This document shows, piece after piece, positions 1-64,000 of a DNA stretch of 64,000 bases (positions within the stretch are counted from its first letter, which is position 1; the number at the start of each line of letters is the position of its first letter). The notes under the pieces were generated by a model. The model was not told the origin of the DNA. It saw only the letters and a list, made by a program, of their open reading frames with translations, and made no database searches. Both the position numbers and the translations under genes were made by a program. Source of the DNA: Halobacterium rubrum (GTDB taxonomy: Archaea > Halobacteriota > Halobacteria > Halobacteriales > Halobacteriaceae); the NCBI RefSeq assembly GCF_021729015.1, contig NZ_JAJQQZ010000001.1, positions 868,001 to 932,000 of the forward strand. Direction: 5' to 3'.

Positions 1-798
1 CATGTGCTCGCGGGTGGTCTTCGTCGGGCCGTCGTCGGCGGCCACCGTCAGCAGCCCGTAGTCGAGCTTCTGGCCGACCAGCCCCCGGATGGTCGTCGAC
101 AGCCACGGCTCGTGGCCGACCGTGTCCACGAACGACACCACGCGGTCGGCGGCCTCCACGACCGCCGCCCGCTCGTCCTTGCGGTCCGGATTCCGCACGC
201 GCAGCGGCCCGTCGCCGTCGAAGCCGTAGACCCCGTACGAGAGGTCCGCCGACAGCCCGCGCTCGACCTCGTGGGGCTGCACGTCGAGGAAGCCCCGGGT
301 ACTGCCGTCGCCGTCGTCGGCGTCGCCGGTGACGAGGCTGCCGACGAGCGTCGACTTCCCGTGGTCGACGTGGCCCGCCGTCCCCACGATGATGTGGTCG
401 TCGTCGGGCGTCAGCGACCCGCCCTCGTGAATCGTCGCGACGCCGACGATGCCCTCCTCCGCGTCGTCGCCGTTCTCGCTGACGCTGTCGACGCCCCACG
501 TCTGGACGTCCGCGATGTGCGCGCCCGCCTCCTCGGCCAGCAGGCTCAGGACGTCCATCGACTCCGAGAACGTCTCCGGGCTGACCCCGGCGAGCCCGCC
601 GTCGTCGGTGACGCCGAGCACGTACTCCGCCTCGCCGTCCCCGGAGAGCACGCGGTGCCGGAGCTGCGCGGCGAGGCTCTCGAGCCGGCCGTCCGAGAGG
701 TGGACATCCCGGCTGAACCGCTCCTTGAACTCGACGCTTCCGCCCTCCCGCTCGCCGCGCTCGAGCGCGGCGGACAGTCGGGCGCGGTCGCGTCCCAT
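1..798 (-). CDS. GTPBP1-like translational GTPase, C-terminus cut by window edge
   Basis: The gene runs off the left edge, so only the first 266 residues are visible. The GTP-binding P-loop reads GTAGHVDHGKST at about residues 138-149, and a switch II motif DTVGHEPW lies at about 224-231. The long N-terminal part before the G domain (SVEFKERF..., EYVLGVTDDG) fits archaeal proteins related to eukaryotic GTPBP1/GTPBP2, a branch of the EF1A/SelB superfamily. This is the group I would assign rather than EF1A, because EF1A begins almost at its P-loop. The start is the ATG at 796-798. Its role in haloarchaea is not known to me; a translation or ribosome-rescue role is inference. Confidence 0.8.
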   Translation of the reverse strand, partial: MGRDRARLSAALERGEREGGSVEFKERFSRDVHLSDGRLESLAAQLRHRVLSGDGEAEYVLGVTDDGGLAGVSPETFSESMDVLSLLAEEAGAHIADVQTWGVDSVSENGDDAEEGIVGVATIHEGGSLTPDDDHIIVGTAGHVDHGKSTLVGSLVTGDADDGDGSTRGFLDVQPHEVERGLSADLSYGVYGFDGDGPLRVRNPDRKDERAAVVEAADRVVSFVDTVGHEPWLSTTIRGLVGQKLDYGLLTVAADDGPTKTTREHM

Positions 799-875
799 GC
801 TGCCGCGTTAGGGACTACCAGACAAAAGCCTTCCCCGGGTTGTGCTCCGGAGCCCTCCGGAGACGCCCGAATCCG

Positions 876-1490
876 CTACGGCCAGTCGAGGTCGTCGACC
901 GCGTCGGCGAGCTGTCCGCCGTCGTATCTCGCTCGCGCCCAGCCCGCGTCTGCCGCACCGTCCACGTCGGCGTCGGCATCCCCCACGAGGGCGTACGCGT
1001 CGGCGGGCAGCCGGCGTTCGGCGAGGTCGAACGGCGCCGGGTCGGGCTTGTGTGCGCCCGCCTCGTACGCCGTCACGACCGCGTCGACGTGCTCGGTGAG
1101 TCCTGCGGCCGCGAGCTTCGCGCGCTGCCACTCGGGAACGCCGTTCGTCAGTACGCCGACCGCGTTGTCGTCGTCGTCGCCGAGCCGTTCGAGCGTCGCC
1201 GCTGCGTCCGGCGTCGGCGCTGTCGCTGCCACCTCGGCGTCCAGCAGCGCCCCGACGGTCTCCTCGACGCCGTACCCGAAGTCGGTCTCGGCGCGCAAGT
1301 GCTCGACCCCGCCCCGGTAGGGCGCCGGCCGGCAGGCCCGGAACTGCTCGACGAACCCCTCGCTGTACGTCTCCAGCCACTCGTCGGGGCTCTCGCCGGC
1401 CACTCGCTGGAAGGCGTCGGCCAGCGCCGCCTCGATGGAGGGCCGGGTGTGGACGAGCGTCCCGTCGAGGTCGAAGTAGATAGCGCGCAC
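876..1490 (-). CDS. HAD-superfamily hydrolase (phosphatase-like)
   Basis: About 204 residues. HAD motif I is at the extreme N-terminus (FDLDGTLVHTRP), with motif II in VGVLTNG. The Lys of motif III and the acidic pair of motif IV follow in AYEAGAHKPDP and LVGDADADV. An alpha-helical cap lies between motifs I and II. This is the layout of phosphoglycolate-phosphatase/haloacid-dehalogenase type small-molecule phosphatases; the substrate cannot be read from sequence. I chose the GTG at 1488-1490 because it puts motif I right after the start. A GTG eight codons upstream (1514) is possible. It ends shortly before the convergent shadow region of the GTPase gene. Confidence 0.85.
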   Translation of the reverse strand: MRAIYFDLDGTLVHTRPSIEAALADAFQRVAGESPDEWLETYSEGFVEQFRACRPAPYRGGVEHLRAETDFGYGVEETVGALLDAEVAATAPTPDAAATLERLGDDDDNAVGVLTNGVPEWQRAKLAAAGLTEHVDAVVTAYEAGAHKPDPAPFDLAERRLPADAYALVGDADADVDGAADAGWARARYDGGQLADAVDDLDWP

Positions 1491-1521
1491 GCACACACCT
1501 CGCGCCGCAGCCACCGTAAAG

Positions 1522-2034
1522 CTACGCGTCGCGCTTCAGGCGCTCGTAGGCCTCGTTCACGCGGGAGAACGCCTCTGCGTCCCCGCCGCGGTCGGGGTGT
1601 AGCTCCCGGGCCTTCTCCCGGTAGGCCTGCTTGACGGCGTCGCCGCTCGCGCCCGGCTCCAGGTCCAGCACCCGGTAGTCCTCGGGGCGCGGCCGGTCGT
1701 CGGCCACGCCGTCGGCGAACTGGCCGCTCTCCGTCGAACGCTGGTCGCCCCGCGCCCGTCCCTGCCGGCCGCGCTCCCCGCGCGGCCCCGTGCCGGCCGT
1801 CCGGCCGTCCCGGAACGACTCCCGGCTCGCCCGCTTCCGGGCGGCCTGTCGCTGAAACACGGCCCGCCCCAGCCGCCCCGACGCGTGGTAGTAGAAGATG
1901 GCCGCCACGCCCCCGAACGGCACCGCCACCGAGAGCGCGACGGGGCTGTACACGACCGAGAGCACGCCGAAGACGACGCTACACACGCCGAAGACGCCAG
2001 TCAACCCCCACAGGAGGCTCCCGTCGGGTCGCAC
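1522..2034 (-). CDS. Membrane-anchored protein with C-terminal DnaJ domain
   Basis: The C-terminal 60 residues form a J domain ([20 protein letters not shown], then the hallmark ELHPDRGG loop). The HPD tripeptide that stimulates Hsp70 ATPase is intact. The N-terminus carries two hydrophobic segments ([19 protein letters not shown] and [18 protein letters not shown]) followed by a basic, low-complexity linker. No Gly/Phe or zinc-finger region is present, so this is a type III J protein that probably recruits DnaK to the membrane. The start is uncertain: GTG at 2034 is used here, GTG 2043 or a more upstream start to 2109 are open alternatives. Confidence 0.75.
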
Positions 2035-2121
2035 GGTACACACTAGGGGACCGACCACCAAGGGTGTTGGCCTCCCCGCAGCGCCCGCACCATCAAGCAC
2101 CCCGAGCACGTAGGTGTACGT

Positions 2122-2319
2122 ATGAGTGTCACTGGCGTCTGTTCAGTCTGCGGCACCGCGAGCGCCCAGCGTGTCTGCGACCGCTGCGGGAACGTGGTCT
2201 GTGAGGACCACCACGACCCCCGCGGCGTCTGCACGGAGTGCGCCGCCGAGATCGGGGGCGGGCGCGAAGGGAACGTCGGCGACGACCCCAGCGGCCACGG
2301 TCCGGCCGGCCCGCGCTGA
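2122..2319 (+). CDS. Small zinc-finger protein (HIT-type/treble-clef-like)
   Basis: A 65-residue protein with a dense Cys/His pattern: CSVCG, CDRCG, CEDHH and CTEC, enough to bind two zinc ions in a cross-brace arrangement. The last 20 residues are glycine-rich and disordered. ATG at 2122 is the only sensible start and the gene is divergent from the J-domain gene. Haloarchaea carry many such micro zinc proteins and most have no assigned function. A role in protein or RNA contact is inference only. Confidence 0.7.
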
Positions 2320-2358
2320 CGCCCCTGTGAGAGCCGCCCGGACTCCGTCGACGGCCGG

Positions 2359-3162
2359 CTACCGGTACTGGTTCAGGCGCTCTCGGAGCGTCCGGGCCGC
2401 GTCGCCGGCGGCTGCGGCCCACTCCGGCGAGTGCTCGCCCGCGAAGATGATGCCCCGCGTCGAGTTCACCAGCCCGACGCCGTCGTCGTTCAGGCCGTAC
2501 TCGACGGCAGTCTCGGCGTCCCCGCCCTGTGCGCCGACCCCGGGCACGAGGAACGGGAGTTCGGGCACGCGCTCCCGGATGGCTTCGAGCTCGTCGGGCG
2601 CGGTCGCGCCCACGACCAGCCCGACGTTCCCGTACTGGTCGTTCCAGTCGGCCGCGCGCTCGGCGACGTGCTCGTAGAGCCGCCGGTCGTAGGCCGCCAG
2701 TTCGAGGTGCTGGAAGTCCATCCCGCCGGGGTTCGACGTCCGGCAGAGCACGAACACGCCCGCGTCCTCCCGGGAGAGGAACGGCTGCAGGGCGTCCTCG
2801 CCGAGGTAGGGATTCACCGTGACGGCGTCGACGTAGTCCAGAATTTCGGCGTACTGGCGGGCCGTGTTTCCGATGTCCGCGCGCTTGGCGTCCAGCAACA
2901 CGGGGACGTCTTTCCCGTGGGCGTACGCCACCGTCTCCCGGAGCGCCCGCCACCCGTCGGCGTCCTCGTAGAACGCGGCGTTCGGCTTGAACACCGCCGC
3001 GTGCTCGTGGGTCGCGTCGATGATCCGTCGGTTGAACGCCCACCGCGGCAGGTCGGCGTCCTGTACCTCGTCGGGCAGCCGGTCGGTGTCCGGGTCGAGG
3101 CCGACGCTCACCACGGAGTCGGCCGCCTCGATGCGGGCCGCGAGGTCGTCGAAGAAGCTCAT
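2359..3162 (-). CDS. pyrF: Orotidine 5'-phosphate decarboxylase
   Basis: This 267-residue enzyme decarboxylates OMP to UMP, the last step of de novo pyrimidine synthesis. The N-terminus has SVGLDPD, the substrate-binding Lys follows in AVFKPN, and the catalytic signature is VLLDAKRADIGNTA (the Asp-Lys-x-x-Asp catalytic array). The phosphate loop is near the C-terminus in VNSTRGI. Length and motifs match the longer PyrF subfamily common in haloarchaea and actinobacteria. The start is the ATG at 3160-3162. On the minus strand GCTTTTGC lies about 26 nt upstream, so the mRNA is probably leaderless. Confidence 0.95.
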   Translation of the reverse strand: MSFFDDLAARIEAADSVVSVGLDPDTDRLPDEVQDADLPRWAFNRRIIDATHEHAAVFKPNAAFYEDADGWRALRETVAYAHGKDVPVLLDAKRADIGNTARQYAEILDYVDAVTVNPYLGEDALQPFLSREDAGVFVLCRTSNPGGMDFQHLELAAYDRRLYEHVAERAADWNDQYGNVGLVVGATAPDELEAIRERVPELPFLVPGVGAQGGDAETAVEYGLNDDGVGLVNSTRGIIFAGEHSPEWAAAAGDAARTLRERLNQYR

Positions 3163-3211
3163 ACGTTCGCGTCCCCGCAAACCAGCAAAAGCGATTCGCT
3201 TTCCCGGGCGG

Positions 3212-3586
3212 CTACGCCGACGCCGCCGCGCCGAGCACGTCCAGTGCGCGCTTCGCGGCGGCGCCGTACTCCACGAACACGACGAGCCGCGGCGGCTCGC
3301 TGGCCACCGGCCGGACCCGCAGCCCGGCGCCCGCGGCGGCCTCCCGCGCGGCGTCCAGCCCGCCGTACAGCTCCACGCGGACGCGGTCGGGCTGCACGAA
3401 CACGCGGGCCAGCTGCTCGCCGCCACAGGTCACGTCGTAGGCGCGCGCGCCGTCCGCCGTCGGCTCCACGTCCGGGTCCGCGTCGACGACGGCCAGCTCG
3501 TCGTACGGCGCCCGCTCGTGGCCCGTCACCTCACTCGACAGCAGCTCCGCGATGCGCTTCCCGTCGGTGATGCGGTCCTCGACCAT
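3212..3586 (-). CDS. Conserved haloarchaeal protein of unknown function
   Basis: A 124-residue soluble protein beginning MVEDRITDGKRIAELL. It alternates beta-strand-like stretches (ARVFVQPDRVRVELYGG, RLVVFVEYGAAAKRALDVL) and has no recognisable catalytic motif, signal peptide or membrane segment. I do not recognise a named family. It lies one base downstream of the DUF2240 gene's stop on the same strand, so the two are almost certainly co-transcribed, and it precedes pyrF. The context (ribosomal S8e, DUF2240, pyrF) is housekeeping. Confidence 0.7.
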   Translation of the reverse strand: MVEDRITDGKRIAELLSSEVTGHERAPYDELAVVDADPDVEPTADGARAYDVTCGGEQLARVFVQPDRVRVELYGGLDAAREAAAGAGLRVRPVASEPPRLVVFVEYGAAAKRALDVLGAAASA

Positions 3587-3587
3587 C

Positions 3588-4028
3588 TCAGAGTTCCTCC
3601 CGGGCCTTCTCGGCTGCGCCTGCCGGCTCCACGCCCTGGCGGCGCGCGTACACGACCGCCGCCGCGTCCGCCGTCACGCCGAGGTCGCCCTGCAACTGGT
3701 TGACCGCCGCGACCGTCTCCTGGCGGTCGAAGCCCTCGGCGACCAGCGCGTCCAGCGCGCGCTCGAACGCCGACCGCTCCTGGAACAGCGACGCGTCCGG
3801 CGAGAACCCCTCGGGAATCTCCACCTCACCCGGGTCGAAGGTCGCCTCCACGTCGCCGTCGACGCGCTCGACCAGCCCCTCGCCGTCGGCGACGTCCAGC
3901 AGCCGCTTGGCCTGGTCGGGGCTCATCCAGTCGCGGTCCAGCGACAGCGCCACCACGAACGCCTGCTCGGCGACCCGCGTCCGCCCCTTCTGCTTGAACG
4001 GCGCGGCCGCCGCGACCCGGAGACTCAT
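3588..4028 (-). CDS. DUF2240 family protein
   Basis: A 146-residue protein starting MSLRVAAAAPFKQKGR. It matches the archaeal DUF2240 family, which I recognise from the conserved APFKQKG opening and the SLDRDWMSPDQAKRLLDVAD segment. The middle resembles a winged-helix-like fold, and the C-terminal helix pair contains a UBA-like ERALDALVAEGFDRQETVAAV. No enzymatic motif is visible. The start at 4028 (ATG) is preferred over an ATG 7 codons upstream because it begins the conserved block. It is divergent from rps8e with an 86-base gap. Confidence 0.8.
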   Translation of the reverse strand: MSLRVAAAAPFKQKGRTRVAEQAFVVALSLDRDWMSPDQAKRLLDVADGEGLVERVDGDVEATFDPGEVEIPEGFSPDASLFQERSAFERALDALVAEGFDRQETVAAVNQLQGDLGVTADAAAVVYARRQGVEPAGAAEKAREEL

Positions 4029-4080
4029 ACCCGAGTGCAGCGCCGGCACGCGCCTAAACCCTGCGTTGTCGCCTAACCGA

Positions 4081-4090
4081 GTCTTTCAAG
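4081..4090 (+). promoter_or_regulatory. Probable TATA element of rps8e
   Basis: TCTTTCAAG centred about 29 bases before the rps8e ATG, so transcription should start only a few bases upstream of the start codon. Assigned by position and A/T content only. Confidence 0.4.
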
Positions 4091-4114
4091 TGCGTCCTGC
4101 GACTTCGTGGGAGT

Positions 4115-4489
4115 ATGCCATATCAGGGCCGCTCCAAGCGCTCGAAGACGGGCGCGCGACTGCGACCGCGCTCGAAGAAGAAGAAGAGCAAGATGGGCCG
4201 GGAGCCGACCGAGACCACCGTCGGCGAACCGCGGTTCCGCACGGTCGACGCGCGCGGCGGCACCGAGAAGGTCCGTGCGCTCTCCACGAACGTCGCGAAC
4301 GTCGCGACCGAGGGCGGCAGCGAGCGCGCGACTATCGAGGACGTCGTCGAGAACGACGCGAACCCGAACTACGCCCGCCGGAACATCGTCACGAAGGGCG
4401 CCGTCATCGAGACGGACGCCGGCACCGCCCGCGTCACCTCCCGCCCCGGCCAGGACGGGCAGGTGAACGCGGCGCTCGTCGACGAGTAA
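4115..4489 (+). CDS. rps8e: 30S ribosomal protein S8e
   Basis: A 124-residue archaeal S8e. The diagnostic basic N-terminus is MPYQGRSKRSKTGARLRP followed by a lysine cluster. The core runs KVRALSTNVANVA, and the C-terminal ARRNIVTKGAVIETDAGTARVTSRPGQDG is family-typical. The archaeal protein is shorter than eukaryotic S8. It belongs to the small ribosomal subunit and binds 16S rRNA. A TATA-like TCTTTCAAG lies at 4081-4090, so the transcript has almost no leader. It is monocistronic here and divergent from the DUF2240 gene. Confidence 0.95.
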   Translation: MPYQGRSKRSKTGARLRPRSKKKKSKMGREPTETTVGEPRFRTVDARGGTEKVRALSTNVANVATEGGSERATIEDVVENDANPNYARRNIVTKGAVIETDAGTARVTSRPGQDGQVNAALVDE

Positions 4490-4564
4490 CGACGGACCTC
4501 GTTCTTCTCGGCCGAGCGACTGCTGTTCGACGCTGTCGAGCGACTGCCCCGAACACGGCCCCGG

Positions 4565-4939
4565 TCAGTCGTCGGTGCTGCGCGTGATGTACTCCCGGGG
4601 AGCGTCGGTGGCGACTGGCACCGAGAGGTCGTCGACGCCGACTCTCGAGAGGTGTTCGTCGCAGAGCTGGAAGCCCGTGGTGGAGACGTCGTAGTCGACG
4701 TACGACACCGTTCGGCCCTCGGACTCGTAGGTCGAGGGGAGCCACTTGGGGAGCGCCCAGAAGCCGTCGCGGTCGCAGAACACGCACGTCTGGTCGTCGT
4801 GGTCGACGAGCTCGTCGCCGAGTTCGCCGAACTTCTCGGTCTCGCAGCGGACACAGAGGCCGCCGAGCTCCACGCCGGATTCGAGTTCGACGACGACGCG
4901 GTTGTACCCGCTCGGTTTCTCGCAGACGACACAGTCCAT
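4565..4939 (-). CDS. Haloarchaeal multi-CxxC putative zinc protein
   Basis: A 124-residue protein with cysteine pairs MDCVVC (residues 3-6), LCVRC and TCVFC, and a terminal QLCDEHL, enough for two zinc sites. The region in between is acidic with aromatic residues (FWALPKWLPSTYESEG). I do not know the function; the pattern resembles small haloarchaeal zinc-ribbon proteins. A minus-strand A/T-rich box (TTTACTTAA, about 4980-4988) sits about 45 bases upstream of the ATG at 4937-4939, implying a leader of roughly 20 bases. Confidence 0.75.
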   Translation of the reverse strand: MDCVVCEKPSGYNRVVVELESGVELGGLCVRCETEKFGELGDELVDHDDQTCVFCDRDGFWALPKWLPSTYESEGRTVSYVDYDVSTTGFQLCDEHLSRVGVDDLSVPVATDAPREYITRSTDD

Positions 4940-4979
4940 GTGGGTCCCTCGTGCTCCGGATTACTGGCATCAAACTGGG

Positions 4980-4988
4980 GTTAAGTAA
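4980..4988 (-). promoter_or_regulatory. Probable TATA box of the multi-CxxC protein gene
   Basis: Reads TTTACTTAA on the minus strand in an otherwise GC-rich context. Its centre is about 45 bases before the start codon of the gene ending at 4565. Inferred from composition and spacing. Confidence 0.4.
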
Positions 4989-5343
4989 AGATTACTATGC
5001 GCACAGTGCATTCTACGTTCTGGCGCGGTCTCCGGCCGGCTACGGTTCGTTTCGACTGTAACTCCGGGGACGGCGCCGGTTTCGATTCGGTTCTGCCGTC
5101 CACCGGACCGCAGTCTTGCGTTTCCCGTGGAGGCCGACAGACAGCGAACAGGTATTATCGTTATCACGTCTGAACATCGAACTGGCCGCCGGTCTCCCGG
5201 CCGTCGAAACTCCGGGCAGGCGCCGAGCGGGACAGCGATGGTGAATATGTTCGGTCAGACACCCTGTCTGACGCTCGTGCGACACGTTTCGACTGGACGG
5301 CCAGAATCAGCGGCCACGAGTTTCCCGCTCTCGGTTCAGCGTG

Positions 5344-5362
5344 CGCGCGGCTTCGCCGCGCG
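5344..5362. repeat. GC-rich perfect hairpin downstream of cdc48
   Basis: Arms CGCGCGGC and GCCGCGCG around the loop TTC. It lies about 40 bases past the cdc48 stop codon (cdc48 is on the minus strand). It may act in 3'-end formation or protection, but no clear U-tract follows, so I do not call it a terminator. Confidence 0.6.
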
Positions 5363-5369
5363 TTTCTCT

Positions 5370-5392
5370 GCGAGCGAACGAAGTGAGCGAGC
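5370..5392 (+). repeat. Single GA-type interrupted palindrome
   Basis: 23 bases. The left half reads GC GA GC GA AC, then GAA, then the right half GT GA GC GA GC. GC and AC/GT steps pair in Watson-Crick fashion, and each GA step faces a GA step as a tandem G.A mismatch, closing on a GAA triloop. The same design is found in the array at 44454-44753. It lies about 10 bases after the cdc48 stop. Confidence 0.65.
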
Positions 5393-5400
5393 TGGAGAGT

Positions 5401-7629
5401 TTATTGGAACCCGATGTGTTCGCTGCCACGGCGGCCGCTCGCGTCGGGCGCCTGACTGCCCTTGAACTGCTCTTCGACCTGGTCGTAGTAGTCCATGAGC
5501 TCGTCCGTGATCGTCGGCCGGACGTTCTCCATCGCCTGCCGGAAGTGTGACATCCCGACGTCCTCGGCGTCGTCGTCCTCGCGCAGCGCCTCGATGGCGG
5601 CCTCCCGCGCGATGTTCGCGAGGTCGCTGCCCACGTAGCCGTCAGTTCGTTCCGCGAGCTCGCGCAGCGAGACGTCGGCCGCCAGCGGCGTGTCCTGCGT
5701 GTGGATCTTCAGGATCTGCTCGCGGCCCTCGACGTCCGGCTGCCCGACCTGCACGAGCCGGTCGAAGCGGCCGCTCCGGATGAGCGCCGGGTCGATGATG
5801 TCCGGGCGGTTCGTCGCCGCCACGACCATCACTTCCTCCATCTCCTCGAGGCCGTCGAGCTCCGTGAGGAGCTGGTTGACGACGCGCTCGCTGACGTTGT
5901 TCCCGCCGCTCTGGCCGCGGCCGGGTGCGAGGCTGTCCAGCTCGTCGAAGAATATGACGGTCGGCGCAACCTGCCGGGCCTTCCGGAACGTCTGTCGGAT
6001 GGCCTTCTCGCTCTCGCCGACCCACTTCGACAGCAGCTGGGGGCCCCGCACCGAGATGAAGTTCGCGTTCGTCTCGTTGGCGACGGCTTTCGCCATCAGC
6101 GTCTTCCCGGTGCCCGGCGGCCCGTACAGCAACACGCCGGCCGGCGGTTCGACGCCCATCCGCCGGAACTTCTCCGGCTGGTTCAGCGGCCACTCGACGG
6201 ACTCCTTGACGTTGTCTTTCGCGTCCGTGAGCCCGCCGACGTCGTCCCACGTGACCTTCGGTAGCTCCACGAGGACCTCCCGCATCGCCGACGGCTCGAC
6301 CTCGCTGAGCGCGCCCTTGAAGTCCCGGCGCTTGACGATCATGCGGTCGATGAGGCTCGGCGGGATGTCCTCCTCGTCGAGGTCGATCTCCGGGAGGTAG
6401 CGCCGGAGCGCGCGCATCGCCGCCTCCTTGGTCAGGCTCTCGATGTCCGCGCCGACGAAGCCGTGCGTGTCGTCGGCCAGCGTCGAGAGGTTCACGTCGT
6501 CGCTCAGCGGCATGCCCCGGGTGTGGATCTTCAGGATCTCCTCGCGACCGACCTCGTCCGGGACGCCGATCTCGATCTCGCGGTCGAACCGGCCGGGCCG
6601 GCGGAGCGCGGGGTCGACGGCGTCGACGCGGTTCGTCGCCGCGATGACGATGACCTGCCCGCGGCCCTCCAGCCCGTCCATCATCGTCAACAGCTGGGCG
6701 ACGACCCGGCGCTCGACCTCGCCGGTGACGTCCTCGCGCTTGGGTGCGATGGAGTCCAGCTCGTCGATGAAGATGATGGAGGGCGACTCCTCTTTGGCGT
6801 CCTCGAAGATCTCCCTGAGCTGTTGCTCGGACTCGCCGTAGTACTTCGAGATGATCTCCGGGCCGGCGATGGAGAAGAAGCTCGCCGACGTCTCGTTGGC
6901 GACGGCTTTCGCCAGCAGCGTCTTCCCGGTACCCGGTGGTCCGTGTAGCAACACCCCCTGTGGCGGCTCGATGCCGAGCTTCTGGAAGATCTGGGGGTGT
7001 TTCATCGGGAGCTCGACCATCTCCCGGACGCGCTGGATCTCGTTCTCGAGGCCGCCGATGTCCTCGTACGTGATGCCGCCGCCGGTGCGCTCGAAGCCAC
7101 TGATGGGCTCCTCGCGCAGCTCGACTTCGGTGTCTTCGGTGACGAGGCAGACGCCTTCGGGCTCCGTCTCGACGGCGATGAGCGGGATGGCCTGTCCGGG
7201 CGACCGCATGAAGGGGTGGTTTGTCGACGACATCACCGGGACGATGTCGCGCGCGACGACCGGCCGCTTCAGAATCTGGCGTTTCACCATGCCGGCGGCG
7301 TCGCTGCCGAACTGGACGCTGGCCTCCTCGGGTGGCGCGAGGACGAGTTTGTCGGCCTTCTCCGCTTCCGCCTTCCGGATCTCCACGCGCTCGCCGATGC
7401 CGACGTCGGCGTTCTGGCGGGTGAAGCCGTCGATGCGGATGGTGTCGGTGTTCCAGTCCTGGCGGTCGGCGCGCCAGACCTTCGCGGCCGTCGTCTCGGC
7501 CCCCTCTATCTCGATGATGTCACCCGGGCTGAGTTTGAGATGCAACAGGGTGTCGGGGTCGAGGCGCGCGATGCCCCTCCCCGAGTCGTTCGGGTAGGCT
7601 TTCGCGACCTCAAGTTGGACTTCGTTCAT
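5401..7629 (-). CDS. cdc48: AAA+ ATPase of the CDC48/VAT family
   Basis: A 742-residue unfoldase with the classic N-D1-D2 layout. The N domain (residues 1-185) has the double-psi beta-barrel start [21 protein letters not shown]1 has Walker A GPPGTGKT near 228, pore loop KYYGESE, and Walker [14 protein letters not shown]2 has a second Walker A ([14 protein letters not shown]), pore loop KWVGESE, and Walker [13 protein letters not shown]. Arg fingers are present in both domains ([16 protein letters not shown]). It extracts and unfolds proteins, probably feeding the 20S proteasome. The C-terminus EHIGFQ lacks the HbYX motif used for proteasome docking. Start ATG at 7627-7629; AAAGTACTTC about 50 bases upstream is a plausible TATA. 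Confidence 0.96.
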
Positions 7630-7837
7630 GGTTGGAGACTGCGGGGTTAGTTCCGAGTCCGGCGGCCCGACAGAAGTACTTTCCGTCGATTCGCGTGGAC
7701 CCGGGCGTGCGAATAGATAGCATGGTTGGACTCAAAGGTGTGCCGGATGCGCGTGGTTCTGCCGCGGCCCTGCCGACTGACCGGCAGTCCGTGCGCCGAG
7801 ACGAGGATTTTTGGTCCCGGCTCCGAGGGAGAGGCCT

Positions 7838-8602
7838 ATGGACGCACTCGTCGTCGGCGGCACCGGCCTGCTCGGCTCCGCGGTCGTCTCCCGGACCGGC
7901 GGGACGGCCGCCTCCCGGCAGACCGGCTTCGACTTCTTCGACGACGACCCCCGCGACCTCGTGGCGGCCCACGACCCGGACGCCGTCGTCGTCGCCGCGA
8001 CGGTCGAACGCCAGTCCGTCCCCATCCCCGAGTACGTCGACGCCGTCGGCGCGTTCGTCGACGCCTGCGCGGACTGCCGGCTCGTCTACGTCTCCAGCGA
8101 CGCCGTCTTCGACGGCAGCGACGGCCGCTACGAACCCGACGACGTCCGGACGCCGAGAGACGACTACGGTCGCCGCCTCCAGGTGTTCGAGGACCAGGTC
8201 GGGAGCCACGACGACGGCATCGTCGTCCGCCCCAGCTACGTCTACGCCGCCGACCCGCTCTCGCCCCGGCTCGCCGACGCCCGGGGCGCGCTCGCCGACG
8301 GTGGAGCCGACGAGCACTACGACGACGTCTACCGCAGCCCGGCGCACGTCGAGGACGTCGCTGCTGTGGTCACCGAACTCGCCGCCGGCCACTGGGACGG
8401 GGTGTTCCACGTGCCCGGTCCGCGGCTGAGCGTCTACGAGTTCCACGAGCGCGCGCTGTCGGCGCTCGGCGTCGACACCAGCGCTCTCGAAGCCGTCGAA
8501 GCTCCCGAGGACGGGCCCGTCGCCCGTGACCGGTCCCTCGCCGGCCCGCGGTTCGAGACGGCACTCGACGCCACCGTCCGCCCGCCGTCCGACGCGCTCT
8601 AG
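7838..8602 (+). CDS. NAD(P)-dependent sugar-nucleotide reductase/epimerase-like (RmlD type)
   Basis: 254 residues with a Rossmann N-terminus (ALVVGGTGLLGSAVV). The Ser of the extended-SDR triad is in VYVSSDAVFDG, and later motifs are VVRPSYVY and SPAHVEDVAAVV. This fits RmlD-like dTDP-4-dehydrorhamnose reductase relatives. The YxxxK pair is not obvious (DDYGRRLQVFE sits at that place with R for K), so activity may be altered. The ATG at 7838 directly follows a TATA-like GATTTTTGG at 7806-7814, giving a near-leaderless mRNA. Its stop codon overlaps the stop of the convergent gene by two bases. Confidence 0.8.
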   Translation: MDALVVGGTGLLGSAVVSRTGGTAASRQTGFDFFDDDPRDLVAAHDPDAVVVAATVERQSVPIPEYVDAVGAFVDACADCRLVYVSSDAVFDGSDGRYEPDDVRTPRDDYGRRLQVFEDQVGSHDDGIVVRPSYVYAADPLSPRLADARGALADGGADEHYDDVYRSPAHVEDVAAVVTELAAGHWDGVFHVPGPRLSVYEFHERALSALGVDTSALEAVEAPEDGPVARDRSLAGPRFETALDATVRPPSDAL

Positions 8603-9384
8603 GGCTGCTCGCCGTCGTCGTCCTCGCTGGCCTCGTCCCCCGCGGTCTCGGACCCGTCGACGTCCGCTCTGTGCTCCGCCAGCGCCTCCTCGAGGGTCAG
8701 CTGGCCGGCCGCGACGCGACGCGCGAGGTCGGCAGTGATGGTGCGGTTCTCCTCGCTGGCCTCCCGCGACCGTGCTTTCACCACCTCGATTTCGCCCTCC
8801 GTGGGCTCCACCGACCGCCCCTCGACCGCCTCGCCGGGCGTCAGGGCGATGTTCACCGCGGCGAGCACGTCGCCCATCCCGCGAGCGCCCGACCCCAGGT
8901 GCGGCGTCGTCCCCGTCTCGTCGACGAGCTCGACCGTCGCGTCCCCGAGGTCCTCGATGATGCGCGCGCCCGCCATCCGGGCGCCGTCGCCGACGCGAAC
9001 CACGGCGTCCTCGTCGCCCGCGACTTCGTCGTGGACTACCTCGGCGGCGTCCTCCACGGGAACCTGGAACGCCGCGACCACCATCCCGCCCCGAAGCACG
9101 GCCACGCCGGGCTGTGTCCCCGGGTCGACGCCGACCACGGTGCCGGTGGCGTCCCCCCGGAGCCGGGACAGCGCGCGTTCCACTGCGAGGCGCTCCCGTC
9201 CCGGGTCCGCCCGCACGACGGGCACGTCGACGTCGACGTCGTCGTCGCTGGCCGCCACGACCACGTCAGTACCCGCCGGCAGCGGGTCACCGGGCTCGAC
9301 GGTCGTGAACGCCACGTCCCGGTCGCGCAGCTCGCCAACGACCTCGTGGTACACTTCGAAGTCCGCCGTCGCGACGACAATCAC
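8599..9384 (-). CDS. Putative RNase H-fold (RuvC/YqgF-like) protein next to radB
   Basis: 261 residues from a GTG at 9382-9384. After an 80-residue alpha/beta domain comes VVGVDPGTQPGVAVL, with Asp87 in the place of the first acid of RuvC/YqgF nucleases. It continues with VELVDETGTTP (Glu156, compare the DERxTT box of YqgF) and GMGDVLAAVNIAL (Asp172). The acidic tail is disordered. The family has no name I can give; the catalytic triad is my reading. It is divergent from radB with 123 bases between starts, which suggests a role in recombination or repair. A non-catalytic role is possible. Confidence 0.65.
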   Translation of the reverse strand: MIVVATADFEVYHEVVGELRDRDVAFTTVEPGDPLPAGTDVVVAASDDDVDVDVPVVRADPGRERLAVERALSRLRGDATGTVVGVDPGTQPGVAVLRGGMVVAAFQVPVEDAAEVVHDEVAGDEDAVVRVGDGARMAGARIIEDLGDATVELVDETGTTPHLGSGARGMGDVLAAVNIALTPGEAVEGRSVEPTEGEIEVVKARSREASEENRTITADLARRVAAGQLTLEEALAEHRADVDGSETAGDEASEDDDGEQP

Positions 9385-9507
9385 GCCCCGAACTCGGCGT
9401 CCCGCCGGCAAAGTCCTTTCCGAGGGCAGCCGCGACCGGCCCGGTTCCAGCCCGTCGACGGCGAGTCGACCGAGAGTATTTAGCCGGGGGCGCGCCAACC
9501 ACCGGCA

Positions 9508-10221
9508 GTGAGCGAGGACGACACCCACGTCTCGACGGGCTGTGACTCCCTCGACGACCTGCTCGGTGGCGGCGTCGAGCGCGGCACCGTCACCCAGCTG
9601 TACGGGGCGCCGGCAGCCGGAAAGACGAACGTCGCCCTGTCGACGGCGGTCGAGGCCGCCAGCGAGGGCGGGACGGCCGTCTACGTCGACACCGAGGGGC
9701 TGTCCGTCGAGCGCTTCGACCAGATTCTCTCCGCGCGCGCCGACGACCCGGAAGCGGCGTCGGCGAACGTCGTCGTCTCGGAGGCCCACGACTTCGCCGA
9801 GCAGGCCGAAGCGGTCCGTGACACGGCCGATTTCGCCGACCGCGCGGACCTCGTCGTCCTCGACTCGGCGACCGGCTTCTACCGGCTGGAGCGCGGCGAG
9901 GACGAGGACGCCGGCGACGCCCTCCGGCAGGTCGCCGACCAGATCACGCACCTGCTGTCGCTCGCGCGGAAACACGACCTCGCGGTCGTCATCACGAATC
10001 AGGTGTTCACGGACGTGGAGAGTGACAGCGACCGCGTGCGGCCGCTGGGCGGACACACGCTCGAGCACTGGACCGGCGTCGTCGTGCGCCTCGACCGGTT
10101 CCGCGGCGGAAAGCGCCGCGCGACCCTGGAGAAACACCGCTCGCGGCCCAACGGCGAGCAGGCGCAGTTCCGTATCACGGACGCCGGCGTCGAGAGCGTC
10201 GAGAAGAACGAGCCGTACTGA
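9508..10221 (+). CDS. radB: DNA repair and recombination protein RadB
   Basis: A 237-residue RecA/Rad51-family paralogue. It starts almost at the core ATPase (STGCDSLDDLLGGGVERG), lacking the helix-hairpin-helix domain of RadA, as RadB does. Walker A is GAPAAGKTN near residue 34, and Walker B is LVVLDSATGFYR. The L2-like end contains VFTDVESDSDRVRPLGGHTL, typical of RadB. The Walker A has Ala-Ala where most family members have Gly-Thr/Ser. It modulates RadA in homologous recombination. Start is the GTG at 9508. Confidence 0.93.
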   Translation: MSEDDTHVSTGCDSLDDLLGGGVERGTVTQLYGAPAAGKTNVALSTAVEAASEGGTAVYVDTEGLSVERFDQILSARADDPEAASANVVVSEAHDFAEQAEAVRDTADFADRADLVVLDSATGFYRLERGEDEDAGDALRQVADQITHLLSLARKHDLAVVITNQVFTDVESDSDRVRPLGGHTLEHWTGVVVRLDRFRGGKRRATLEKHRSRPNGEQAQFRITDAGVESVEKNEPY

Positions 10222-10253
10222 CGAGTTCTGCGGCGATTCGTCCGGGTAGCTGC

Positions 10254-10445
10254 TCAGGCGCCGGTCCGGTACTCGCCGTGTTTCATGCCGATGAGGAACG
10301 ACACGGCGGCGAACACGGCCATCGACGGCAGCACCATCATGAAGACGGTGTCGGTCGCCATGAAGTCGGCCGACGCGAGGCCGATTGTCCCGACAGCGAC
10401 GATTGCGACCAGCAGTCCAACAGCGCGTGCGAAGTCGAACTCCAT
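10254..10445 (-). CDS. Small two-helix membrane protein
   Basis: 63 residues: MEFDFARAVGLLVAIVAVG, then a second segment TVFMMVLPSMAVFAAVSFLI and a short basic tail MKHGEYRTGA. The ATG at 10443-10445 begins the conserved-looking part; an upstream extension to 10523 looks non-coding. I recognise the type as a common short haloarchaeal membrane protein but know no function. It is convergent with radB, 32 bases away. Confidence 0.65.
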   Translation of the reverse strand: MEFDFARAVGLLVAIVAVGTIGLASADFMATDTVFMMVLPSMAVFAAVSFLIGMKHGEYRTGA

Positions 10446-10684
10446 ACCCAGCCGTTGGTACGCACCCCGCAAATAGGTTCCCGAAGCCGTTCGGGTCGCG
10501 GGAACTGCCGTCCGGCGACACACCTTCTTGCTCCCGGCGTGTGATGAAGTCTCATGGGCGGCCCGCTCACCGACTCCCCCGACGGACAGGTTTCCGGGAG
10601 GAGCGCACGCTCATCGACTGGTAGCGTGCGGCGAGAACGGACGGACACGAGCGTCGTTCCGGGAGAGCGACGGCGCGGCCCGGA

Positions 10685-11827
10685 TTAGAGCTCGTTCAGC
10701 TTCCGGAGGAGCTGTCCCTCGTACTCCTCGTCGTGTTCGATGCCCTTGAGTTCGAGGACGTTGCGCTCGAGCTTGTCCAGTGCGACGTGGAAGGAGTTGT
10801 CGGCGCCGTAGCCCTCGCCCGTACCGGCGATCTGGCCCTTGTTCGTGCGGAGGCGGATCTGGGACTGGATCAGGGGGGTGCCGCGGAGCTTCTCCTTGTG
10901 CTTGGAGAGGCGGACGTGGGCGTGGTGGACGTGCATGTCGCCGTACTTGTCGGCGACGTCCTCGATGCGCTCTCGGACTTCCTGCCGGGAGAGCGCGTCC
11001 AGCAGGTCGATGTTCGTGATCTGGACGTCGAGGTGCTCCTCCTCGGTGTAGGAGAGCGCACGGAGGACGTCCGTCTTGGTGAGGATGCCGCCGACGACGC
11101 GGTCGTCGCCCTCGGGGGTCACGATGACCCCGGAGTAGTCGTTCTCGAGCATGTCCTCGACGGCGTCCCGCACCGAGTCGTCGAGGCTGGCGGTCTCGAC
11201 GGGGCTGGTCATCTCGTCGTAGACCGGGAGGTCAAGCAGCCGCTCGATCTCGCCGCTGCGGTCGCCGACGGTGGTCTTCTCGGTGTCGCGGACGACGAAG
11301 TCCACGATGTCGTAGCGGGTGACGATGCCGGAGAGGAAGCCGTCGTCGTCGACGACGGGGAGCCGCGAGATGCCGTGCTCGCGGAGGAGGTTGATGACGC
11401 GACCCATCGACTCGTCTTCCTCGACGGTGACGACGTTCTCCGTGTAGATGTCGCGGACGTCGAGCGCATCGAGGTTCTCGAGGACGGCCGTGAGGATGGC
11501 GTCCTCGGTGACGACGCCCCAGAGTTGGTCTGCCTCGAACACCGGCGCGATCTTCGTGCCACCCTCGACCAGCATCCGGGCGGTCTCGCGGACGTCCTCT
11601 GTCCGGCTGACCTTGGGGGCGTCCGTGACCATGGCAGCGACCTTGGTGTCGTCGCCGATGTGGGACTGGATGAGCTGGCGTTCCGTGACGACGCCGGCGT
11701 ACTGGCCGGCCTCGGTCACGATGATGCCCTTGGGGTTCTCGCTCTCGAAGATAGACCGCACTTTGCCCAGTCGTTCTTCGGCTTCGACCTCGATGTAGTC
11801 GTTCGTCGCAATGTCAGAGATATCCAT
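10685..11827 (-). CDS. Four-CBS-domain protein with C-terminal HPF/ribosome-interface-like domain
   Basis: 380 residues. Four CBS motifs occur in tandem (residues ~1-60, 65-120, 125-185, 205-275), with repeated phrases such as GIIVTEAGQYAGVVTE, ISRLPVVDDDGFLSGIVTRYD and YSGVIVTPEGDDRVVGGILT. The last 100 residues (DALSRQEVRERIEDVADKYG ... HHAHVRLSKHKEKLRG ... IAGTGEGYGADNSFHVALDK) have the beta-alpha-beta-beta pattern and spacing of the HPF/RaiA ribosome hibernation fold. CBS pairs usually bind adenylates, so this could be an energy-sensing ribosome-dormancy factor. That function is inference. Start ATG at 11825-11827. Confidence 0.82.
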   Translation of the reverse strand: MDISDIATNDYIEVEAEERLGKVRSIFESENPKGIIVTEAGQYAGVVTERQLIQSHIGDDTKVAAMVTDAPKVSRTEDVRETARMLVEGGTKIAPVFEADQLWGVVTEDAILTAVLENLDALDVRDIYTENVVTVEEDESMGRVINLLREHGISRLPVVDDDGFLSGIVTRYDIVDFVVRDTEKTTVGDRSGEIERLLDLPVYDEMTSPVETASLDDSVRDAVEDMLENDYSGVIVTPEGDDRVVGGILTKTDVLRALSYTEEEHLDVQITNIDLLDALSRQEVRERIEDVADKYGDMHVHHAHVRLSKHKEKLRGTPLIQSQIRLRTNKGQIAGTGEGYGADNSFHVALDKLERNVLELKGIEHDEEYEGQLLRKLNEL

Positions 11828-11930
11828 GGGCCTTCACTCGGAGAGACGCCCACCATCGCCTTGAACCTTGTTGCGTGTCTCAATCCACTGGACGACTGGG
11901 GGTGGAGTTTACTCGCCGGGGGTCGTAGGC

Positions 11931-12242
11931 GTGGTCGTGCTCCCCGACATCGGCGCGGTGTTCGGCCCGTACACGTACCTGGCGTCGGAGGTGGCGTTCG
12001 GAGCGCTGGCAGTCGTGTTGCTGTACCGTGCGGCGGCGCTGCGCCGGGCGGCCGTCACCGTCGCCGCGCTCTACCCCGTGGCGTACGTCTGGGACTGGTA
12101 CACGCTCACTATCGGCGTGTTCGCCATCGAGTTGCGGACCGGCGTCGACGTCCTGGGGATTCCCGTGGAGGAACACATCTTCATGGTGGTCGTGCCGGCG
12201 CTCGTGGTCGCGTTCCACGAGACGCTGCACGGCGAGCCCTGA
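11931..12242 (+). CDS. Single lycopene-cyclase-domain membrane protein
   Basis: About 103 residues from a GTG at 11931. It has three hydrophobic segments (YTYLASEVAFGALAVVLLY, AVTVAALYPVAYVWDWYT, and HIFMVVVPALVVAFHETL). The motif GIPVEEHIFM is the PxEE signature of the CrtYc/CrtYd/CarR lycopene cyclase family. Haloarchaeal CrtY normally has two such halves fused; here only one is present, so it would need to homodimerise or pair with another half. It is convergent with sopI, suggesting a link to retinal or carotenoid supply. Enzyme activity is unproven. A longer start from 11868 is less likely. Confidence 0.72.
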   Translation: MVVLPDIGAVFGPYTYLASEVAFGALAVVLLYRAAALRRAAVTVAALYPVAYVWDWYTLTIGVFAIELRTGVDVLGIPVEEHIFMVVVPALVVAFHETLHGEP

Positions 12243-12260
12243 CGCGTCCGGCTGTCGGTC

Positions 12261-12974
12261 TCAGTCGGCCGCCGTGACGTCGGCGCCCGCCTGCGAGCTC
12301 GTCGACGGCGAGTCCACGAACATCCGGCGGCGCGCGTAGAAGAAGTACACGTACGGTACTTTCGCCAGCGTGTCGAGGAACACGTACGTGAGCGCGACGC
12401 CAGCCGCCGTCGCCTCGCCGACTCCCGCCGGCCCGAACAGCCAGACGAACGGGTACGCGAGCCACAGCAGCCCGATGTGGTTCTTCAGGAGGTTGAACAG
12501 GCCGAGCTGCTCGGGGACGTCCGGCACCATCCGCGGGAAGACGACGTAGAGGTAGACGAACAGCGTCAGGTGGAACACCGACGAGACGCCGAACAGCGCC
12601 CACTTCAGGGTGCCGTCGGTGACGACCGCACCGGCGCCCGCAGCAATCATGAGCGCGTCGGCAATCATCACGCCCGCGATGTTGCGCCGCGACGCGCCGG
12701 CGAGGTAGCCGACGTAGCCGACGAGCAGCGGCGTCGTCACGAGCCAGTCGAGGTACCGGAGCCCGACGATGGTGTTGCCGTTGACCGTCACGGTGCCGAC
12801 ACCGAACGCCATCCCGACGTACGACAGCCCCGCGAACACGGGAATGATGGCGAGCGGCGCGAGCCTGGACTGGTACCTGGACCCCTCCAGCGACTGGTAG
12901 AGCAGCCCGGCGAACACGACGCCGACGGCGAACGCCGCAGCGGCGAGGCCGTAGGCAGTGGACACGGCGTCCAT
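12261..12974 (-). CDS. sopI: Sensory rhodopsin I
   Basis: 237 residues, seven transmembrane helices, archaeal rhodopsin family. Helix C reads LRYLDWLVTTPLL with Asp76 as the counterion position. His166 is in KNHIGLLW, and helix G has Asp201 and the retinal-binding Lys205 in FLDTLAKVPYVYFFYA. These positions match H. salinarum sensory rhodopsin I exactly, and sequences such as APLAIIPVFAGLSYVGMA are shared, which separates it from SRII, bacteriorhodopsin and halorhodopsin. It mediates phototaxis through HtrI. The ATG at 12972-12974 overlaps the htrI stop codon by one base, with GGAGGTG just upstream as a ribosome site. Confidence 0.96.
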   Translation of the reverse strand: MDAVSTAYGLAAAAFAVGVVFAGLLYQSLEGSRYQSRLAPLAIIPVFAGLSYVGMAFGVGTVTVNGNTIVGLRYLDWLVTTPLLVGYVGYLAGASRRNIAGVMIADALMIAAGAGAVVTDGTLKWALFGVSSVFHLTLFVYLYVVFPRMVPDVPEQLGLFNLLKNHIGLLWLAYPFVWLFGPAGVGEATAAGVALTYVFLDTLAKVPYVYFFYARRRMFVDSPSTSSQAGADVTAAD

Positions 12975-14584
12975 CACGCACCACCTCCGTCGGCGCCGGC
13001 CCGCGGAATCGGCTGCCCGGTGGTGTCGTTCGCCCCGTCGCGGCCGTCGTCCGCGACCGTGAACGACGCCACGCGCGACTGGAGCTGGTCGACGGCGGTG
13101 TTCTGGAACTCCTCGAGGGACACGGCGATGGTCTCCGCGCTCTCCCGCTGGCTGTTCACCTCGGACGACGCCTCGGCGGCCAGTGACGCCGTCTCGTCGC
13201 TCAGCTCGGCGACGCGCTCCACCGAGGAGGCGGTACTCTGGACCGTGTCGGCCTGCTCCGCGGTCGTCTGCTGGATCTCGTCGATGGAGCCGGAGACGTC
13301 GTCGATGGAGTCCGCGATGGTGCGGATGTCCCGCAGCGTGGATTCGACGGTCTCGCTGCCCGACTGCACGCGCTCTCGCGTCTCGCGGATCGACGCCGTG
13401 ACGTCGGCCGTCTGCCCGGTGACCTCCTCGACGACTTCGGCGATCTCGTTCGCGCGGTCCTGGGTCTCCTCGGCGAGGTTCTTGACCTCGTCGGCGACGA
13501 CGCTGAAGCCGTCGCCGTCGGAGTCGCCGTCGGCGCGCGCTGCCTCGATGGAGGCGTTCAGCGCGAGCATGTTGGTCTGCTCGCCGATGTCCGTGATGAC
13601 GTCCACGATGTCCGTGATCTCGGCGACCTGGTCGCGGAGCTGTTCGACCTGCCCGACGGCGTCCTCGACCTCGGTCTCGATCCGGTCCATCTCGCCGAGT
13701 GCCGTCTTCGAGGAGTCGCGCGCCGCGTCGCTGGCCTCGGCCACGTCTTCGCTGCGGGAGGCAAGGTCCTCGACCGTCGCGGCGATCTCTTCGGCGGACG
13801 CGCTCACGTTCTGGATGTCGTCCGTGACGGAGTCCAGTTCCGTGCGCTGCTCGTCGGCCTGCGATTCGATCTTGGAGACGGACGCGACCGTCTCCCCGAT
13901 GCTGGCTTCGATGTCCGCGCTGGTCTCGGACATCTCCGCCGTCTCGGCCTCGATGTCGTGGGCGACGGCCGCGACCGTCTGGACGGTCGACTGGAGGTCG
14001 TCCATCATCTGGTTGAACGCGGTGCCGACGGTCTCCATCGCTTCGCGTTCGGTGTCCACGTCCACCCGCTCGGTGAGGTCGCCGGTGGCGGCGGCCTCCA
14101 TCGTCTCACCGTAGCGCTCGGCGGTGGCCTGGTAGGCGGCTGCGAGCTCTCTCGCCTCTCGCTCAGCCGATTCGGCCTCTTGACGGGCTTTCTCCGCCTC
14201 TTGCCTAGCTTCTTCGGCCTCGGTCTGGGCGGCTTCCAGTTCGGTCCGAGTGCGATCCATCTCCTCGAGCCGGTCGCGCAGGGACTGTCGCATGTCCTCG
14301 ATGGAACTTGCGAGCATGCCGAATTCGTCGACCCGCGTGGACGAGACCTCCTGTTCGAGGTTTCCGTCCGCGATCTGCTCGGTCTGTGCGGCGATCTCTT
14401 TGACGCTGGCGATTGTCTCGGCGGCGTTGATCGACCCGAGAGTGAGGAGGCCCGCTATCCCCGCAACGACGGTCGATGTCACGTCGTTGGTGGTGGCGCC
14501 GACACTGACCAGGAGGGCGGCGGTGGCGACGTACCCCAGTCCGAGTTTGACACCGTACCGGCGACGCGCCCATGTTACTGCCAT
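12974..14584 (-). CDS. htrI: Sensory rhodopsin I transducer HtrI
   Basis: 536 residues, the length known for HtrI. Two transmembrane helices (about 12-32 and 36-54) are joined by a very short loop, with no extracellular ligand domain. Glu56 follows TM2 in GSINAAETI. A HAMP region and long coiled coil come next. The receptor tip is GFSVVADEVKNLAEETQDR, which contacts CheA/CheW. The Gln/Glu-rich helices on either side hold the methylation sites. It relays SopI photostates to the flagellar switch. It is the first gene of an htrI-sopI operon, and the C-terminus (RAGADGGGA) matches the H. salinarum protein. Confidence 0.96.
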   Translation of the reverse strand: MAVTWARRRYGVKLGLGYVATAALLVSVGATTNDVTSTVVAGIAGLLTLGSINAAETIASVKEIAAQTEQIADGNLEQEVSSTRVDEFGMLASSIEDMRQSLRDRLEEMDRTRTELEAAQTEAEEARQEAEKARQEAESAEREARELAAAYQATAERYGETMEAAATGDLTERVDVDTEREAMETVGTAFNQMMDDLQSTVQTVAAVAHDIEAETAEMSETSADIEASIGETVASVSKIESQADEQRTELDSVTDDIQNVSASAEEIAATVEDLASRSEDVAEASDAARDSSKTALGEMDRIETEVEDAVGQVEQLRDQVAEITDIVDVITDIGEQTNMLALNASIEAARADGDSDGDGFSVVADEVKNLAEETQDRANEIAEVVEEVTGQTADVTASIRETRERVQSGSETVESTLRDIRTIADSIDDVSGSIDEIQQTTAEQADTVQSTASSVERVAELSDETASLAAEASSEVNSQRESAETIAVSLEEFQNTAVDQLQSRVASFTVADDGRDGANDTTGQPIPRAGADGGGA

Positions 14585-14603
14585 GGCACCTAGTTATCAG
14601 ATT

Positions 14604-14616
14604 TACAGATAAGTCT
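14604..14616 (-). promoter_or_regulatory. Core promoter of htrI-sopI
   Basis: On the minus strand CTTATCTGTAAATC lies with its centre about 26 bases before the htrI ATG (14582-14584), so transcription would start at or next to the start codon (leaderless). Assigned from position and A/T content. Confidence 0.5.
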
Positions 14617-14789
14617 GGGGCCGTGGTTTTCACGGCTGAAAACCGGCGCGAGAACGGCTATAGAGAAGGTGTGGTTTCTGCCGGTACCTGTACCTATTCG
14701 CGGAGACATGTTCTGGTTGTGGTGTGCAGACTGCTGTCTCTGTGGGGGAGTAGCCCGACGCTACCCGAAGCACACCACCCACGCTCAGA

Positions 14790-14804
14790 GTTACAGAACG
14801 TAAC
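14790..14804. promoter_or_regulatory. Inverted repeat GTTAC-N5-GTAAC upstream of uspA-like gene
   Basis: Perfect 5-bp arms with AGAAC between them, in the htrI/usp divergent spacer and 37 bases before the usp start codon. It looks like a dimeric regulator site. Which of the two genes it controls is unknown. Confidence 0.4.
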
Positions 14805-14840
14805 CGTATGCTCATCTGGGGTCCTCTCTAATCCCGCTGC

Positions 14841-15272
14841 ATGTACGATAGCGTCCTGGTGCCGACCGACGGCTCCGACGGGACGGACGAGGCGGTCGCG
14901 CACGCAATCGACATCGCCGAGCAGTACGGCGCCACACTGCACACCCTCTACGTCGTCGAGTCGACGCGGTCGAACGAGACACCCGGCGAGGACCCCCTCG
15001 GCCGGGTGCGGGACGCCGGACAGAACGCCGTCGACAGGGTCGCCGAACGCGCGCGTTCGGCGGGCGTCAAGACGGTCGAGGCGAGCGTCTCCCGCGGCGT
15101 CCCCGCGAACGAGATCCTCGCCTACGTCGACGACCACGGGGTCGACGTGACCGTGATGGCGACGGCCGGCCGCAGCGGCGAGTCCCGGGACCTGCTCGGC
15201 AGCGTCGCCGAGAGCGTCGTCCGCGAGTCGCCCGTCCCGGTGTTGCTCGTGAACGTCGGTGAGACGCTCTGA
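14841..15272 (+). CDS. Universal stress protein (UspA family)
   Basis: 143 residues with the complete Usp fold: MYDSVLVPTDGSDGTDEAVAH at the N-terminus, and the ATP-binding glycine loop at the C-terminus in ATAGRSGESRDLLGSVAESV followed by SPVPVLLVNV. The G-x2-G-x9-G(S) nucleotide motif is present, so this one probably binds ATP. It is a soluble dimer in the family. It is divergent from htrI, with a GTTAC-N5-GTAAC inverted repeat in the spacer. The trigger stress cannot be told from sequence. Confidence 0.9.
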   Translation: MYDSVLVPTDGSDGTDEAVAHAIDIAEQYGATLHTLYVVESTRSNETPGEDPLGRVRDAGQNAVDRVAERARSAGVKTVEASVSRGVPANEILAYVDDHGVDVTVMATAGRSGESRDLLGSVAESVVRESPVPVLLVNVGETL

Positions 15273-15273
15273 G

Positions 15274-15729
15274 CTACTCGCCGTCGGTGGCCGGCGTCCC
15301 GGTCTCGGGGCGCTCGTCGAGCACCCACTGGACCAGCAGCGCTTGCACGCGCTCGCGGTCGGACGCGTCGCCGTCGTCGCCCGCGAGCGCCTGCTCGCTG
15401 CGATCGAGCAGGTCGGCTTCGACGCCCGAGTGGTCGGGTTCGTCCCTGATGTCGTTCAACAGCGCCTCGAAGTCTTCCCGGAGGTCGAAGGAGGCACGGG
15501 CGACGTTGCACTTCCCGAGGGGGTTCTGGCCGAGGTCGAGCACGAGCTCCTGGACCAGCTCCCAGTCGCTCGCACAGAAGTGAATCGAAACCTCGCCCTC
15601 GACGTCCTGCCACGCGATGGGGTCGCTGTTCGCCATCTCGGGGATGGCGGCCGGCGGGAGGTCGACACGGGCGGCGGTGTCCGGGTCGTCACAGAGACAG
15701 CACGGCTGCTCCGTCTTCCCCGTGTACAT
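15274..15729 (-). CDS. Haloarchaeal protein with CCLC motif, unknown function
   Basis: 151 residues, acidic. The N-terminus has a cysteine cluster EQPCCLCDDPD, with further cysteines in SIHFCASDWE and LGKCNVAR, a possible metal site. The C-terminal half is helical and charged. I do not recognise a named family. It is convergent with the usp gene (one base between stop codons). Start ATG at 15727-15729. Confidence 0.7.
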   Translation of the reverse strand: MYTGKTEQPCCLCDDPDTAARVDLPPAAIPEMANSDPIAWQDVEGEVSIHFCASDWELVQELVLDLGQNPLGKCNVARASFDLREDFEALLNDIRDEPDHSGVEADLLDRSEQALAGDDGDASDRERVQALLVQWVLDERPETGTPATDGE

Positions 15730-15804
15730 GCCTGCCGGTAGGGACGCGAGGGTCTTCTGTCTACCCGTGGCGGCACCACCCGCTCCGACGACTAGCCCCC
15801 GCAG

Positions 15805-16581
15805 TCACGCCGCCTCGTCTCCGCCGTCGTCCTCGCCTTCTTCGTCCTCCTTCTCCTCGTCGTCCGTCTGGCGTTCGCGCTGCACCACGAACACCGGGCC
15901 GAGGAACCGGTCTGCCACCTGGTCGGCGGGCAGCCCGAAGACGAACGTCGTCAGCGATGGGTCGGACTCCCCCATCACGACCGCGTCGTAGTCGTCGGCG
16001 GCCTCGATGATGGTGTCCAGCACCGCGTTCGTCCGCTCGACGCGCGTCTCGACGCTGTCCTCGTCCATCCCCAGCGAGACGAGGCGCTCGACCAGCCCGT
16101 CCAGCAGCGTCTGGGCGTCCGCGTCGCTCTCCCCCTCGCCGGCGATGTGGTACAGCGTCACCGTGACGTCCCGGTCGCCGAACAGGCCGGCGACCGTGCG
16201 CGTCAGCCGGTCGGTGCCGACGGTCCCCCGTACCGCCACGAGGATGTCCTCGACGCCGCGGGTGGCGTTCGGCGCGAGCACCGCCAGACAGTCGTGCTCG
16301 TAGATGAGCCGGTCGATGGTCTGCTGGCCGTCGTGCGTGAACACGAGCCGGCGCTCGACGGTCGCACCAGCGTCCGTCAGTATCTCCTCGAACTCGTCGA
16401 GGCGACGGTTCGCCCGCTCCTCGAACTGGAGGCGGGCCTGCCCGGTCGCCGTCTGGTCGGGGATGACGTGGTACCCCAGCAGGACCACGTGGGCGTCCGC
16501 GAGCAGGTCCGGGACACCCTCGGGGAGCGATTCGCCTTCGAGCACGCGCACCGGGACGAGTATCGATGGTCTGTCTGTCAT
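15805..16581 (-). CDS. Tandem-type universal stress protein
   Basis: 258 residues. It starts MTDRPSILVPVRVLEGESLP and has two Usp-like halves: residues 1-130 (LAVLAPNATRGVEDILVAV) and 135-245 (DAVVMGESDPSLTTFVFG, then LGPVFVVQRE). The ATP loop is weak, so it may not hydrolyse ATP. The acidic tail (about 20 residues) is disordered. It starts two bases after the permease stop codon, an operon arrangement seen with many APC transporters whose Usp partner is thought to modulate transport. Confidence 0.85.
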   Translation of the reverse strand: MTDRPSILVPVRVLEGESLPEGVPDLLADAHVVLLGYHVIPDQTATGQARLQFEERANRRLDEFEEILTDAGATVERRLVFTHDGQQTIDRLIYEHDCLAVLAPNATRGVEDILVAVRGTVGTDRLTRTVAGLFGDRDVTVTLYHIAGEGESDADAQTLLDGLVERLVSLGMDEDSVETRVERTNAVLDTIIEAADDYDAVVMGESDPSLTTFVFGLPADQVADRFLGPVFVVQRERQTDDEEKEDEEGEDDGGDEAA

Positions 16582-16583
16582 GG

Positions 16584-18011
16584 TCAGATTGCTCCTTCGA
16601 GGTCGACGCCCTCGGCGTAGTACCGGCCCCAGCCGTAGGCGGCCGCCATCACGACGACGCCGACGGCGATGGACGCGGGCTGCATGAACGCCACGAGCGC
16701 GAAGCTGGCTATCGCGCCGGCGACCGGCACCGCCGGATAGCCGGGGACTTCGAAGCTCGGGTCGTACCACTCGGGGTTCCGCCGCCGCAGCACCACCAGC
16801 GTCACGCACATCAGCCCGTACATCACGAGGTGGAGGAACGACGCTACCTCCGCGAGCAGTTCGGTCTGGCCGGTCGCGACGAGCACGAGAATCGGCCCGC
16901 CCGCGGAGAGCAACGCCACGTGTGGCGTCCCGTACCGGAGGTTCACTTCACTGGCTTTCCGGGGGAGCAGGGCGTCCCTGCTCAGCGCGTACACCGACCG
17001 TGACGCGCTCAGAATCGAGGCGTTCGCCGAGGAGAACGTCGCTAGCAGGCCGGCGCCGAGGATGGCGACGGCGCCGGGCGTCCCGAGTAGGTCGCGGGCG
17101 ACCTCGACCATCGCCGTCTCACCGAACTCGCCGAGGCGTTCGGCGCCGAACGCGCTGGTCGCGACGAAGATGGTGACGACGTAGAACACGGTGACGACGA
17201 CGACCGACCCGACCATCGCCGCCGGGAGGTTCCGGCCGGGGTCCTCGATCTCGCCGGCGACGGTCGCGACCTGCGCGAACCCGAGGTAGGAGGTGAACAC
17301 GAGCGCCGCCGTCGACAGCACCGGGAAGTACCCCTGCGAGAAGAACGCCTCCGGCGCCGTCTCGCGGCCGAAGACGCCCACTGCGTCGAGCACGCCGTAG
17401 GAGAGGAACACAGTCAGCACCACGAGCAGGATACCGACGACGACGTTCTGTATCGCGGACGTGTTCTCGGTACCGCCGATGCTCACCGCCGTGAGGACGG
17501 CGCCGAACACCAGCCCGGTGGCGACGACGGGACTGAACCCGAGGACGATGCCGAGTTCGGCGAGCACGGCGCTGGCGTAGTGGCCGAGCCCGACGAGGTA
17601 GAACGCCGACGCGAACATCAGGCCGAGCCAGAGACCGAGGCCGACGATTGCGCCGTACGCCGTCCCCAGTCCCCGGGAGACGAAGTAGTAGCCGCCCCCG
17701 CTGCGGGGCATCGCGGTCGCGAGTTCCGACGTCGGGAGCGCGACGAGCAACGCGATGCCGCCGCCGATGGCGAACGACAGCGTCGCCGCGAGGCCGGCGT
17801 TCTGGGCTGCCAGCCCCGGGAACACGAAGATGCCGGCGCCGATCATCGTCCCGATGCCGATCGCGAGGGCGCCGGTCAGTCCGATGGTGCGTTCGAGCTC
17901 GGAGTCGTCGTGTACTGTCGTCACACCTGTGACTACGCCGGCGTCGGTCTCCGGCGCCTCGCCGGCGACGTTCTCCCCCATCGGGTCTGCATCTGTCGGC
18001 TCGTTCGACAC
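16584..18011 (-). CDS. APC-family amino acid permease
   Basis: 475 residues, 12 predicted transmembrane segments after an acidic 35-residue N-terminus. The APC consensus start is [20 protein letters not shown] (helix 1 with the unwound GAGIF substrate site). Further typical blocks are [19 protein letters not shown] and GYLGFAQ-like [21 protein letters not shown]. Substrate is probably an amino acid or polyamine, not assignable. I chose the GTG at 18009-18011. The minus-strand box ATTTATCC at 18036-18043 is about 27 bases upstream, making the transcript near leaderless. It is followed directly by a Usp gene. Confidence 0.88.
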
Positions 18012-18034
18012 GTGATAGTGTTCGTCCACCGAGA

Positions 18035-18044
18035 GGATAAATCC
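18035..18044 (-). promoter_or_regulatory. TATA box of the permease-Usp operon
   Basis: GGATTTATCC on the minus strand, centred about 27 bases before the GTG at 18011. It supports that start codon and a leaderless transcript. Confidence 0.5.
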
Positions 18045-18179
18045 GGGTGGTAGCCGGGGTGGGCCGACGCCCGACGCCGCGCCGTCCGTGGACTCTCGAC
18101 GTCGGGACGACCGACCCACGGACGAAATTTCACCGGCAGAGCCACAAGACACTTGACGTTTATCGAGCCACCGAATGAC

Positions 18180-19184
18180 ATGGACCGCGAACGGCTCCTC
18201 GCTGCCGGCATCGCCGCCGTCGTCGTCGCGTCGGCGGTCGCGGCCGTCGCGATACCGGGCGTCGTCGCCGACACCGACCGCGACGACGTCCGGCCCGGCC
18301 GCGTCGACGTCGAGGAGGTGACCATCGCGGCGGACGGCACGTCGTCGGGGACCGTGGACCTCTCGGTCACCGCCTACCTCGACCACCGCGGCGGCGACTC
18401 GGAGAACGTCACCGTCGACGTGCGCGCGGTCGGCCTCGAGTCCGGACTGGTCGAGACCACCCGCAGCGTCGACGTCGACACCATCTCCGGCGACCGCGAG
18501 ACCCCCGTCAGCGTCGACGTCCCCGTCGCCCGCGACGGCGGCTACCGGATCGAGACCGTGCTGTACGCCGACGGCCAGCGCGTCGCCACGGTCGCCAAGT
18601 CTGTGCGCGGCGTCGGCAGCGTGCAGGCCGGCGGCCACGTGACCTTCCACCGGTTCGGCGCCGACCTCCCCGCCGTCCAGTACGCCGTCGCTGCGGCCGA
18701 CGGCAACACCACGACGCTGGAGGTGTCGACGTACCTCACGAACCGGGGTGCGGAGCCGTCCGGTGACGTCTCCGTGGAACTGGTCGTCCGGCAGGCCGAG
18801 TCGAACGTGGTCGCCGCCCGAACGACCGTCCCGGTCGACGACGTCGCCCCCGGAGCGACGGTGACACCCCGCGCAGCCGTCGACGTGCCCTCGGAGTACA
18901 ACTACTACCTCGACGCCATCCTCCGGAAGGACGGCGTCATCGTCGACACCGCGCGCAGCGCCGCCAACCTCGACCCACAGGAGCGCATCGAGGCGAACAC
19001 GACGGTCCGGGACACCGGCCTGCGCGTCGAGGACTTCGAGACGACGCGCGACGAACAGCCGGAGACGGAAGCCGGCGGCGACCAGTCGGCCGGCGGCAGC
19101 GTCCCCGGGTTCGGCCCGGTCGCCGCCCTCCTCGCCGTCGCCGCAGCAGCCACCCTCGCCGCCGCACGGAGGCGGTCACCATGA
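18180..19184 (+). CDS. Secreted surface protein with PGF-CTERM anchor
   Basis: 334 residues. An N-terminal hydrophobic segment ([20 protein letters not shown]) acts as signal peptide. Two beta-rich repeats of about 120 residues follow, each with a CARDB-like pattern ([21 protein letters not shown] and [20 protein letters not shown]). The C-terminus is a PGF-CTERM sorting signal: [20 protein letters not shown] followed by ARRR. Archaeosortase A would cleave this and attach a lipid. Several N-x-S/T sites suggest glycosylation. The ATG at 18180 starts the signal peptide. The next gene overlaps its stop (ATGA), so the two are co-translated. Confidence 0.82.
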
Positions 19185-19588
19185 GTGACAGAGACAGAAC
19201 CCAGTCGACCACCGACGACACCGACGACGACGGAGAAGCGCCGGCGGCTTCGACCGCCGAGACCGACACCGAGGACAGCAGCACCAGTACCAGCACCAGC
19301 AGCAACGACGGCAGCGTCCGTGGCGGCGCCGGCCGGGCTCGCGACGACGCCGGCGACGTTCGGGACCTCATCCTCCGGGGGGCCCTCGTGGTCCTCGGGT
19401 TCGTCGCCCTGGTCGCGTTCTTCCAGTTCTACACCAGCGCGGTCGCCGTCATCGACGAGTGGGTCGGCCGCGAGTACCGGGCGCTGTTCCGCGCGGCGTT
19501 CAACCTCGTCGTCCTGCTCGCCGCGGGCATCGGCATCTCCGTCGTCGTCCGCGAGCTCACCGGCAGCGACGGCGGCGGCGGGGTGTAA
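19181..19588 (+). CDS. Membrane protein co-transcribed with PGF-CTERM protein
   Basis: 135 residues. The first 55 are acidic and Ser/Thr-rich low complexity (SSTSTSTSSNDGS). Two transmembrane segments follow (LILRGALVVLGFVALVAFFQ and ALFRAAFNLVVLLAAGIGIS). Its ATG overlaps the stop of the surface-protein gene by four bases. I do not recognise a family; the pairing suggests a role in anchoring or assembling the upstream surface protein. Confidence 0.72.
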   Translation: MSDRDRTQSTTDDTDDDGEAPAASTAETDTEDSSTSTSTSSNDGSVRGGAGRARDDAGDVRDLILRGALVVLGFVALVAFFQFYTSAVAVIDEWVGREYRALFRAAFNLVVLLAAGIGISVVVRELTGSDGGGGV

Positions 19589-19906
19589 CCCCCGACGGCA
19601 CCGACAGAGCAATACTGCTGGACGGCGACCCACCGCGTAATGTCGCGTTCGCCGTCCGACTGGACGGACCGCGAGTTCCCGGTCGGCGACCCGGTGCAGC
19701 AGATGCGGTGGGGCAGAACTGCGAACCACGCTCGCTGCGTTCGCGCACTGCGACTCGCCCGATTCAAATCCGCCACACGCCAGTCGCCACGCCGTCACGC
19801 GCCAGCGACGGAGCCACCGCTGGCAGGCACGAGTTCGAGAGCAATGGACTGAAGCGAATTCCGAGCCGGGCCAGGGCAGTCCTCGGCGTCAGAAGTCCAG
19901 TAGAAG
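19589..19906. other. Gene-free spacer upstream of tRNA-Val
   Basis: No supportable gene. It contains a GA-type small hairpin on the minus strand at 19728-19746. At 19763-19774 there is a 12-base copy of the tRNA T-arm sequence TTCAAATCCGCC, in inverted orientation relative to the tRNA. Confidence 0.5.
19728..19746 (-). repeat. Degenerate GA-type interrupted palindrome
   Basis: Minus strand: 4-bp arms GCGC/GCGT around the 11-base core GAACGCAGCGA. The core begins and ends with GA and has a GCA triloop, as in the 44.5-kb array, but positions 3 and 9 do not pair (A/C). Copy is weaker than those in the array. Confidence 0.45.
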
Positions 19907-19981
19907 TGGGTTGGGGCGGATTTGAACCGCCGACCTCCTCCATGTCAAGGAGGTGTCATAGCCTGACTAGACCACCAACCC
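19907..19981 (-). tRNA. tRNA-Val (GAC)
   Basis: A complete cloverleaf on the minus strand: acceptor GGGTTGG/CCAACCC, anticodon stem CCTCC/GGAGG, loop TTGACAT with anticodon GAC, T arm GGCGG TTCAAAT CCGCC. Discriminator base A, CCA not encoded, no intron. It decodes GUC (and GUU) valine codons. Confidence 0.95.
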
Positions 19982-20515
19982 TCGTGGCCTCTCGCTGCAC
20001 TCCTTCGTAGTCCGGGGGTACAGTTGAAGGTTTCGAATCGGAGAAGGCACGAGGGGGCAGGGGAGACGCCACTTGCCGACCCCCGCTGGCGGGCCAGTCG
20101 TGCCCCCCGCATCCAGACGGACGTCCCTCGCTGCGACCGCGTCGGAGGTGCAGTCGGAGCCGCGGGCTCCCTCGGCTCGCGGACTGGCCGGGAGCCAGTC
20201 TCCTCAGCTCGACCGGTCGACGCCAGCGAGTACCGCGGCACGCCCGACGGCTCCGCCGAGTTTCTGCCCGGGAATCCGTCGCCGTCGGCGGTAGCTCGTG
20301 GCGACAGCCACAGCCGTCGAGCGGAGAACCTTCGACTGCAGCGCCTCGCTCACGAATCTCGCCCTCGTCGACCCCGGCCTCCGCCAGAGCGGCACCACCC
20401 AGACTGCCGGGTGCGAGCGACGCTTGTTGGCTCCGACCGCGCCGCCTCGACCCCTCGGCTCCGCCACCTGCCGTGTCACCGCACCGCACGACACGCTTAA
20501 GTGAACGTACAGACT
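19982..20515. other. Gene-free region upstream of trpD
   Basis: About 530 bases with no credible reading frame on either strand. It contains a perfect hairpin GACTGGC-CGGGA-GCCAGTC (20182-20200) and the 12-base palindrome TCGACCGGTCGA (20209-20220). It may be decayed coding sequence. I see no RNA gene in it. Confidence 0.5.
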
Positions 20516-20541
20516 TGTACACTATAACCCGAAATAGTACA
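20516..20541. promoter_or_regulatory. trp promoter with overlapping inverted repeat
   Basis: TGTAC-AC-TAT, eight bases, then ATA-GTACA: an imperfect inverted repeat that includes the A/T box ACTATAAC. The box is centred about 29 bases before the trpD ATG, so the repeat covers the TATA and could be a repressor site. The transcript would be almost leaderless, which excludes classic leader-peptide attenuation. Confidence 0.5.
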
Positions 20542-20553
20542 TTGGTGTCCACA

Positions 20554-21567
20554 ATGCAGGAATACATCGAGCGCGTCGCGGCCGGCGAGGACCTCTCCCT
20601 CGACGCCGCTCGCGACGCCGTCACGCGACTGTTCGAGGACGCGACCGACGCCGAAATCGGGGCGCTGCTCGCCGCGCTCCGCGCGAAAGGCGAGACCGAG
20701 ACCGAGATCGCGGGGTTCGCCCAGGGGATGCGGGAGGCCGCCAACACCGTCGACCCCGACCGCGAGCCGCTGGTCGACACCTGCGGCACCGGCGGCGACG
20801 ACTACGACACCATCAACGTCTCCACGACGTCCACGATGGTCGCGGCGGGCGCGGGCGTTCCCGTCGCCAAACACGGCAACTACTCCGTCTCCTCGTCGTC
20901 GGGTAGCTCCGACGTCCTCGAGGCCGTCGGGGTCGACCTGGACACCGACCCGGAGGCCGTCGAAGCACGCATCGAGGACGACGGCATCGGCTACATGCAC
21001 GCCCCCGAGTTCCACCCGGCGATGAAGGCCGTCATCGGGCCGCGCCGCGAACTCGGCGTGCGCACCATCTTCAACGTCCTCGGCCCGCTCACGAACCCCG
21101 CCGGCGCGGACGCGCAGGTCGTCGGCGTCTACGACCCAGACCTCGTCCCCGTGCTCGCTCGTGCCCTCTCCCACATGGGCGTCGACCGCGCGCTCGTCGT
21201 GCACGGCGACGGCCTCGACGAGTTCGCGCTCCACGGCGAGTCGACGGTCGCGGAGCTCCACGAGGACGGCAGCATCGAGGAGTACACCGTCACGCCCGAG
21301 GACTTCGGCGTCGCAGAGGCGCCCATCGACGCCGTCGCCGGTGGCTCGCCCGACGAGAACGCGGAAGACCTCCGCGACATCGTCACCGGCTACCTGACCG
21401 GGCCGAAGCGTGACATCATCCTCGCGAACGCGGGCGCAGCCATCTACGTCGCCGGCGAGGCCGACTCGCTGCGCGACGGCGCCGAGCGCGCTGCCGAAGC
21501 CATCGACTCCGGCGCCGCCGCGAAGACGCTGGAGCGCCTCCGCGAACCCCACGCGGCGGCCCAGTGA
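20554..21567 (+). CDS. trpD: Anthranilate phosphoribosyltransferase
   Basis: 337 residues. It transfers phosphoribose from PRPP to anthranilate. The PRPP loop is DTCGTGGDDYDTINVST near residue 75, followed by VAKHGNYSVSSSSGSSDVLE (Lys and Ser/Asn anthranilate site) and NVLGPLTNP. It is the first gene of trpDFEG, with an ATG at 20554 close behind the promoter. Its TGA shares one base with the trpF ATG. Feedback control is expected through TrpE rather than TrpD. Confidence 0.95.
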   Translation: MQEYIERVAAGEDLSLDAARDAVTRLFEDATDAEIGALLAALRAKGETETEIAGFAQGMREAANTVDPDREPLVDTCGTGGDDYDTINVSTTSTMVAAGAGVPVAKHGNYSVSSSSGSSDVLEAVGVDLDTDPEAVEARIEDDGIGYMHAPEFHPAMKAVIGPRRELGVRTIFNVLGPLTNPAGADAQVVGVYDPDLVPVLARALSHMGVDRALVVHGDGLDEFALHGESTVAELHEDGSIEEYTVTPEDFGVAEAPIDAVAGGSPDENAEDLRDIVTGYLTGPKRDIILANAGAAIYVAGEADSLRDGAERAAEAIDSGAAAKTLERLREPHAAAQ

Positions 21568-22214
21568 TGACCCGCGTGAAGGTCTGCGGGCTGACGACCG
21601 AACGCGACCTCGAGGCTGCGGTCGACGCCGGCGCCGACGCCGTCGGTGTCATCGCGGACGTCTCCGTGGACACGCCCCGGGAGGTCGCCGTCGAGGGCGC
21701 CGCAACACTGGTCGAGTCGGTGCCACCGCTCGTGACCAGCGTGCTCGTCACGATGCCGGAGACCGCCGAGCGAGCGGTCGAGCTCGCGGAGACGGTCGCC
21801 CCGGACGCCATCCAGCTCCACGGCGACCTCCCGCTCGGCGACGTGGCGTACGTCAGCGCGAACACCGACGTGGCCGTGCTGCAGGTCGTCGACGCCGGCG
21901 ACCCGACGGCCGCCCGGTACGACGACGTCGTCGACGCGCTGCTCGTGGACTCCGTCGGCGAGGACGGCGGCGGCGGCACCGGCCGCACGCACGACTGGGA
22001 CGCCACCCGGGAGTTCGCCGCGGACGTGGACTCGCCGGTCGTGCTCGCGGGCGGGCTCACTCCGGCGAACGTCCGGGACGCCGTCGACGCCGTCGACCCG
22101 TTCGCCGTCGACGTGGCGTCCGGCGTCGAGGCCGCGCCGGGCGAGAAGGACCACGACGCAGTCGAGGCGTTCGTCGCGAACGCGACCGAGCCACGCGAGG
22201 TCGAGCCGCTGTGA
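21567..22214 (+). CDS. trpF: Phosphoribosylanthranilate isomerase
   Basis: 215 residues, a TIM barrel converting PRA to CdRP. The first strand carries the catalytic Cys (VKVCGLTTERDLEAAVDAGA), and the second catalytic Asp is in ALLVDS. Phosphate-binding loops are VLAGGLTPANV and VDVASGVEAAPGEKD. It overlaps trpD and trpE by one base at each end (TGATG), so translation is coupled. A GTG one codon upstream is an alternative start. Confidence 0.93.
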   Translation: MTRVKVCGLTTERDLEAAVDAGADAVGVIADVSVDTPREVAVEGAATLVESVPPLVTSVLVTMPETAERAVELAETVAPDAIQLHGDLPLGDVAYVSANTDVAVLQVVDAGDPTAARYDDVVDALLVDSVGEDGGGGTGRTHDWDATREFAADVDSPVVLAGGLTPANVRDAVDAVDPFAVDVASGVEAAPGEKDHDAVEAFVANATEPREVEPL

Positions 22215-23845
22215 TGGACACCGACCGCGACGCCTTCATCGACCTCGCCGCCGATGGCCCCGCCGTCGTCCGGGTCGCCGCCGAGCTCGACGTCGACGTG
22301 TCGCCGCTGACGGCCTACGACGCGCTGGTCGACGGCGACCACGGTTTCCTGCTGGAGAGCGCTGAGAAGACCTCGGCGAGCGACCCCGACGGCGCGTTCC
22401 AGCCGTCTGGCGCCGACGAGGCGCGCCACGCCCGGTACTCGTTCGTCGGCTACGACCCCGCCGCCGTCGTCACCGTCGACCCGGACGAGACGAGCGTTCG
22501 ACGGCTGCGCGACGACCGCGTCGTCGACCGTCTCGACGGCGACGGTGACGGCGACGTGCTCGACCGCCTCCGGGGCGCGCTCCCCGGCGTCGACCGCCGG
22601 AACTTCCCCGCCGAGGACCGCCAGCTGCTCGACGGCGGTCTGGTGGGCTTTCTCGCGTACGACGCCGTCTACGACCTCTGGCTCGACGAAGTCGGCGTCG
22701 AGCGCCCGGAGACGCCGCTGCCGGACGCCGAGTTCGCGCTCACCACGCGCACGCTCGTCTTCGACCGCGCGACCGACTCTGTCTCGCTGGTGTTCACGCC
22801 AGTCGTCGACGACGACGACGCCGGCGCCGTCTACGACGAGCTGGCGGTCGAGGCCGAGCGCGTGCGGGACGCCCTGCGCACTGTCGACGACCCGGAGTTC
22901 GGTGGGTTCCGCGTGACCGACGAGCGCGCGGGCGACCGCGACGAGTACGAGGCCGCCGTCGAGACGGCCAAGGAGGCGGTCCTCGACGGCGAGGTCTACC
23001 AGGCCGTCGTCTCCCGGACCCGGGAGCTGGACGGTAACGTCGACCCGCGCGGCCTCTACGACGCGCTCCGAGACGTGAATCCCTCGCCCTACATGTTCCT
23101 GCTGGAGCACGGCGACCGCACCGTCGTCGGCGCCAGCCCGGAGACGCTCGTGGCAGTCCACGGGGACACCGTACTCAACAATCCCATCGCGGGCACGTGT
23201 CCGCGCGGCGCGAGCCCGGTCGAGGACCGGCGGCTGGCGGGCGAGATGCTCGCCGACGAGAAGGAGCGAGCCGAGCACACGATGCTCGTCGACCTCGCGC
23301 GCAACGACGTCCGCCGCGTCAGCGAGGCCGGGAGCGTCGAGGTCCCGGAGTTCATGCGCGTGCTGAAGTACAGCCACGTCCAGCACATCGAGTCCACCGT
23401 CACGGGGACGCTCGCCGGCGACGTGGACGCATTCGACGCGACCCGGGCGTCGTTCCCGGCGGGCACGCTGTCGGGCGCGCCGAAGGTCCGCGCGATGGAG
23501 CACATCGACGCCCTCGAAGCCAGCCCGCGGGGCATCTACGGCGGCGGCGTCGGCTACTTCTCGTGGACCGGCGACGCCGAGTTCGCCATCACGATCCGGT
23601 CGGCGACCGTGGAGCACGGAGAGAACCCGGATACTCTTCGCGTGCGCGCCGGCGCCGGAGTGGTCGCCGACAGCGACCCGGCCGCCGAGTTCGACGAGAC
23701 GGAGGCGAAGATGGACGGCGTGCTCGCGGCCGTCGACCGCGTGCGCGTGGACGACACCGAGGACGGTGAGGCCGACACCGCCACCGGAGGCGGCGGTCCG
23801 GAGTCCGACGGTGAGGCCGACCCAGCGGAGGTGCAGCAGCGATGA
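22214..23845 (+). CDS. trpE: Anthranilate synthase component I
   Basis: 543 residues of the chorismate-binding family, producing anthranilate with the TrpG glutaminase. The N-terminal LLES motif (FLLESAEKTSASD) is the tryptophan feedback site. The catalytic core has NPSPYMFLLE, PIAGTCPRG, DLARNDVRRV, PAGTLSGAPK and GIYGGGVGYFSW. An acidic tail of about 35 residues is typical of halophilic proteins. The chorismate enzyme lies between trpF and trpG, with a four-base overlap into trpG, so subunit amounts are likely balanced. Confidence 0.95.
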   Translation: MDTDRDAFIDLAADGPAVVRVAAELDVDVSPLTAYDALVDGDHGFLLESAEKTSASDPDGAFQPSGADEARHARYSFVGYDPAAVVTVDPDETSVRRLRDDRVVDRLDGDGDGDVLDRLRGALPGVDRRNFPAEDRQLLDGGLVGFLAYDAVYDLWLDEVGVERPETPLPDAEFALTTRTLVFDRATDSVSLVFTPVVDDDDAGAVYDELAVEAERVRDALRTVDDPEFGGFRVTDERAGDRDEYEAAVETAKEAVLDGEVYQAVVSRTRELDGNVDPRGLYDALRDVNPSPYMFLLEHGDRTVVGASPETLVAVHGDTVLNNPIAGTCPRGASPVEDRRLAGEMLADEKERAEHTMLVDLARNDVRRVSEAGSVEVPEFMRVLKYSHVQHIESTVTGTLAGDVDAFDATRASFPAGTLSGAPKVRAMEHIDALEASPRGIYGGGVGYFSWTGDAEFAITIRSATVEHGENPDTLRVRAGAGVVADSDPAAEFDETEAKMDGVLAAVDRVRVDDTEDGEADTATGGGGPESDGEADPAEVQQR

Positions 23846-24456
23846 GGGTGCTGTTCGTGGATAACTTCGACTCGTTCACGTACAACCTCGTGGAGTACGT
23901 CTCCGAGCAGACGCTGCCGGACAGCCGGCCCGAGACCGAGGTCGTGAAGAACACGGCGTCGCTGGCCGACGTACGGAACTACGACCCGGACGCCGTCGTC
24001 GTCAGTCCGGGGCCGGGCCACCCCGAGAACGACCGGGACGTCGGCGTGACGGCGGACGTCCTCCGGGAGGTCGGCCCCGACGTGCCGACACTCGGCGTCT
24101 GTCTCGGGATGGAGGCCGCCGTCTACGAGTACGGCGGCGAGGTCGGTCGCGCGCCCGAACCGATGCACGGCAAGACCAGTCCCGTCGACCACGACGGCGA
24201 CGGCGTGTTCGCGGGCGTCCAGCAGGGGTTCCCGGCCGCCCGCTACCACTCGCTGGCCTGCACCGAGATCCCGGACTGCTTCGAGGTCACGGCGGAGACC
24301 GCCGACGGGACGCTGGCGATGGGCGTCCGGCACCGCGAGTACCCCATCGAGTGCGTGCAGTTTCACCCGGAGTCCGTACTCACGGGCGCCGGCCACGACA
24401 TCGTCGAGAACTTCCTCCGGTCGGCACTGCCGCCAGCGGCGACGGCCGGCGAGTAG
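23842..24456 (+). CDS. trpG: Anthranilate synthase component II (glutamine amidotransferase)
   Basis: 204 residues, class I glutaminase. The catalytic nucleophile is Cys87 in LGVCLGME and the His-Glu pair is in VQFHPESVLTG. The N-terminus VLFVDNFDSFTYNLVEYV is TrpG/PabA-typical. PabA activity cannot be excluded, but the operon position behind trpE makes TrpG the better call. The ATG overlaps the trpE stop by four bases. It ends the trpDFEG operon; trpC, trpA and trpB are not in this window. Confidence 0.93.
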   Translation: MRVLFVDNFDSFTYNLVEYVSEQTLPDSRPETEVVKNTASLADVRNYDPDAVVVSPGPGHPENDRDVGVTADVLREVGPDVPTLGVCLGMEAAVYEYGGEVGRAPEPMHGKTSPVDHDGDGVFAGVQQGFPAARYHSLACTEIPDCFEVTAETADGTLAMGVRHREYPIECVQFHPESVLTGAGHDIVENFLRSALPPAATAGE

Positions 24457-24461
24457 GGCTG

Positions 24462-24701
24462 TCAGAACAGTCCGCCGGCCAGCGTCGAGACCACCCACAG
24501 CCCCGCGACCACGAGGGTCGCGAGGACGACGAGTTTCCACGCGACACTCAACACGAATCGGCCGACGAGAACCACGACGCCGATGGCGACCAGCGCGAGC
24601 AACAGCGTCCCCAGCGGCGACCCGGTCAGGCCGCCGACGGCGGCCAGTGCAGCGAGCATGGTGACGGCCACGGAGCGGACGGTGGTAAGTCTGTGGGCCA
24701 C
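24462..24701 (-). CDS. Small hydrophobic membrane protein
   Basis: 79 residues with two or three hydrophobic stretches (VAVTMLAALAAVGGLTGS, LLLALVAIGVVVLVGRFVL, VVLATLVVAGLWVVSTLAG). No motif or named family that I recognise. It is convergent with trpG, 5 bases between stops. Third-position GC and the acceptable start (ATG at 24699-24701) support coding. Confidence 0.55.
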   Translation of the reverse strand: MAHRLTTVRSVAVTMLAALAAVGGLTGSPLGTLLLALVAIGVVVLVGRFVLSVAWKLVVLATLVVAGLWVVSTLAGGLF

Positions 24702-24944
24702 ACCCCCTGCGTTCGGGTGGAAGACGAAACTGAAGTCCCGGCGCCGTCCCGGAGATGTGGTGGCCAGCTGTCGCCACTTTCACCTCGCTTTGGGAGCCTT
24801 CATATTCGGCCCGGACGTAGGACGCAGACACGCCGAATTGGGGCGGCGCGAGCGGCCCGGTTCAGGGGGTACCGAGAACACAACTACTAACCTCCCGTGC
24901 CGGCTACCAGTGTGTCGTTCCCGAACACCGACGTTCACCCATAC
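24702..24944. other. Spacer with nrdJ promoter region
   Basis: No gene seen. The best A/T box on the plus strand is AACTACTAACC at 24882-24892, which would give a start of transcription near 24913 and an untranslated leader of about 30 bases before the short upstream frame at 24945. I see no cobalamin riboswitch fold here. Confidence 0.4.
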
Positions 24945-24998
24945 ATGAAATTCCAACCCACCACTTCACGGACTGTCGCGCCGAGGGATAGCCGATGA
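24945..24998 (+). CDS. Possible 17-codon upstream ORF of nrdJ
   Basis: ATG at 24945 opens a frame of 17 codons whose TGA (24996-24998) overlaps the nrdJ ATG in the context CGATGAGC. The peptide begins MKFQPTT and has no obvious function. The exact four-base overlap is what one expects of translational coupling or a regulatory leader peptide. It may also be chance. Confidence 0.35.
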   Translation: MKFQPTTSRTVAPRDSR

Positions 24999-27900
24999 GC
25001 TCCGAGGACCTCTCTGCGGACGAGCTCACCCTGCCCGTCAAGCGCGTCACCGGCGAATCGCTCGAAGACCGTCTCACCGCGAACGCCTACCACAACATCC
25101 TGCCGGCGCGCTACCTCCGGAAGGACACCGACGGCGAGCTCGTCGAGGAGCAGGAGGACCTGTTCCCGCGCGTCGCGAAGAACATCGCGCTCGCCGAGGT
25201 CGTCTACGAGAGCGACGACCCCGTCGAGGTCACGCCCAGCCAGCTGAAGCCCGACCACCCGCGGCGAGACGAACTCGCCGAGGAGGTGTTCGGTGGAGAC
25301 ATCGACCCCGACAGCGACGAGGAGACCGTCGATCTCACCGAGGAGAACGTCAACAAGTTCGCGTACGACACCGTCGTCCCCGAGCTCGACGACCCCGAGG
25401 TGCGCGAGCACGTCGAGGGCGTCGCCGCCGAGTTCCGCGACCTGATGGAGAATCTGTCGTTCATGCCGAACTCGCCGACGCTGATGAACGCCGGCGACGA
25501 GCTCCAGCAGCTCTCCGCGTGCTTCGTCGACTCGCCCGACGACGACATCACGGACATCCACCAGACTGCCAAGGAGGCCGCCGAGGTCTTCCAGTCCGGC
25601 GGCGGCATGGGCTACGCGTTCTGGCAGCTCCGGCCGTACGGCGACACCGTCGGCTCCACGGGCGGCATCGCCTCGGGCCCGCTGACGTTCATGGAGACGT
25701 TCGACCAGATGTGTGAGACCATCGCGCAGGGCGGCGCGCGCCGCGGCGCGCAGATGGCCGTGATGCGCGTCAGCCACCCGGACGTCGTGGAGTTCATCCA
25801 CGCGAAGAACAAGGACGTCTCGCTGGCGCACACGCTGAAGCTCAACGACCCCGACGACTACACGTACACCGAGTTCTCGGAGGCCCTCGAGGAGGCCCGC
25901 GACCTCATCGACGAGGACGGCCGCGTCCCCGAACACCTCCGGAACGCCGTCGAGGGCCACCTCTCGAACTTCAACATCTCCGTCGGCGTCACCGACGGCT
26001 TCATGGAGGCCCTCGAGAACGGCGAGGAGTACACGTTCACGAACCCGCGCACGGGCGAGGCCCACATCGCGACCGAGGAGACGAAGGAGATGTACTCCCG
26101 GTACGGGCTCGGCCACTACGTCACGCCCGGCGAGGAGCTCACGCTGCCCGCCGGCGAGCTCTGGGACCGCATCGTCGAGGGCGCCCACGAGAACGGCGAA
26201 CCCGGCGTCATCTACCTCGAGCGCGTGAACAAACAGCACTCCTTCGACGTGGAGGAGCACCCCGACCACCGCATCCTCGCGACGAACCCCTGCGGCGAGC
26301 AGCCACTCGAGGAGTACGAGGCCTGCAACCTCGGGCACATCAACCTCTCGACGCTCGCGGCCGAGGACTCGCCGGACTGGCGAGTCTGGAGCGAGAACCA
26401 CGACTTCGACAGCCTCGAGGAGGGCGTCAGCCAGTTCCTCGACGAGGCCGTCGACGTCGACGAGTTCGAGCACCGCATCGAGATGGGGACCCGGTTCCTC
26501 GAGAACGTCGTCACGATGTCGGACTTCCCCGTCGAGGAGATCGAACAGAAGGTCGCCGAGATGCGGAAGATCGGCCTCGGCGTCATGGGACTGGCCCAGC
26601 TGTACATCCAGCTCGGTGTGAAGTACGGCAGCGAGGAGGGCAACGAGATCGCCAGCCAGCTGATGCAGACCATCAACCACGGGTCGAAGGCCGCGAGCCA
26701 CGAGCTCGCACTGGAGCGCGGGAGCTTCGACGAGTGGGACAAGTCCAAGTACGCCGACCCGACGGAGTACGCCGAGTGGTTCGAGCACCACACCGGCGAG
26801 GACGCCGACGAGTGGGCGGACGGCTACCCGGTCCGGAACCACAACACGACGACCATCGCGCCGACCGGCACCACGTCGATGGTCGGCAACACCACGGGCG
26901 GCTGTGAGCCCATCTACAACGTCGCCTACTACAAGAACGTCAGCGACGACGTGCAGGGCGACGAGATGCTCGTGGAGTTCGACGACTACTTCCTCCGGAC
27001 GCTGGAGGACAACGACGTCGACGTCGACGCGGTCAAAGCGGAGGCCCAGGAGCAGATGGCGAACAACGAGTTCGACGGCGTCGATGGCCTGACGACGGTG
27101 CCGGACGCCATCGGCGAGCTGTTCGTCGTCACCAGCGACCTCTCCGGGAAGGAGCACGCGGCCGTCCAGACCGCCTGCCAGGACGGCGTCGACTCCGCCA
27201 TCTCGAAGACGTGTAACTTCCCGAACGACGCGTCCGTCGAGGACATGGACGAGGTGTACCGCTACATCTACGAGAACGGCGGGAAGGGCGTCACCGTCTA
27301 CCGCGACGGCACCCGCAGCAAGCAGGTGCTGACGACGCGCGCCGACAACACCGAGTTCTCGACGCTCGACGAGGACGAGGCCGCCGAGGCGATGGTCGAG
27401 ACCATCCAGGAGACGTTCGGCGGCATCGAGGGCTTCCTCGAGAACGACGACGTCCAGGACGCCTTCGGCGAGGACCTCCGTGAGCTGTTCGCGACCGGCG
27501 ACGACGCTGCCTTCGACGAGGACGACTTCGCCGAGAAGCAGCCCCGGCCGGACCTCCTGCACGGCGTCACCCAGCGCATCGACACCGGCTACGGGAAGCT
27601 CTACGTCACCATCAACGAGGACCCCGAGCGCGAGCGGCCGTTCGAGCTGTTCGCGAACACCGGGAACTCCGGTGGCTTCACGGGCTCGTTCACCGAGGCG
27701 CTCGCGAAGACCATCTCGGTGGCGCTGCGGTCCGGCGTCGACCCCGCCGAGATCGCGGACAAACTCCAGGGCATCCGGTCGCCGAAGGTCGCCTGGGACA
27801 AGGGCGAGCAGGTCAACTCCATCCCGGACGCCTTCGGGACGGCGCTACGCCGCTACCTCGACGGCGACGTCGACCGCGCGGCCTACCCCCAGCAGCAGCA

Positions 27901-28162
27901 CCTCACCGAGATCGGCGAGGAGGAGGAAGCGGCTGGCGCACAGTCGACACCCGAGACGGACGGCGGCGCTGCCGAGTCGCTGGGCGGCCCGCAGGGCCCG
28001 ACCGGCGCCGGCGGGAACGCCGACGGACAGGACACCGAGGACGCGACGCAGTCGCTCATCGACGCCGGGGAGAGCCCCGAGTGTCCGGACTGCGGGTCGA
28101 TGACGCTCTACTACAGCGAGGGCTGCAAGACCTGCGAGTCCTGTGGCTGGAGCGAGTGCTGA
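24995..28162 (+). CDS. nrdJ: Adenosylcobalamin-dependent (class II) ribonucleoside-diphosphate reductase
   Basis: 1055 residues. It reduces ribonucleotides to deoxyribonucleotides using B12 radical chemistry. Key features are the substrate-site Cys176 in LSACFVDSPDD, the finger-loop motif NPCGEQPLEEYEACNLGHIN with Asn431, radical Cys433 and Glu435, and TIAPTGTTSM for phosphate binding. The C-terminal 30 residues form a zinc-ribbon-like tail (SPECPDCGSMTLYYSEGC, CESCGWSEC) whose cysteines re-reduce the active site. A linker of about 90 low-complexity residues precedes it. No intein is present, though haloarchaeal copies often have them. Confidence 0.95.
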   Translation: MSSEDLSADELTLPVKRVTGESLEDRLTANAYHNILPARYLRKDTDGELVEEQEDLFPRVAKNIALAEVVYESDDPVEVTPSQLKPDHPRRDELAEEVFGGDIDPDSDEETVDLTEENVNKFAYDTVVPELDDPEVREHVEGVAAEFRDLMENLSFMPNSPTLMNAGDELQQLSACFVDSPDDDITDIHQTAKEAAEVFQSGGGMGYAFWQLRPYGDTVGSTGGIASGPLTFMETFDQMCETIAQGGARRGAQMAVMRVSHPDVVEFIHAKNKDVSLAHTLKLNDPDDYTYTEFSEALEEARDLIDEDGRVPEHLRNAVEGHLSNFNISVGVTDGFMEALENGEEYTFTNPRTGEAHIATEETKEMYSRYGLGHYVTPGEELTLPAGELWDRIVEGAHENGEPGVIYLERVNKQHSFDVEEHPDHRILATNPCGEQPLEEYEACNLGHINLSTLAAEDSPDWRVWSENHDFDSLEEGVSQFLDEAVDVDEFEHRIEMGTRFLENVVTMSDFPVEEIEQKVAEMRKIGLGVMGLAQLYIQLGVKYGSEEGNEIASQLMQTINHGSKAASHELALERGSFDEWDKSKYADPTEYAEWFEHHTGEDADEWADGYPVRNHNTTTIAPTGTTSMVGNTTGGCEPIYNVAYYKNVSDDVQGDEMLVEFDDYFLRTLEDNDVDVDAVKAEAQEQMANNEFDGVDGLTTVPDAIGELFVVTSDLSGKEHAAVQTACQDGVDSAISKTCNFPNDASVEDMDEVYRYIYENGGKGVTVYRDGTRSKQVLTTRADNTEFSTLDEDEAAEAMVETIQETFGGIEGFLENDDVQDAFGEDLRELFATGDDAAFDEDDFAEKQPRPDLLHGVTQRIDTGYGKLYVTINEDPERERPFELFANTGNSGGFTGSFTEALAKTISVALRSGVDPAEIADKLQGIRSPKVAWDKGEQVNSIPDAFGTALRRYLDGDVDRAAYPQQQHLTEIGEEEEAAGAQSTPETDGGAAESLGGPQGPTGAGGNADGQDTEDATQSLIDAGESPECPDCGSMTLYYSEGCKTCESCGWSEC

Positions 28163-28245
28163 CCTGACGCGCTCGCAGCAAGCGTAGCCGTTCTTTCGCT
28201 TCCGAGAGGAACACGCCTTTACTCGCCGCAGTGCAGTGTTCGGGT

Positions 28246-28368
28246 ATGCCAGCGGACGACGCACCGGCGTGCCCGCAGTGCGACGCCGACCTGTTCAAGC
28301 GCCACTGCAAGTACGTCTGCCCACAGCACGGCGTCGTGGTCGACTGCAGCGACCCGTTCACGTTCTGA
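28246..28368 (+). CDS. Tiny zinc-finger protein (HVO_2523-like)
   Basis: 40 residues: MPADDAPACPQCDADLFKRH, then CKYVCPQHGVVVDCSDPFTF. The CPxC...HCKYVCPQHGVV pattern with a final DCSDPF is one I associate with a family of haloarchaeal micro zinc-finger proteins (the HVO_2523 type). One zinc site is expected. The frame is short but the cysteine/histidine spacing makes it credible. It lies 83 bases after nrdJ and is convergent with the next gene. Confidence 0.7.
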   Translation: MPADDAPACPQCDADLFKRHCKYVCPQHGVVVDCSDPFTF

Positions 28369-28989
28369 CTACGCGACGACCCGCCGGTACGCGACGGGCC
28401 CGAGCAGCGCGGCCGCGGCGACACAGCCGGCGACGACGAACGCGGGGCTCACCGAGGCGCCGGTCATCGAGAGGGCGTCGAGGCCACTGCCGACGAAGAC
28501 GGTGCCGACGACCCACGGGAGTTCGCCGACGACCGTTCCGACGACGAACGAGCCCAGTCCGACGCTGCCGGCGCCGGCGGCGGCCGAGACGGGTTCGGCG
28601 GGCGTCGGCGCGAATCGTGCGGCGACGAGCCCGCGGACGTCCCCTGTCGCGGCGAAGAAGCGCTCGCTGCCGGCGGAGAACCGGCCGAGGAGTCGGCCGT
28701 CGACGGGCGCGTACCGGCCGGCGGCGTACGCGGGGAGGCTGGTGGCGACGGCGCCCGTCAGCGCTATCGGGACGCCGACGGCCAGCCCGTACCTGAAGCC
28801 GACGAGCAGGGAGAGCGCGCTGATCGGCCACGCGAGGAACGGACGGACGGCGTACAGGCCGACCAGAATCGCGGGGAACCACGGGCTGGCGAGCGCGACA
28901 CGGAGGGCGTCAAGTGCTCGTGCTGGGCGAAGTACGACTGCCAGCGCGACCAGCACGGCGGCGACCGCGCCCGCGGCGTAGCGTCGCAT
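28369..28989 (-). CDS. VTT/SNARE-associated (DedA-like) membrane protein
   Basis: 206 residues, five or six predicted transmembrane helices. The VTT-domain core reads RPFLAWPISALSLLVGFRYG, with a later AARFAPTPAEPVSAAAGAG and GELPWVVGTVFVGSGL. The paired re-entrant loops with Pro and Gly fit the TMEM64/TVP38/DedA group, which includes proposed lipid scramblases. Substrate and partners unknown. The ATG at 28987-28989 is preceded only by a weak A/T signal. Convergent with the tiny zinc-finger gene, with adjacent stops. Confidence 0.78.
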   Translation of the reverse strand: MRRYAAGAVAAVLVALAVVLRPARALDALRVALASPWFPAILVGLYAVRPFLAWPISALSLLVGFRYGLAVGVPIALTGAVATSLPAYAAGRYAPVDGRLLGRFSAGSERFFAATGDVRGLVAARFAPTPAEPVSAAAGAGSVGLGSFVVGTVVGELPWVVGTVFVGSGLDALSMTGASVSPAFVVAGCVAAAALLGPVAYRRVVA

Positions 28990-29068
28990 CGGCGCCTGCT
29001 ATCCGGGGGAGCCACAAAACGACTGCCATCGGGCAACGCTGAAGTACGACCTCCACCGACGACACGGT

Positions 29069-29452
29069 ATGACCGGTCACGGCGGGGTCGACGCCGACGA
29101 GGCCGACCCAGTCGAGGTCGGCGTGGAACTCCTCGCGAACCTCGAGTTCGGGTCGCTGTCGGTCGCGGACGCCGTCGACCGCATCGAGACGGTGACCACG
29201 CACCCGGAGACCACGCGAAAGATTCTCGACGAGGCCGAGCGTCGCGGCGTCATCGAACGCGAGTCCGGCGAGGTCTACCCGCAGGGCGGCGCGTACGTCA
29301 GCTTCGACTCGCAGGTGATTCAGAAGGAGGGGGAGTTCTCGTGTCGGCGCTGCGGGTCGTCGCTGTCGACGGGCCACTTCGTCGACCTCGACGCCGGCGA
29401 ACTCGGCCCCTTCGGCTCCTCGTGCATCCGGAAGGTCACTGGTCGGGAGTGA
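29069..29452 (+). CDS. DUF5830-type haloarchaeal protein
   Basis: 127 residues. A winged-helix-like N-terminal part (ANLEFGSLSVADAVDRIE ... ETTRKILDEAERRGVIERE) is followed by a two-Cys knuckle FSCRRCGSSLSTGHFVD and a terminal ELGPFGSSCIRKVTGRE. I recognise this closing phrase from the haloarchaeal DUF5830 family. It is probably a small DNA- or RNA-binding protein. The last 17 bases overlap the end of the convergent gene. Confidence 0.75.
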   Translation: MTGHGGVDADEADPVEVGVELLANLEFGSLSVADAVDRIETVTTHPETTRKILDEAERRGVIERESGEVYPQGGAYVSFDSQVIQKEGEFSCRRCGSSLSTGHFVDLDAGELGPFGSSCIRKVTGRE

Positions 29453-30524
29453 GCGCCCGGAGGTCGTCGAGGCGCTCGCGCTGGGCCTCCAGGACCTCCT
29501 GCTGGGCGTCGATGACGGCGCGCTGGCGTTTGACCGTGTCCGCGAGCTCGTCGATTACCGCCGCCATCTCGTCAAGTTCCGCCTCTAGTTCCTCGGGTTC
29601 GACCGGCGGCTCGACTTTCGCCGCCGCCGTCTGAAAGCCACTGGACTCGAACTCGTCGCCCCCACTGTCGTCCTCGCTCTCGCCGGCGCGTTCGGCGCTC
29701 GGTGCAGCCGTCTCCGCACTGTCCTCGGGCTCGCTGTCCGGAGCGCTGCTCGTGCCTGCAGCCTCCGCGTCGGCAGTCACACCGGCTGCGTCCTGTTCCT
29801 CGTCGTCCTCGCCGACGCCGCTCGTGTCGATGGGGTCGACGCCGCCGCCGAACGACACCGCTCCGGACCCGCCCTCGGGGTCGCCGCTCCCGCCGGCCGC
29901 CGCGAGCTCCGCAGCGCTGTCCACGCCGTGGTACGCGAACACGGCGTCCTCGACGGCCTCTCGGACGGCGCGGAACTGCTCGTTCGGCGCCTTGAGACGT
30001 TCGGTGCGTTCGGTCGTCTCGAGGACGAGCTGGCTGGAGACGTTGCCCTCCTCCGTGGATAGCCCGGTGACGGTCGCGAACGCGATCTCCTCGTAGTCGG
30101 GCCCCCAGACCGCCGACCCGATGTGTTTCACGACGCGGTCGCTGGTGACGACCAGCGTGAGCTCGCTGAACCGGTAGGTGCGCTTGACCGTCTCCCCGGG
30201 GTCGGTGACGTCCGCGGCGTTCAGCACGCCCGCGAGAATCGGGTGCAGGGCGTCGTCCAGACTCCCCGAGGGAAGCGAGAACGACTCCTCGCCGTCCAGT
30301 CCGTAGTCGAGTGTCACTTTCGTCTTCCGTCGCCCCTCACTGACCTGGACGCCTTCGGCGTCGTGGGGGAACTCCGAGACCGACTCGTCGCTCAGGAGTC
30401 CCTCGGCGGTGTACAGCAGGGTACGCGTCGGCGTGACGAACAGCGCGTCCTCCCCCTTCAGCGAGACGTGGGCGGCGACGTCCTCGTCGCCGAGCGAGGA
30501 CTGCACGAGCGCAGGTACGTCCAT
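29436..30524 (-). CDS. Haloarchaeal protein with PH-like N-domain and C-terminal coiled coil
   Basis: 362 residues. Residues 1-190 form two similar beta-rich units (VKGEDALFVTPTRTLLYTAE-type and ELTLVVTSDRVVKHIG), reminiscent of archaeal PH-like domains. A long acidic, low-complexity linker (195-290) follows, then a heptad-rich coiled coil (PEELEAELDEMAAVIDELAD, VIDAQQEVLEAQRERLDD). No enzyme motif. Scaffold or membrane-peripheral role is inference. Start ATG at 30522-30524. It has a 17-base tail-to-tail overlap with the DUF5830 gene. Confidence 0.72.
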   Translation of the reverse strand: MDVPALVQSSLGDEDVAAHVSLKGEDALFVTPTRTLLYTAEGLLSDESVSEFPHDAEGVQVSEGRRKTKVTLDYGLDGEESFSLPSGSLDDALHPILAGVLNAADVTDPGETVKRTYRFSELTLVVTSDRVVKHIGSAVWGPDYEEIAFATVTGLSTEEGNVSSQLVLETTERTERLKAPNEQFRAVREAVEDAVFAYHGVDSAAELAAAGGSGDPEGGSGAVSFGGGVDPIDTSGVGEDDEEQDAAGVTADAEAAGTSSAPDSEPEDSAETAAPSAERAGESEDDSGGDEFESSGFQTAAAKVEPPVEPEELEAELDEMAAVIDELADTVKRQRAVIDAQQEVLEAQRERLDDLRALTPDQ

Positions 30525-30582
30525 GTAGGCCCGAAACCACCGACTCGGCTTAAACCCGGCGGGTGGCCGGTCGAGATGAGAA

Positions 30583-30590
30583 CGTTAAAG
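30583..30590 (+). promoter_or_regulatory. TATA element of tRNA-Met
   Basis: CGTTAAAG at 30583-30590, about 30 bases upstream of the tRNA 5' end, the expected spacing for an archaeal tRNA promoter. Confidence 0.5.
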
Positions 30591-30616
30591 AGCAAGACCA
30601 GCATACGGCGAAACGA

Positions 30617-30774
30617 GCCCGGGTGGCTTAGCTGGTCATAGCGCCGCACTCATAGGGTATCGAGCTTCGGTGCGGCATCCCAACGCCACGTGGATGCTCA
30701 GCATGTCCGCGAGGCCCGCCGAGCCTCGAACCTGGGACATGCGGAGATCGAGGGTTCAAAACCCTCCCCGGGCA
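30617..30774 (+). tRNA. Elongator tRNA-Met (CAT) with intron
   Basis: Acceptor GCCCGGG/CCCGGGC, anticodon stem CCGCA/TGCGG, loop beginning CTCATA with anticodon CAT at 30651-30653, T arm GAGGG TTCAAAA CCCTC, discriminator A. An 84-base intron (30655-30738) interrupts the loop after position 37. The GCCCGGG acceptor is that of the elongator, not the initiator, methionine tRNA. CCA is not encoded. Confidence 0.93.
30655..30738 (+). other. Archaeal tRNA intron
   Basis: Between anticodon-loop positions 37 and 38 of tRNA-Met, the canonical archaeal position cut by the splicing endonuclease at a bulge-helix-bulge. Boundaries inferred from the exon cloverleaf; the intron is self-complementary near its middle. 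Confidence 0.8.
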
Positions 30775-31131
30775 CTTTTGCGACTACCGACGACGTCGAC
30801 GAGCTACGGTGACTGCTGTCGTTTCCTCTGCTGGGCCGCCGTCGAAATCCGTAGGATGGGCCTGTTGCCGACGAGAGACTGGGTGAGTCGTCTGCCCGGC
30901 GCGACGCCCGGCTGGCTATCGGGGTTATACACCACCGAGCCGTCAATCAGTTGAGGGTACGGAGTTACGTGACGAGAGCCCTCGATAAACTGTTAGGACT
31001 GCTCTCGACGCCTCGTGAAGAGTCGGTAGTCATCCGGATAACGGCCTAAAACGGAGTGAAACGCCGACAACGGTCAGCTTACTATATGGGATGGGCGGTC
31101 CTAGAATGGAGTAGACGAGGTGCCCCTCCCA
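30775..31131. other. Gene-free spacer after tRNA-Met
   Basis: No supported gene. At 31078-31088 CTTACTATATG is a good TATA for the downstream small membrane protein. Around 30974-31010, CGAGAGC and GCTCTCG form a 7-bp stem around about 21 bases; it could be a small RNA structure but nothing identifies one. Confidence 0.45.
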
Positions 31132-31377
31132 ATGTCAACCCCCTCCCGCTCCGCTCTCGCCGAGGCCGCGACCGACGCCGTGACCACGCCCGGGTCCGCG
31201 ACCGTCCTGAAGCCCCTGGAAGTCGCGGGCTTCTGGGCGGCCGTCGCACTGCCGTTCCTCTACCTGCCGCTCGTGGTCGCCGGGCCGTCGTCGTCCGCCG
31301 AACAGACCGCGCTCGTCGTGATGGTGCTCGCGCACGTCGTCGCGCTGGTCCTCGGTCACCGTCACCGCGCCGACTGA
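31132..31377 (+). CDS. Small two-helix membrane protein
   Basis: 81 residues. A Ser/Thr/Ala-rich N-terminus is followed by two hydrophobic segments (AGFWAAVALPFLYLPLVVAG and TALVVMVLAHVVALVLGH) and a His/Arg tail. ATG at 31132 is preferred over the ATG four codons earlier. TATA CTTACTATATG lies about 50 bases upstream. No function known to me. Confidence 0.55.
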   Translation: MSTPSRSALAEAATDAVTTPGSATVLKPLEVAGFWAAVALPFLYLPLVVAGPSSSAEQTALVVMVLAHVVALVLGHRHRAD

Positions 31378-31566
31378 CCTGTCCCCCCGACGCGACTGCA
31401 CTTCCACGCGAGCCCCTGAATTCGGTCCCTGTCTCCTCCATTCACTTCGCGCCGCCCGCTGTTCTGTCTCGCTCTCGTGTTCTCTGTGGCGCTGCTCGTT
31501 CGCTACTCGTTCCCGCAGCGAGTCGAAGGCGGACCGCTTAACCCGGCTGTTTCCGTCGCCACGACC

Positions 31567-32535
<969 letters not shown>

Positions 32536-32539
32536 CGTT

Positions 32540-33457
32540 CTACGCCCACGACGCCCGCACCCGGCGCAGTTCGGCGGCGAGCGCGCGCCGCTTCAGGACG
32601 CAGAAGCCGGTGAAGATGACGAGGAAGCCGGCGACCGTGTTCGGCGTGATGGGTTCGGCGAGCCACAGCAGGCCGACGACAGCCGCGAACACGGGCGCGA
32701 CGTAGCTCACGAGGTTGATCTCGATGGGACCGAGGCGCTCCAGCAGCTCGAAGTAGACGAGGAACCCGGCGGCACTGGCGGCCAGCGAGAGGTACGCGAT
32801 TGCGAACAGCGCCTCCGAGTTCCGGGGGACGACCTGGGGTTCGCCGGCCGCGACGCTGACCACGTGCATGAGACCGGCGCCGAGCAGCATCGACCACGCC
32901 TCCATCGTCTCGATGGAGAGGTCGTCGTCGACGCGCTGGGTGAGAACGCTGCCGAGCGCGAAGCACGTCGACGCCGCCAGCACGAGCAGGACGCCGACGG
33001 TGTTCCCCGCGAAGAGGTTCTCCGGGTCGGGGTTCGAGAGCACGACGACGCCGATCAGACCGAGCCCGAGCCCGACGAGCCCGGCGACCGAGAGCCGCTC
33101 GGAGGGGAGGAACGCGCGAGCGAACCCGGTCGTGAGCACGGGGCTGAGGCTGACGACGACCGCAGCGACGGCGCTCGTCGTCTGCTGCTCGCCGACGAAC
33201 AGGAAGGCGTGGTAGGCAGCGATCATCAACACGGCGGCGATGCCGACGGTCGTCCAGTCGGCCCGCGTCCGCGGCAGCCAGCGGTCGCTGACGCGGGCGG
33301 CGTACGCGAGCATCACGACACCCGCCACGTCGTACCGGACCGCCGCGAACAGCACGGGCTCGAAGCCGGCCTCCAGCCCCGCCTTGATGGCGGGGAACGC
33401 CGACCCCCAGACGGCCGCGAGCAGCAGAAACAGGACAGCGTCGCGGTAGTTGGTCAC
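32540..33457 (-). CDS. EamA-family (DMT) transporter
   Basis: 305 residues, ten transmembrane helices in two EamA repeats. The first repeat begins LLLAAVWGSAFPAIKAGLEA and contains TTSAVAAVVVSLSPVLTTGF. The second contains CFALGSVLTQR and YVAPVFAAVVGLLWLAEPI. It is likely a metabolite exporter; the substrate cannot be told. The GTG at 33455-33457 was chosen because it precedes the first helix. The upstream region to 33634 looks non-coding. Confidence 0.85.
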   Translation of the reverse strand: MTNYRDAVLFLLLAAVWGSAFPAIKAGLEAGFEPVLFAAVRYDVAGVVMLAYAARVSDRWLPRTRADWTTVGIAAVLMIAAYHAFLFVGEQQTTSAVAAVVVSLSPVLTTGFARAFLPSERLSVAGLVGLGLGLIGVVVLSNPDPENLFAGNTVGVLLVLAASTCFALGSVLTQRVDDDLSIETMEAWSMLLGAGLMHVVSVAAGEPQVVPRNSEALFAIAYLSLAASAAGFLVYFELLERLGPIEINLVSYVAPVFAAVVGLLWLAEPITPNTVAGFLVIFTGFCVLKRRALAAELRRVRASWA

Positions 33458-33617
33458 GCCACCACTCCACGCCGTGGGGAATTGACCGTTTCGGAGCCGG
33501 AACGATATTGCCGCGGACCCCGAGCCGGCAGCGGGCGACCGACCAGCGACACTCGAGAGCCCGCCGGGACTGCGCTCACCCGGAACTACTTTCGTGAGCC
33601 AGTAGCGACAGAGGCCT

Positions 33618-34142
33618 GTGCCCTCCGATGACACCGTGCGGCCAGCCAGACCTGCCGACGCAGACGCAGTCTATCAGGTGATGCGACAGAGTAGACGAGA
33701 CGCGTTCAGTGGGCTGCTCCCGCCGGCGGCGCTCGACTGGGACGCCGCGGTTCCCGACGCCTTCGAAGCGTTCGTTCGGGAGACCGTCTCCCACGGCGAG
33801 AAGGCCATGCTGGTCGCGACCCGCGCTGGTGCAGTCGTCGGTGTCGTCGAGCTCGTCTGGCGACCGGCGGCCACGGCGGACTTCGTCGCGGCGTCCGCGG
33901 CAGAGCTGAAGGCCATCCACGTCCGCCCCGCCGACCGGAACGAGGGAATCGGCTCGATGCTCCTCGACGAATCGTTCGCCACGCTCCCGTCAGACGTGGC
34001 CGGCCTCTCGCTCTGCGTGCTCCGGGGGAACCAGCAGGCTCGCGCGTTCTACGAGCGGCGAGGGTTCGAGCAAACCGGCACGACCACCACGACCCACGCC
34101 GGAGACGACTTCACGGAAGCCGTCTACCACCGGCCACTGTGA
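33618..34142 (+). CDS. GNAT-family N-acetyltransferase
   Basis: 174 residues. It starts at a GTG and opens RPARPADADAVYQVMRQSR. The acetyl-CoA-binding motif A is AIHVRPADRNEGIGSMLLDE (the Q/RxxGxG/A loop reads RNEGIG). A C-terminal motif B-like segment is NQQARAFYERRGFEQTG. Substrate not identifiable. Divergent from the EamA transporter. Confidence 0.85.
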   Translation: MPSDDTVRPARPADADAVYQVMRQSRRDAFSGLLPPAALDWDAAVPDAFEAFVRETVSHGEKAMLVATRAGAVVGVVELVWRPAATADFVAASAAELKAIHVRPADRNEGIGSMLLDESFATLPSDVAGLSLCVLRGNQQARAFYERRGFEQTGTTTTTHAGDDFTEAVYHRPL

Positions 34143-34212
34143 GCGAGCCGTGCGCGGGTTCGTCCGGCTGTTCCCCCCCGTCGCTTCGAGAGACGACCCC
34201 GCGGGGCGACTC

Positions 34213-34719
34213 CTACAGCTGTACTCCCGACCGTTCGGCGTGCAGCGCGCGCAACACGTCCTCGCGGGTGACGATGCCGACGAGGTCGTCGCCGTCGCCG
34301 TCGACAACGGGCACGCGGTTCACGTCCCGGTCGTCGTGGGCGAGAATCTCGAGGACGTCGTCGACGGAGTCGCCGGGGCCGACCGTGAGCACGTCCTCGG
34401 TCATGATCCGCTTCACGGGCTTGCCCGCGCTGGAGGCGAGGTCGAGGCTGGTCTCGAGGTCGTCCCAGGACAGCTCGAAGCCGTAGTCCAGCGACTCGAG
34501 GAACGGCGGCAGCCCGATGGGAATCCAGACCGTGCGGTGTTCGGGCTGGAACAGCTCGACCATGTCCCGCTGGGTGACGACGCCCACGAGCCGGTCGTCT
34601 TCGTCCACTACGGGGAACCCCGTGAACTCGCGTTCGGCGAGCTTCTGGAGGACCGTGCTCACGTCCTCGGAGTCTCGAACCGTCTCCACGTCCGCCGTCA
34701 TGAGGTCTCGGACCAACAT
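34213..34719 (-). CDS. Two-CBS-domain protein
   Basis: 168 residues with a tandem CBS pair: residues 1-60 (MLVRDLMTADVETVRDSEDV ... FTGFPVVDEDDRLVGVVTQRD) and 110-165 (VNRVPVVDGDGDDLVGIVTR). Such pairs (Bateman modules) bind AMP/ATP or SAM and usually regulate a partner. There is no attached effector domain. The insert between the CBS units (WIPIGLPPFLESLDYGFELS) is typical of the IMPDH-like archaeal type. ATG at 34717-34719. Nearest neighbours give no partner. Confidence 0.85.
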   Translation of the reverse strand: MLVRDLMTADVETVRDSEDVSTVLQKLAEREFTGFPVVDEDDRLVGVVTQRDMVELFQPEHRTVWIPIGLPPFLESLDYGFELSWDDLETSLDLASSAGKPVKRIMTEDVLTVGPGDSVDDVLEILAHDDRDVNRVPVVDGDGDDLVGIVTREDVLRALHAERSGVQL

Positions 34720-34800
34720 GCTCCTGTTCGACGGTGACGCTCCCCGGGGCCGTATGCCTACCGCCGGCAGATTTACGTCGAGCCAGCAGGTACTCGGCGT

Positions 34801-35427
34801 ATGGCCATTGTGGGCCAACCGAGCCTGCGGGACCTCTTCGACGACGCGCCGACGCCGCACATCGCGCACCCCCCACACTCCCACCGGCGGGACTTCTACG
34901 TCGCCACCGACGGGTCGTACGCCAGCGACGGCGCCGGCCTCGGCGTCATCATCGAGACGCGGGACGGCGACCGCGTCGCGCGCCGGTCGGTGCCGGACGG
35001 CGCGCCGGACAACAACGTCGCGGAGTACCGTGCGCTCCACCTCGGACTCGACACGCTCGCGTCGCGTGCGCCGCCGGGCGCCAGCGTCGGCGTGCTCGTC
35101 GACCACGACGCGCTCGCCGCCGACGTCAACACCGCCGTGCTCGCGGCGCGCCGCCGGGACTACCGGCCGCTGCGGGAGTTCTCGGTCCCCAGCGAGGCCC
35201 GCCACCACTGGCGCGGCATCCGGGCTCGCGTCACCGGGTTCTCGGAGATTCGCGCCGCACAGGTCGACAGCAGTCGGAACCCGGCCCACGTCCTCGCGAA
35301 CGAGCCCGGCCAGTACGCCCACGTCAACGACGAGTCGGACCGCTGTCTGCTGCCGGACGCGACGACGCCCTCGTCGGACCCCCAGATTCCGCCGCCGTCG
35401 CGCTCGGACCGCCGCGCCGGCGACTGA
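34801..35427 (+). CDS. rnhA: Ribonuclease HI
   Basis: 208 residues. After a 30-residue N-terminal extension comes the RNase H1 core: TDGSYASDGAGLGVIIETRD with Asp37, NNVAEYRALHLGLDTL with Glu75, and VGVLVDHDALAADVN with Asp101. A tail of about 40 residues is disordered. It degrades the RNA of RNA/DNA hybrids. The N-terminal extension carries His/Pro residues but is not the eukaryote-type hybrid-binding domain. Known haloarchaeal type 1 RNases H have a similar N-terminal extension. Confidence 0.9.
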   Translation: MAIVGQPSLRDLFDDAPTPHIAHPPHSHRRDFYVATDGSYASDGAGLGVIIETRDGDRVARRSVPDGAPDNNVAEYRALHLGLDTLASRAPPGASVGVLVDHDALAADVNTAVLAARRRDYRPLREFSVPSEARHHWRGIRARVTGFSEIRAAQVDSSRNPAHVLANEPGQYAHVNDESDRCLLPDATTPSSDPQIPPPSRSDRRAGD

Positions 35428-35445
35428 CCGGCGGCGGACGCTTGC

Positions 35446-36216
35446 TCACCCCACCAGCAGTCTGACACCGACACTCGTGAGTACGACCAGCGTCAGCGCC
35501 TGCTTCGTGCCCTCGGAGAGCGAGGGTCTGATTCGCCGGCCCACAGCGACGCCGAGAACGCTGGGGACGGCGGCCGCCACGGAGACGGCGAACAGCCCGG
35601 AGCCACCGTAGAGGCCGAGCGCCGCGGCGGCGCCGACGCGAATCGTCGACACGCCCAGCAGCACCATTCCGAGCACGCCGACGAACGTCGACCGGTCGAG
35701 GGAAAGCGACCGGAGGTACGCCACCACCTGGATGCCGACGTTGCTCGCGCCGAACAGCAGCCCGGACGCGAACCCGAGCAGCGCCTTCGACGGACCATCC
35801 ACCCGGAAACACCGGTCGGCCAGCCACTGTTTCCCCGGGACGGAAACGAACGGCTGCGTGAACGCCGCGTAGACGAGCGTGAGCGCGCCGAGCGCGGACG
35901 TCAGCGGGCCGGCGGGGATGCTCTCGAGTGCCGCCATCCCGACGACGGTGCCGGCTGCGGCGGCCACGACGTACGGCCAGAACCGGCGGGCGCACGACTG
36001 CAGGGCGTCTCCGTCCAGTTCCCGGACGAGCGAGACGTTCGTCGCGAGCAGCGGGAGAATCAGGACGACGACGGCGTCGCTGGGCGCGAGCACACTCGCC
36101 AGCGTCGCGGTCGCCACGACGGCGAACCCGAAGCCCGTGATGCCCGTGACTGCGCCGGCGAACAACGCCACCGCGAACACCACCACCGTCACGTCGGTCG
36201 CGACGCCGAGTATCAC
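35446..36216 (-). CDS. TauE/SafE-family sulfite-exporter-like membrane protein
   Basis: 256 residues, eight predicted transmembrane helices. The start FAVALFAGAVTGITGFGFAV carries the GxxxGxGFG pattern of the family, and the second half repeats it in KALLGFASGLLFGASNVGIQ. Members are proposed anion (sulfite, organosulfonate) exporters. Substrate is not shown here. ATG at 36214-36216. Convergent with rnhA. Confidence 0.85.
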   Translation of the reverse strand: MILGVATDVTVVVFAVALFAGAVTGITGFGFAVVATATLASVLAPSDAVVVLILPLLATNVSLVRELDGDALQSCARRFWPYVVAAAAGTVVGMAALESIPAGPLTSALGALTLVYAAFTQPFVSVPGKQWLADRCFRVDGPSKALLGFASGLLFGASNVGIQVVAYLRSLSLDRSTFVGVLGMVLLGVSTIRVGAAAALGLYGGSGLFAVSVAAAVPSVLGVAVGRRIRPSLSEGTKQALTLVVLTSVGVRLLVG

Positions 36217-36270
36217 ACGCCAACCGGGACACCTGTCGACAAAAGCGTTCGGCCAGCCGACGGGCTGTGG

Positions 36271-36414
36271 CTACTCGGTGAGCGCGACGTAGCAGTAGCC
36301 CAGCAGCGCGCCGACACCGCCGCCAGCGCCGGCACCAGCCGGTGCGGCGCGCCGCGTGCGGGCGCGCACCTGGTCGTCGGTCCACTCGGTCGAACGGAGA
36401 GCGTCCAGCACCAT
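36271..36414 (-). CDS. Possible small protein with glycine-zipper tail
   Basis: A 47-residue frame, MVLDALRSTEWTDDQVRART followed by RRAAPAGAGAGGGVGALLGY and CYVALTE. The hydrophobic Gly/Ala segment could span a membrane. It lies between the TauE-like gene and maeB on the same strand. Codon use is acceptable, but the length is near the limit of what can be supported. No homologue known to me. Confidence 0.4.
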   Translation of the reverse strand: MVLDALRSTEWTDDQVRARTRRAAPAGAGAGGGVGALLGYCYVALTE

Positions 36415-36476
36415 GCGGGACAGAGCGGGCACCGGAAAGATAAAACGGGGTCGTCGAGTCGACGGCCGTCGGTGCG

Positions 36477-38726
<2,250 letters not shown>

Positions 38727-38862
38727 GGTTGGGACACCGCCGGCATCCCGCAAAAACCTGTCCCAATGCGTCGAACGCTGGTTCGTCGCGCGTCGAACTC
38801 GGTGTTCCCGTCGCGCTGGAGAACCCGACACGCATACGTACCCTTCGACCGGAATCCCCACC

Positions 38863-39696
38863 ATGGCTCGTCGCTCGTACCAGCTCGCGGCTGTGACGAC
38901 CGTACTCACGTTCGCGCTCATCCTCCTCGGAGAGTTCACCGCCGTCTCGGGCTCGGGTGCCACCTGCGGGCTCCAGTGGCCGGACTGCAGTGGACAGCTG
39001 CTCCCGTTCGGGCTGCCGGTCAACGACTTCATCGAGCAGTTCCACCGCTCGGTCGCGATGGTCGTCGGGTTCTTCATCCTCGGCACCGGCGCCGTCGCCT
39101 ACCGCAACTTCGACGACCGCGACATCCAGGTGTCAGGCGTCCTCTCGGTCGTCCTCCTGCCCGTGCAGGTGATTCTGGGCGGCACCACTGTCACCTTCAG
39201 TGGCCTCCTGCCGTGGGGGTACATGCCGCTCACGCAGGCCATCCACCACCTCGCCGCCATGGCCATCTTCGGCACCCTCATCTACACGACGCTCCGGATG
39301 CGAGAACACACCGGTCTCGGCCTCGGCCGCGTCCGCACGGCCGCGCTCGCCGGACTCGCGGCGCTCCCGCTGGAACTCGCGTTCTCCCGGAACACCATCT
39401 TCGCCATCTACGGCACGCGCGTCCAGTTGCTCCACCACACGTTCGAACTGGTCGTCTTCGCGGCCGCGCTCGCGGGCTGGGTGTGGGCGCGCCGGCGTGG
39501 TGCGAGCCGCGCTGGCACCGCCTGCGGGGCGACCGTCCTGCTCGTCGTCGTGCAGGTGTTGCTCGGCGTCGGTATCGTCGAGTTCTCCGCCGCTGTCCAG
39601 CTCTCGTACTACGCGCTGGCCGCCGCTGTCGCCGCGCTGCTCGTCGTCGCGGCCCGGGTCCGCGCCGGAACCGCCGCCAGCCCCACGGCGGCGTAG
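38863..39696 (+). CDS. ctaA: Heme A synthase-like protein (CtaA/COX15)
   Basis: 277 residues, eight predicted transmembrane helices. Four conserved haem-liganding histidines lie in IEQFHRSVAMVVG, LTQAIHHLAAMAIF and LLHHTFELVVFAA. A cysteine pair (TCGLQWPDCSG) follows the first helix, as in archaeal and Bacillus CtaA. It oxidises haem O to haem A for terminal oxidases. Archaeal forms of this size have the two 4-helix halves. The ATG at 38863 follows GCATACG at 38834, about 27 bases upstream. Confidence 0.9.
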   Translation: MARRSYQLAAVTTVLTFALILLGEFTAVSGSGATCGLQWPDCSGQLLPFGLPVNDFIEQFHRSVAMVVGFFILGTGAVAYRNFDDRDIQVSGVLSVVLLPVQVILGGTTVTFSGLLPWGYMPLTQAIHHLAAMAIFGTLIYTTLRMREHTGLGLGRVRTAALAGLAALPLELAFSRNTIFAIYGTRVQLLHHTFELVVFAAALAGWVWARRRGASRAGTACGATVLLVVVQVLLGVGIVEFSAAVQLSYYALAAAVAALLVVAARVRAGTAASPTAA

Positions 39697-39722
39697 CGGC
39701 GCGCGAATCCTGCACCGGATGG

Positions 39723-39731
39723 TGTATTTAT
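39723..39731 (+). promoter_or_regulatory. TATA box of the amino-acid ABC operon
   Basis: GTATTTATG in a GC-rich background, about 35 bases before the ATG at 39760. Gives a very short leader. Confidence 0.5.
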
Positions 39732-39759
39732 GTACAGGGGGGTTCTATCGAAGCCCATC

Positions 39760-40551
39760 ATGTCGAACATGGACAGACGCACGTACCTGAAGTCCGTCGG
39801 CGGTACCGGTGTCGCACTGACGCTCGCTGGCTGCACCAGTCTCACCGGCGACGGCGGCAACGCCGACACCATCACGCCCGGGACGGCGTCGGGCTTCCCG
39901 CCGTTCGAGTTCGTCAACGACAGCGGCGACCTCGTCGGCTTCGACATCGACCTGCTCACCGAGGTCGTCGACCGCACCGACTACGAGCTCGGCGAGTGGG
40001 AGGACCTCGAGTTCGGCCAGCTCATCACGTCGCTGGACAACGGCAACATCGACGTCATCGCGGCGGCGATGACCATCAACGACGAACGCGACCAGACGAT
40101 CGACTTCTCGGACCCATACTACGACGCCAACCAGGCCGTCCTCGTCCGCGAGGACGCCGACTTCCGCCCGGGGAGCCGCGACGACCTCGGGGACCGCCCC
40201 GTCGGGGCACAGACGGGGACCACCGGCGAAGACGAGGTAGACGCCCTCGTCGAAGACGGCATCATCGCCGGCGGCCAGAAGTCCACGTACGGGAACTACG
40301 TGCTCGCGGTCCAGGACCTCGTGAACGGCAACGTCGACGCCGTCATCGTCGACACGCCGGTCGCGGAGACGTTCGTCTCGAACCGCGCGGTCGTCACCGC
40401 GTTCACCATCGAGACCGGCGAACAGTACGGCTTCGGCGTCCCCGAGGGCGGCGAGGAGCTCCAGACCGCACTCAACGACGGTCTCGCCGAGGTCCAGGAC
40501 GACGGCACGTTCCAGGACCTGACCGAGGAGTGGTTCGCCAGCGGCGAGTAA
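39760..40551 (+). CDS. Amino-acid ABC transporter substrate-binding lipoprotein
   Basis: 263 residues. A Tat-type signal (DRRTYLKSVGGTGVALTLAGC) ends in the lipobox LAGC, so the protein is lipid-anchored outside. The mature part is an SBP_bac_3 (polar amino acid) fold: GFPPFEFVNDSGDLVGFDID, AAAMTINDERDQTIDFSDPY, and VDAVIVDTPVAETFV. The ligand is probably glutamine, arginine or similar. It heads the operon binding protein-permease-ATPase-permease. The ATG at 39769 (MDRRTYL) is an equally possible start. Confidence 0.9.
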   Translation: MSNMDRRTYLKSVGGTGVALTLAGCTSLTGDGGNADTITPGTASGFPPFEFVNDSGDLVGFDIDLLTEVVDRTDYELGEWEDLEFGQLITSLDNGNIDVIAAAMTINDERDQTIDFSDPYYDANQAVLVREDADFRPGSRDDLGDRPVGAQTGTTGEDEVDALVEDGIIAGGQKSTYGNYVLAVQDLVNGNVDAVIVDTPVAETFVSNRAVVTAFTIETGEQYGFGVPEGGEELQTALNDGLAEVQDDGTFQDLTEEWFASGE

Positions 40552-40557
40552 CACTCG

Positions 40558-41241
40558 ATGGACTCCGTCTTTCTGTCGGCACAGCCGCTCGGCGACTGGG
40601 AGTTCGTCTGGCAGCAGCGCCAGTTCTTCGTCGAGGGCACGCGCATCGCCGTCGAGCTGACGTTCTACAGCATCGTGCTCGGGTTCATCCTCGGGCTGCC
40701 AGCGGGCGTCGTCGAGGCGTACGGCGGCCCGTACTCGAAGGGCGTCGTGCGACCCGTCGGCGTCGCCATCCGCGGCACGCCGATTCTGGTCATCATCGCC
40801 ATCACGTACTTCGCGTTCGGCGTCTCGCCGGCGTTCCTCGCGGCGACGCTCGCGCTCGGCGTGCGCTCGGCGGCCTACCAGAGCCAGATCTTCCGGGGCG
40901 CCATCGAGAGCGTCGAGGGCGGCCAGATGGAGGCCGCGCGCGCGGTCGGCCTCTCGAAACTGGACGCCATCCGGCACGTCGTCCTTCCGCAGGCGCTGCG
41001 GCGGTCTGTCCCGGGCTTCCAGAACGAGTTCACCATCGTCCTCAAGGACACCAGCATCGCGTACGCGATCGGCGTCGCGGAACTCCTCAAGCGCAGCTAC
41101 GACCTCTTCTCGCTGCAGACGTCGGCCGCCCTCGAGGTGTTCCTCGCGGCGTCGCTCATCTACTTCGTGTTGACGTTCAGCGTCAACCGCGGCATCGAAG
41201 TACTCAACGACCGGGTCGCGATTCCCGGAGGTAACTACTAA
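40558..41241 (+). CDS. Amino-acid ABC transporter permease (first)
   Basis: 227 residues. HisM/GlnP-type permease with five helices. The EAA loop interacting with the ATPase is GQMEAARAVGLSKLDAIRHV, followed by LPQALRRSVPGFQNEF. It starts six bases after the binding-protein stop and overlaps the ATPase gene by one base. Expected to pair with the second permease or a copy of itself. Confidence 0.9.
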   Translation: MDSVFLSAQPLGDWEFVWQQRQFFVEGTRIAVELTFYSIVLGFILGLPAGVVEAYGGPYSKGVVRPVGVAIRGTPILVIIAITYFAFGVSPAFLAATLALGVRSAAYQSQIFRGAIESVEGGQMEAARAVGLSKLDAIRHVVLPQALRRSVPGFQNEFTIVLKDTSIAYAIGVAELLKRSYDLFSLQTSAALEVFLAASLIYFVLTFSVNRGIEVLNDRVAIPGGNY

Positions 41242-41990
41242 TGGCTGAGAACAGACTCCTGGACGTCGTCGACGTCCACCAGAGCTACGGCGAGGAACGT
41301 GTGTTGGAAGGCATCTCCTTCGAGATGGACCGCCAGGACGTGAAAGTCCTGGTCGGCCCCTCGGGGTCGGGGAAGTCGACGATGCTGCGGTGCATCAACC
41401 GACTCACCGACATCGACGAGGGCGAAATCGCTCTCGACGGCGAGTCCATCTACGACATGAACCAGAACGACCTCCGGCGGCAGGTCGGGATGGTGTTCCA
41501 GGACTTCAACCTCTTCGCGCACCTCACCGCCCTCGAGAACGTCACGCTGGGCCTCAAGCGCGTCCGCGACATGAGCGAGCCCGACGCCGTCGAGAAGGCC
41601 GCCCGGCAACTGGAGTCGGTCGGCCTCCGCGAGCAGGCGAACTCCTACCCAGCCGAGCTCTCCGGCGGCCAGAAGCAGCGCGTCGGCATCGCTCGCGCGC
41701 TCGCGATGGACCCGAAGCTGATGCTGTTCGACGAGCCGACGTCGGCGCTGGACCCCGAGCTCATCGGCGAAGTCCTCGAGGTGATGCGGGACCTCGCCGA
41801 GGAGGGGATGACGATGCTCGTCGTCACCCACGAGATGGGGTTCGCGCGACAGGCCGCCACCGACGTCCTCTTCCTCGAGGACGGGGAGCTCGTCGAACAG
41901 GGGCCGCCGGACCAGCTGTTCGAGGCGCCCGAACAGGACCGGACCAGAGACTTCCTGGGGCGGCTCACCTCGCTGCACGGCGACCAATGA
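41241..41990 (+). CDS. Amino-acid ABC transporter ATP-binding protein
   Basis: 249 residues with all NBD motifs: Walker A VGPSGSGKST (around residue 38), Q-loop QVGMVFQDFNLFAHLT, signature LSGGQKQR, Walker B LMLFDEPTSALDPE, and switch His in VVTHEMGFARQ. The short family length and the FQDFNLF motif mark the GlnQ/HisP polar amino-acid group. It sits between the two permease genes with ATGA overlaps on both sides. Confidence 0.95.
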   Translation: MAENRLLDVVDVHQSYGEERVLEGISFEMDRQDVKVLVGPSGSGKSTMLRCINRLTDIDEGEIALDGESIYDMNQNDLRRQVGMVFQDFNLFAHLTALENVTLGLKRVRDMSEPDAVEKAARQLESVGLREQANSYPAELSGGQKQRVGIARALAMDPKLMLFDEPTSALDPELIGEVLEVMRDLAEEGMTMLVVTHEMGFARQAATDVLFLEDGELVEQGPPDQLFEAPEQDRTRDFLGRLTSLHGDQ

Positions 41991-42931
41991 CGCGGTCGAC
42001 GAAGCGCGCCGTCCGGGACGGGGCGCTGGCCGTGTTCTGGCTGTGGTTCGGTGCCCGGCTGCTCAACGACTGGTTCGGCGGCGTGTTCGTGGCGGCCGGC
42101 GAGCCGTTCTTCGACCCGCAGCCGGTAGCCGACGCGTCCACGGCGCTGCGGGAGGCGGTGGCCGGCACCGGCGTGCTCGGCGAGCCGGTCGGCTGGGTCG
42201 CGAACGGCCTCGGGTCGCTGTCGTTCGCCATGACGTACCTCCCGGACCTCGCCGCCGGCGCGTGGCTCACGGTCGTGCTCACGATCTTCGCCACCATCTT
42301 CGGGCTGGTGCTGGCGGTGCCGCTGGCCGCAGCCCGCGTCTACGGCCGCGTCACCCACTGGGTCGCGCTGGCGTTCATCGAACTCATCCGGGGGACGCCG
42401 CTGCTCGCGCAGCTGTTCGTGCTGTACTACGCGCTCCCGCTGTCGCGGTGGTTCGCCGCGGTGCCGTACCTCGGCAGCGGCATCGTACCCGAGCAGGCCG
42501 TCTGGGTCGCCGTCGTCGGCTTCACCATCAACAGCGCGGCCTACCAGGCCGAGTACATCCGGGGGTCTATCGAGGGCATCGACCCCGGCCAGCTCGTCGC
42601 CGCCCGGTCCATCGGGCTCTCCCGCGTGCAGGGCATCCGGTACGTCGTCATGCCGCAGGCGCTGCGGTTCGCCATCCCGTCGTGGACGAACGAGCTCGTC
42701 TACCTCACGAAGTACTCCTCGCTGGCGGCGTTCATCACGGTCGGCGAGCTGTTCCACGCCGCTCGGGCCGCCGCCTACGCCAACTACCGGTTCCTCGACC
42801 TGTTCCTGCTGGCGGCTGTGGTCTACCTCGCACTCGTGCTGTCCGCGACGACGGTCATGGAGTGGGTGCGCGGGCGCGTCGCCATCCCCGGCGTCGGCGG
42901 CTCCGGCGACGGACGGATGTCCGCCGACTAG
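41987..42931 (+). CDS. Amino-acid ABC transporter permease (second)
   Basis: 314 residues. An N-terminal extension (about 75 residues) with an extra hydrophobic segment (LAVFWLWFGARLLNDWFGG) precedes the HisM-type permease core. The core starts GAWLTVVLTIFATIFGLVLA, and the EAA loop is GQLVAARSIGLSRVQGIRYV followed by MPQALRFAIPSW. The ATG overlaps the ATPase stop (ATGA). The presence of two different permeases suggests a heterodimer in the membrane. The extension may face outside and contact the binding protein. Confidence 0.9.
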   Translation: MTRSTKRAVRDGALAVFWLWFGARLLNDWFGGVFVAAGEPFFDPQPVADASTALREAVAGTGVLGEPVGWVANGLGSLSFAMTYLPDLAAGAWLTVVLTIFATIFGLVLAVPLAAARVYGRVTHWVALAFIELIRGTPLLAQLFVLYYALPLSRWFAAVPYLGSGIVPEQAVWVAVVGFTINSAAYQAEYIRGSIEGIDPGQLVAARSIGLSRVQGIRYVVMPQALRFAIPSWTNELVYLTKYSSLAAFITVGELFHAARAAAYANYRFLDLFLLAAVVYLALVLSATTVMEWVRGRVAIPGVGGSGDGRMSAD

Positions 42932-42943
42932 GCAGCGCCCGCT

Positions 42944-44410
42944 TCAGAAGAACTCGTCGAGACCGCGCTGGCTCTCGTCGTCGCCGGAATCGCGGTCCTC
43001 GCTCGCGGCCTCGTCTTCGTCGTCCTGATCGACGAGCACGTCCTGCCCGTCATCGTCCCCGTCGGCGTCGTCTCCGCCGTCGTCGCTCTCGCTCAGAGTC
43101 GCGCCCTCGAAGGCGCCGCCGGAGTGGTCGACGGCCGCCTCCTCCCGGAGTTCCTCGGCGTCAGCGACGATGGATTCCACCTTGTTCGTCGTCTCCCCGG
43201 AGCCCGTGACGAACGAGACGTGTTCCTCCTGCATGTCGTAGGCGGCCGTCATCGCCACCGTCAGCTCCCGGTTCTTGCAGTGGTGGGTCATCGCCGCGAG
43301 GAACGGCAACACGTCGTTGCGCGCCGTCGCCATGCTGCAGCCCGCGGTCTCGGCGATGTGGCGGGCGACGTAGTCGCGCTTCTCCCGGGTCGCCCGCGAA
43401 CTCCCGAGCTTCCGCCAGTAGCTCGGCGGGCCGTAGCGCGTCCAGCCGCCGTGGTCGTGCTGGCGCGAGGCTGCGACGCCCGCCGCGATGTTGTCGGTCG
43501 CGTACCGCCAGTACGAGTAGTTCTGGGTCGCCCGCACCCGGCCGAGCCAGATGTCGGCGTTCGACAGGAACTCGTAGGCCACCGCGAGCTCGTCGCCGTA
43601 GTAGTCCTTCGGGACGTTGTCCTCGACCCAGTTCAGGAGGTCGTCCGGCGTTTCGTCGACGTCGTAGGCCGCCTGCAGCGCCTCCTCGGCGCCGTGGGTC
43701 TTGATGAGGCCGTCGAGGAAGTCGAAGACGCCCTCCGACCGGTCGCGCTCCCCCATCACCACGTCGTCCTCGGTGAGTTTGCGGTCGGTCTCCGCGAGCG
43801 CCTGCAGGTCGTTGACCGCCGACCGCAGGTCCCCGGCGTTCTGCTCGGCGATGGCCTTCAACGCGTCCTCGTCGTACTCCACGTCCTCCCGCCGACAGAT
43901 GTCCCGCAGCACCGGGACGATGGAGCGCTTCGAGACGTCCCGGAACTCGATGTCCTGCGTGGCGTTCCGGAGCGTCGAACTCATGTCGTAGTACTCGTTG
44001 GCGACGAGGACGATGGGCTGTGGGGACTCCTTGACGAGTCGCGTGATGGCGGCGCTGCCACCCCTGTCGACGTTCCCGTGGAGGTTGTCCGCCTCGTCCA
44101 GCAGGACGAGCTTCTTCCCGCTGGAGCCGCCGGTGAGCGTCCCGGACTTCGCCGCTTCGCCCGCGACGCGCTCGACCACGTCGGCCGTGCGCTGGTCGCT
44201 GGCGTTCAACTCCACGACGTCCCAGCCGGCGTCGCTCGCGAGCGCGTGCGCCGCCGACGTCTTCCCGACGCCGGGGCTGCCGTGGACGACGACCGCCTCC
44301 CGGTGGTCCTCCCACGTCTCCGCCCACTCCGCCAGCGCGTCGCGGGCCTTGTCGTTGCCGCGCACCTCGGAGAGCGACGACGGACGGTACTTCTCCGTCC
44401 AGTCTACCAT
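42944..44410 (-). CDS. rfcL: Replication factor C large subunit
   Basis: 488 residues, clamp loader that opens PCNA. AAA+ core: WTEKYRPSSLSEVRGN, Walker A HGSPGVGKTSAAHAL (about 43-57), Walker B LVLLDEADNL, sensor 1 IVLVANEYY. The C-terminal collar has YSYWRYATDNIAAGVA. An acidic low-complexity linker ends in QRGLDEFF, a PIP box for PCNA binding. The start at 44410 (ATG) or 44416 (ATG two codons earlier) begins the conserved MVDWTEKYRP. An open frame continues upstream to 44785, but this is the palindrome array, not protein. Confidence 0.96.
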   Translation of the reverse strand: MVDWTEKYRPSSLSEVRGNDKARDALAEWAETWEDHREAVVVHGSPGVGKTSAAHALASDAGWDVVELNASDQRTADVVERVAGEAAKSGTLTGGSSGKKLVLLDEADNLHGNVDRGGSAAITRLVKESPQPIVLVANEYYDMSSTLRNATQDIEFRDVSKRSIVPVLRDICRREDVEYDEDALKAIAEQNAGDLRSAVNDLQALAETDRKLTEDDVVMGERDRSEGVFDFLDGLIKTHGAEEALQAAYDVDETPDDLLNWVEDNVPKDYYGDELAVAYEFLSNADIWLGRVRATQNYSYWRYATDNIAAGVAASRQHDHGGWTRYGPPSYWRKLGSSRATREKRDYVARHIAETAGCSMATARNDVLPFLAAMTHHCKNRELTVAMTAAYDMQEEHVSFVTGSGETTNKVESIVADAEELREEAAVDHSGGAFEGATLSESDDGGDDADGDDDGQDVLVDQDDEDEAASEDRDSGDDESQRGLDEFF

Positions 44411-44868
44411 TGGCATCCGGTAGGGAGGAGTTCCGGTTAGGTGTTGCGGAGCGCGTGGCCGAGCGAAGCGAGGCCACGTTATCGTGAGCGGCGACCACCG
44501 GGAGCCGCGAACAGCGTTCCCGAGCAGCGCGAGGGAACGAGGCGGAGCGGGGAGCGCAGCGACCCGCGGAGCGCGTGCTCGACCGAAGGGAGAGCACGGT
44601 ATGGTGAGCGGGGAGCGCAGCGACCCGCGAACAGCGTTCCCGAACGGAGTGAGGGAACGGGCCGGACGAACGGCGAGCGTAGTGAGCCGTGAGGAGCGCG
44701 TGGCCGAGCAAAGCGAGGCCACGTTAGAGCGAGCGGGGAGCGCAGCGACCCGCGAGCCGCGTGGGGACGACTGGAGGGAGAGCACGTTGGAGCGAGCACA
44801 CCCCGACTTCCGGGGAAGCCGTCGAGTCAGCCCGTACAGTTTTGCGGTGTGGCGTGGTACGTGTGTCC
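44411..44868. other. Non-coding region carrying the GA-palindrome array
   Basis: Holds the array (44454-44753). A degenerate copy follows to about 44786, and a plain spacer of about 80 bases lies before the pyridoxamine-oxidase-like gene. Long open frames here arise from the biased composition and are not believed to be genes. Confidence 0.7.
44454..44753 (+). repeat. Array of ten interrupted palindromes with GA...GA cores
   Basis: Ten units, each with 5-7 base complementary arms and exactly 11 bases between. Unit spans are 44454-44478, 44488-44508, 44515-44539, 44547-44567, 44574-44598, 44608-44628, 44635-44659, 44670-44690, 44699-44723 and 44733-44753. Arm types are CGTGGCC (twice), CGTTCCC (twice), GCGGG (three times), CGTGCTC, GCGGC and ACGGC. 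Long-arm and short-arm units alternate, giving about five dimers of roughly 61 bases. All ten cores start GA and end GA; core positions 3 and 9 are complementary (one G/T) and 4 and 8 are always C and G, around a three-base loop that is GNA in seven of ten. Confidence 0.85.
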
Positions 44869-45315
44869 ATGAGTGATTCGCGAGCGGTCCACCTCGACGA
44901 GGCGGAGCGTGAAGCCTTCCTGGGTGCGGGCGGCACCGGCGTCATGTCGTTCGCTAACGGGGAGGGGCCGCCGCACTCGATTCCCGTCTCGTACGGCTAC
45001 GACGCGGACACTGGGTCGTTCTTCTTCAGGCTGGCGTACGACGCGGACACGGAGAAGCCGGGGCCGGAGGACGTGGCGGTCTCGTTCGTGGTGCACGAGG
45101 AGACCGACGAGGGCTGGCGGAGCGTCGTGGCGAAAGGCGAACTGCAGTCGACCGACGACGACGACGTGTCGACGGAGGCACTGGAGGCGCTGCGGCGGGT
45201 GGACATCCCGCTGGTGGACGTCTTCGAGCGGCCGACGGTGGAGACCGACTTCGAGTTCTTCCGGCTGCGGACCGACGACGTGACGGGGCGCAAGGAGGCG
45301 CCGCCGGGGGAGTGA
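44869..45315 (+). CDS. Pyridoxamine 5'-phosphate oxidase-family protein
   Basis: 148 residues with the split-barrel flavin-binding fold. It starts with helix SRAVHLDEAEREAFLGAGGT, then GVMSFANGEGPPHSIPVSYG, FFFRLAYDADTEKPGPED and AVSFVVHEETDEGWRSVV. This is the compact archaeal group often annotated as PPOX-class. It may bind FMN or F420; the ligand is not decidable. ATG at 44869. Its stop overlaps the start of the following GNAT gene. Confidence 0.82.
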   Translation: MSDSRAVHLDEAEREAFLGAGGTGVMSFANGEGPPHSIPVSYGYDADTGSFFFRLAYDADTEKPGPEDVAVSFVVHEETDEGWRSVVAKGELQSTDDDDVSTEALEALRRVDIPLVDVFERPTVETDFEFFRLRTDDVTGRKEAPPGE

Positions 45316-45992
45316 CCGGAAGGCCCGCGGGCGGGGACGCCGAGGGGGAGGCGTTCCCGTCGGTGCTGTCCACGGAGCGGCTGCGGCTGGAGCAGTGCTG
45401 CCGGGCGAACGTCTCCGTCGCCGAGTTCTACCGGGCGGCGTCGGACCGGAACCCCCACATCGAGGCGGTGACCGAACACCTCTCCTGGACGCCCCACGAG
45501 TCGCGGCGGGAGTCCCGGGAGACGCTCGCGCACTTCGAGGAGGCGTGGGCGGACGGCGAGATCGCGACGTACGCCATCCGGCCGAAGGACGCCGAGCCGA
45601 CCCCGGAGTCGCTGGCAGGGTCGCTCGTGGACACCGACGACGGCGTGCTCGCCGGGACGTGTGCGCTGACCTGCGACTGGGACGCTGACTGCGGGACGCT
45701 GGGGGTCTGGCTCCGCAAGGAGTACTGGGGCCGGGGGTACTCCGGGGAGCGAGCAGACGCGCTCCTGGCGCTCGCGTTCGACGAGCTCGGTTTCGGCGTC
45801 GTCGCAGTGTGTCACAATGCGGGCAACGACCCGTCCCGCAGCGCCATCGAGTCCTACGTCGACAGGCACAGCGGCCACCGCGAGGGGCTCCTGCGGCACT
45901 TCGCTGCCGCCCCCGACGGGAGCGGTGGCGTCGACCAGGTCAGATACACGATTTCGCGGGCGGAGTGGCGGGCCGCGAGCGGCCAGAAGTGA
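45312..45992 (+). CDS. GNAT acetyltransferase (RimJ/RimL type)
   Basis: 226 residues. It begins at a GTG overlapping the upstream stop. The start of the domain is STERLRLEQCCRANVSVAEF. Motif A reads LGVWLRKEYWGRGYSGERAD (the RGYSG loop). A central CALTCDWDAD strand is present. The RimJ/RimL layout suggests modification of ribosomal or other proteins, but the substrate is inferred only. In operon with the PPOX-like gene. Confidence 0.83.
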   Translation: MTGRPAGGDAEGEAFPSVLSTERLRLEQCCRANVSVAEFYRAASDRNPHIEAVTEHLSWTPHESRRESRETLAHFEEAWADGEIATYAIRPKDAEPTPESLAGSLVDTDDGVLAGTCALTCDWDADCGTLGVWLRKEYWGRGYSGERADALLALAFDELGFGVVAVCHNAGNDPSRSAIESYVDRHSGHREGLLRHFAAAPDGSGGVDQVRYTISRAEWRAASGQK

Positions 45993-46020
45993 CTTCCGGG
46001 TCGCCGGCGGACGAGCGGGT

Positions 46021-46602
46021 ATGGATTCAGTCGAGTCGACCTCCTCGTCGTCGCAGGGCGTGACCAGCGCGGTAGCTGGGGCCGCCGCCGGCGCCGTCGC
46101 CTACGTGGTCGGCTACCTCGTCACGTACCTCTGGCAGTCCGGGTCGGTCGAGGAGTCTCTCCAGGCGTACAACGCCATCGTCGACCTCCTCGGCGGCGAC
46201 CCGATTCCCGGCTGGCAGGCGGTCGGCTGGCTGTACTACAACGCACACAACGTCGCGTTCACGACGCCCGCGCTGGGCTCCGGTCGGGTCTCGCAGAACC
46301 TCGTCGCGGACGGGAACGCCCCGATGTTGCTGTACCTCGTTCCGGTCGTCGTCCTGCTCGCAGCCGGCTTCGTCGTGGCACGCGCCGGAGACGCCAGTGA
46401 CGCGGAAGGTGGCGTTCGGGCGGGCGCAGCGGTGACGCTTGGGTACGCCGTGCTCGCGGTCGTCGGGCTGTTCCTCTTCCGGTACAGCGTCGGCGACACC
46501 ACCGTCCACGTCGACTACGCGCTCGGCGTCCTCCTCGCTGGCGTCGTCTACCCCGCAGTCTTCGGCGGGCTCGGTGGCGTGCTCGGCGCCGTCACGCGCT
46601 AG
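46021..46602 (+). CDS. Haloarchaeal multi-pass membrane protein, unknown
   Basis: 193 residues with a Ser-rich start and four to five hydrophobic segments (AVAGAAAGAVAYVVGYLVTY, MLLYLVPVVVLLAAGFVVA, GYAVLAVVGLFLFRYSVG, ALGVLLAGVVYPAVFGGLG). A luminal or outer loop GWQAVGWLYYNAHNVAFTTP is conserved-looking. No named family that I can assign safely. Start ATG at 46021. Convergent with a GNAT gene with a four-base overlap. Confidence 0.65.
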   Translation: MDSVESTSSSSQGVTSAVAGAAAGAVAYVVGYLVTYLWQSGSVEESLQAYNAIVDLLGGDPIPGWQAVGWLYYNAHNVAFTTPALGSGRVSQNLVADGNAPMLLYLVPVVVLLAAGFVVARAGDASDAEGGVRAGAAVTLGYAVLAVVGLFLFRYSVGDTTVHVDYALGVLLAGVVYPAVFGGLGGVLGAVTR

Positions 46603-47093
46603 TCGAGGTCGCGGGCGACCATCTCGCCCCAGTGCTCGAAGCCGTACCGTTCGTAGAACGCCTGCGCACGGTCGTTCTCCCGGTCGACGTCCAGCACCAT
46701 CCGGTCCAGCGGGAGGTCCTGATCGTGAGCGACGGCCAGTGCGGCGTCCATCAGGTCGTCGCCGACGCCGTCGCCCCGGTGCTCGGGGCGCACGAAGATC
46801 TCGTTGAGCACGGCGGCGTCCCAGACGAACGACAGCGACTCGGGGAGCACGAAGACGTAGCCCGCGTGGCCGGATTCGTCTCCTCCTTCGGCGACCTGCA
46901 CGCAGCGCTCGTGCTCGTCGACGCAGCGCGCGACCCAGTCCAGCCAGCGCGACCGGTAGTCGTCGGTGAGCTTCGCCTCGTAGACCTCGTGTTTCTCGTC
47001 GCTGCCCGTGCCCTCGCCGAGCCCGGTTTCGAACCCCTGCTTGAGCGCCCAGAGGTCGTCTGCGTCCCGGGTGGCGTCGTACGGCCTGACCAT
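46599..47093 (-). CDS. GNAT acetyltransferase
   Basis: 164 residues beginning MVRPYDATRDADDLWALK. Acetyl-CoA motif A: LNEIFVRPEHRGDGVGDDLM (R-G-D-G-V-G). Then LDVDRENDRAQAFYERYGFE, the C-terminal motif B. It is a third acetyltransferase within 15 kb but not similar enough to the others to be a duplicate. Substrate unknown. Confidence 0.85.
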   Translation of the reverse strand: MVRPYDATRDADDLWALKQGFETGLGEGTGSDEKHEVYEAKLTDDYRSRWLDWVARCVDEHERCVQVAEGGDESGHAGYVFVLPESLSFVWDAAVLNEIFVRPEHRGDGVGDDLMDAALAVAHDQDLPLDRMVLDVDRENDRAQAFYERYGFEHWGEMVARDLD

Positions 47094-47117
47094 GCCCCGG
47101 GTTCCCGCCGGGCGGAG

Positions 47118-47744
47118 TTAGCGGTTGCCCTCGCGGAAGCGACCCCAGACAGCGACGGCGGCGGTGGCGACGACGACCAGTTGCATCCCCGACCTGACGA
47201 TGGGGAACAGCCGCTCGGCGTCCGCGGGGTCGTCGCCGCGCTCGACGTCGACGCCGGTCTCGTAGTGGACGGTCTCCGTGGTGCCGACGACGCTGTCCGC
47301 GTCCTCGCCGCCGAGTTCGACGAACGTCTGGACGACGCCCCGAGTGCTCGAGAGCTGGAGTTCGCCGTCGAACGCGTAGAACGTGTCGTGGACGGGGTAG
47401 AGGAGGTTCACGCCGTTCGTCATCAGGTCGGGGGCGATGCCGCCGAGCGCGAGCGCGACGACGCCGACGCCGGCGACGTGGGGGCCGGTGTCGCCGAACT
47501 GCCGCCGGAGCCAGCCGCCGTCTCGGCGGGCGTCCCACGCCACGAGCGCGCCGAGCGCCAGCGGCAGCAGAGCGGTGTGGAGGAGCGCGCGGTGGCCGCC
47601 GGGAATCCAGACGCCGAGAAACGTGTCGAGGTCCGGGAGCGCCGTGAACGCGCAGACGGCGCCCAGCGTCCGGGCGTCGAAGACCCGCAGCAGTGCCGTC
47701 GCCACGAGCGCGCCGAACGCGACGTGTACGACCGTCGAAGGCAT
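47118..47744 (-). CDS. Metal-dependent membrane hydrolase (YdjM/DUF457-like)
   Basis: 208 residues, four to five hydrophobic segments. The N-terminal motif MPSTVVHVAFGALVATALL carries the early His, and ALPDLDTF and GGHRALLHT hold the Asp/His metal ligands. A later APDLMTNGVNLLYPVHD follows. These are hallmarks of the DUF457/YdjM family. The ATG at 47742-47744 gives the canonical start. Confidence 0.8.
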   Translation of the reverse strand: MPSTVVHVAFGALVATALLRVFDARTLGAVCAFTALPDLDTFLGVWIPGGHRALLHTALLPLALGALVAWDARRDGGWLRRQFGDTGPHVAGVGVVALALGGIAPDLMTNGVNLLYPVHDTFYAFDGELQLSSTRGVVQTFVELGGEDADSVVGTTETVHYETGVDVERGDDPADAERLFPIVRSGMQLVVVATAAVAVWGRFREGNR

Positions 47745-47859
47745 ACGCCTGCTACTCGGAACCATCCCACAATGGGTCTTGCCCCGGCTTTCGGCGCCGC
47801 CGGTCGAGTCCCGCACCCTGTCGGTAGGTTTTTGCCGGGGTACTGGCCAAAACGGGGAC

Positions 47860-48567
47860 ATGGACGAGGACCCACGGGAGGGGCTCGCGGTGCGCATCGC
47901 CGGGGAGGTCACGCTCAGCGACGACCCCGGCGCGACGCTGCGGAAGTGGCGCACCGACTTCGACGTCTCCCAGACCGCGCTCGCCGAGGAACTCGACGTC
48001 TCCTCCTCCGTCGTCTCGGACTACGAGAGCGGGCGCCGGGAGAGCCCCGGCATCGCGCTCGTCAGCCGGCTCGTGAACGCTCTGCTGGACATCGACGAGC
48101 GCCGCGGCGGCACACACATCGGGCAGTTCGCCCGCGTGCTCTCGGCGGGCTTCGACAGCGACGTCGTCCTCGACCTCCGTGAGTACCCGACTGCGGTCGC
48201 GCTCGACGACCTCTACGACGCCGTCGACGCCACCGAGGTGGTGCGGGGCGACCGCGACACCGTCTCGGGCCACACCGTCATCGACTCCATCGAGGCCATC
48301 CGCCGGCTCTCGGGCGACGGCTTCTACCGGCTGTACGGCCAGTCCACCAGCCGCGTGCTCGGGTTCACGAACGTCTCCCGCGGTGAGAGCCCGCTGGTCG
48401 CGATGCGTGTCGTCGACCCGACGCCGAGCGCAGTGCTCCTCCACGGCCTCTCGCCCGACGAGCTCTGGGAGCACGCCCCCGCCCTCGCCAAGCGCGACGG
48501 CTTCTCGCTGGCGGTCACGGAGATGCCCGTCGAGGAGATGCTCGCGTCGCTCCGCCAGCACGCCTGA
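47860..48567 (+). CDS. Helix-turn-helix transcriptional regulator
   Basis: 235 residues. A lambda-repressor-like HTH covers residues 25-80: KWRTDFDVSQTALAEELDVS, SSVVSDYESGRRESPGI. The rest (100-235) is an alpha/beta sensor region with TVIDSIEAIRRLSGDGFYRL and VLGFTNVSRGESPLVAMRVV, typical of archaeal MJ0621/MTH-type XRE regulators. Ligand and targets unknown. GTTTTTGCC at 47828-47836 is a TATA candidate about 28 bases before the ATG, so the gene is near leaderless. Confidence 0.85.
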   Translation: MDEDPREGLAVRIAGEVTLSDDPGATLRKWRTDFDVSQTALAEELDVSSSVVSDYESGRRESPGIALVSRLVNALLDIDERRGGTHIGQFARVLSAGFDSDVVLDLREYPTAVALDDLYDAVDATEVVRGDRDTVSGHTVIDSIEAIRRLSGDGFYRLYGQSTSRVLGFTNVSRGESPLVAMRVVDPTPSAVLLHGLSPDELWEHAPALAKRDGFSLAVTEMPVEEMLASLRQHA

Positions 48568-48606
48568 AGAAATCTCGGCTTTCCTACAAAAACTGGCTTT
48601 CGAGAG

Positions 48607-48616
48607 CGCTTATTGT
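48607..48616 (+). promoter_or_regulatory. TATA box of the broken FMN reductase gene
   Basis: GCTTATTGTC, about 33 bases before the ATG at 48645. It shows that the decayed gene still has a promoter-like sequence. Confidence 0.4.
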
Positions 48617-48644
48617 CGTTTCGGTCGTATCGAATACCACCGAG

Positions 48645-48981
48645 ATGGCCTCCAGCACACACGTCGTCGCCGTCTGTGGCAGCCTCAGCGACGACTCCGG
48701 CACCCGCATCGCCCTCCAGACCGCCCTCGACGCCGCCAGCACCGACCTCGTCGACCTCCGCGAGTTCGAGTTGCCGCCGCGGGACGGCGACGACCGCGAC
48801 GCCGGCGACGCTCCAGAGCTCCGGGTCGACGTTCGCGGACGGCGCGTTCGCCGAGGACGACCTCGAAGAACGGACCCGTCGGCTCGGCGAGCAGGCAGTT
48901 GCGTACGCCGGCGTCGAACAGTACCCCGACCTCGCCGCGCCCGCCGGCGACGACCAGCCGGTCGCCGCCACGCAGAACTGA
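48645..48981 (+). pseudogene. NADPH-dependent FMN reductase remnant with internal deletion
   Basis: The first about 60 codons read well as a flavodoxin-like reductase N-terminus (HVVAVCGSLSDDSGTRIALQ ... DLVDLREFELPPRDGDDRDA). After about 48825 the frame becomes nonsense. A different frame then supplies the expected C-terminus (STFADGAFAEDDLEERTRRL, then GEQAVAYAGVEQYP) up to a stop at 48979-48981. The middle portion (flavin-binding and active loops, about 80-90 residues in family members) is missing. So this is a gene broken by a deletion that shifted the frame. Confidence 0.75.
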
Positions 48982-49032
48982 CGCTCCCCGCCCACCCGAA
49001 CCGTTAGGTAGACACCCGCCCTGCAGCCGTCC

Positions 49033-49218
49033 ATGCGCGTACTCCTCTCGATTCTCGCTGGCGTCGTGACGTTCCTCGCCGTCGCCGTCGCGGTCACGTC
49101 ACTGCTCCGGGACGTCGTCTGGCCGTCCGTGTTCGTCGGCGTCCCCGCCGGCGTGCTCGCGGGCGTTGCCGTCGCAATCGGGACGGGCGTGTACCTGAGC
49201 CGTCGAGAACAGCAGTAG
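49033..49218 (+). CDS. Small two-helix membrane protein
   Basis: 61 residues: MRVLLSILAGVVTFLAVAVAV and SVFVGVPAGVLAGVAVAIGT, then YLSRREQQ. Two hydrophobic hairpin helices joined by LLRDVVWP. No family I can name. ATG at 49033. It is convergent with the HMG-CoA synthase gene. Confidence 0.6.
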   Translation: MRVLLSILAGVVTFLAVAVAVTSLLRDVVWPSVFVGVPAGVLAGVAVAIGTGVYLSRREQQ

Positions 49219-49239
49219 CAGCAGCGGCGACGAGAGGGA

Positions 49240-50577
49240 TTACTCGACGTACGTGTACTTGCGCTCGTTCATCGGGCCCCAGCCGTCGAAGACGAACTCG
49301 CTGTCGGGCTGCGTGAACGGCTCCAGTTCCACGCTCTTCTCGTGGTTGTGGCGGTCGTGGACCTGCTCGTACTCGTCGAAGCTGAGGTCGTAGCGCGCGT
49401 CGATGTGTTCGTCGACGTTCGACGCCGCGACGGCCTCACTGAAGCCGTCCTGAACGGTCTCCGCGTGAATTTCGGCCTGCGCACCGGAGCCGTACGACGC
49501 CAGGAGCAGTCGCTGGCCCGCGAGGTCGATGCCGTTCTCCGCGGCGTGCTTGAGTGCGCTGAACCGCGCGAGGTGCACCGAGCCCGTGTACCAGTTCCCG
49601 ACCTGACTGGAGATCGAGAGCGTCGGCTCGATGGTCCCGTCGTACCACTCGCGGTACGCGTCCGTGTCCGTCAGCCCGTCGACGTACTCGCTGATGGCGT
49701 CGTCGAACGCGTCCTTGGAGTCGAAGTCCTCGCGGCGGGGCTGGCGGCCGATTTCCCCGGCGAGCTCGTCCTCGACGTCGGTACCGCGAATCATGTGCCG
49801 GTAGCCCAGCACGGCCGCCTTCCGGACCATCCCGGGGAACGGCGTGTGGAACGGGATGTACGCGTAGTCGTCGGGGTGGGAGGCGCCCGCCGCGCGCTCG
49901 AAGTCCTGGAGGGCTTCCCGCATCCGCGCGAGATAGACCTGCATCGAGCGCTTCCCGTCGACGCTCGGGAACTGCTGGTTGGGCTTCAGGAAGTCCGTCT
50001 CGTCGGCGGAGCCGTAGCCCTGCTCCGTGGACAGCTCGACGATGTCCGGGTCCTCCGTGATCCACATCGCGACGGCGCCAGCGCCCTGCGTCGCCTCGCC
50101 GGAGGAGTCACGGGCGTACAGCGCCGTGTCGGTCGCCACCACGAGCGCGCCCCGGCCCCGGTTCCGGCCCGCGAGGATCCAGTTCACGGCGTCGTCGAGG
50201 CTCTGGGTCCCCGCGATGCACGCGAACTTCCGCTCGCCCTTGTTCGCGTGGTGGAAGTCGCCGTCGTACACCTGCTCGAGGCAGCCGGCGATGTACGTCG
50301 AGACGGGCTTGGAGTTGTCGAACGCGGACTCCGTCGCCACGTCGATGCGGCCGACGTCGTCGGGTTCGAGGCCCTTGCGCTCCATCAGCCGGTGGGCGGC
50401 GTTCGCGCCCATGGTCACGATGTCCTCGTAGGCGTCCGGGAACGACGACGCGTGCAGCCCCAGCCCCTTCGTGTACTTCTCGGGGTCGTCGCCCATCTCC
50501 GGCGCGAACGTCTCCCCGAGGTCGAGTTTCAGCTTCCCCGTCCAGATCTCCATCGCATCGATGCCGACGCTTGTCAT
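49240..50577 (-). CDS. hmgB: Hydroxymethylglutaryl-CoA synthase
   Basis: 445 residues. It condenses acetyl-CoA with acetoacetyl-CoA for the mevalonate route that feeds archaeal lipids. Catalytic Cys120 is in GERKFACIAGTQSLDDAV; Glu83 in VATESAFDNSK and His244 in IPFHTPFPGMV complete the triad. The C-terminal half carries SQVGNWYTGSVHLARF. It fits the eukaryote-like HMGCS of haloarchaea (long form), not the short MvaS of many archaea. CATAAGCC about 27 bases upstream of the ATG implies a leaderless mRNA. Confidence 0.95.
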   Translation of the reverse strand: MTSVGIDAMEIWTGKLKLDLGETFAPEMGDDPEKYTKGLGLHASSFPDAYEDIVTMGANAAHRLMERKGLEPDDVGRIDVATESAFDNSKPVSTYIAGCLEQVYDGDFHHANKGERKFACIAGTQSLDDAVNWILAGRNRGRGALVVATDTALYARDSSGEATQGAGAVAMWITEDPDIVELSTEQGYGSADETDFLKPNQQFPSVDGKRSMQVYLARMREALQDFERAAGASHPDDYAYIPFHTPFPGMVRKAAVLGYRHMIRGTDVEDELAGEIGRQPRREDFDSKDAFDDAISEYVDGLTDTDAYREWYDGTIEPTLSISSQVGNWYTGSVHLARFSALKHAAENGIDLAGQRLLLASYGSGAQAEIHAETVQDGFSEAVAASNVDEHIDARYDLSFDEYEQVHDRHNHEKSVELEPFTQPDSEFVFDGWGPMNERKYTYVE

Positions 50578-50666
50578 GGCTGGACGTACTCAGGAGGGGC
50601 TTATGGGCTTGTCGATAGGTGTTTCGACGATAGTCGAAAAATTTCGCAGCGGGGCCTCCCCACCAT

Positions 50667-52691
50667 TCAGAGCTGGACAGTCTGCGTCTCCGTGTCCGTG
50701 TTCCCTGCGTCGTCTGTCACGACGATTGTAACCTCGTACTCCTCCTTGTTGTTCCCCTTGTAAGTTGTCGTTCCTGACGCCGACCCACCGCTGACTGCGG
50801 TGGTCTGTGTGTTCGAGTCGCCGCTGTCCAGTGAGTCGAACTGCACCTCGACCGAGGAGAGGTCGCCGTCCGGGTCCGAAACCGACCAGTCGGCGTCTAT
50901 ATCGTTGCCGTTCCCCTCAGACGCCGCGAACGAATCGACTGCCGGTGGTGATTGCCCACCGCCACCGCCCCCGTTCTCTGCCGCTGGGTGCGCGTACACG
51001 AGGAACTCGCTGGTCTCCCGGACACCGTCACGTTCGTACGCAACCACCACGCGGAAGTCCTCATTTGTGACGTTCACCTCGGTGGGGAAGTCCGACGTGA
51101 CGCCTGCATAGAACTCCGCGAACGACACTCGCGCCGTGCCGTTCGGAGACAGCGACACCGTCCCAGACGCATTCACTTCCGTGGTCGTGAACGAACCGGA
51201 ACCGGTGTCATAGACGGTCTCGGTTCGGTTCTGGGCCAGCGACAGCGTCAGCCCCCTCGTCCCTACGTACGTGTACTCGTCATCCACGAGGGGCACGTCT
51301 ACGGTCTCGTTCTGCCCGGTCGGTGACACGGCGAATTCGCTACTTCCGTAGTCGTACCCGGGAGCTTTGTCCGACAGTCCGTCGATTGCGTCGCTCTCGG
51401 GGAGCACCGTCACGTCCGTTATCGTGACGTTGCTGCTGTACTGGTTCGAGACGTTGAAGTACACGCCACCAGGAACACTATCGTCGTCCTCGCCGTCGAA
51501 CGCTGTTCCGTTACCAACGAGAACGAGCGACCCGCCACTGCCGTTCCCGACTGCCGGCGTGCTCGTCTCACCGACCGTCGCGTTCACCGTCCGCTGTGCC
51601 TCGCTGCCGGTCGCGTCGACGAGTTCGAACTGGACTGGGGTCTCAGTGGGATTACCGTTCACCTCGAACGTCACACGCCCGTCCTCGTTCGTCGTCCTGT
51701 TCCCGTCCTCGTCCTCGAAGACGTCCGAGCGGTTCGCAGTCACTAACTCCCCCGACTCTGGGTTGTTGTACTCGTCGCGCGCTTCGACGGTGACGCTGTC
51801 GTCGTCGCTCTCGACGAGCGTGAGGTAGTACGGGGCCGGGTTCGTCGCGCCGCTGCCGACGCCGACTTTCGCGGTCCGCAGCGTGAACGGGCCACTCCAG
51901 TCGATAGATAGCGTCACTCGGTCCGTCCCGTTCTGGGCGACGGTGACGTTCGGATTGTCGCCCAGGCTCGTGCTGTTCCGCAGGACACCGGCGTCGACGA
52001 CCGTCGGAATCGTGACGTTCACCGGCTCGGTCGAATCGTCGGGCTGGACCTGCACGCGGTTTGCCGGCGCGCTCAACGCCGTCGGGTCGACGGCCACCGA
52101 GGACGACCGCGACGTGCTCAGCGAGCCGTTCAGCGCGACCAGCGAGACAGTTCTGGTCTGCTCGTCGACGACTAGTTGTTCGGTCAGCGGGACGGAGGTG
52201 TTCTGGTCCGGGTAGTAGTTCGAGAGCAGCGACGCCTCGTAGCGCAGCCGGGGCGCGTCCCGGTACTCGTTGTACCCCGGAACGTAGGAGAGTGACTTCG
52301 TCGGTTTGGCCCACGAGCCGTTCAGATAGTCACGGGTCTCGTCGTTGGTCGCGTTGACGTTCGACACCGTGACGTTCGGGTCGTCGTAGGTGTTCGTCCT
52401 GAGTGTACCCGCGGCTGGCGGCGGATTCACGAGGAAGACGCGGTTCGGGTACTCGGTACCCAGCGAGACGGTCGCCGGCCGGCCGTCGCCGGTCGTGGCC
52501 GTCGACACGAGCGCGTTCCGCACGTCGACCAGCTGCCCCTGGACCTGCTGGCTGTGGCGGTACTCGACGTCGCTGTTCTCGGCGGGGACGACAGACGCCT
52601 GGTAGACCGAGAGCGCGATGATGATGGTGGCGAACAGTAACACTGCCCCCACCTGCACCGTCACTCCGCGGGTGTCGTCCCTGAATCGCAC
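50667..52691 (-). CDS. Pilin-like secreted glycoprotein
   Basis: 674 residues starting at a GTG. The N-terminus carries a class III (type IV pilin-like) signal: MRFRDDTRGVTVQVG followed by AVLLFATIIIALSVYQASV. The rest is extracellular and Ser/Thr/Asn-rich, with about twenty N-x-S/T sequons (NVTVSNVNATNDE, NGSLSTSRSSS). A C-terminal Ig-like region follows GGGGGG (VDSFAASEGNGNDIDADWSV). No C-terminal anchor is seen. It may be a surface pilus-associated or adhesin-like protein. GTTTATACAG on the minus strand at 52716-52725 is the likely TATA, so the mRNA is leaderless. Confidence 0.72.
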   Translation of the reverse strand: MRFRDDTRGVTVQVGAVLLFATIIIALSVYQASVVPAENSDVEYRHSQQVQGQLVDVRNALVSTATTGDGRPATVSLGTEYPNRVFLVNPPPAAGTLRTNTYDDPNVTVSNVNATNDETRDYLNGSWAKPTKSLSYVPGYNEYRDAPRLRYEASLLSNYYPDQNTSVPLTEQLVVDEQTRTVSLVALNGSLSTSRSSSVAVDPTALSAPANRVQVQPDDSTEPVNVTIPTVVDAGVLRNSTSLGDNPNVTVAQNGTDRVTLSIDWSGPFTLRTAKVGVGSGATNPAPYYLTLVESDDDSVTVEARDEYNNPESGELVTANRSDVFEDEDGNRTTNEDGRVTFEVNGNPTETPVQFELVDATGSEAQRTVNATVGETSTPAVGNGSGGSLVLVGNGTAFDGEDDDSVPGGVYFNVSNQYSSNVTITDVTVLPESDAIDGLSDKAPGYDYGSSEFAVSPTGQNETVDVPLVDDEYTYVGTRGLTLSLAQNRTETVYDTGSGSFTTTEVNASGTVSLSPNGTARVSFAEFYAGVTSDFPTEVNVTNEDFRVVVAYERDGVRETSEFLVYAHPAAENGGGGGGQSPPAVDSFAASEGNGNDIDADWSVSDPDGDLSSVEVQFDSLDSGDSNTQTTAVSGGSASGTTTYKGNNKEEYEVTIVVTDDAGNTDTETQTVQL

Positions 52692-52715
52692 GGTTGGGTG
52701 AAGTCGGGAGGCGAA

Positions 52716-52725
52716 CTGTATAAAC
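52716..52725 (-). promoter_or_regulatory. TATA box of the pilin-like gene
   Basis: GTTTATACAG on the minus strand, centred about 29 bases before the GTG at 52691. It supports the GTG start. Confidence 0.5.
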
Positions 52726-52740
52726 GCGGCGGCTACCGGC

Positions 52741-53319
52741 TCAGTCGTCGTCCTCGATGACTTCCGGGTCCGACAGCGCGCTCTGGAGGCTGTCGAGGCC
52801 GTTCACCCACTCGGTGACGAGGCCGTACTCGACGTCCTCCAGCAGCTCCATGTCGAGCTCTTCGTCGTCCACGACCCGGGTGCCGGCGGCGGCGACCAGG
52901 CCGAGCGCGCGGTCGAGGTCCTCGCCGGTTTCGGCCTCGACGGCCGCCTGCACGTACTCCTCGACGGACGCCTCGTCGGCGACGCCGTCTGCGACGTACT
53001 GTTCGGCGCTGTAGAAGACCGCGACGAGGCTCGTCTGGACGCCGTCGACCAGCATCAGCTTGTCTTCGTCGTCGAACGCGGGCTCCGCGAGCACGACCTC
53101 ACGGATGTCCGCGAGCTCGTCCATCGTCTCCTCCTGTTCGAGCTCGTCGTCCTCGAACGCCTTCAGAATCTTCGCGACGGCGATAGCGACGTCGTCTTGG
53201 AGGTTCAACAGCAGCCGCGCGGAGTCCTCGTCCTCGGGGTCGAGGTCCTCCTCGCGGAGGCGGTCGAGCCAGTTCTGCCATCGTTCTTCGGAGTAGAACT
53301 CCTCTTCGGGGGCGCTCAT
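52741..53319 (-). CDS. DUF2150 family protein
   Basis: 192 residues, very acidic, all-helical. It begins MSAPEEEFYSEERWQNWLDR and contains DPEDEDSARLLLNLQDDVAI, a block I recognise as DUF2150. The family is haloarchaeal with no known activity. The start at 53319 opens the conserved region; the upstream extension is non-coding. It is followed downstream (52741) by the pilin-like gene's promoter. Confidence 0.85.
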   Translation of the reverse strand: MSAPEEEFYSEERWQNWLDRLREEDLDPEDEDSARLLLNLQDDVAIAVAKILKAFEDDELEQEETMDELADIREVVLAEPAFDDEDKLMLVDGVQTSLVAVFYSAEQYVADGVADEASVEEYVQAAVEAETGEDLDRALGLVAAAGTRVVDDEELDMELLEDVEYGLVTEWVNGLDSLQSALSDPEVIEDDD

Positions 53320-53425
53320 ACCCGAACGGGCGGCCGCGCGAGACAAAGGCCTTTCCTTCAGCGGAGCACTGCCCGACCGGGCCGACGAAGCGTGGAACGG
53401 GCGCAAGAGAACTTCTGGCGGCCGT

Positions 53426-54268
53426 TCAGTCCATCGTCGCCTCGGTATCGACGCCGTACACCGCCTGCGGTGTCTCGACGTGCGCGCGCCGGACCGCGTC
53501 CTCGTGGCCGTCCTCGAGCAGCCAGCGCACACGCCGCGGGACGGTCTTCGGGCCCATGACGGCGCCCGGGCGGTCCGCGTCGTCGACGAAGTCCGTCTCC
53601 ATCAGGAACGGCTCGCCGGACTCGACGGCGTCCCGGAGATACTCCTTCTCGCACATCACGCTGGGCGTGCAGCCGGCGAGCCGACCGCTCGCGTAGTGTT
53701 TCACCACGCGTTCGGGCGCGAGCCCGGCGTTCTCGGCCCACTCGCCGACCTCGGTCAGGTCCTCGGTGGCCTCGGTGTGCAGCTGCAGCGAGACGCCCAC
53801 TTCTGCTGCGCGCTCGCAGGCGTGTCGAATCACGGCGTTCGACGCGTCCCAGACGGCGTCGCTGACGTCGTAGTGCGGCCGGCCGGACTTCAGCGCGACC
53901 GCGCGGCCCTCGCTGGCCACGTCCGCTGCTTCGTCGATGCCGGCGCACATCAGGTCGCGGGCCGCTTCGGGGGAGAAGCCGCGCTCGTCGACCAGCCGGG
54001 ACACGAGACCGGGGTGGACGCCGAGCACGGGCCAAGCCTCGCCGTCCAGAATCTCCCGGGCCGCCTCGACGAGCCGCACCGTCTCCTCGAACACCGGCCG
54101 GAAGTCGTCGCCGGTGTCGGGTTCGACGCCGAGGTGCCAGGAGGGCTTGTTCACGACGAGCAGGTGCGTGCCGCCCGCCCGCGAGAACTCCCGGACGGCG
54201 TCCAGCCCCTGGTTCTCGGCGTCGAGGTGGAGGTGGTCGTCGAGCACCGGCTGATCGAACTCGGTCAT
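53426..54268 (-). CDS. TatD-related metal-dependent hydrolase
   Basis: 280 residues, amidohydrolase-type barrel. Metal ligands are in the early LDDHLHLDAENQG (HxH), VLGVHPGLVSR, and LQLHTEATED, with Asp in METDFVDD. This is the archaeal TatD-like group (as in COG1099), possibly a deoxyribonuclease, but enzymatic assays would be needed. ATG at 54266-54268. Neighbour of a NYN-domain gene, another predicted nuclease. Confidence 0.85.
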   Translation of the reverse strand: MTEFDQPVLDDHLHLDAENQGLDAVREFSRAGGTHLLVVNKPSWHLGVEPDTGDDFRPVFEETVRLVEAAREILDGEAWPVLGVHPGLVSRLVDERGFSPEAARDLMCAGIDEAADVASEGRAVALKSGRPHYDVSDAVWDASNAVIRHACERAAEVGVSLQLHTEATEDLTEVGEWAENAGLAPERVVKHYASGRLAGCTPSVMCEKEYLRDAVESGEPFLMETDFVDDADRPGAVMGPKTVPRRVRWLLEDGHEDAVRRAHVETPQAVYGVDTEATMD

Positions 54269-54322
54269 GGACTCGGATTCGCCCTCGCCGCCCGAAAGCC
54301 TGTTCGTCCGTGCCGGTGCGCG

Positions 54323-54787
54323 TCAGCCGTCCGAGTCGCCGTCGAGCACCACGGCGTCGGTCGCGGCGTGCCGCAGCGCGTCCGACCGGCCGTGTTCGCC
54401 CGGCGCGATGGCGAGCGTCCGCACGCCGCGCCGCTCGGCCTGTTCGAACACGGGCTTGAAGTCGGTGTCCCGGGACGCCACGGCGAGCACGTCCACGCCG
54501 TCGTCCAGCACCAGTTCCGTCGCGTCCACGGCGAGTTTCACGTCCACGTCGCCGCTCGTGACCCGCACGTCGTACCCCCGGGCCTCCCCGGCCTGGATGA
54601 GCGACGGCGTCGCGTGTTCGTCGAGGTAGAGCCGCGTCACCGCCAGCGGCCCGACTTCGCTCGCCGCCTCTCGCACGTCGTCCAGGTCCACGTCGAACTC
54701 CTCGCGGAGCACGTTCGGGCCGTCGACGAACAGCGCCACGCCGCCCGGCGTCTCGCCGTCCCCCAGCAGGTCCCGCAGTCGGTCCAT
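54323..54787 (-). CDS. NYN-domain protein (TIGR00288 type)
   Basis: 154 residues with a PIN-like fold. Conserved acids: ALFVDGPNVLREEFDVDLDD at the N-terminus, KLAVDATELVLDDGVDVLAV, and ASRDTDFKPVFEQAERRGVR. These form the three-aspartate site of NYN RNases. No extra RNA-binding domain. ATG at 54785-54787. Substrate unknown; ribonuclease function is inferred from the fold. Confidence 0.85.
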   Translation of the reverse strand: MDRLRDLLGDGETPGGVALFVDGPNVLREEFDVDLDDVREAASEVGPLAVTRLYLDEHATPSLIQAGEARGYDVRVTSGDVDVKLAVDATELVLDDGVDVLAVASRDTDFKPVFEQAERRGVRTLAIAPGEHGRSDALRHAATDAVVLDGDSDG

Positions 54788-55140
54788 ACTTCGGTTCGGG
54801 GGTCGCGAGCCAAGAGCGTGCCGGAACGACTGTCGCCCCGCACCCGTCGTGTCGCCGCCTGACGGGCGCCCCTCCCCGGTCGGCTGCGGCGATTCGACTG
54901 GAGACCCCCGGCGGTTCTGTACACCGAAATGTGGTGTACGCTCTGGCTGCGTTCCGACCGTAGAGTGAAGCCAAGCGACGGCTCACTGCCGGCACTCGCC
55001 GTCTCTGTCCTCTCCTGACCGGCCGCCGTTCGAGTGGCGACTCCGCGCTCCGGTTTGCAGGCGGTCGAGGCGAATACTCCGTGCCTCGACTCCGAGGCGA
55101 TTCACGAAAGCCTTACTTCCCGGGACGCGACGGGCCACGT
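54788..55140. other. Spacer upstream of gcvT
   Basis: No gene. It holds a perfect inverted repeat GTACACC-GAAATGT-GGTGTAC (54919-54939) and a weak TATA-like GCCTTACT at 55111-55118 about 26 bases before the gcvT ATG. Confidence 0.5.
54919..54939. promoter_or_regulatory. Inverted repeat GTACACC-N7-GGTGTAC
   Basis: A perfect 7-bp dyad, 200 bases before gcvT and 130 bases before the NYN gene. It shares TGTACAC and CGAAAT with the repeat over the trpD promoter, so both may be read by the same type of regulator. Function unproven. Confidence 0.4.
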
Positions 55141-56232
55141 ATGGGTCTTCGAACGCCGCCGCTGTACGGCCGACACGAGGACCGCGGCGCCTCCTTTACG
55201 GAGTTCGGCGGCTGGGACATGCCAGTCGACTTCGCGGGCATCCAGGAGGAACACGCCGCGGTCCGGGAGGCCGCGGGCATCTTCGACGTCTCCCACATGG
55301 GAGAGATCGAGGTGTCCGGGCCGGACGCCGAACGCCTGATGCAGCGGCTGACGACCAACGACGTGACGAGCCTCGACCCCGGCGACGCCCAGTACGCGGC
55401 CATCACCGACGAGGACGGCGTCATGGTCGACGACACCGTCGTCTACCGGACGCCCGACGACTGGGGGGACGCCGAGTTCCTGTTCGTCCCGAACGCCGGC
55501 CACGACGAGGCCGCCTACGACCGGTGGACGGACTACCGGGACGCACACGACCTCGCAGCGACCGTGGACAACGTCACCACCGACTACGGCATGGTGGCCG
55601 TCCAGGGCCCAGAAGCCCCGGACCTCGTCGCCGCCCGCGCGGGCGAGGACGTCCGAGACCTCTCGATGTTCGAGGCGGCGGGCGCCGAGGTCGCCGGCGT
55701 CGACTGCCTCGTCGCGAACACCGGCTACACGGGCGAGGCGGGCTTCGAGCTCGTGTTCCCCGCCGACGGCGCAGGCGCCGTCTGGGACGCGTTCGCGAAC
55801 GACTGCCAGCCCTGCGGGCTCGGCGCCCGCGACACCCTCCGGATGGAGTACGGCTTCCTGCTGTCCGGGCAGGACTTCCACCCCGAGGACGACCCCCGGA
55901 CGCCCCTCGAGGCCGGCATCTCGTTCGTCGTCGACCTCGACACCGAGTTCGTCGGCCGGGACGCCCTCGCGGCCCACCAGGACGCCGGCCTCGACCAGAC
56001 GTTCGTCGGCCTCACGCTCGACGAGCGCGGCGTCCCCCGCCACGGCTACGCCATCACCACGCCCGACGGCGAGGAGATCGGCGAGGTCACCAGCGGCACG
56101 ATGAGCCCGACGTTGAACGAACCAATCGGGCTCGGCTACGTCGACGCCGACTACGCCGAGGACGGCACCACCGTCCACGTCGACGTGCGCGGCACCGGCA
56201 AACAGGCAACCATCACCACCCCACCCTTCTAG
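55141..56232 (+). CDS. gcvT: Glycine cleavage system aminomethyltransferase (T protein)
   Basis: 363 residues. It transfers the methylene group to tetrahydrofolate. Family blocks: [33 protein letters not shown] (catalytic Asp/Met region), and [15 protein letters not shown]-terminal [20 protein letters not shown] and [19 protein letters not shown]. First gene of the gcv cluster; the ATG at 55141 is 30 bases past a TATA-like box. A dyad at 54919-54939 lies upstream. Confidence 0.93.
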
Positions 56233-56236
56233 ACCA

Positions 56237-56611
56237 ATGAGCTTCGACGTACCCGACGACCTGCAGTACCTCGAATCGCACGAGTGGATCGACCCCGAGA
56301 CCGGCCGCGTCGGCATCAGCGACTTCGCGCAGGACGAACTCGGCGACGTCGTCTTCGTCGAGCTGCCCGGCGTCGGCGACGACCTCGAGGCGGGCGGCGA
56401 GTTCGGCGTCGTCGAATCCATCAAGGCCGTCTCCGACATCTACGCCCCCGTCTCCGGCGAAGTCACCGCCGTCAACGAGGACCTCGCCGACCAGCCCGAG
56501 CTCGTCAACGAGGACCCCTTCGGCGACGGCTGGCTCGTCGAACTCGACTTCGACGACGCCGACCTCGAGGACACCCTCGACGCCGACGAGTACCACGACC
56601 AGATCGCCTGA
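56237..56611 (+). CDS. gcvH: Glycine cleavage system H protein
   Basis: 124 residues. The lipoylation site is Lys63 in [17 protein letters not shown]. Typical blocks: [20 protein letters not shown] (N), [29 protein letters not shown]. It shuttles aminomethyl between P, T and L proteins. The gap to gcvT is four bases, so these two form an operon. Confidence 0.95.
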
Positions 56612-56823
56612 GTCTCTCGTTTTCGCTGCGGGCGCGCTCAGGGCGTCCTCGCAGAAGCTACGCGAAACGAAGCTGTTCTCCGCCAACCCGCTCGTTCCGC
56701 CGCCGGTGTGCGCTCACGATGCCTTCGAACCGCTGGCCCGCTCGCGCTCGCGGTGGGCTGGCCAGCCGGCAGATACGTGCTGTCGGTCCGTCGGTCGCAA
56801 GAACCGTCACCTCACCCCTCGTC

Positions 56824-56863
56824 CGTGCCTAAGAGACTTGCAAATGGACTGGTTGTAGGCACG
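56824..56863. promoter_or_regulatory. 8-bp inverted repeat upstream of the gcvPA promoter
   Basis: CGTGCCTA and TAGGCACG separated by 24 bases, about 45 bases before the TATA box. It may be an operator. The spacing argues against a hairpin terminator since no U-run follows. Confidence 0.4.
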
Positions 56864-56906
56864 TTCGTGGACAGTCTCGGGGGTGAGGACGTTCCGGAAC
56901 CGGGAG

Positions 56907-56916
56907 TATCTTTAGC
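56907..56916 (+). promoter_or_regulatory. TATA box of gcvPA
   Basis: TATCTTTAGC, centred about 26 bases before the ATG at 56938, which opens a short upstream frame rather than gcvPA itself. Confidence 0.5.
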
Positions 56917-56937
56917 GCAGGGTCGTAACTTCCGGAT

Positions 56938-56994
56938 ATGAGAGCCACCGGAACCGTCGGCGGTGCACTCGGGGAGCGAGGGGGACACCGATGA
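56938..56994 (+). CDS. Possible leaderless upstream ORF of gcvPA
   Basis: ATG at 56938 lies about where transcription should begin. It opens 18 codons ([18 protein letters not shown]) and ends in a TGA (56992-56994) that overlaps the gcvPA ATG in the context CGATGAGC. This resembles the frame before nrdJ. A leaderless mini-cistron coupled to gcvPA is plausible; it could also be chance. Confidence 0.4.
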
Positions 56995-58316
56995 GCGGGA
57001 GCCCGTACGCGTCCCACAGTGAGGGGGACACCGAGGCGATGCTCGAGGCCGTCGGCGTCGACCGGGTCGAGGAACTGTTCGACGTCCCGGAGTCCGTGCG
57101 CTTCGAGGGCGAGTTCGGCATCGACGCCAAGTCCGAGCAGGCGGCGCTCCGGGAGACGAAGCGACGCCTCGCGGCCAACGACGACCTCACGGAGTTCCTC
57201 GGGCGCGGCCACTACGAGCACTACGTGCCGTCGCTCGTGGACAGCGTCTCGCAGCGCTCGGAGTTCATCACCTCGTACACGCAGTACCAGCCCGAGGTCA
57301 CGCAGGGCTTCCTGCAGGTCCTGTTCGAGTACCAGAGCCTGCTGGTCGAGCTGACGGGGCTCGGCGTCGCGAACTGCTCGATGTACGACGAGGCGACTGC
57401 GCTCGCCGAAGCCGCCCTGCTCGCCAAGCGCGTGCGGGCCGCCGACGGCGACCGCGTGCTCGTTCCCGAGTACGTCCGGGACAGCCACGTCAGCGTCCTC
57501 GAGAACTACACCGGCGGCTCCGAGGTCACCGTCGAGCGCTACGCCACCGAGGCCGGGAACGTCGACGTCGACGCCCTCGAGGCCGCGATGGCCGAGGACG
57601 TCGTGATGGTGTACGCCGAGAACCCGACGACGCTCGGCACCGTCGAGGAACAGCTGCACGCCGTCGGCGACCTCGCCGACAGCCACGACGCGCTGTTCTG
57701 TCTGGGCTCGGACCCGGTCGCGATGTCGATTCTCCAGCGGCCCGCCGACGTCGGCGCGGACGTCGTCGTCGGTGACGCCAGCGTGCTCGGGATGCCCACG
57801 AGCTACGGCACGGGGCTGGGCGTGTTCGCCACCCGCGAGGAGTTCCTCCGGCAGGTGCCCGGCCGGCTGGTCGGCGCCAGCGAGGACGACTCCGGCACGC
57901 GGGCGTTCACGCTCACGCTCCAGACCCGCGAGCAGCACATCCGCAAGGAGCGCGCCACGTCGAACATCTGCACGAACCAGGCGTGGGTCGCGCTCCGGGC
58001 CGCCATCCACGCCGCGTGGCTCGGTGCGGACGGCCTCGTCGACCTCGCCGAGCGCATGGTCGAACTGCCCCGCGACCTCGCTGCGAGCCTCGACGACGTC
58101 CGCGGCGTGACGGCGCCGATCCACGACGACCGCCACCACGTCCGGGAGTTCCAGGCGCGCACCGACCAGCCCGCGCCCGCCGTCGCCGACGACCTCGAAG
58201 CCGAGGGGTTCGCGGTGCACGCCGTCGACGACCACACCCTCCAGGTGTGTGTCACGGACGCGAACGAGCACGCTGCCGACGAGTTCGTCGCCGCGGTCAG
58301 GGAGGTGAGCGAGTGA
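56991..58316 (+). CDS. gcvPA: Glycine dehydrogenase (decarboxylating) subunit 1
   Basis: 441 residues. Alpha half of the split P protein, a PLP enzyme. Family sequences: [59 protein letters not shown], and [15 protein letters not shown]. It lacks the PLP lysine, which the B subunit provides. An RBS-like GAGGGGGAC precedes the ATG at 56991. It overlaps gcvPB by one base (TGATG). Confidence 0.95.
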
Positions 58317-59737
58317 TGGAGCACTACGACCAGGCACGCTACGGGCCCGCCGGCGAGGACACGAACGAGCCGCTGCTCAGCGAGAAAGACCAGACCACCG
58401 TCGAGGTCGACTCCTCGCTGCCCGACGACCTCACGCGCGACGAGGTCGAGCTACCGAGCCCCGAGGAGCCGGAACTGGCACGCCACTACGTCCGCCTGAG
58501 CCAGCAGAACTACGGCGTCGACTCCGGCCCGTACCCGCTGGGCTCCTGCACGATGAAGTACAACCCCCGGTTCACCGAGGAGGCCGCCGCCCTCCCCGAC
58601 GCTGCCGTCCACCCGGACCGCTCGGAGGACTCCCTGCAGGGCACCCTCGAACTGCTGGGCGACCTCCAGGATTACCTCGGTCGCATCGGCGGCATGGACG
58701 CCGTCACGCTCCAGCCGCCCGCGGGCGCCGCCGGCGAGTTCACGGGCATCCTCGTCGCCGAAGCCTACCACGAGGCCAACGACGAGGGCCACCGCGACGA
58801 GGTCATCGTCCCCGACGCCGCGCACGGCACGAACTTCGCGTCGGCCGCGCTCGGCGGCTACGACGTGGTCGAGATTCCGTCCGGCGACGACGGCCGCGTC
58901 GACCTCGAGGCGCTGGAGGCCGCACTCGGCGAGAACACGGCCGCACTGATGCTGACGAACCCGAACACGCTGGGGCTGTTCGAGCGCGACATCGAGACCA
59001 TCGCGGAGATGGTCCACGACGCCGGCGGGCTGCTGTACTACGACGGCGCGAACCTGAACGCGCTGCTGGGCCGCGCTCGCCCCGGCGACATGGGCTTCGA
59101 CATCATGCACTTCAACGTCCACAAGACGTTCGCCACGCCGCACGGCGGCGGCGGCCCGGGTGCGGGCCCAGTGGGCGTCACCGACGAACTGGCTGACTTC
59201 CTGCCGGACCCCCACGTCCGGGAGGGCGACGCCGGCGACTACGAGCTGTACACGCCAGAGCACTCGGTCGGGAAGGTCCACGGCTTCCAGGGGAACTGGC
59301 CGGTGCTCGTGAAGGCGTTCGCGTACATCGACCGGCTGGGCGACGACGGCCTCGCCGACGCCTCCGCGAAGGCCGTCCTGAACGCGAACTACCTCGCCGA
59401 ACAGCTCGACTACGAGATTCCGCTCGGGCCGTTCCACCACGAGTTCGTCGCGAGCGCGGGCGACCAGGACGCCGCCGACGTCGCCAAGCGCATGCTGGAC
59501 TACGGCGTCCACCCGCCGACCACGAAGTGGCCCGAACTCGTCGACGAGGCGCTGATGACCGAGCCGACGGAGGTCGAGACGAAAGACAACCTCGACGACC
59601 TCGCGGACGCCTTCAACGCCGTCGCCGCCGAGGACGACGAGACCCTCGAGTCGGCCCCGAACCGGACGACTGCGCGCCGCATCGACCAGACGACGGCCGC
59701 CCGCAATCCGCGGCTGTCCTGGCACGACCTCGAGTAG
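58316..59737 (+). CDS. gcvPB: Glycine dehydrogenase (decarboxylating) subunit 2
   Basis: 473 residues. The PLP-binding Lys270 is in MHFNVHKTFATPHGGGGPGA. Other typical blocks are YPLGSCTMKYNPR, TLQPPAGAAGEFTGIL, and YDGANLNALLGRARPGDMGF. With gcvPA it forms the tetrameric P protein that decarboxylates glycine. Last gene of the cluster; the L protein (lipoamide dehydrogenase) is not in this window. Confidence 0.95.
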   Translation: MEHYDQARYGPAGEDTNEPLLSEKDQTTVEVDSSLPDDLTRDEVELPSPEEPELARHYVRLSQQNYGVDSGPYPLGSCTMKYNPRFTEEAAALPDAAVHPDRSEDSLQGTLELLGDLQDYLGRIGGMDAVTLQPPAGAAGEFTGILVAEAYHEANDEGHRDEVIVPDAAHGTNFASAALGGYDVVEIPSGDDGRVDLEALEAALGENTAALMLTNPNTLGLFERDIETIAEMVHDAGGLLYYDGANLNALLGRARPGDMGFDIMHFNVHKTFATPHGGGGPGAGPVGVTDELADFLPDPHVREGDAGDYELYTPEHSVGKVHGFQGNWPVLVKAFAYIDRLGDDGLADASAKAVLNANYLAEQLDYEIPLGPFHHEFVASAGDQDAADVAKRMLDYGVHPPTTKWPELVDEALMTEPTEVETKDNLDDLADAFNAVAAEDDETLESAPNRTTARRIDQTTAARNPRLSWHDLE

Positions 59738-59811
59738 ACTGCCGGGACGGTCGGAGGCGCCCCTCTCGGAATCGCACTCCCCGACGCCGACACACGCACT
59801 CACTTACTCGC

Positions 59812-60300
59812 TCACTGGCTCGCGGTGTCGCCGCTGCTGTTCTCGGGGGTTTCGCCGTCCGTCTCGCTCTCTGGCGCCGACTCCTCGACGTGCACGGTGA
59901 CGTCGCCGTCGGCGGATACTGCGACCTCGACGGGCGTCTCCAGTCGGTTCTGTGAGGCGTGTGCCGACAGCTCCTCGTAGAGCACCGAGTACAGTTCCGG
60001 CCGGGGGTAGGCGACCGTGACATCGGCGTCGTCGCCGCGCGCGTACACCTCGTCGACGAGGTCGTCGAAGCTCTCGCCGGCCGGCGCCGTGAACCGGACG
60101 GGCGCCCGGATCGCCGCTACGAGGTCCAGCGTGCGCTGTGCCTTCTCGACGTTCGCGCGGGCCGCGCGCTCGACCGCGCTGACGTTCGAGTCCGTCGTCC
60201 CCAGCCTGTCGGCGATCTCCCGTTGCGTGTACCCCTGCTCCCGGAGTTCGAGGACCTCTACCTGCCGGTCGGTCAGCACCGTGTGCTCGGACGTGACCAC
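59812..60300 (-). CDS. Tfx-family transcriptional regulator
   Basis: 162 residues from a GTG. The N-terminal HTH is LTDRQVEVLELREQGYTQRE, IADRLGTTDSNVSAVERAAR, typical of the archaeal Tfx family that was first described for molybdenum-linked genes in methanogens. The C-terminal half (VAIRAPVRFTAPAGESFDDL) is a sensor domain; the acidic tail is disordered. It is divergent from a molybdate/tungstate-type ABC binding protein, which it probably regulates. The start lies a few bases from its expected transcription start. Confidence 0.88.
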   Translation of the reverse strand: MVTSEHTVLTDRQVEVLELREQGYTQREIADRLGTTDSNVSAVERAARANVEKAQRTLDLVAAIRAPVRFTAPAGESFDDLVDEVYARGDDADVTVAYPRPELYSVLYEELSAHASQNRLETPVEVAVSADGDVTVHVEESAPESETDGETPENSSGDTASQ

Positions 60301-60306
60301 GGCCAG

Positions 60307-60324
60307 TCAAACGAAACTGTTTGA
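60307..60324. promoter_or_regulatory. Inverted repeat TCAAAC-N6-GTTTGA in tfx/ABC promoter
   Basis: Perfect 6-bp arms around GAAACT, between the tfx start codon and the common A/T box. The right arm, CTGTTTGA (60317-60324), recurs at 60349-60356, so copies flank the TATA 32 bases apart, about three helical turns. Likely operator for the Tfx regulator; binding unproven. Confidence 0.55.
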
Positions 60325-60336
60325 GTTAATCTTATC
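60324..60336. promoter_or_regulatory. Shared TATA region of the divergent tfx and ABC operons
   Basis: GTTAATCTTATCG. On the plus strand the centre is about 28 bases before the GTG at 60362, and on the minus strand about 26-30 bases before the GTG at 60300. Both genes would use this one A/T box with leaderless transcripts. Confidence 0.5.
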
Positions 60337-60361
60337 GGGGAACCGAATCTGTTTGACTATC

Positions 60362-61294
60362 GTGGCTTCTGACTCGTCTCCGTCGAGACGGCGGTATCTG
60401 GCGGCCGCCGGAGCGACCGCGTTCGGCAGCCTCACTGGGTGCCTCTCGGGCTCGGGGTCGCCGGTGAGCGTGCTGGCAGCCGGCAGCCTCGCCAGCACCT
60501 TCGAGGACCACGTCGGCCCGGCGTTCGAACGGGAGACCGACTACCGGGTCCACGGCGAGTACCACGGGTCGGCCGCACTGCTGCGGATGGTCGAGGACCG
60601 GACGAAACACCCCGACGTCGTCGTCAGCGCCGACGCCACGCTCCTCCGCGACCGGCTCTACGGCGACCACGTCGACTGGGACGTCGAGTTCGCGTCCAAC
60701 AGCATCGGGCTCTGCTACAACCCATCGACCCTTCTCGGTGACCGCCTCGAATCCGGCGTGCCGTGGTGGGAGGCCGCTCGCGACGCCGATGACGGCGACC
60801 TCGCCATCGGCGACCCGGAGCTCGACCCGCTGGGATACCGCGCGCTGATGGCGTTCGAGCTCGCAGAGCAGGAACACGGTGTGGCCGGCCTCCGGGACGA
60901 CCTCGCGGCCGCAGCCTACCGGGAGCCCGACGAGCCACAGCTCCTCCTCGGGGTCGAGACGGGCGCCCGCGCCGGCGCGGTCGTCTACGAGAACATGGCC
61001 GCCGACCACGACCTCCCGTTCGTCGGCTTCCCCGACGCCTACGACTTCTCCGACCCCGGACTCGCCGACCACTACGCCACCGCCACGTACACCACGAGCG
61101 ACGGCTACGTCACCCGGGGCCGCCCGATTCTCTACGCAGCGACAGTTCCTAGCGGTGCCGACTCGCCGGCCGCCGGCCGCGCGTTCGTGGACTTTCTCAC
61201 CGACGCGTCCGTCGTCCTGATCGAAGCCGGGCTGGCTGTCGCCGGCGGCCTCCCGCGGTCGAACGCCAGCCCGCCATCGGGGGTGGACGTGTGA
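60362..61294 (+). CDS. Molybdate/tungstate-type ABC transporter substrate-binding lipoprotein
   Basis: 310 residues from a GTG. A Tat signal (SPSRRRYLAAAGATAFGSLT) ends in the lipobox LTGC, so it is lipid-anchored. The mature domain begins VSVLAAGSLASTFEDHVGPA and contains YHGSAALLRMVEDR, DVVVSADATLL and FASNSIGLCYNP, as in WtpA/ModA-type oxyanion binders. Ligand (molybdate, tungstate) is inferred from family and from the adjacent Tfx regulator. It overlaps the permease start by four bases. Confidence 0.85.
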   Translation: MASDSSPSRRRYLAAAGATAFGSLTGCLSGSGSPVSVLAAGSLASTFEDHVGPAFERETDYRVHGEYHGSAALLRMVEDRTKHPDVVVSADATLLRDRLYGDHVDWDVEFASNSIGLCYNPSTLLGDRLESGVPWWEAARDADDGDLAIGDPELDPLGYRALMAFELAEQEHGVAGLRDDLAAAAYREPDEPQLLLGVETGARAGAVVYENMAADHDLPFVGFPDAYDFSDPGLADHYATATYTTSDGYVTRGRPILYAATVPSGADSPAAGRAFVDFLTDASVVLIEAGLAVAGGLPRSNASPPSGVDV

Positions 61295-62109
61295 CCAGCG
61301 CTGGCGACACCGGGCCACCGGTGGGGGACCGCTCGCTCCGCCACCTGCTCCCGGCGGCACTCGGCGCACTGCTGGTCGTCTACCTCCTCGTCCCGTTCGC
61401 TGCCTTCCTCGCCCGGACCGGAACCGCCGACGTCGTCGCGCGACTCGCGTCGCCGGACGCCCACGCAGCGATCCGGAACTCCCTGGTCGCAGCCACCGCT
61501 TCGACGGCCATCGCGACCGTCCTCGGGGTGCCGCTCGCGTACGCGCTCGCGAGGACGAACTTCCCCGGGAAGCGGCTCGTCGAGGGCGTCGTCGTGTTAC
61601 CGCTGGTCGTCCCGCCGGTCGTCGGCGGCGCCATGGTGTTGACGGCCGTCGGTCGGTTCACGCCGCTGGGCGCGTGGGCGGCTGCCGCCGGCGTGCCGCT
61701 CACGGACAGCCTGTTCGGCGTCGTCCTCGCGCAGACGTTCGTCGCCTCGCCGTTCCTCGTGCTCGCGGCGCGCTCCGGGTTCGACACTGTCGACGAGCGG
61801 TTCGAGGACGCCTCGAGGTCTCTCGGGAGCGGCCCGCTTGCGACATTCTGGCGCGTCTCGCTCCCGCTCGCGCGCCCGGCGGTCCTCGCCGGCGTCGTGT
61901 TGACGTTCGCGCGTGCGCTCGGCGAGTTCGGCGCGACGATGATGGTGGCGTACAACCCCCGGACCATCCCCACCCGCATCTGGGTGGCCTTTCTCGGCGG
62001 CGGCATCGACGCCGTCGTCCCGCTGGCGCTGGCCCTGCTGGCGGTGGCGCTGTTCGTCGTCGTCGGTGTGCAGTGGCTCGGCCGACTGCCCACCGCAGCT
62101 GACCAGTGA
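61291..62109 (+). CDS. Molybdate/tungstate-type ABC transporter permease
   Basis: 272 residues from a GTG overlapping the binding-protein stop. Six transmembrane helices. Core blocks: NSLVAATASTAIATVLGVPL, LPLVVPPVVGGAMVL, and EAA loop SRSLGSGPLATFWRVSLPLA, followed by ALGEFGATMMVAYNPRTIPT. WtpB/ModB type. The operon ends here, with no ATPase gene following in the window. Confidence 0.88.
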   Translation: MTSAGDTGPPVGDRSLRHLLPAALGALLVVYLLVPFAAFLARTGTADVVARLASPDAHAAIRNSLVAATASTAIATVLGVPLAYALARTNFPGKRLVEGVVVLPLVVPPVVGGAMVLTAVGRFTPLGAWAAAAGVPLTDSLFGVVLAQTFVASPFLVLAARSGFDTVDERFEDASRSLGSGPLATFWRVSLPLARPAVLAGVVLTFARALGEFGATMMVAYNPRTIPTRIWVAFLGGGIDAVVPLALALLAVALFVVVGVQWLGRLPTAADQ

Positions 62110-62642
62110 TGGCCCGGTTGCTGACTGCTGCCCGGACAGACTGAACCCTTCTCGATAGGTACGAGACGTGCCGAGCGGCTCGTTTCGCCCGATTTCTCCG
62201 TCGCCGCGAGTGCTCCACTTTCTATATCGCAATATATGGTTTATTAGTTTCTCCTCCTCCTCCACACCGTTGCCAAAATATAACTCGAATAGCACTTGCG
62301 TTGCGCTCGGCCGTCAAGCACGGCCGCAGCTGGGGTGTCCGGGCGACGTGGGTCTGGGAGCGCCACCGAGTCCTCTCAGTGCGGGTAGTCGCGAGCCGGG
62401 CAAACCCCCGGGGGCGAGACAGGGCCGCCCCTGCAGGACCCCCCAATTCGCGCGGGTTCACTGTCGCGACCCTCGAAACACCCGGTCGAGCACTGCGTAA
62501 CTGCCTTCGATGGCCGCGCTCACGTCGGCGCGAACCCAGGGGGAGCGGGGTGGAGAACAGGGGTGCAGCCAGACCGCGCGCGCCGCAGTGGTCAGGGCCT
62601 CGGGCCGGGGGCGTCCACCGATCCAGAGAGTCGCGCGGGCAG
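62110..62642. other. Gene-free region after the ABC permease
   Basis: About 530 bases. The first 180 are unusually A/T-rich (CTATATCGCAATATATGG near 62222) with a CT-rich run at 62253-62263. No start-to-stop frame is convincing. A weak open frame on the minus strand (62458-62640) has coding-like third positions but no start codon. The wtpC-type ATPase one would expect is not there. Confidence 0.5.
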
Positions 62643-62810
62643 TTACGCGGTCGCCGAGGTGATGTCGCCGCCGATGCGGATGAAGCCGTAGTCGCACTCG
62701 GGGCAGGACCACTTCGTCTTCAGGCCGAGGTGGAGACTCGTGGCGGCAGTCCGGTAGAAGTTGCGTTCCTCGCCGCAGTTCGGGCAGTCGTGGTCGAGTT
62801 CGGTCGCCAT
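62643..62810 (-). CDS. Small zinc beta-ribbon protein
   Basis: 55 residues with CPNCGEERNF and CPECDYGF, two CPxC knuckles for one zinc ion. The middle HLGLKTKWS is basic. The ending DYGFIRIGGDI is one I associate with a widespread haloarchaeal zinc beta-ribbon family. The ATG at 62808-62810 fits. No assigned function. Confidence 0.75.
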   Translation of the reverse strand: MATELDHDCPNCGEERNFYRTAATSLHLGLKTKWSCPECDYGFIRIGGDITSATA

Positions 62811-62978
62811 ACGTCGACGTCCCCGAGCCAGCCAATTCAACGTACTGATTTCCGGGAATCGAGGGACGCCGCCCCTCAATAAATCGTATATGACGATATT
62901 GAATCGGCTGGTCGCTGCAACCGCTCGCCCACCCGGTGTCTGCAGTAGAACCTTCCCACAGCGCCGCGAACGTCCGGT

Positions 62979-63257
62979 ATGACGAACGCTGACGCGGTCC
63001 GCGTCTGGCTCGTGGAGCGAACCTACTCGGACGACGAGCAGAACCTCATCATCCTGACGTACGCGACCACGGACGGCGACCAGTACTTCCGGAAGGAGCG
63101 CGCGCTCACGAGCTTCAGCGACACGCGCGAGACGACGGCGGCCGTGGACGCGGCCCCGGAGAACCTCGGGGCGGTCGACGACCCCGAACTGCGGGAGCGC
63201 TACGCTGCCGAGGCACAGCGGATGGCCGACGAGCACGACCCCGACGACGCGATCTGA
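62979..63257 (+). CDS. Conserved small haloarchaeal protein
   Basis: 92 residues: MTNADAVRVWLVERTYSDDE, NLIILTYATTDGDQYFRKER, ALTSFSDTRETTAAVDAAPE. A beta-hairpin-rich start, helical end, soluble and acidic. Family not recognised. ATG at 62979. Convergent with cbiZ. Confidence 0.65.
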   Translation: MTNADAVRVWLVERTYSDDEQNLIILTYATTDGDQYFRKERALTSFSDTRETTAAVDAAPENLGAVDDPELRERYAAEAQRMADEHDPDDAI

Positions 63258-63274
63258 GGGGCGACGCGGCGTCG

Positions 63275-63988
63275 TCAGGACTGGTCTGCCGGCGAGACCT
63301 CGGTCAGAACGTCGGTCGCGACCCCGTGGCGCGCGTCCGCGACAGAAGGGGGAACGTCGTCGTCCCCGTCGTAGCGGCTGTCGAGGCTCGCGCTGACGGC
63401 GTCACGGACGCAGGCGCGGGCAGCGGCGCCGACGCGAGTGGCGCTGCCGGAGTACGCCGACGGTTCGCCGTCGGGGTCGCAGGCCGCGACGACGGCATCG
63501 CTCGTGGTGCCCGGGAAGCCGGCGGCGTCGAGGAGCGTCGCGGCCTTCGCCTCTGCGGCGACGGCGACGAGGTTCGAGAGCGCGGCGTCGTCGAGGGCGC
63601 GCGTCGTCCCGACCACGACGTTCACGGTGCCCGCCACCGGCTCGGGGTCGGTGGGCAGTGTGCCCCCACTGGGCTCCATCGGGAGCGTCGCCGGGTTCGA
63701 GAGGCCGACGGTCGCCGCGACCGCGACCGGGCCGCAGCGGGCGATTCTGGCGTGTTCCTGTGCGACGCCGGTCAGGAGCAGCGGTGCGTCACTCCCTGGG
63801 TCGAATCCGGCGGCTGTGATGCGGTCTGTGGCCCACGACCCGACGTCGTCGGGGTGCCAGCCCTCCGGGACGGTGACGTTGAACGCGCGGTCTGCGGCCG
63901 CGAACCCGCCGTCCCAGCCAGTCGACAGCCAGCGAGCACCGGGCGCGGCGAGTTCGAGGACGCCGTCCCGGACTGTCGCGTCAAACAT
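63275..63988 (-). CDS. cbiZ: Adenosylcobinamide amidohydrolase
   Basis: 237 residues. CbiZ cleaves the side chain of adenosylcobinamide so the corrin can enter the archaeal B12 route. Family blocks: GVAQEHARIARCGPVAVAAT, VGLSNPATLPMEPSGG, GTVNVVVGTTRALDDAALSN, and LVAVAAEAKAATLLDAAGFP. Complete in the window (12 bases from the edge). The ATGTTTGA at its start hints that an upstream gene's stop codon overlaps it. Links with the B12-dependent reductase NrdJ. Confidence 0.9.
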   Translation of the reverse strand: MFDATVRDGVLELAAPGARWLSTGWDGGFAAADRAFNVTVPEGWHPDDVGSWATDRITAAGFDPGSDAPLLLTGVAQEHARIARCGPVAVAATVGLSNPATLPMEPSGGTLPTDPEPVAGTVNVVVGTTRALDDAALSNLVAVAAEAKAATLLDAAGFPGTTSDAVVAACDPDGEPSAYSGSATRVGAAARACVRDAVSASLDSRYDGDDDVPPSVADARHGVATDVLTEVSPADQS

Positions 63989-64000
63989 CGTCGAGCACCG

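Follow-up and report, generated by a model that had tools for sequence, protein, structure and literature searches.

A strand-specific GA-core palindromic repeat of haloarchaea, clustered upstream of rfcL and probably insertion-competent

Introduction

Interspersed palindromes of the REP and RPE type are well described in bacteria. REP and BIME sequences are short, high-copy, mostly extragenic stem-loops that occur as dimers and mosaics (PMC3733652), and the palindromic repeats called Rickettsia palindromic elements (RPE) sit in frame within conserved genes that are unrelated to one another (PMC10969869). Among haloarchaea, Haloquadratum carries PATEs, MITEs and SMRs, transposase-free mobile repeats of which some contain palindromes (PMC3119063). 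At the level of the single hairpin, the C-GNA-G loop with its closing pair is needed in phage N4 for extrusion at physiological supercoiling (PMC4496689), and the telomere hairpins of Streptomyces are capped by GNA loops (PMC7205883).

The locus considered here is an array of palindromes with a GA-ended core, located upstream of rfcL in a Halobacterium-like genome. It is one cluster of palindromic DNA repeats of haloarchaea that are probably non-autonomous and insertion-competent, arranged here in tandem and mobilised by a putative enzyme acting in trans.

Results

The host genome (G000) is 3.07 Mb in size, and the window, the whole stretch of 64,000 nucleotides that was analysed, contains the array between two divergent genes. 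On the minus strand, rfcL codes for the 488-aa large subunit of replication factor C (42944-44410) and finds its best matches in Halobacterium species (78-83%); on the plus strand, gene prediction and a domain match identify a member of the Pyridox_ox_2 family (PF12900, 44869-45315). The rfcL gene lies outside the element and its closeness to the array is incidental.

A computational scan recovers on the plus strand, at 44454-44753, the same ten GA-core palindromes that an earlier sequence-only reading had described, with agreement in arms, core ends, inner pairs and loops. Their perfect arms measure 7, 5, 7, 5, 7, 5, 7, 5, 7 and 5 bases, and all ten cores have 11 bases with GA at both ends; core positions 4 and 8 are C/G throughout, while positions 3 and 9 are complementary in nine units and G/T in one. 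The long-arm units are unit 1 (CGTGGCC GAGCGAAGCGA GGCCACG, 44454-44478), unit 3 (CGTTCCC GAGCAGCGCGA GGGAACG, 44515-44539), unit 5 (CGTGCTC GACCGAAGGGA GAGCACG, 44574-44598), unit 7 (CGTTCCC GAACGGAGTGA GGGAACG, 44635-44659) and unit 9 (CGTGGCC GAGCAAAGCGA GGCCACG, 44699-44723). The short-arm units are unit 2 (GCGGC GACCACCGGGA GCCGC, 44488-44508), units 4, 6 and 10, which share GCGGG GAGCGCAGCGA CCCGC (44547-44567, 44608-44628 and 44733-44753), and unit 8 (ACGGC GAGCGTAGTGA GCCGT, 44670-44690), the one with G/T at positions 3 and 9. On their outer side, 5-bp arms are flanked by a further GA/GA pair (16 cases in the host DNA scanned), as seen in units 2, 6, 8 and 10, the exception being one short array unit with GA/GG as its outer bases. 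From unit 1 to unit 10 the loops read GAA, ACC, AGC, GCA, GAA, GCA, GGA, GTA, AAA and GCA, which makes seven of ten GNA; ANC loops (ACC, AGC, AAC) are a minority beside GNA.

Core-to-core spacings of 32, 29, 30, 29, 32, 29, 33, 31 and 32, close to 32 + 29, together with the alternation of long and short arms, define a dimer repeat of about 61 bp, in line with the dimers seen before. The intergenic region (44411-44868) holds ten units on the plus and none on the minus strand, so that the one-strandedness noticed earlier stands, and 2000 dinucleotide-preserving shuffles of it give a mean of 0.0125 units and a maximum of one. The comparison with shuffled controls that the sequence-only reading had proposed thus yields a large excess at the array, and the family-wide test is likewise positive. 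Immediately downstream, a degenerate eleventh unit (CGTGGGGAC GACTGGAGGGA GAGCACG, 44760-44786, plus strand, read directly) keeps the outer CGTG/CACG and appears to be a decayed long unit. The left boundary, GGTTAGGTGTTGCGG (44436-44450), is conserved in the sister species G004, where an array is present, and in H. salinarum, where it is absent; the right boundary, CAGTTTTGC (44836-44844), is conserved in the same two and is likely a promoter element of the plus-strand gene.

The minus-strand reading frame of rfcL stays open through the array (44411-44785), and an automatic start call could therefore add a false N-terminal extension of 125 residues. In Halospeciosus flavus, the full-length rfcL relative is encoded at three loci, of which one is chromosomal and two lie on a plasmid (L033, L034, L035).

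Family statistics come from 1.6 Mb of the host genome, namely contig C1 in full and 220 kb of C2, with gene boundaries taken from the gene predictions of this analysis. Palindromes with GA at both loop ends show a sharp peak at a loop length of 11, with 67 having arms of at least 6. Most other lengths give 5-14 such palindromes, and 25 are seen at lengths 14 and 17, which fall in the same codon phase. When the paired C-GNA-G core is examined with all 256 flanking dinucleotide pairs, GA/GA alone is strongly tied to complementary arms (73/132 versus a background of 3%). Counts of the exact core (GAGCGNAGCGAG), which exceed those of the reversed pattern about two-fold, were replaced by these arm-aware tests.

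Among 43 distinct units, 99.3% of the pair cells are standard pairs, and changes on both sides of a pair affect 123 cells as compared with 34.8 after shuffling and 15-22 with the partner slid. The covariation in other copies that the sequence-only reading had called for is likewise seen at positions 3/9, which are GC, AT, CG or GT in 160/160 perfect-arm units from three genomes. Arm mismatches are more often G.T than A.C (30 versus 9 in 1145 cells), which supports the GA strand, the plus strand at the array, as the one that folds. Tandem sheared G.A pairs in DNA follow a Py-GA-Pu rule, and in about 80% (host) to 95% of units a pyrimidine stands 5' of the first GA, a preference that fits; by analogy with known DNA structures, the GA/GA step would pair in the sheared G.A form.

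Adjacent units lie on the same strand in 73 and on opposite strands in 11 cases, forming head-to-tail dimers with spacings of 32/29 or 28, and unit strands are mixed along contig C1, as was checked with regard to replication-strand bias. Most GNA-type units of the host (62/76) are located between predicted genes, with similar proportions in G009 and G057. Uninterrupted intergenic hairpins of the host (contigs C1 and C2) also favour C-GNA-G triloops, which extends the loop rule beyond the GA-core family. A search of Rfam with the array gave no match.

By covariance-model search, 51 of the 59 haloarchaeal relatives have units, up to 83 per genome; the host has 65, and the other members of the phylum, outside the haloarchaea, have zero to two each. 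A decoy model with GA changed to AG gave three matches of at least about 24.5 bits in 20 genomes (two at 26 and one at 29.1); bit scores were used here as the E-values of the decoy and the R1 model are not comparable, their short calibrations differing about 100-fold. The core statistics are similar in G009, of the same genus, and in G057, of another family. G006 has only three units; upstream of rfcL, its sequence is the same as in H. salinarum DSM 3754. H. salinarum has few sites with units; one of them, on pNRC200 (L398:2321-3023), lies downstream of a TnpB gene at a distance of about 430 bp.

A number of units fall within predicted genes, where the sense strand is mostly the GA strand and reads as an ERSE-like peptide. 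The kae1/tsaD gene (PF00814) of the host contains 57 extra nucleotides, in frame, that hold two units; this insert is missing in the sister species G004 and recurs among 30 genomes only in G011, which belongs to another clade and the nearest relatives of which are without it. The G011 insert has 57 bases at the same codon, 43/57 of them identical to the host and its arms changed, and the shared position and letters would fit a repeated target, interspecies recombination or multiple losses of an old insert. In gpmI (PF06415, PF01676), 60 extra nucleotides are present in the host and G004 and absent from the other 27 genomes aligned. Searched with the array, plasmids of several haloarchaeal genera gave short, partial matches. 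Halomontanus and Salinigranum each have an ERSE-type insert in the same plasmid-borne P-type ATPase gene, at a different place in each, and close homologues are free of the Halomontanus insert.

The rfcL site itself differs between species: between the conserved flanks the host has ten units, G004 an array of different composition and H. salinarum about 20 bp. This suggests that array content turns over fast and that whole dimers come and go. Direct repeats at the gpmI insert are 3-4 bp at most (GGC/GGGC), no obvious target-site duplication flanks the kae1 insert, and no terminal inverted repeat shared by the units was seen, both being features of MITEs; with no clear-cut target-site duplications at these two genes, precise deletion of an older insert is possible at some sites. 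From such presence and absence between species we infer that this dispersed family has moved by insertion.

Further structured repeats were also seen. A tRNA-linked subfamily, most members of which directly follow tRNA genes, comprises an inverted T-arm copy (e.g. GATTTGAACC), AGTCGCAG, a GA hairpin, ACCGTCT and, last, a new copy of the 3' end of the tRNA (GGTTCAAATC...); the inverted repeat appears to match the local tRNA. Its sites are L011:6192, L128:16711, L177:17413 and 17184, L187:11056, L188:14946 and 14821, L189:2107, L194:19814 and L200:12043, with two 125-bp copies in tandem at L188, and from its sequence it looks like a miniature element duplicating tRNA 3' ends. A larger repeat, GCATCCGCG..GGTTCAC..hairpin..GGCCGAGGAACCCCC..GGGGGTGACGACGGCTTTTAGCGTAGCTTTTGCCAG..hairpin..GCAAAAGGTAC, has variable but paired stems and is often located at gene ends; it occurs at 25 sites (including L093:10400-10600, L168:6200-6480 and L116:5850-6000), and no Rfam match was found over the element itself. 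At L181:10755-10960 in G009, a gene 3' end is followed by a T-run, a GA hairpin and an A-run (TTTTTGCGGTGC-core-GCGCCGCAAAAAGG) in a 98-bp tandem repeat that includes the last codons.

Discussion

The mechanism proposed for a family of mobilised DNA hairpins starts from the fold of one strand, which would consist of a variable stem, the tandem GA/GA with its expected sheared G.A pairs, two base pairs and the C-GNA-G triloop. The inserted piece appears as two such units head to tail, a dimer of 57-61 bp. The GA strand would fold when single-stranded by replication or when extruded under negative supercoiling, as the hairpins of phage N4 are, and the folded strand would then be the substrate of the putative mobilising enzyme acting in trans. 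It is proposed that geometry rather than sequence is recognised, which leaves the arms free to vary. Once inserted, dimers may expand and shrink by ordinary tandem recombination, giving the array at rfcL and a different one in the sister species, and insertions would persist between genes or in genes that tolerate a hydrophilic ERSE-like sense peptide. Any advantage for the host is unproven and would be secondary; buffering of torsion between the diverging promoters of rfcL and the Pyridox_ox_2 gene is one example.

As tandem GA and stem covariation are typical RNA traits, the units might instead act as RNA hairpins, be it as terminators, in 3'-end protection or as sites for a protein such as L7Ae, which likes G.A pairs. 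Some copies (in Haloferax and in TTTTAGCGTAGCTTTT composites) do adjoin T-runs at gene ends, and some hairpins of H. volcanii precede transcript ends (PMC7237163). However, the sense bias expected of such a role is absent, as tandem gaps of three genomes contain 23 sense versus 34 antisense clusters (those of the host counted by hand), and T-runs within 70 nt of units occur at the expected frequency, 13 downstream and 8 upstream with about 9 expected. Both divergent genes have conserved promoter-like ends, and the array at rfcL is situated outside them; it has no Rfam match. Loop preference points the same way: C-GNA-G, favoured in DNA, accounts for 38/118 (32%) of intergenic versus 64/803 of coding hairpins with three-base loops, while the RNA-favoured C(TTCG)G does not occur (0/310) and GNRA tetraloops stay at background. 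The lack of orientation bias, the triloop enrichment, the missing RNA-type tetraloops and the G.T asymmetry favour folding as single-stranded DNA, and an RNA role is improbable. An intrinsic terminator was rejected as a general explanation, there being no overall sense bias and no excess of T-runs; single copies do fit one. The single-strand hairpin family put forward by the sequence-only reading is carried by the excess, the covariation and the one-strand sense, but draws no support from nearest-neighbour DNA energies, which barely separate GA cores from AG decoys; with these energies uninformative, the extra stability of GA cores rests on published DNA structure work. Recognition by a nuclease, a recombinase or a replication protein, as that reading suggested, is a conjecture.

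Three further readings were considered. The units could be a neutral by-product, tandem duplication and hairpin-templated repair (quasi-palindrome correction) maintaining complementary arms without recognition or function. Near-perfect arms with few wobble intermediates, the 30 G.T in 1145 cells, are what one-step copying from arm to arm would give, and arrays change fast; yet the retention of GA/GA, sole among 256 pairs, in dozens of genomes and the clean whole-dimer inserts in kae1 and gpmI would stay unexplained, which makes this reading slightly less credible still than an RNA role. That the units are REP/BIME repeats moved by a Y1 transposase (RAYT, IS200/IS605), or PATE relics of IS605-type transposons, is suggested by the common habit of short extragenic palindromes, dimers and mosaics and by the occurrence of PATEs in Haloquadratum (PMC3119063). 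The host, however, has 65 units and no PF01797 gene, and gene and unit numbers do not track each other (0 genes and 70 units in G057, 2 genes and 3 units in G006), so that the mobiliser is not a resident Y1 transposase. Among 12 Y1 loci surveyed in relatives, TnpB-only elements lying outside the survey, one has a unit and none the composite motif; REP tags are rare beside 225 units (GTAG at 5/225, CGTC at 10/225 on the 5' and 17/225 on the 3' side) and the dimers are head-to-tail, all of which leaves a REP or PATE origin unlikely to a marked degree. Least plausible is a primary role in DNA topology, by which hairpin extrusion under negative supercoiling would absorb or report torsion between genes. 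Its appeal lies in the analogy with N4, where C-GNA-G is the loop rule for the extrusion of promoter hairpins (PMC4496689), and in the position of the array between divergent promoters; against it, units are common in convergent gaps too, where they are denser per kb in the host than in divergent gaps, they also lie inside genes, and the H. salinarum-like G006 manages with about three.

With respect to its meaning, a non-autonomous repeat of this kind might, in its widest and decidedly tentative form, represent mobile archaeal DNA that moves as a folded single strand, is recognised by shape (the sheared G.A step and the GNA triloop) by an enzyme other than Y1, and supplies small in-frame protein insertions in most haloarchaea. 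The strict structural rule is in agreement with laboratory studies of ultra-stable DNA mini-hairpins and offers natural sequence evidence for a single-strand DNA shape that is conserved while its sequence is free, and the search for the responsible enzyme becomes a concrete task. Annotators may note that ERSE-type low-complexity peptides and extended starts in haloarchaeal proteins can be a GA-hairpin element. No account of the GA-core family was found in the open-access literature, and as that was the scope of the search, novelty is provisional.

Compared with the described systems, the units resemble RPE in being inserted in frame in conserved genes, namely kae1 and gpmI, for which relatives have empty sites, and an ATPase. 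They differ from RPE in being archaeal, in their unit of two hairpins, where the GA/GA and C-GNA-G core is fixed and the stems vary freely, and in insert size, 57-61 bp versus about 150 bp, a distinction drawn by description. With REP/BIME they share high copy number and a mainly extragenic location (62/76 in the host), whereas REP dimers are mostly head-to-head and the haloarchaeal units head-to-tail (73 versus 11), REP are linked to RAYT and the host has no PF01797 match, and the strand-specific GA core is a feature of the haloarchaeal units. PATEs carry IS605-like termini, while the present units consist of two small hairpins and accompany one of 12 Y1 loci. The logic of the GNA triloop, present in seven of the ten array units, is that of N4 and Streptomyces, but the N4 hairpins are promoters and those of Streptomyces chromosome ends, in contrast to dispersed repeats with an additional tandem GA/GA step. 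On the best reading, the units come closest in behaviour to REP/BIME and to RPE, with a distinct hairpin design.
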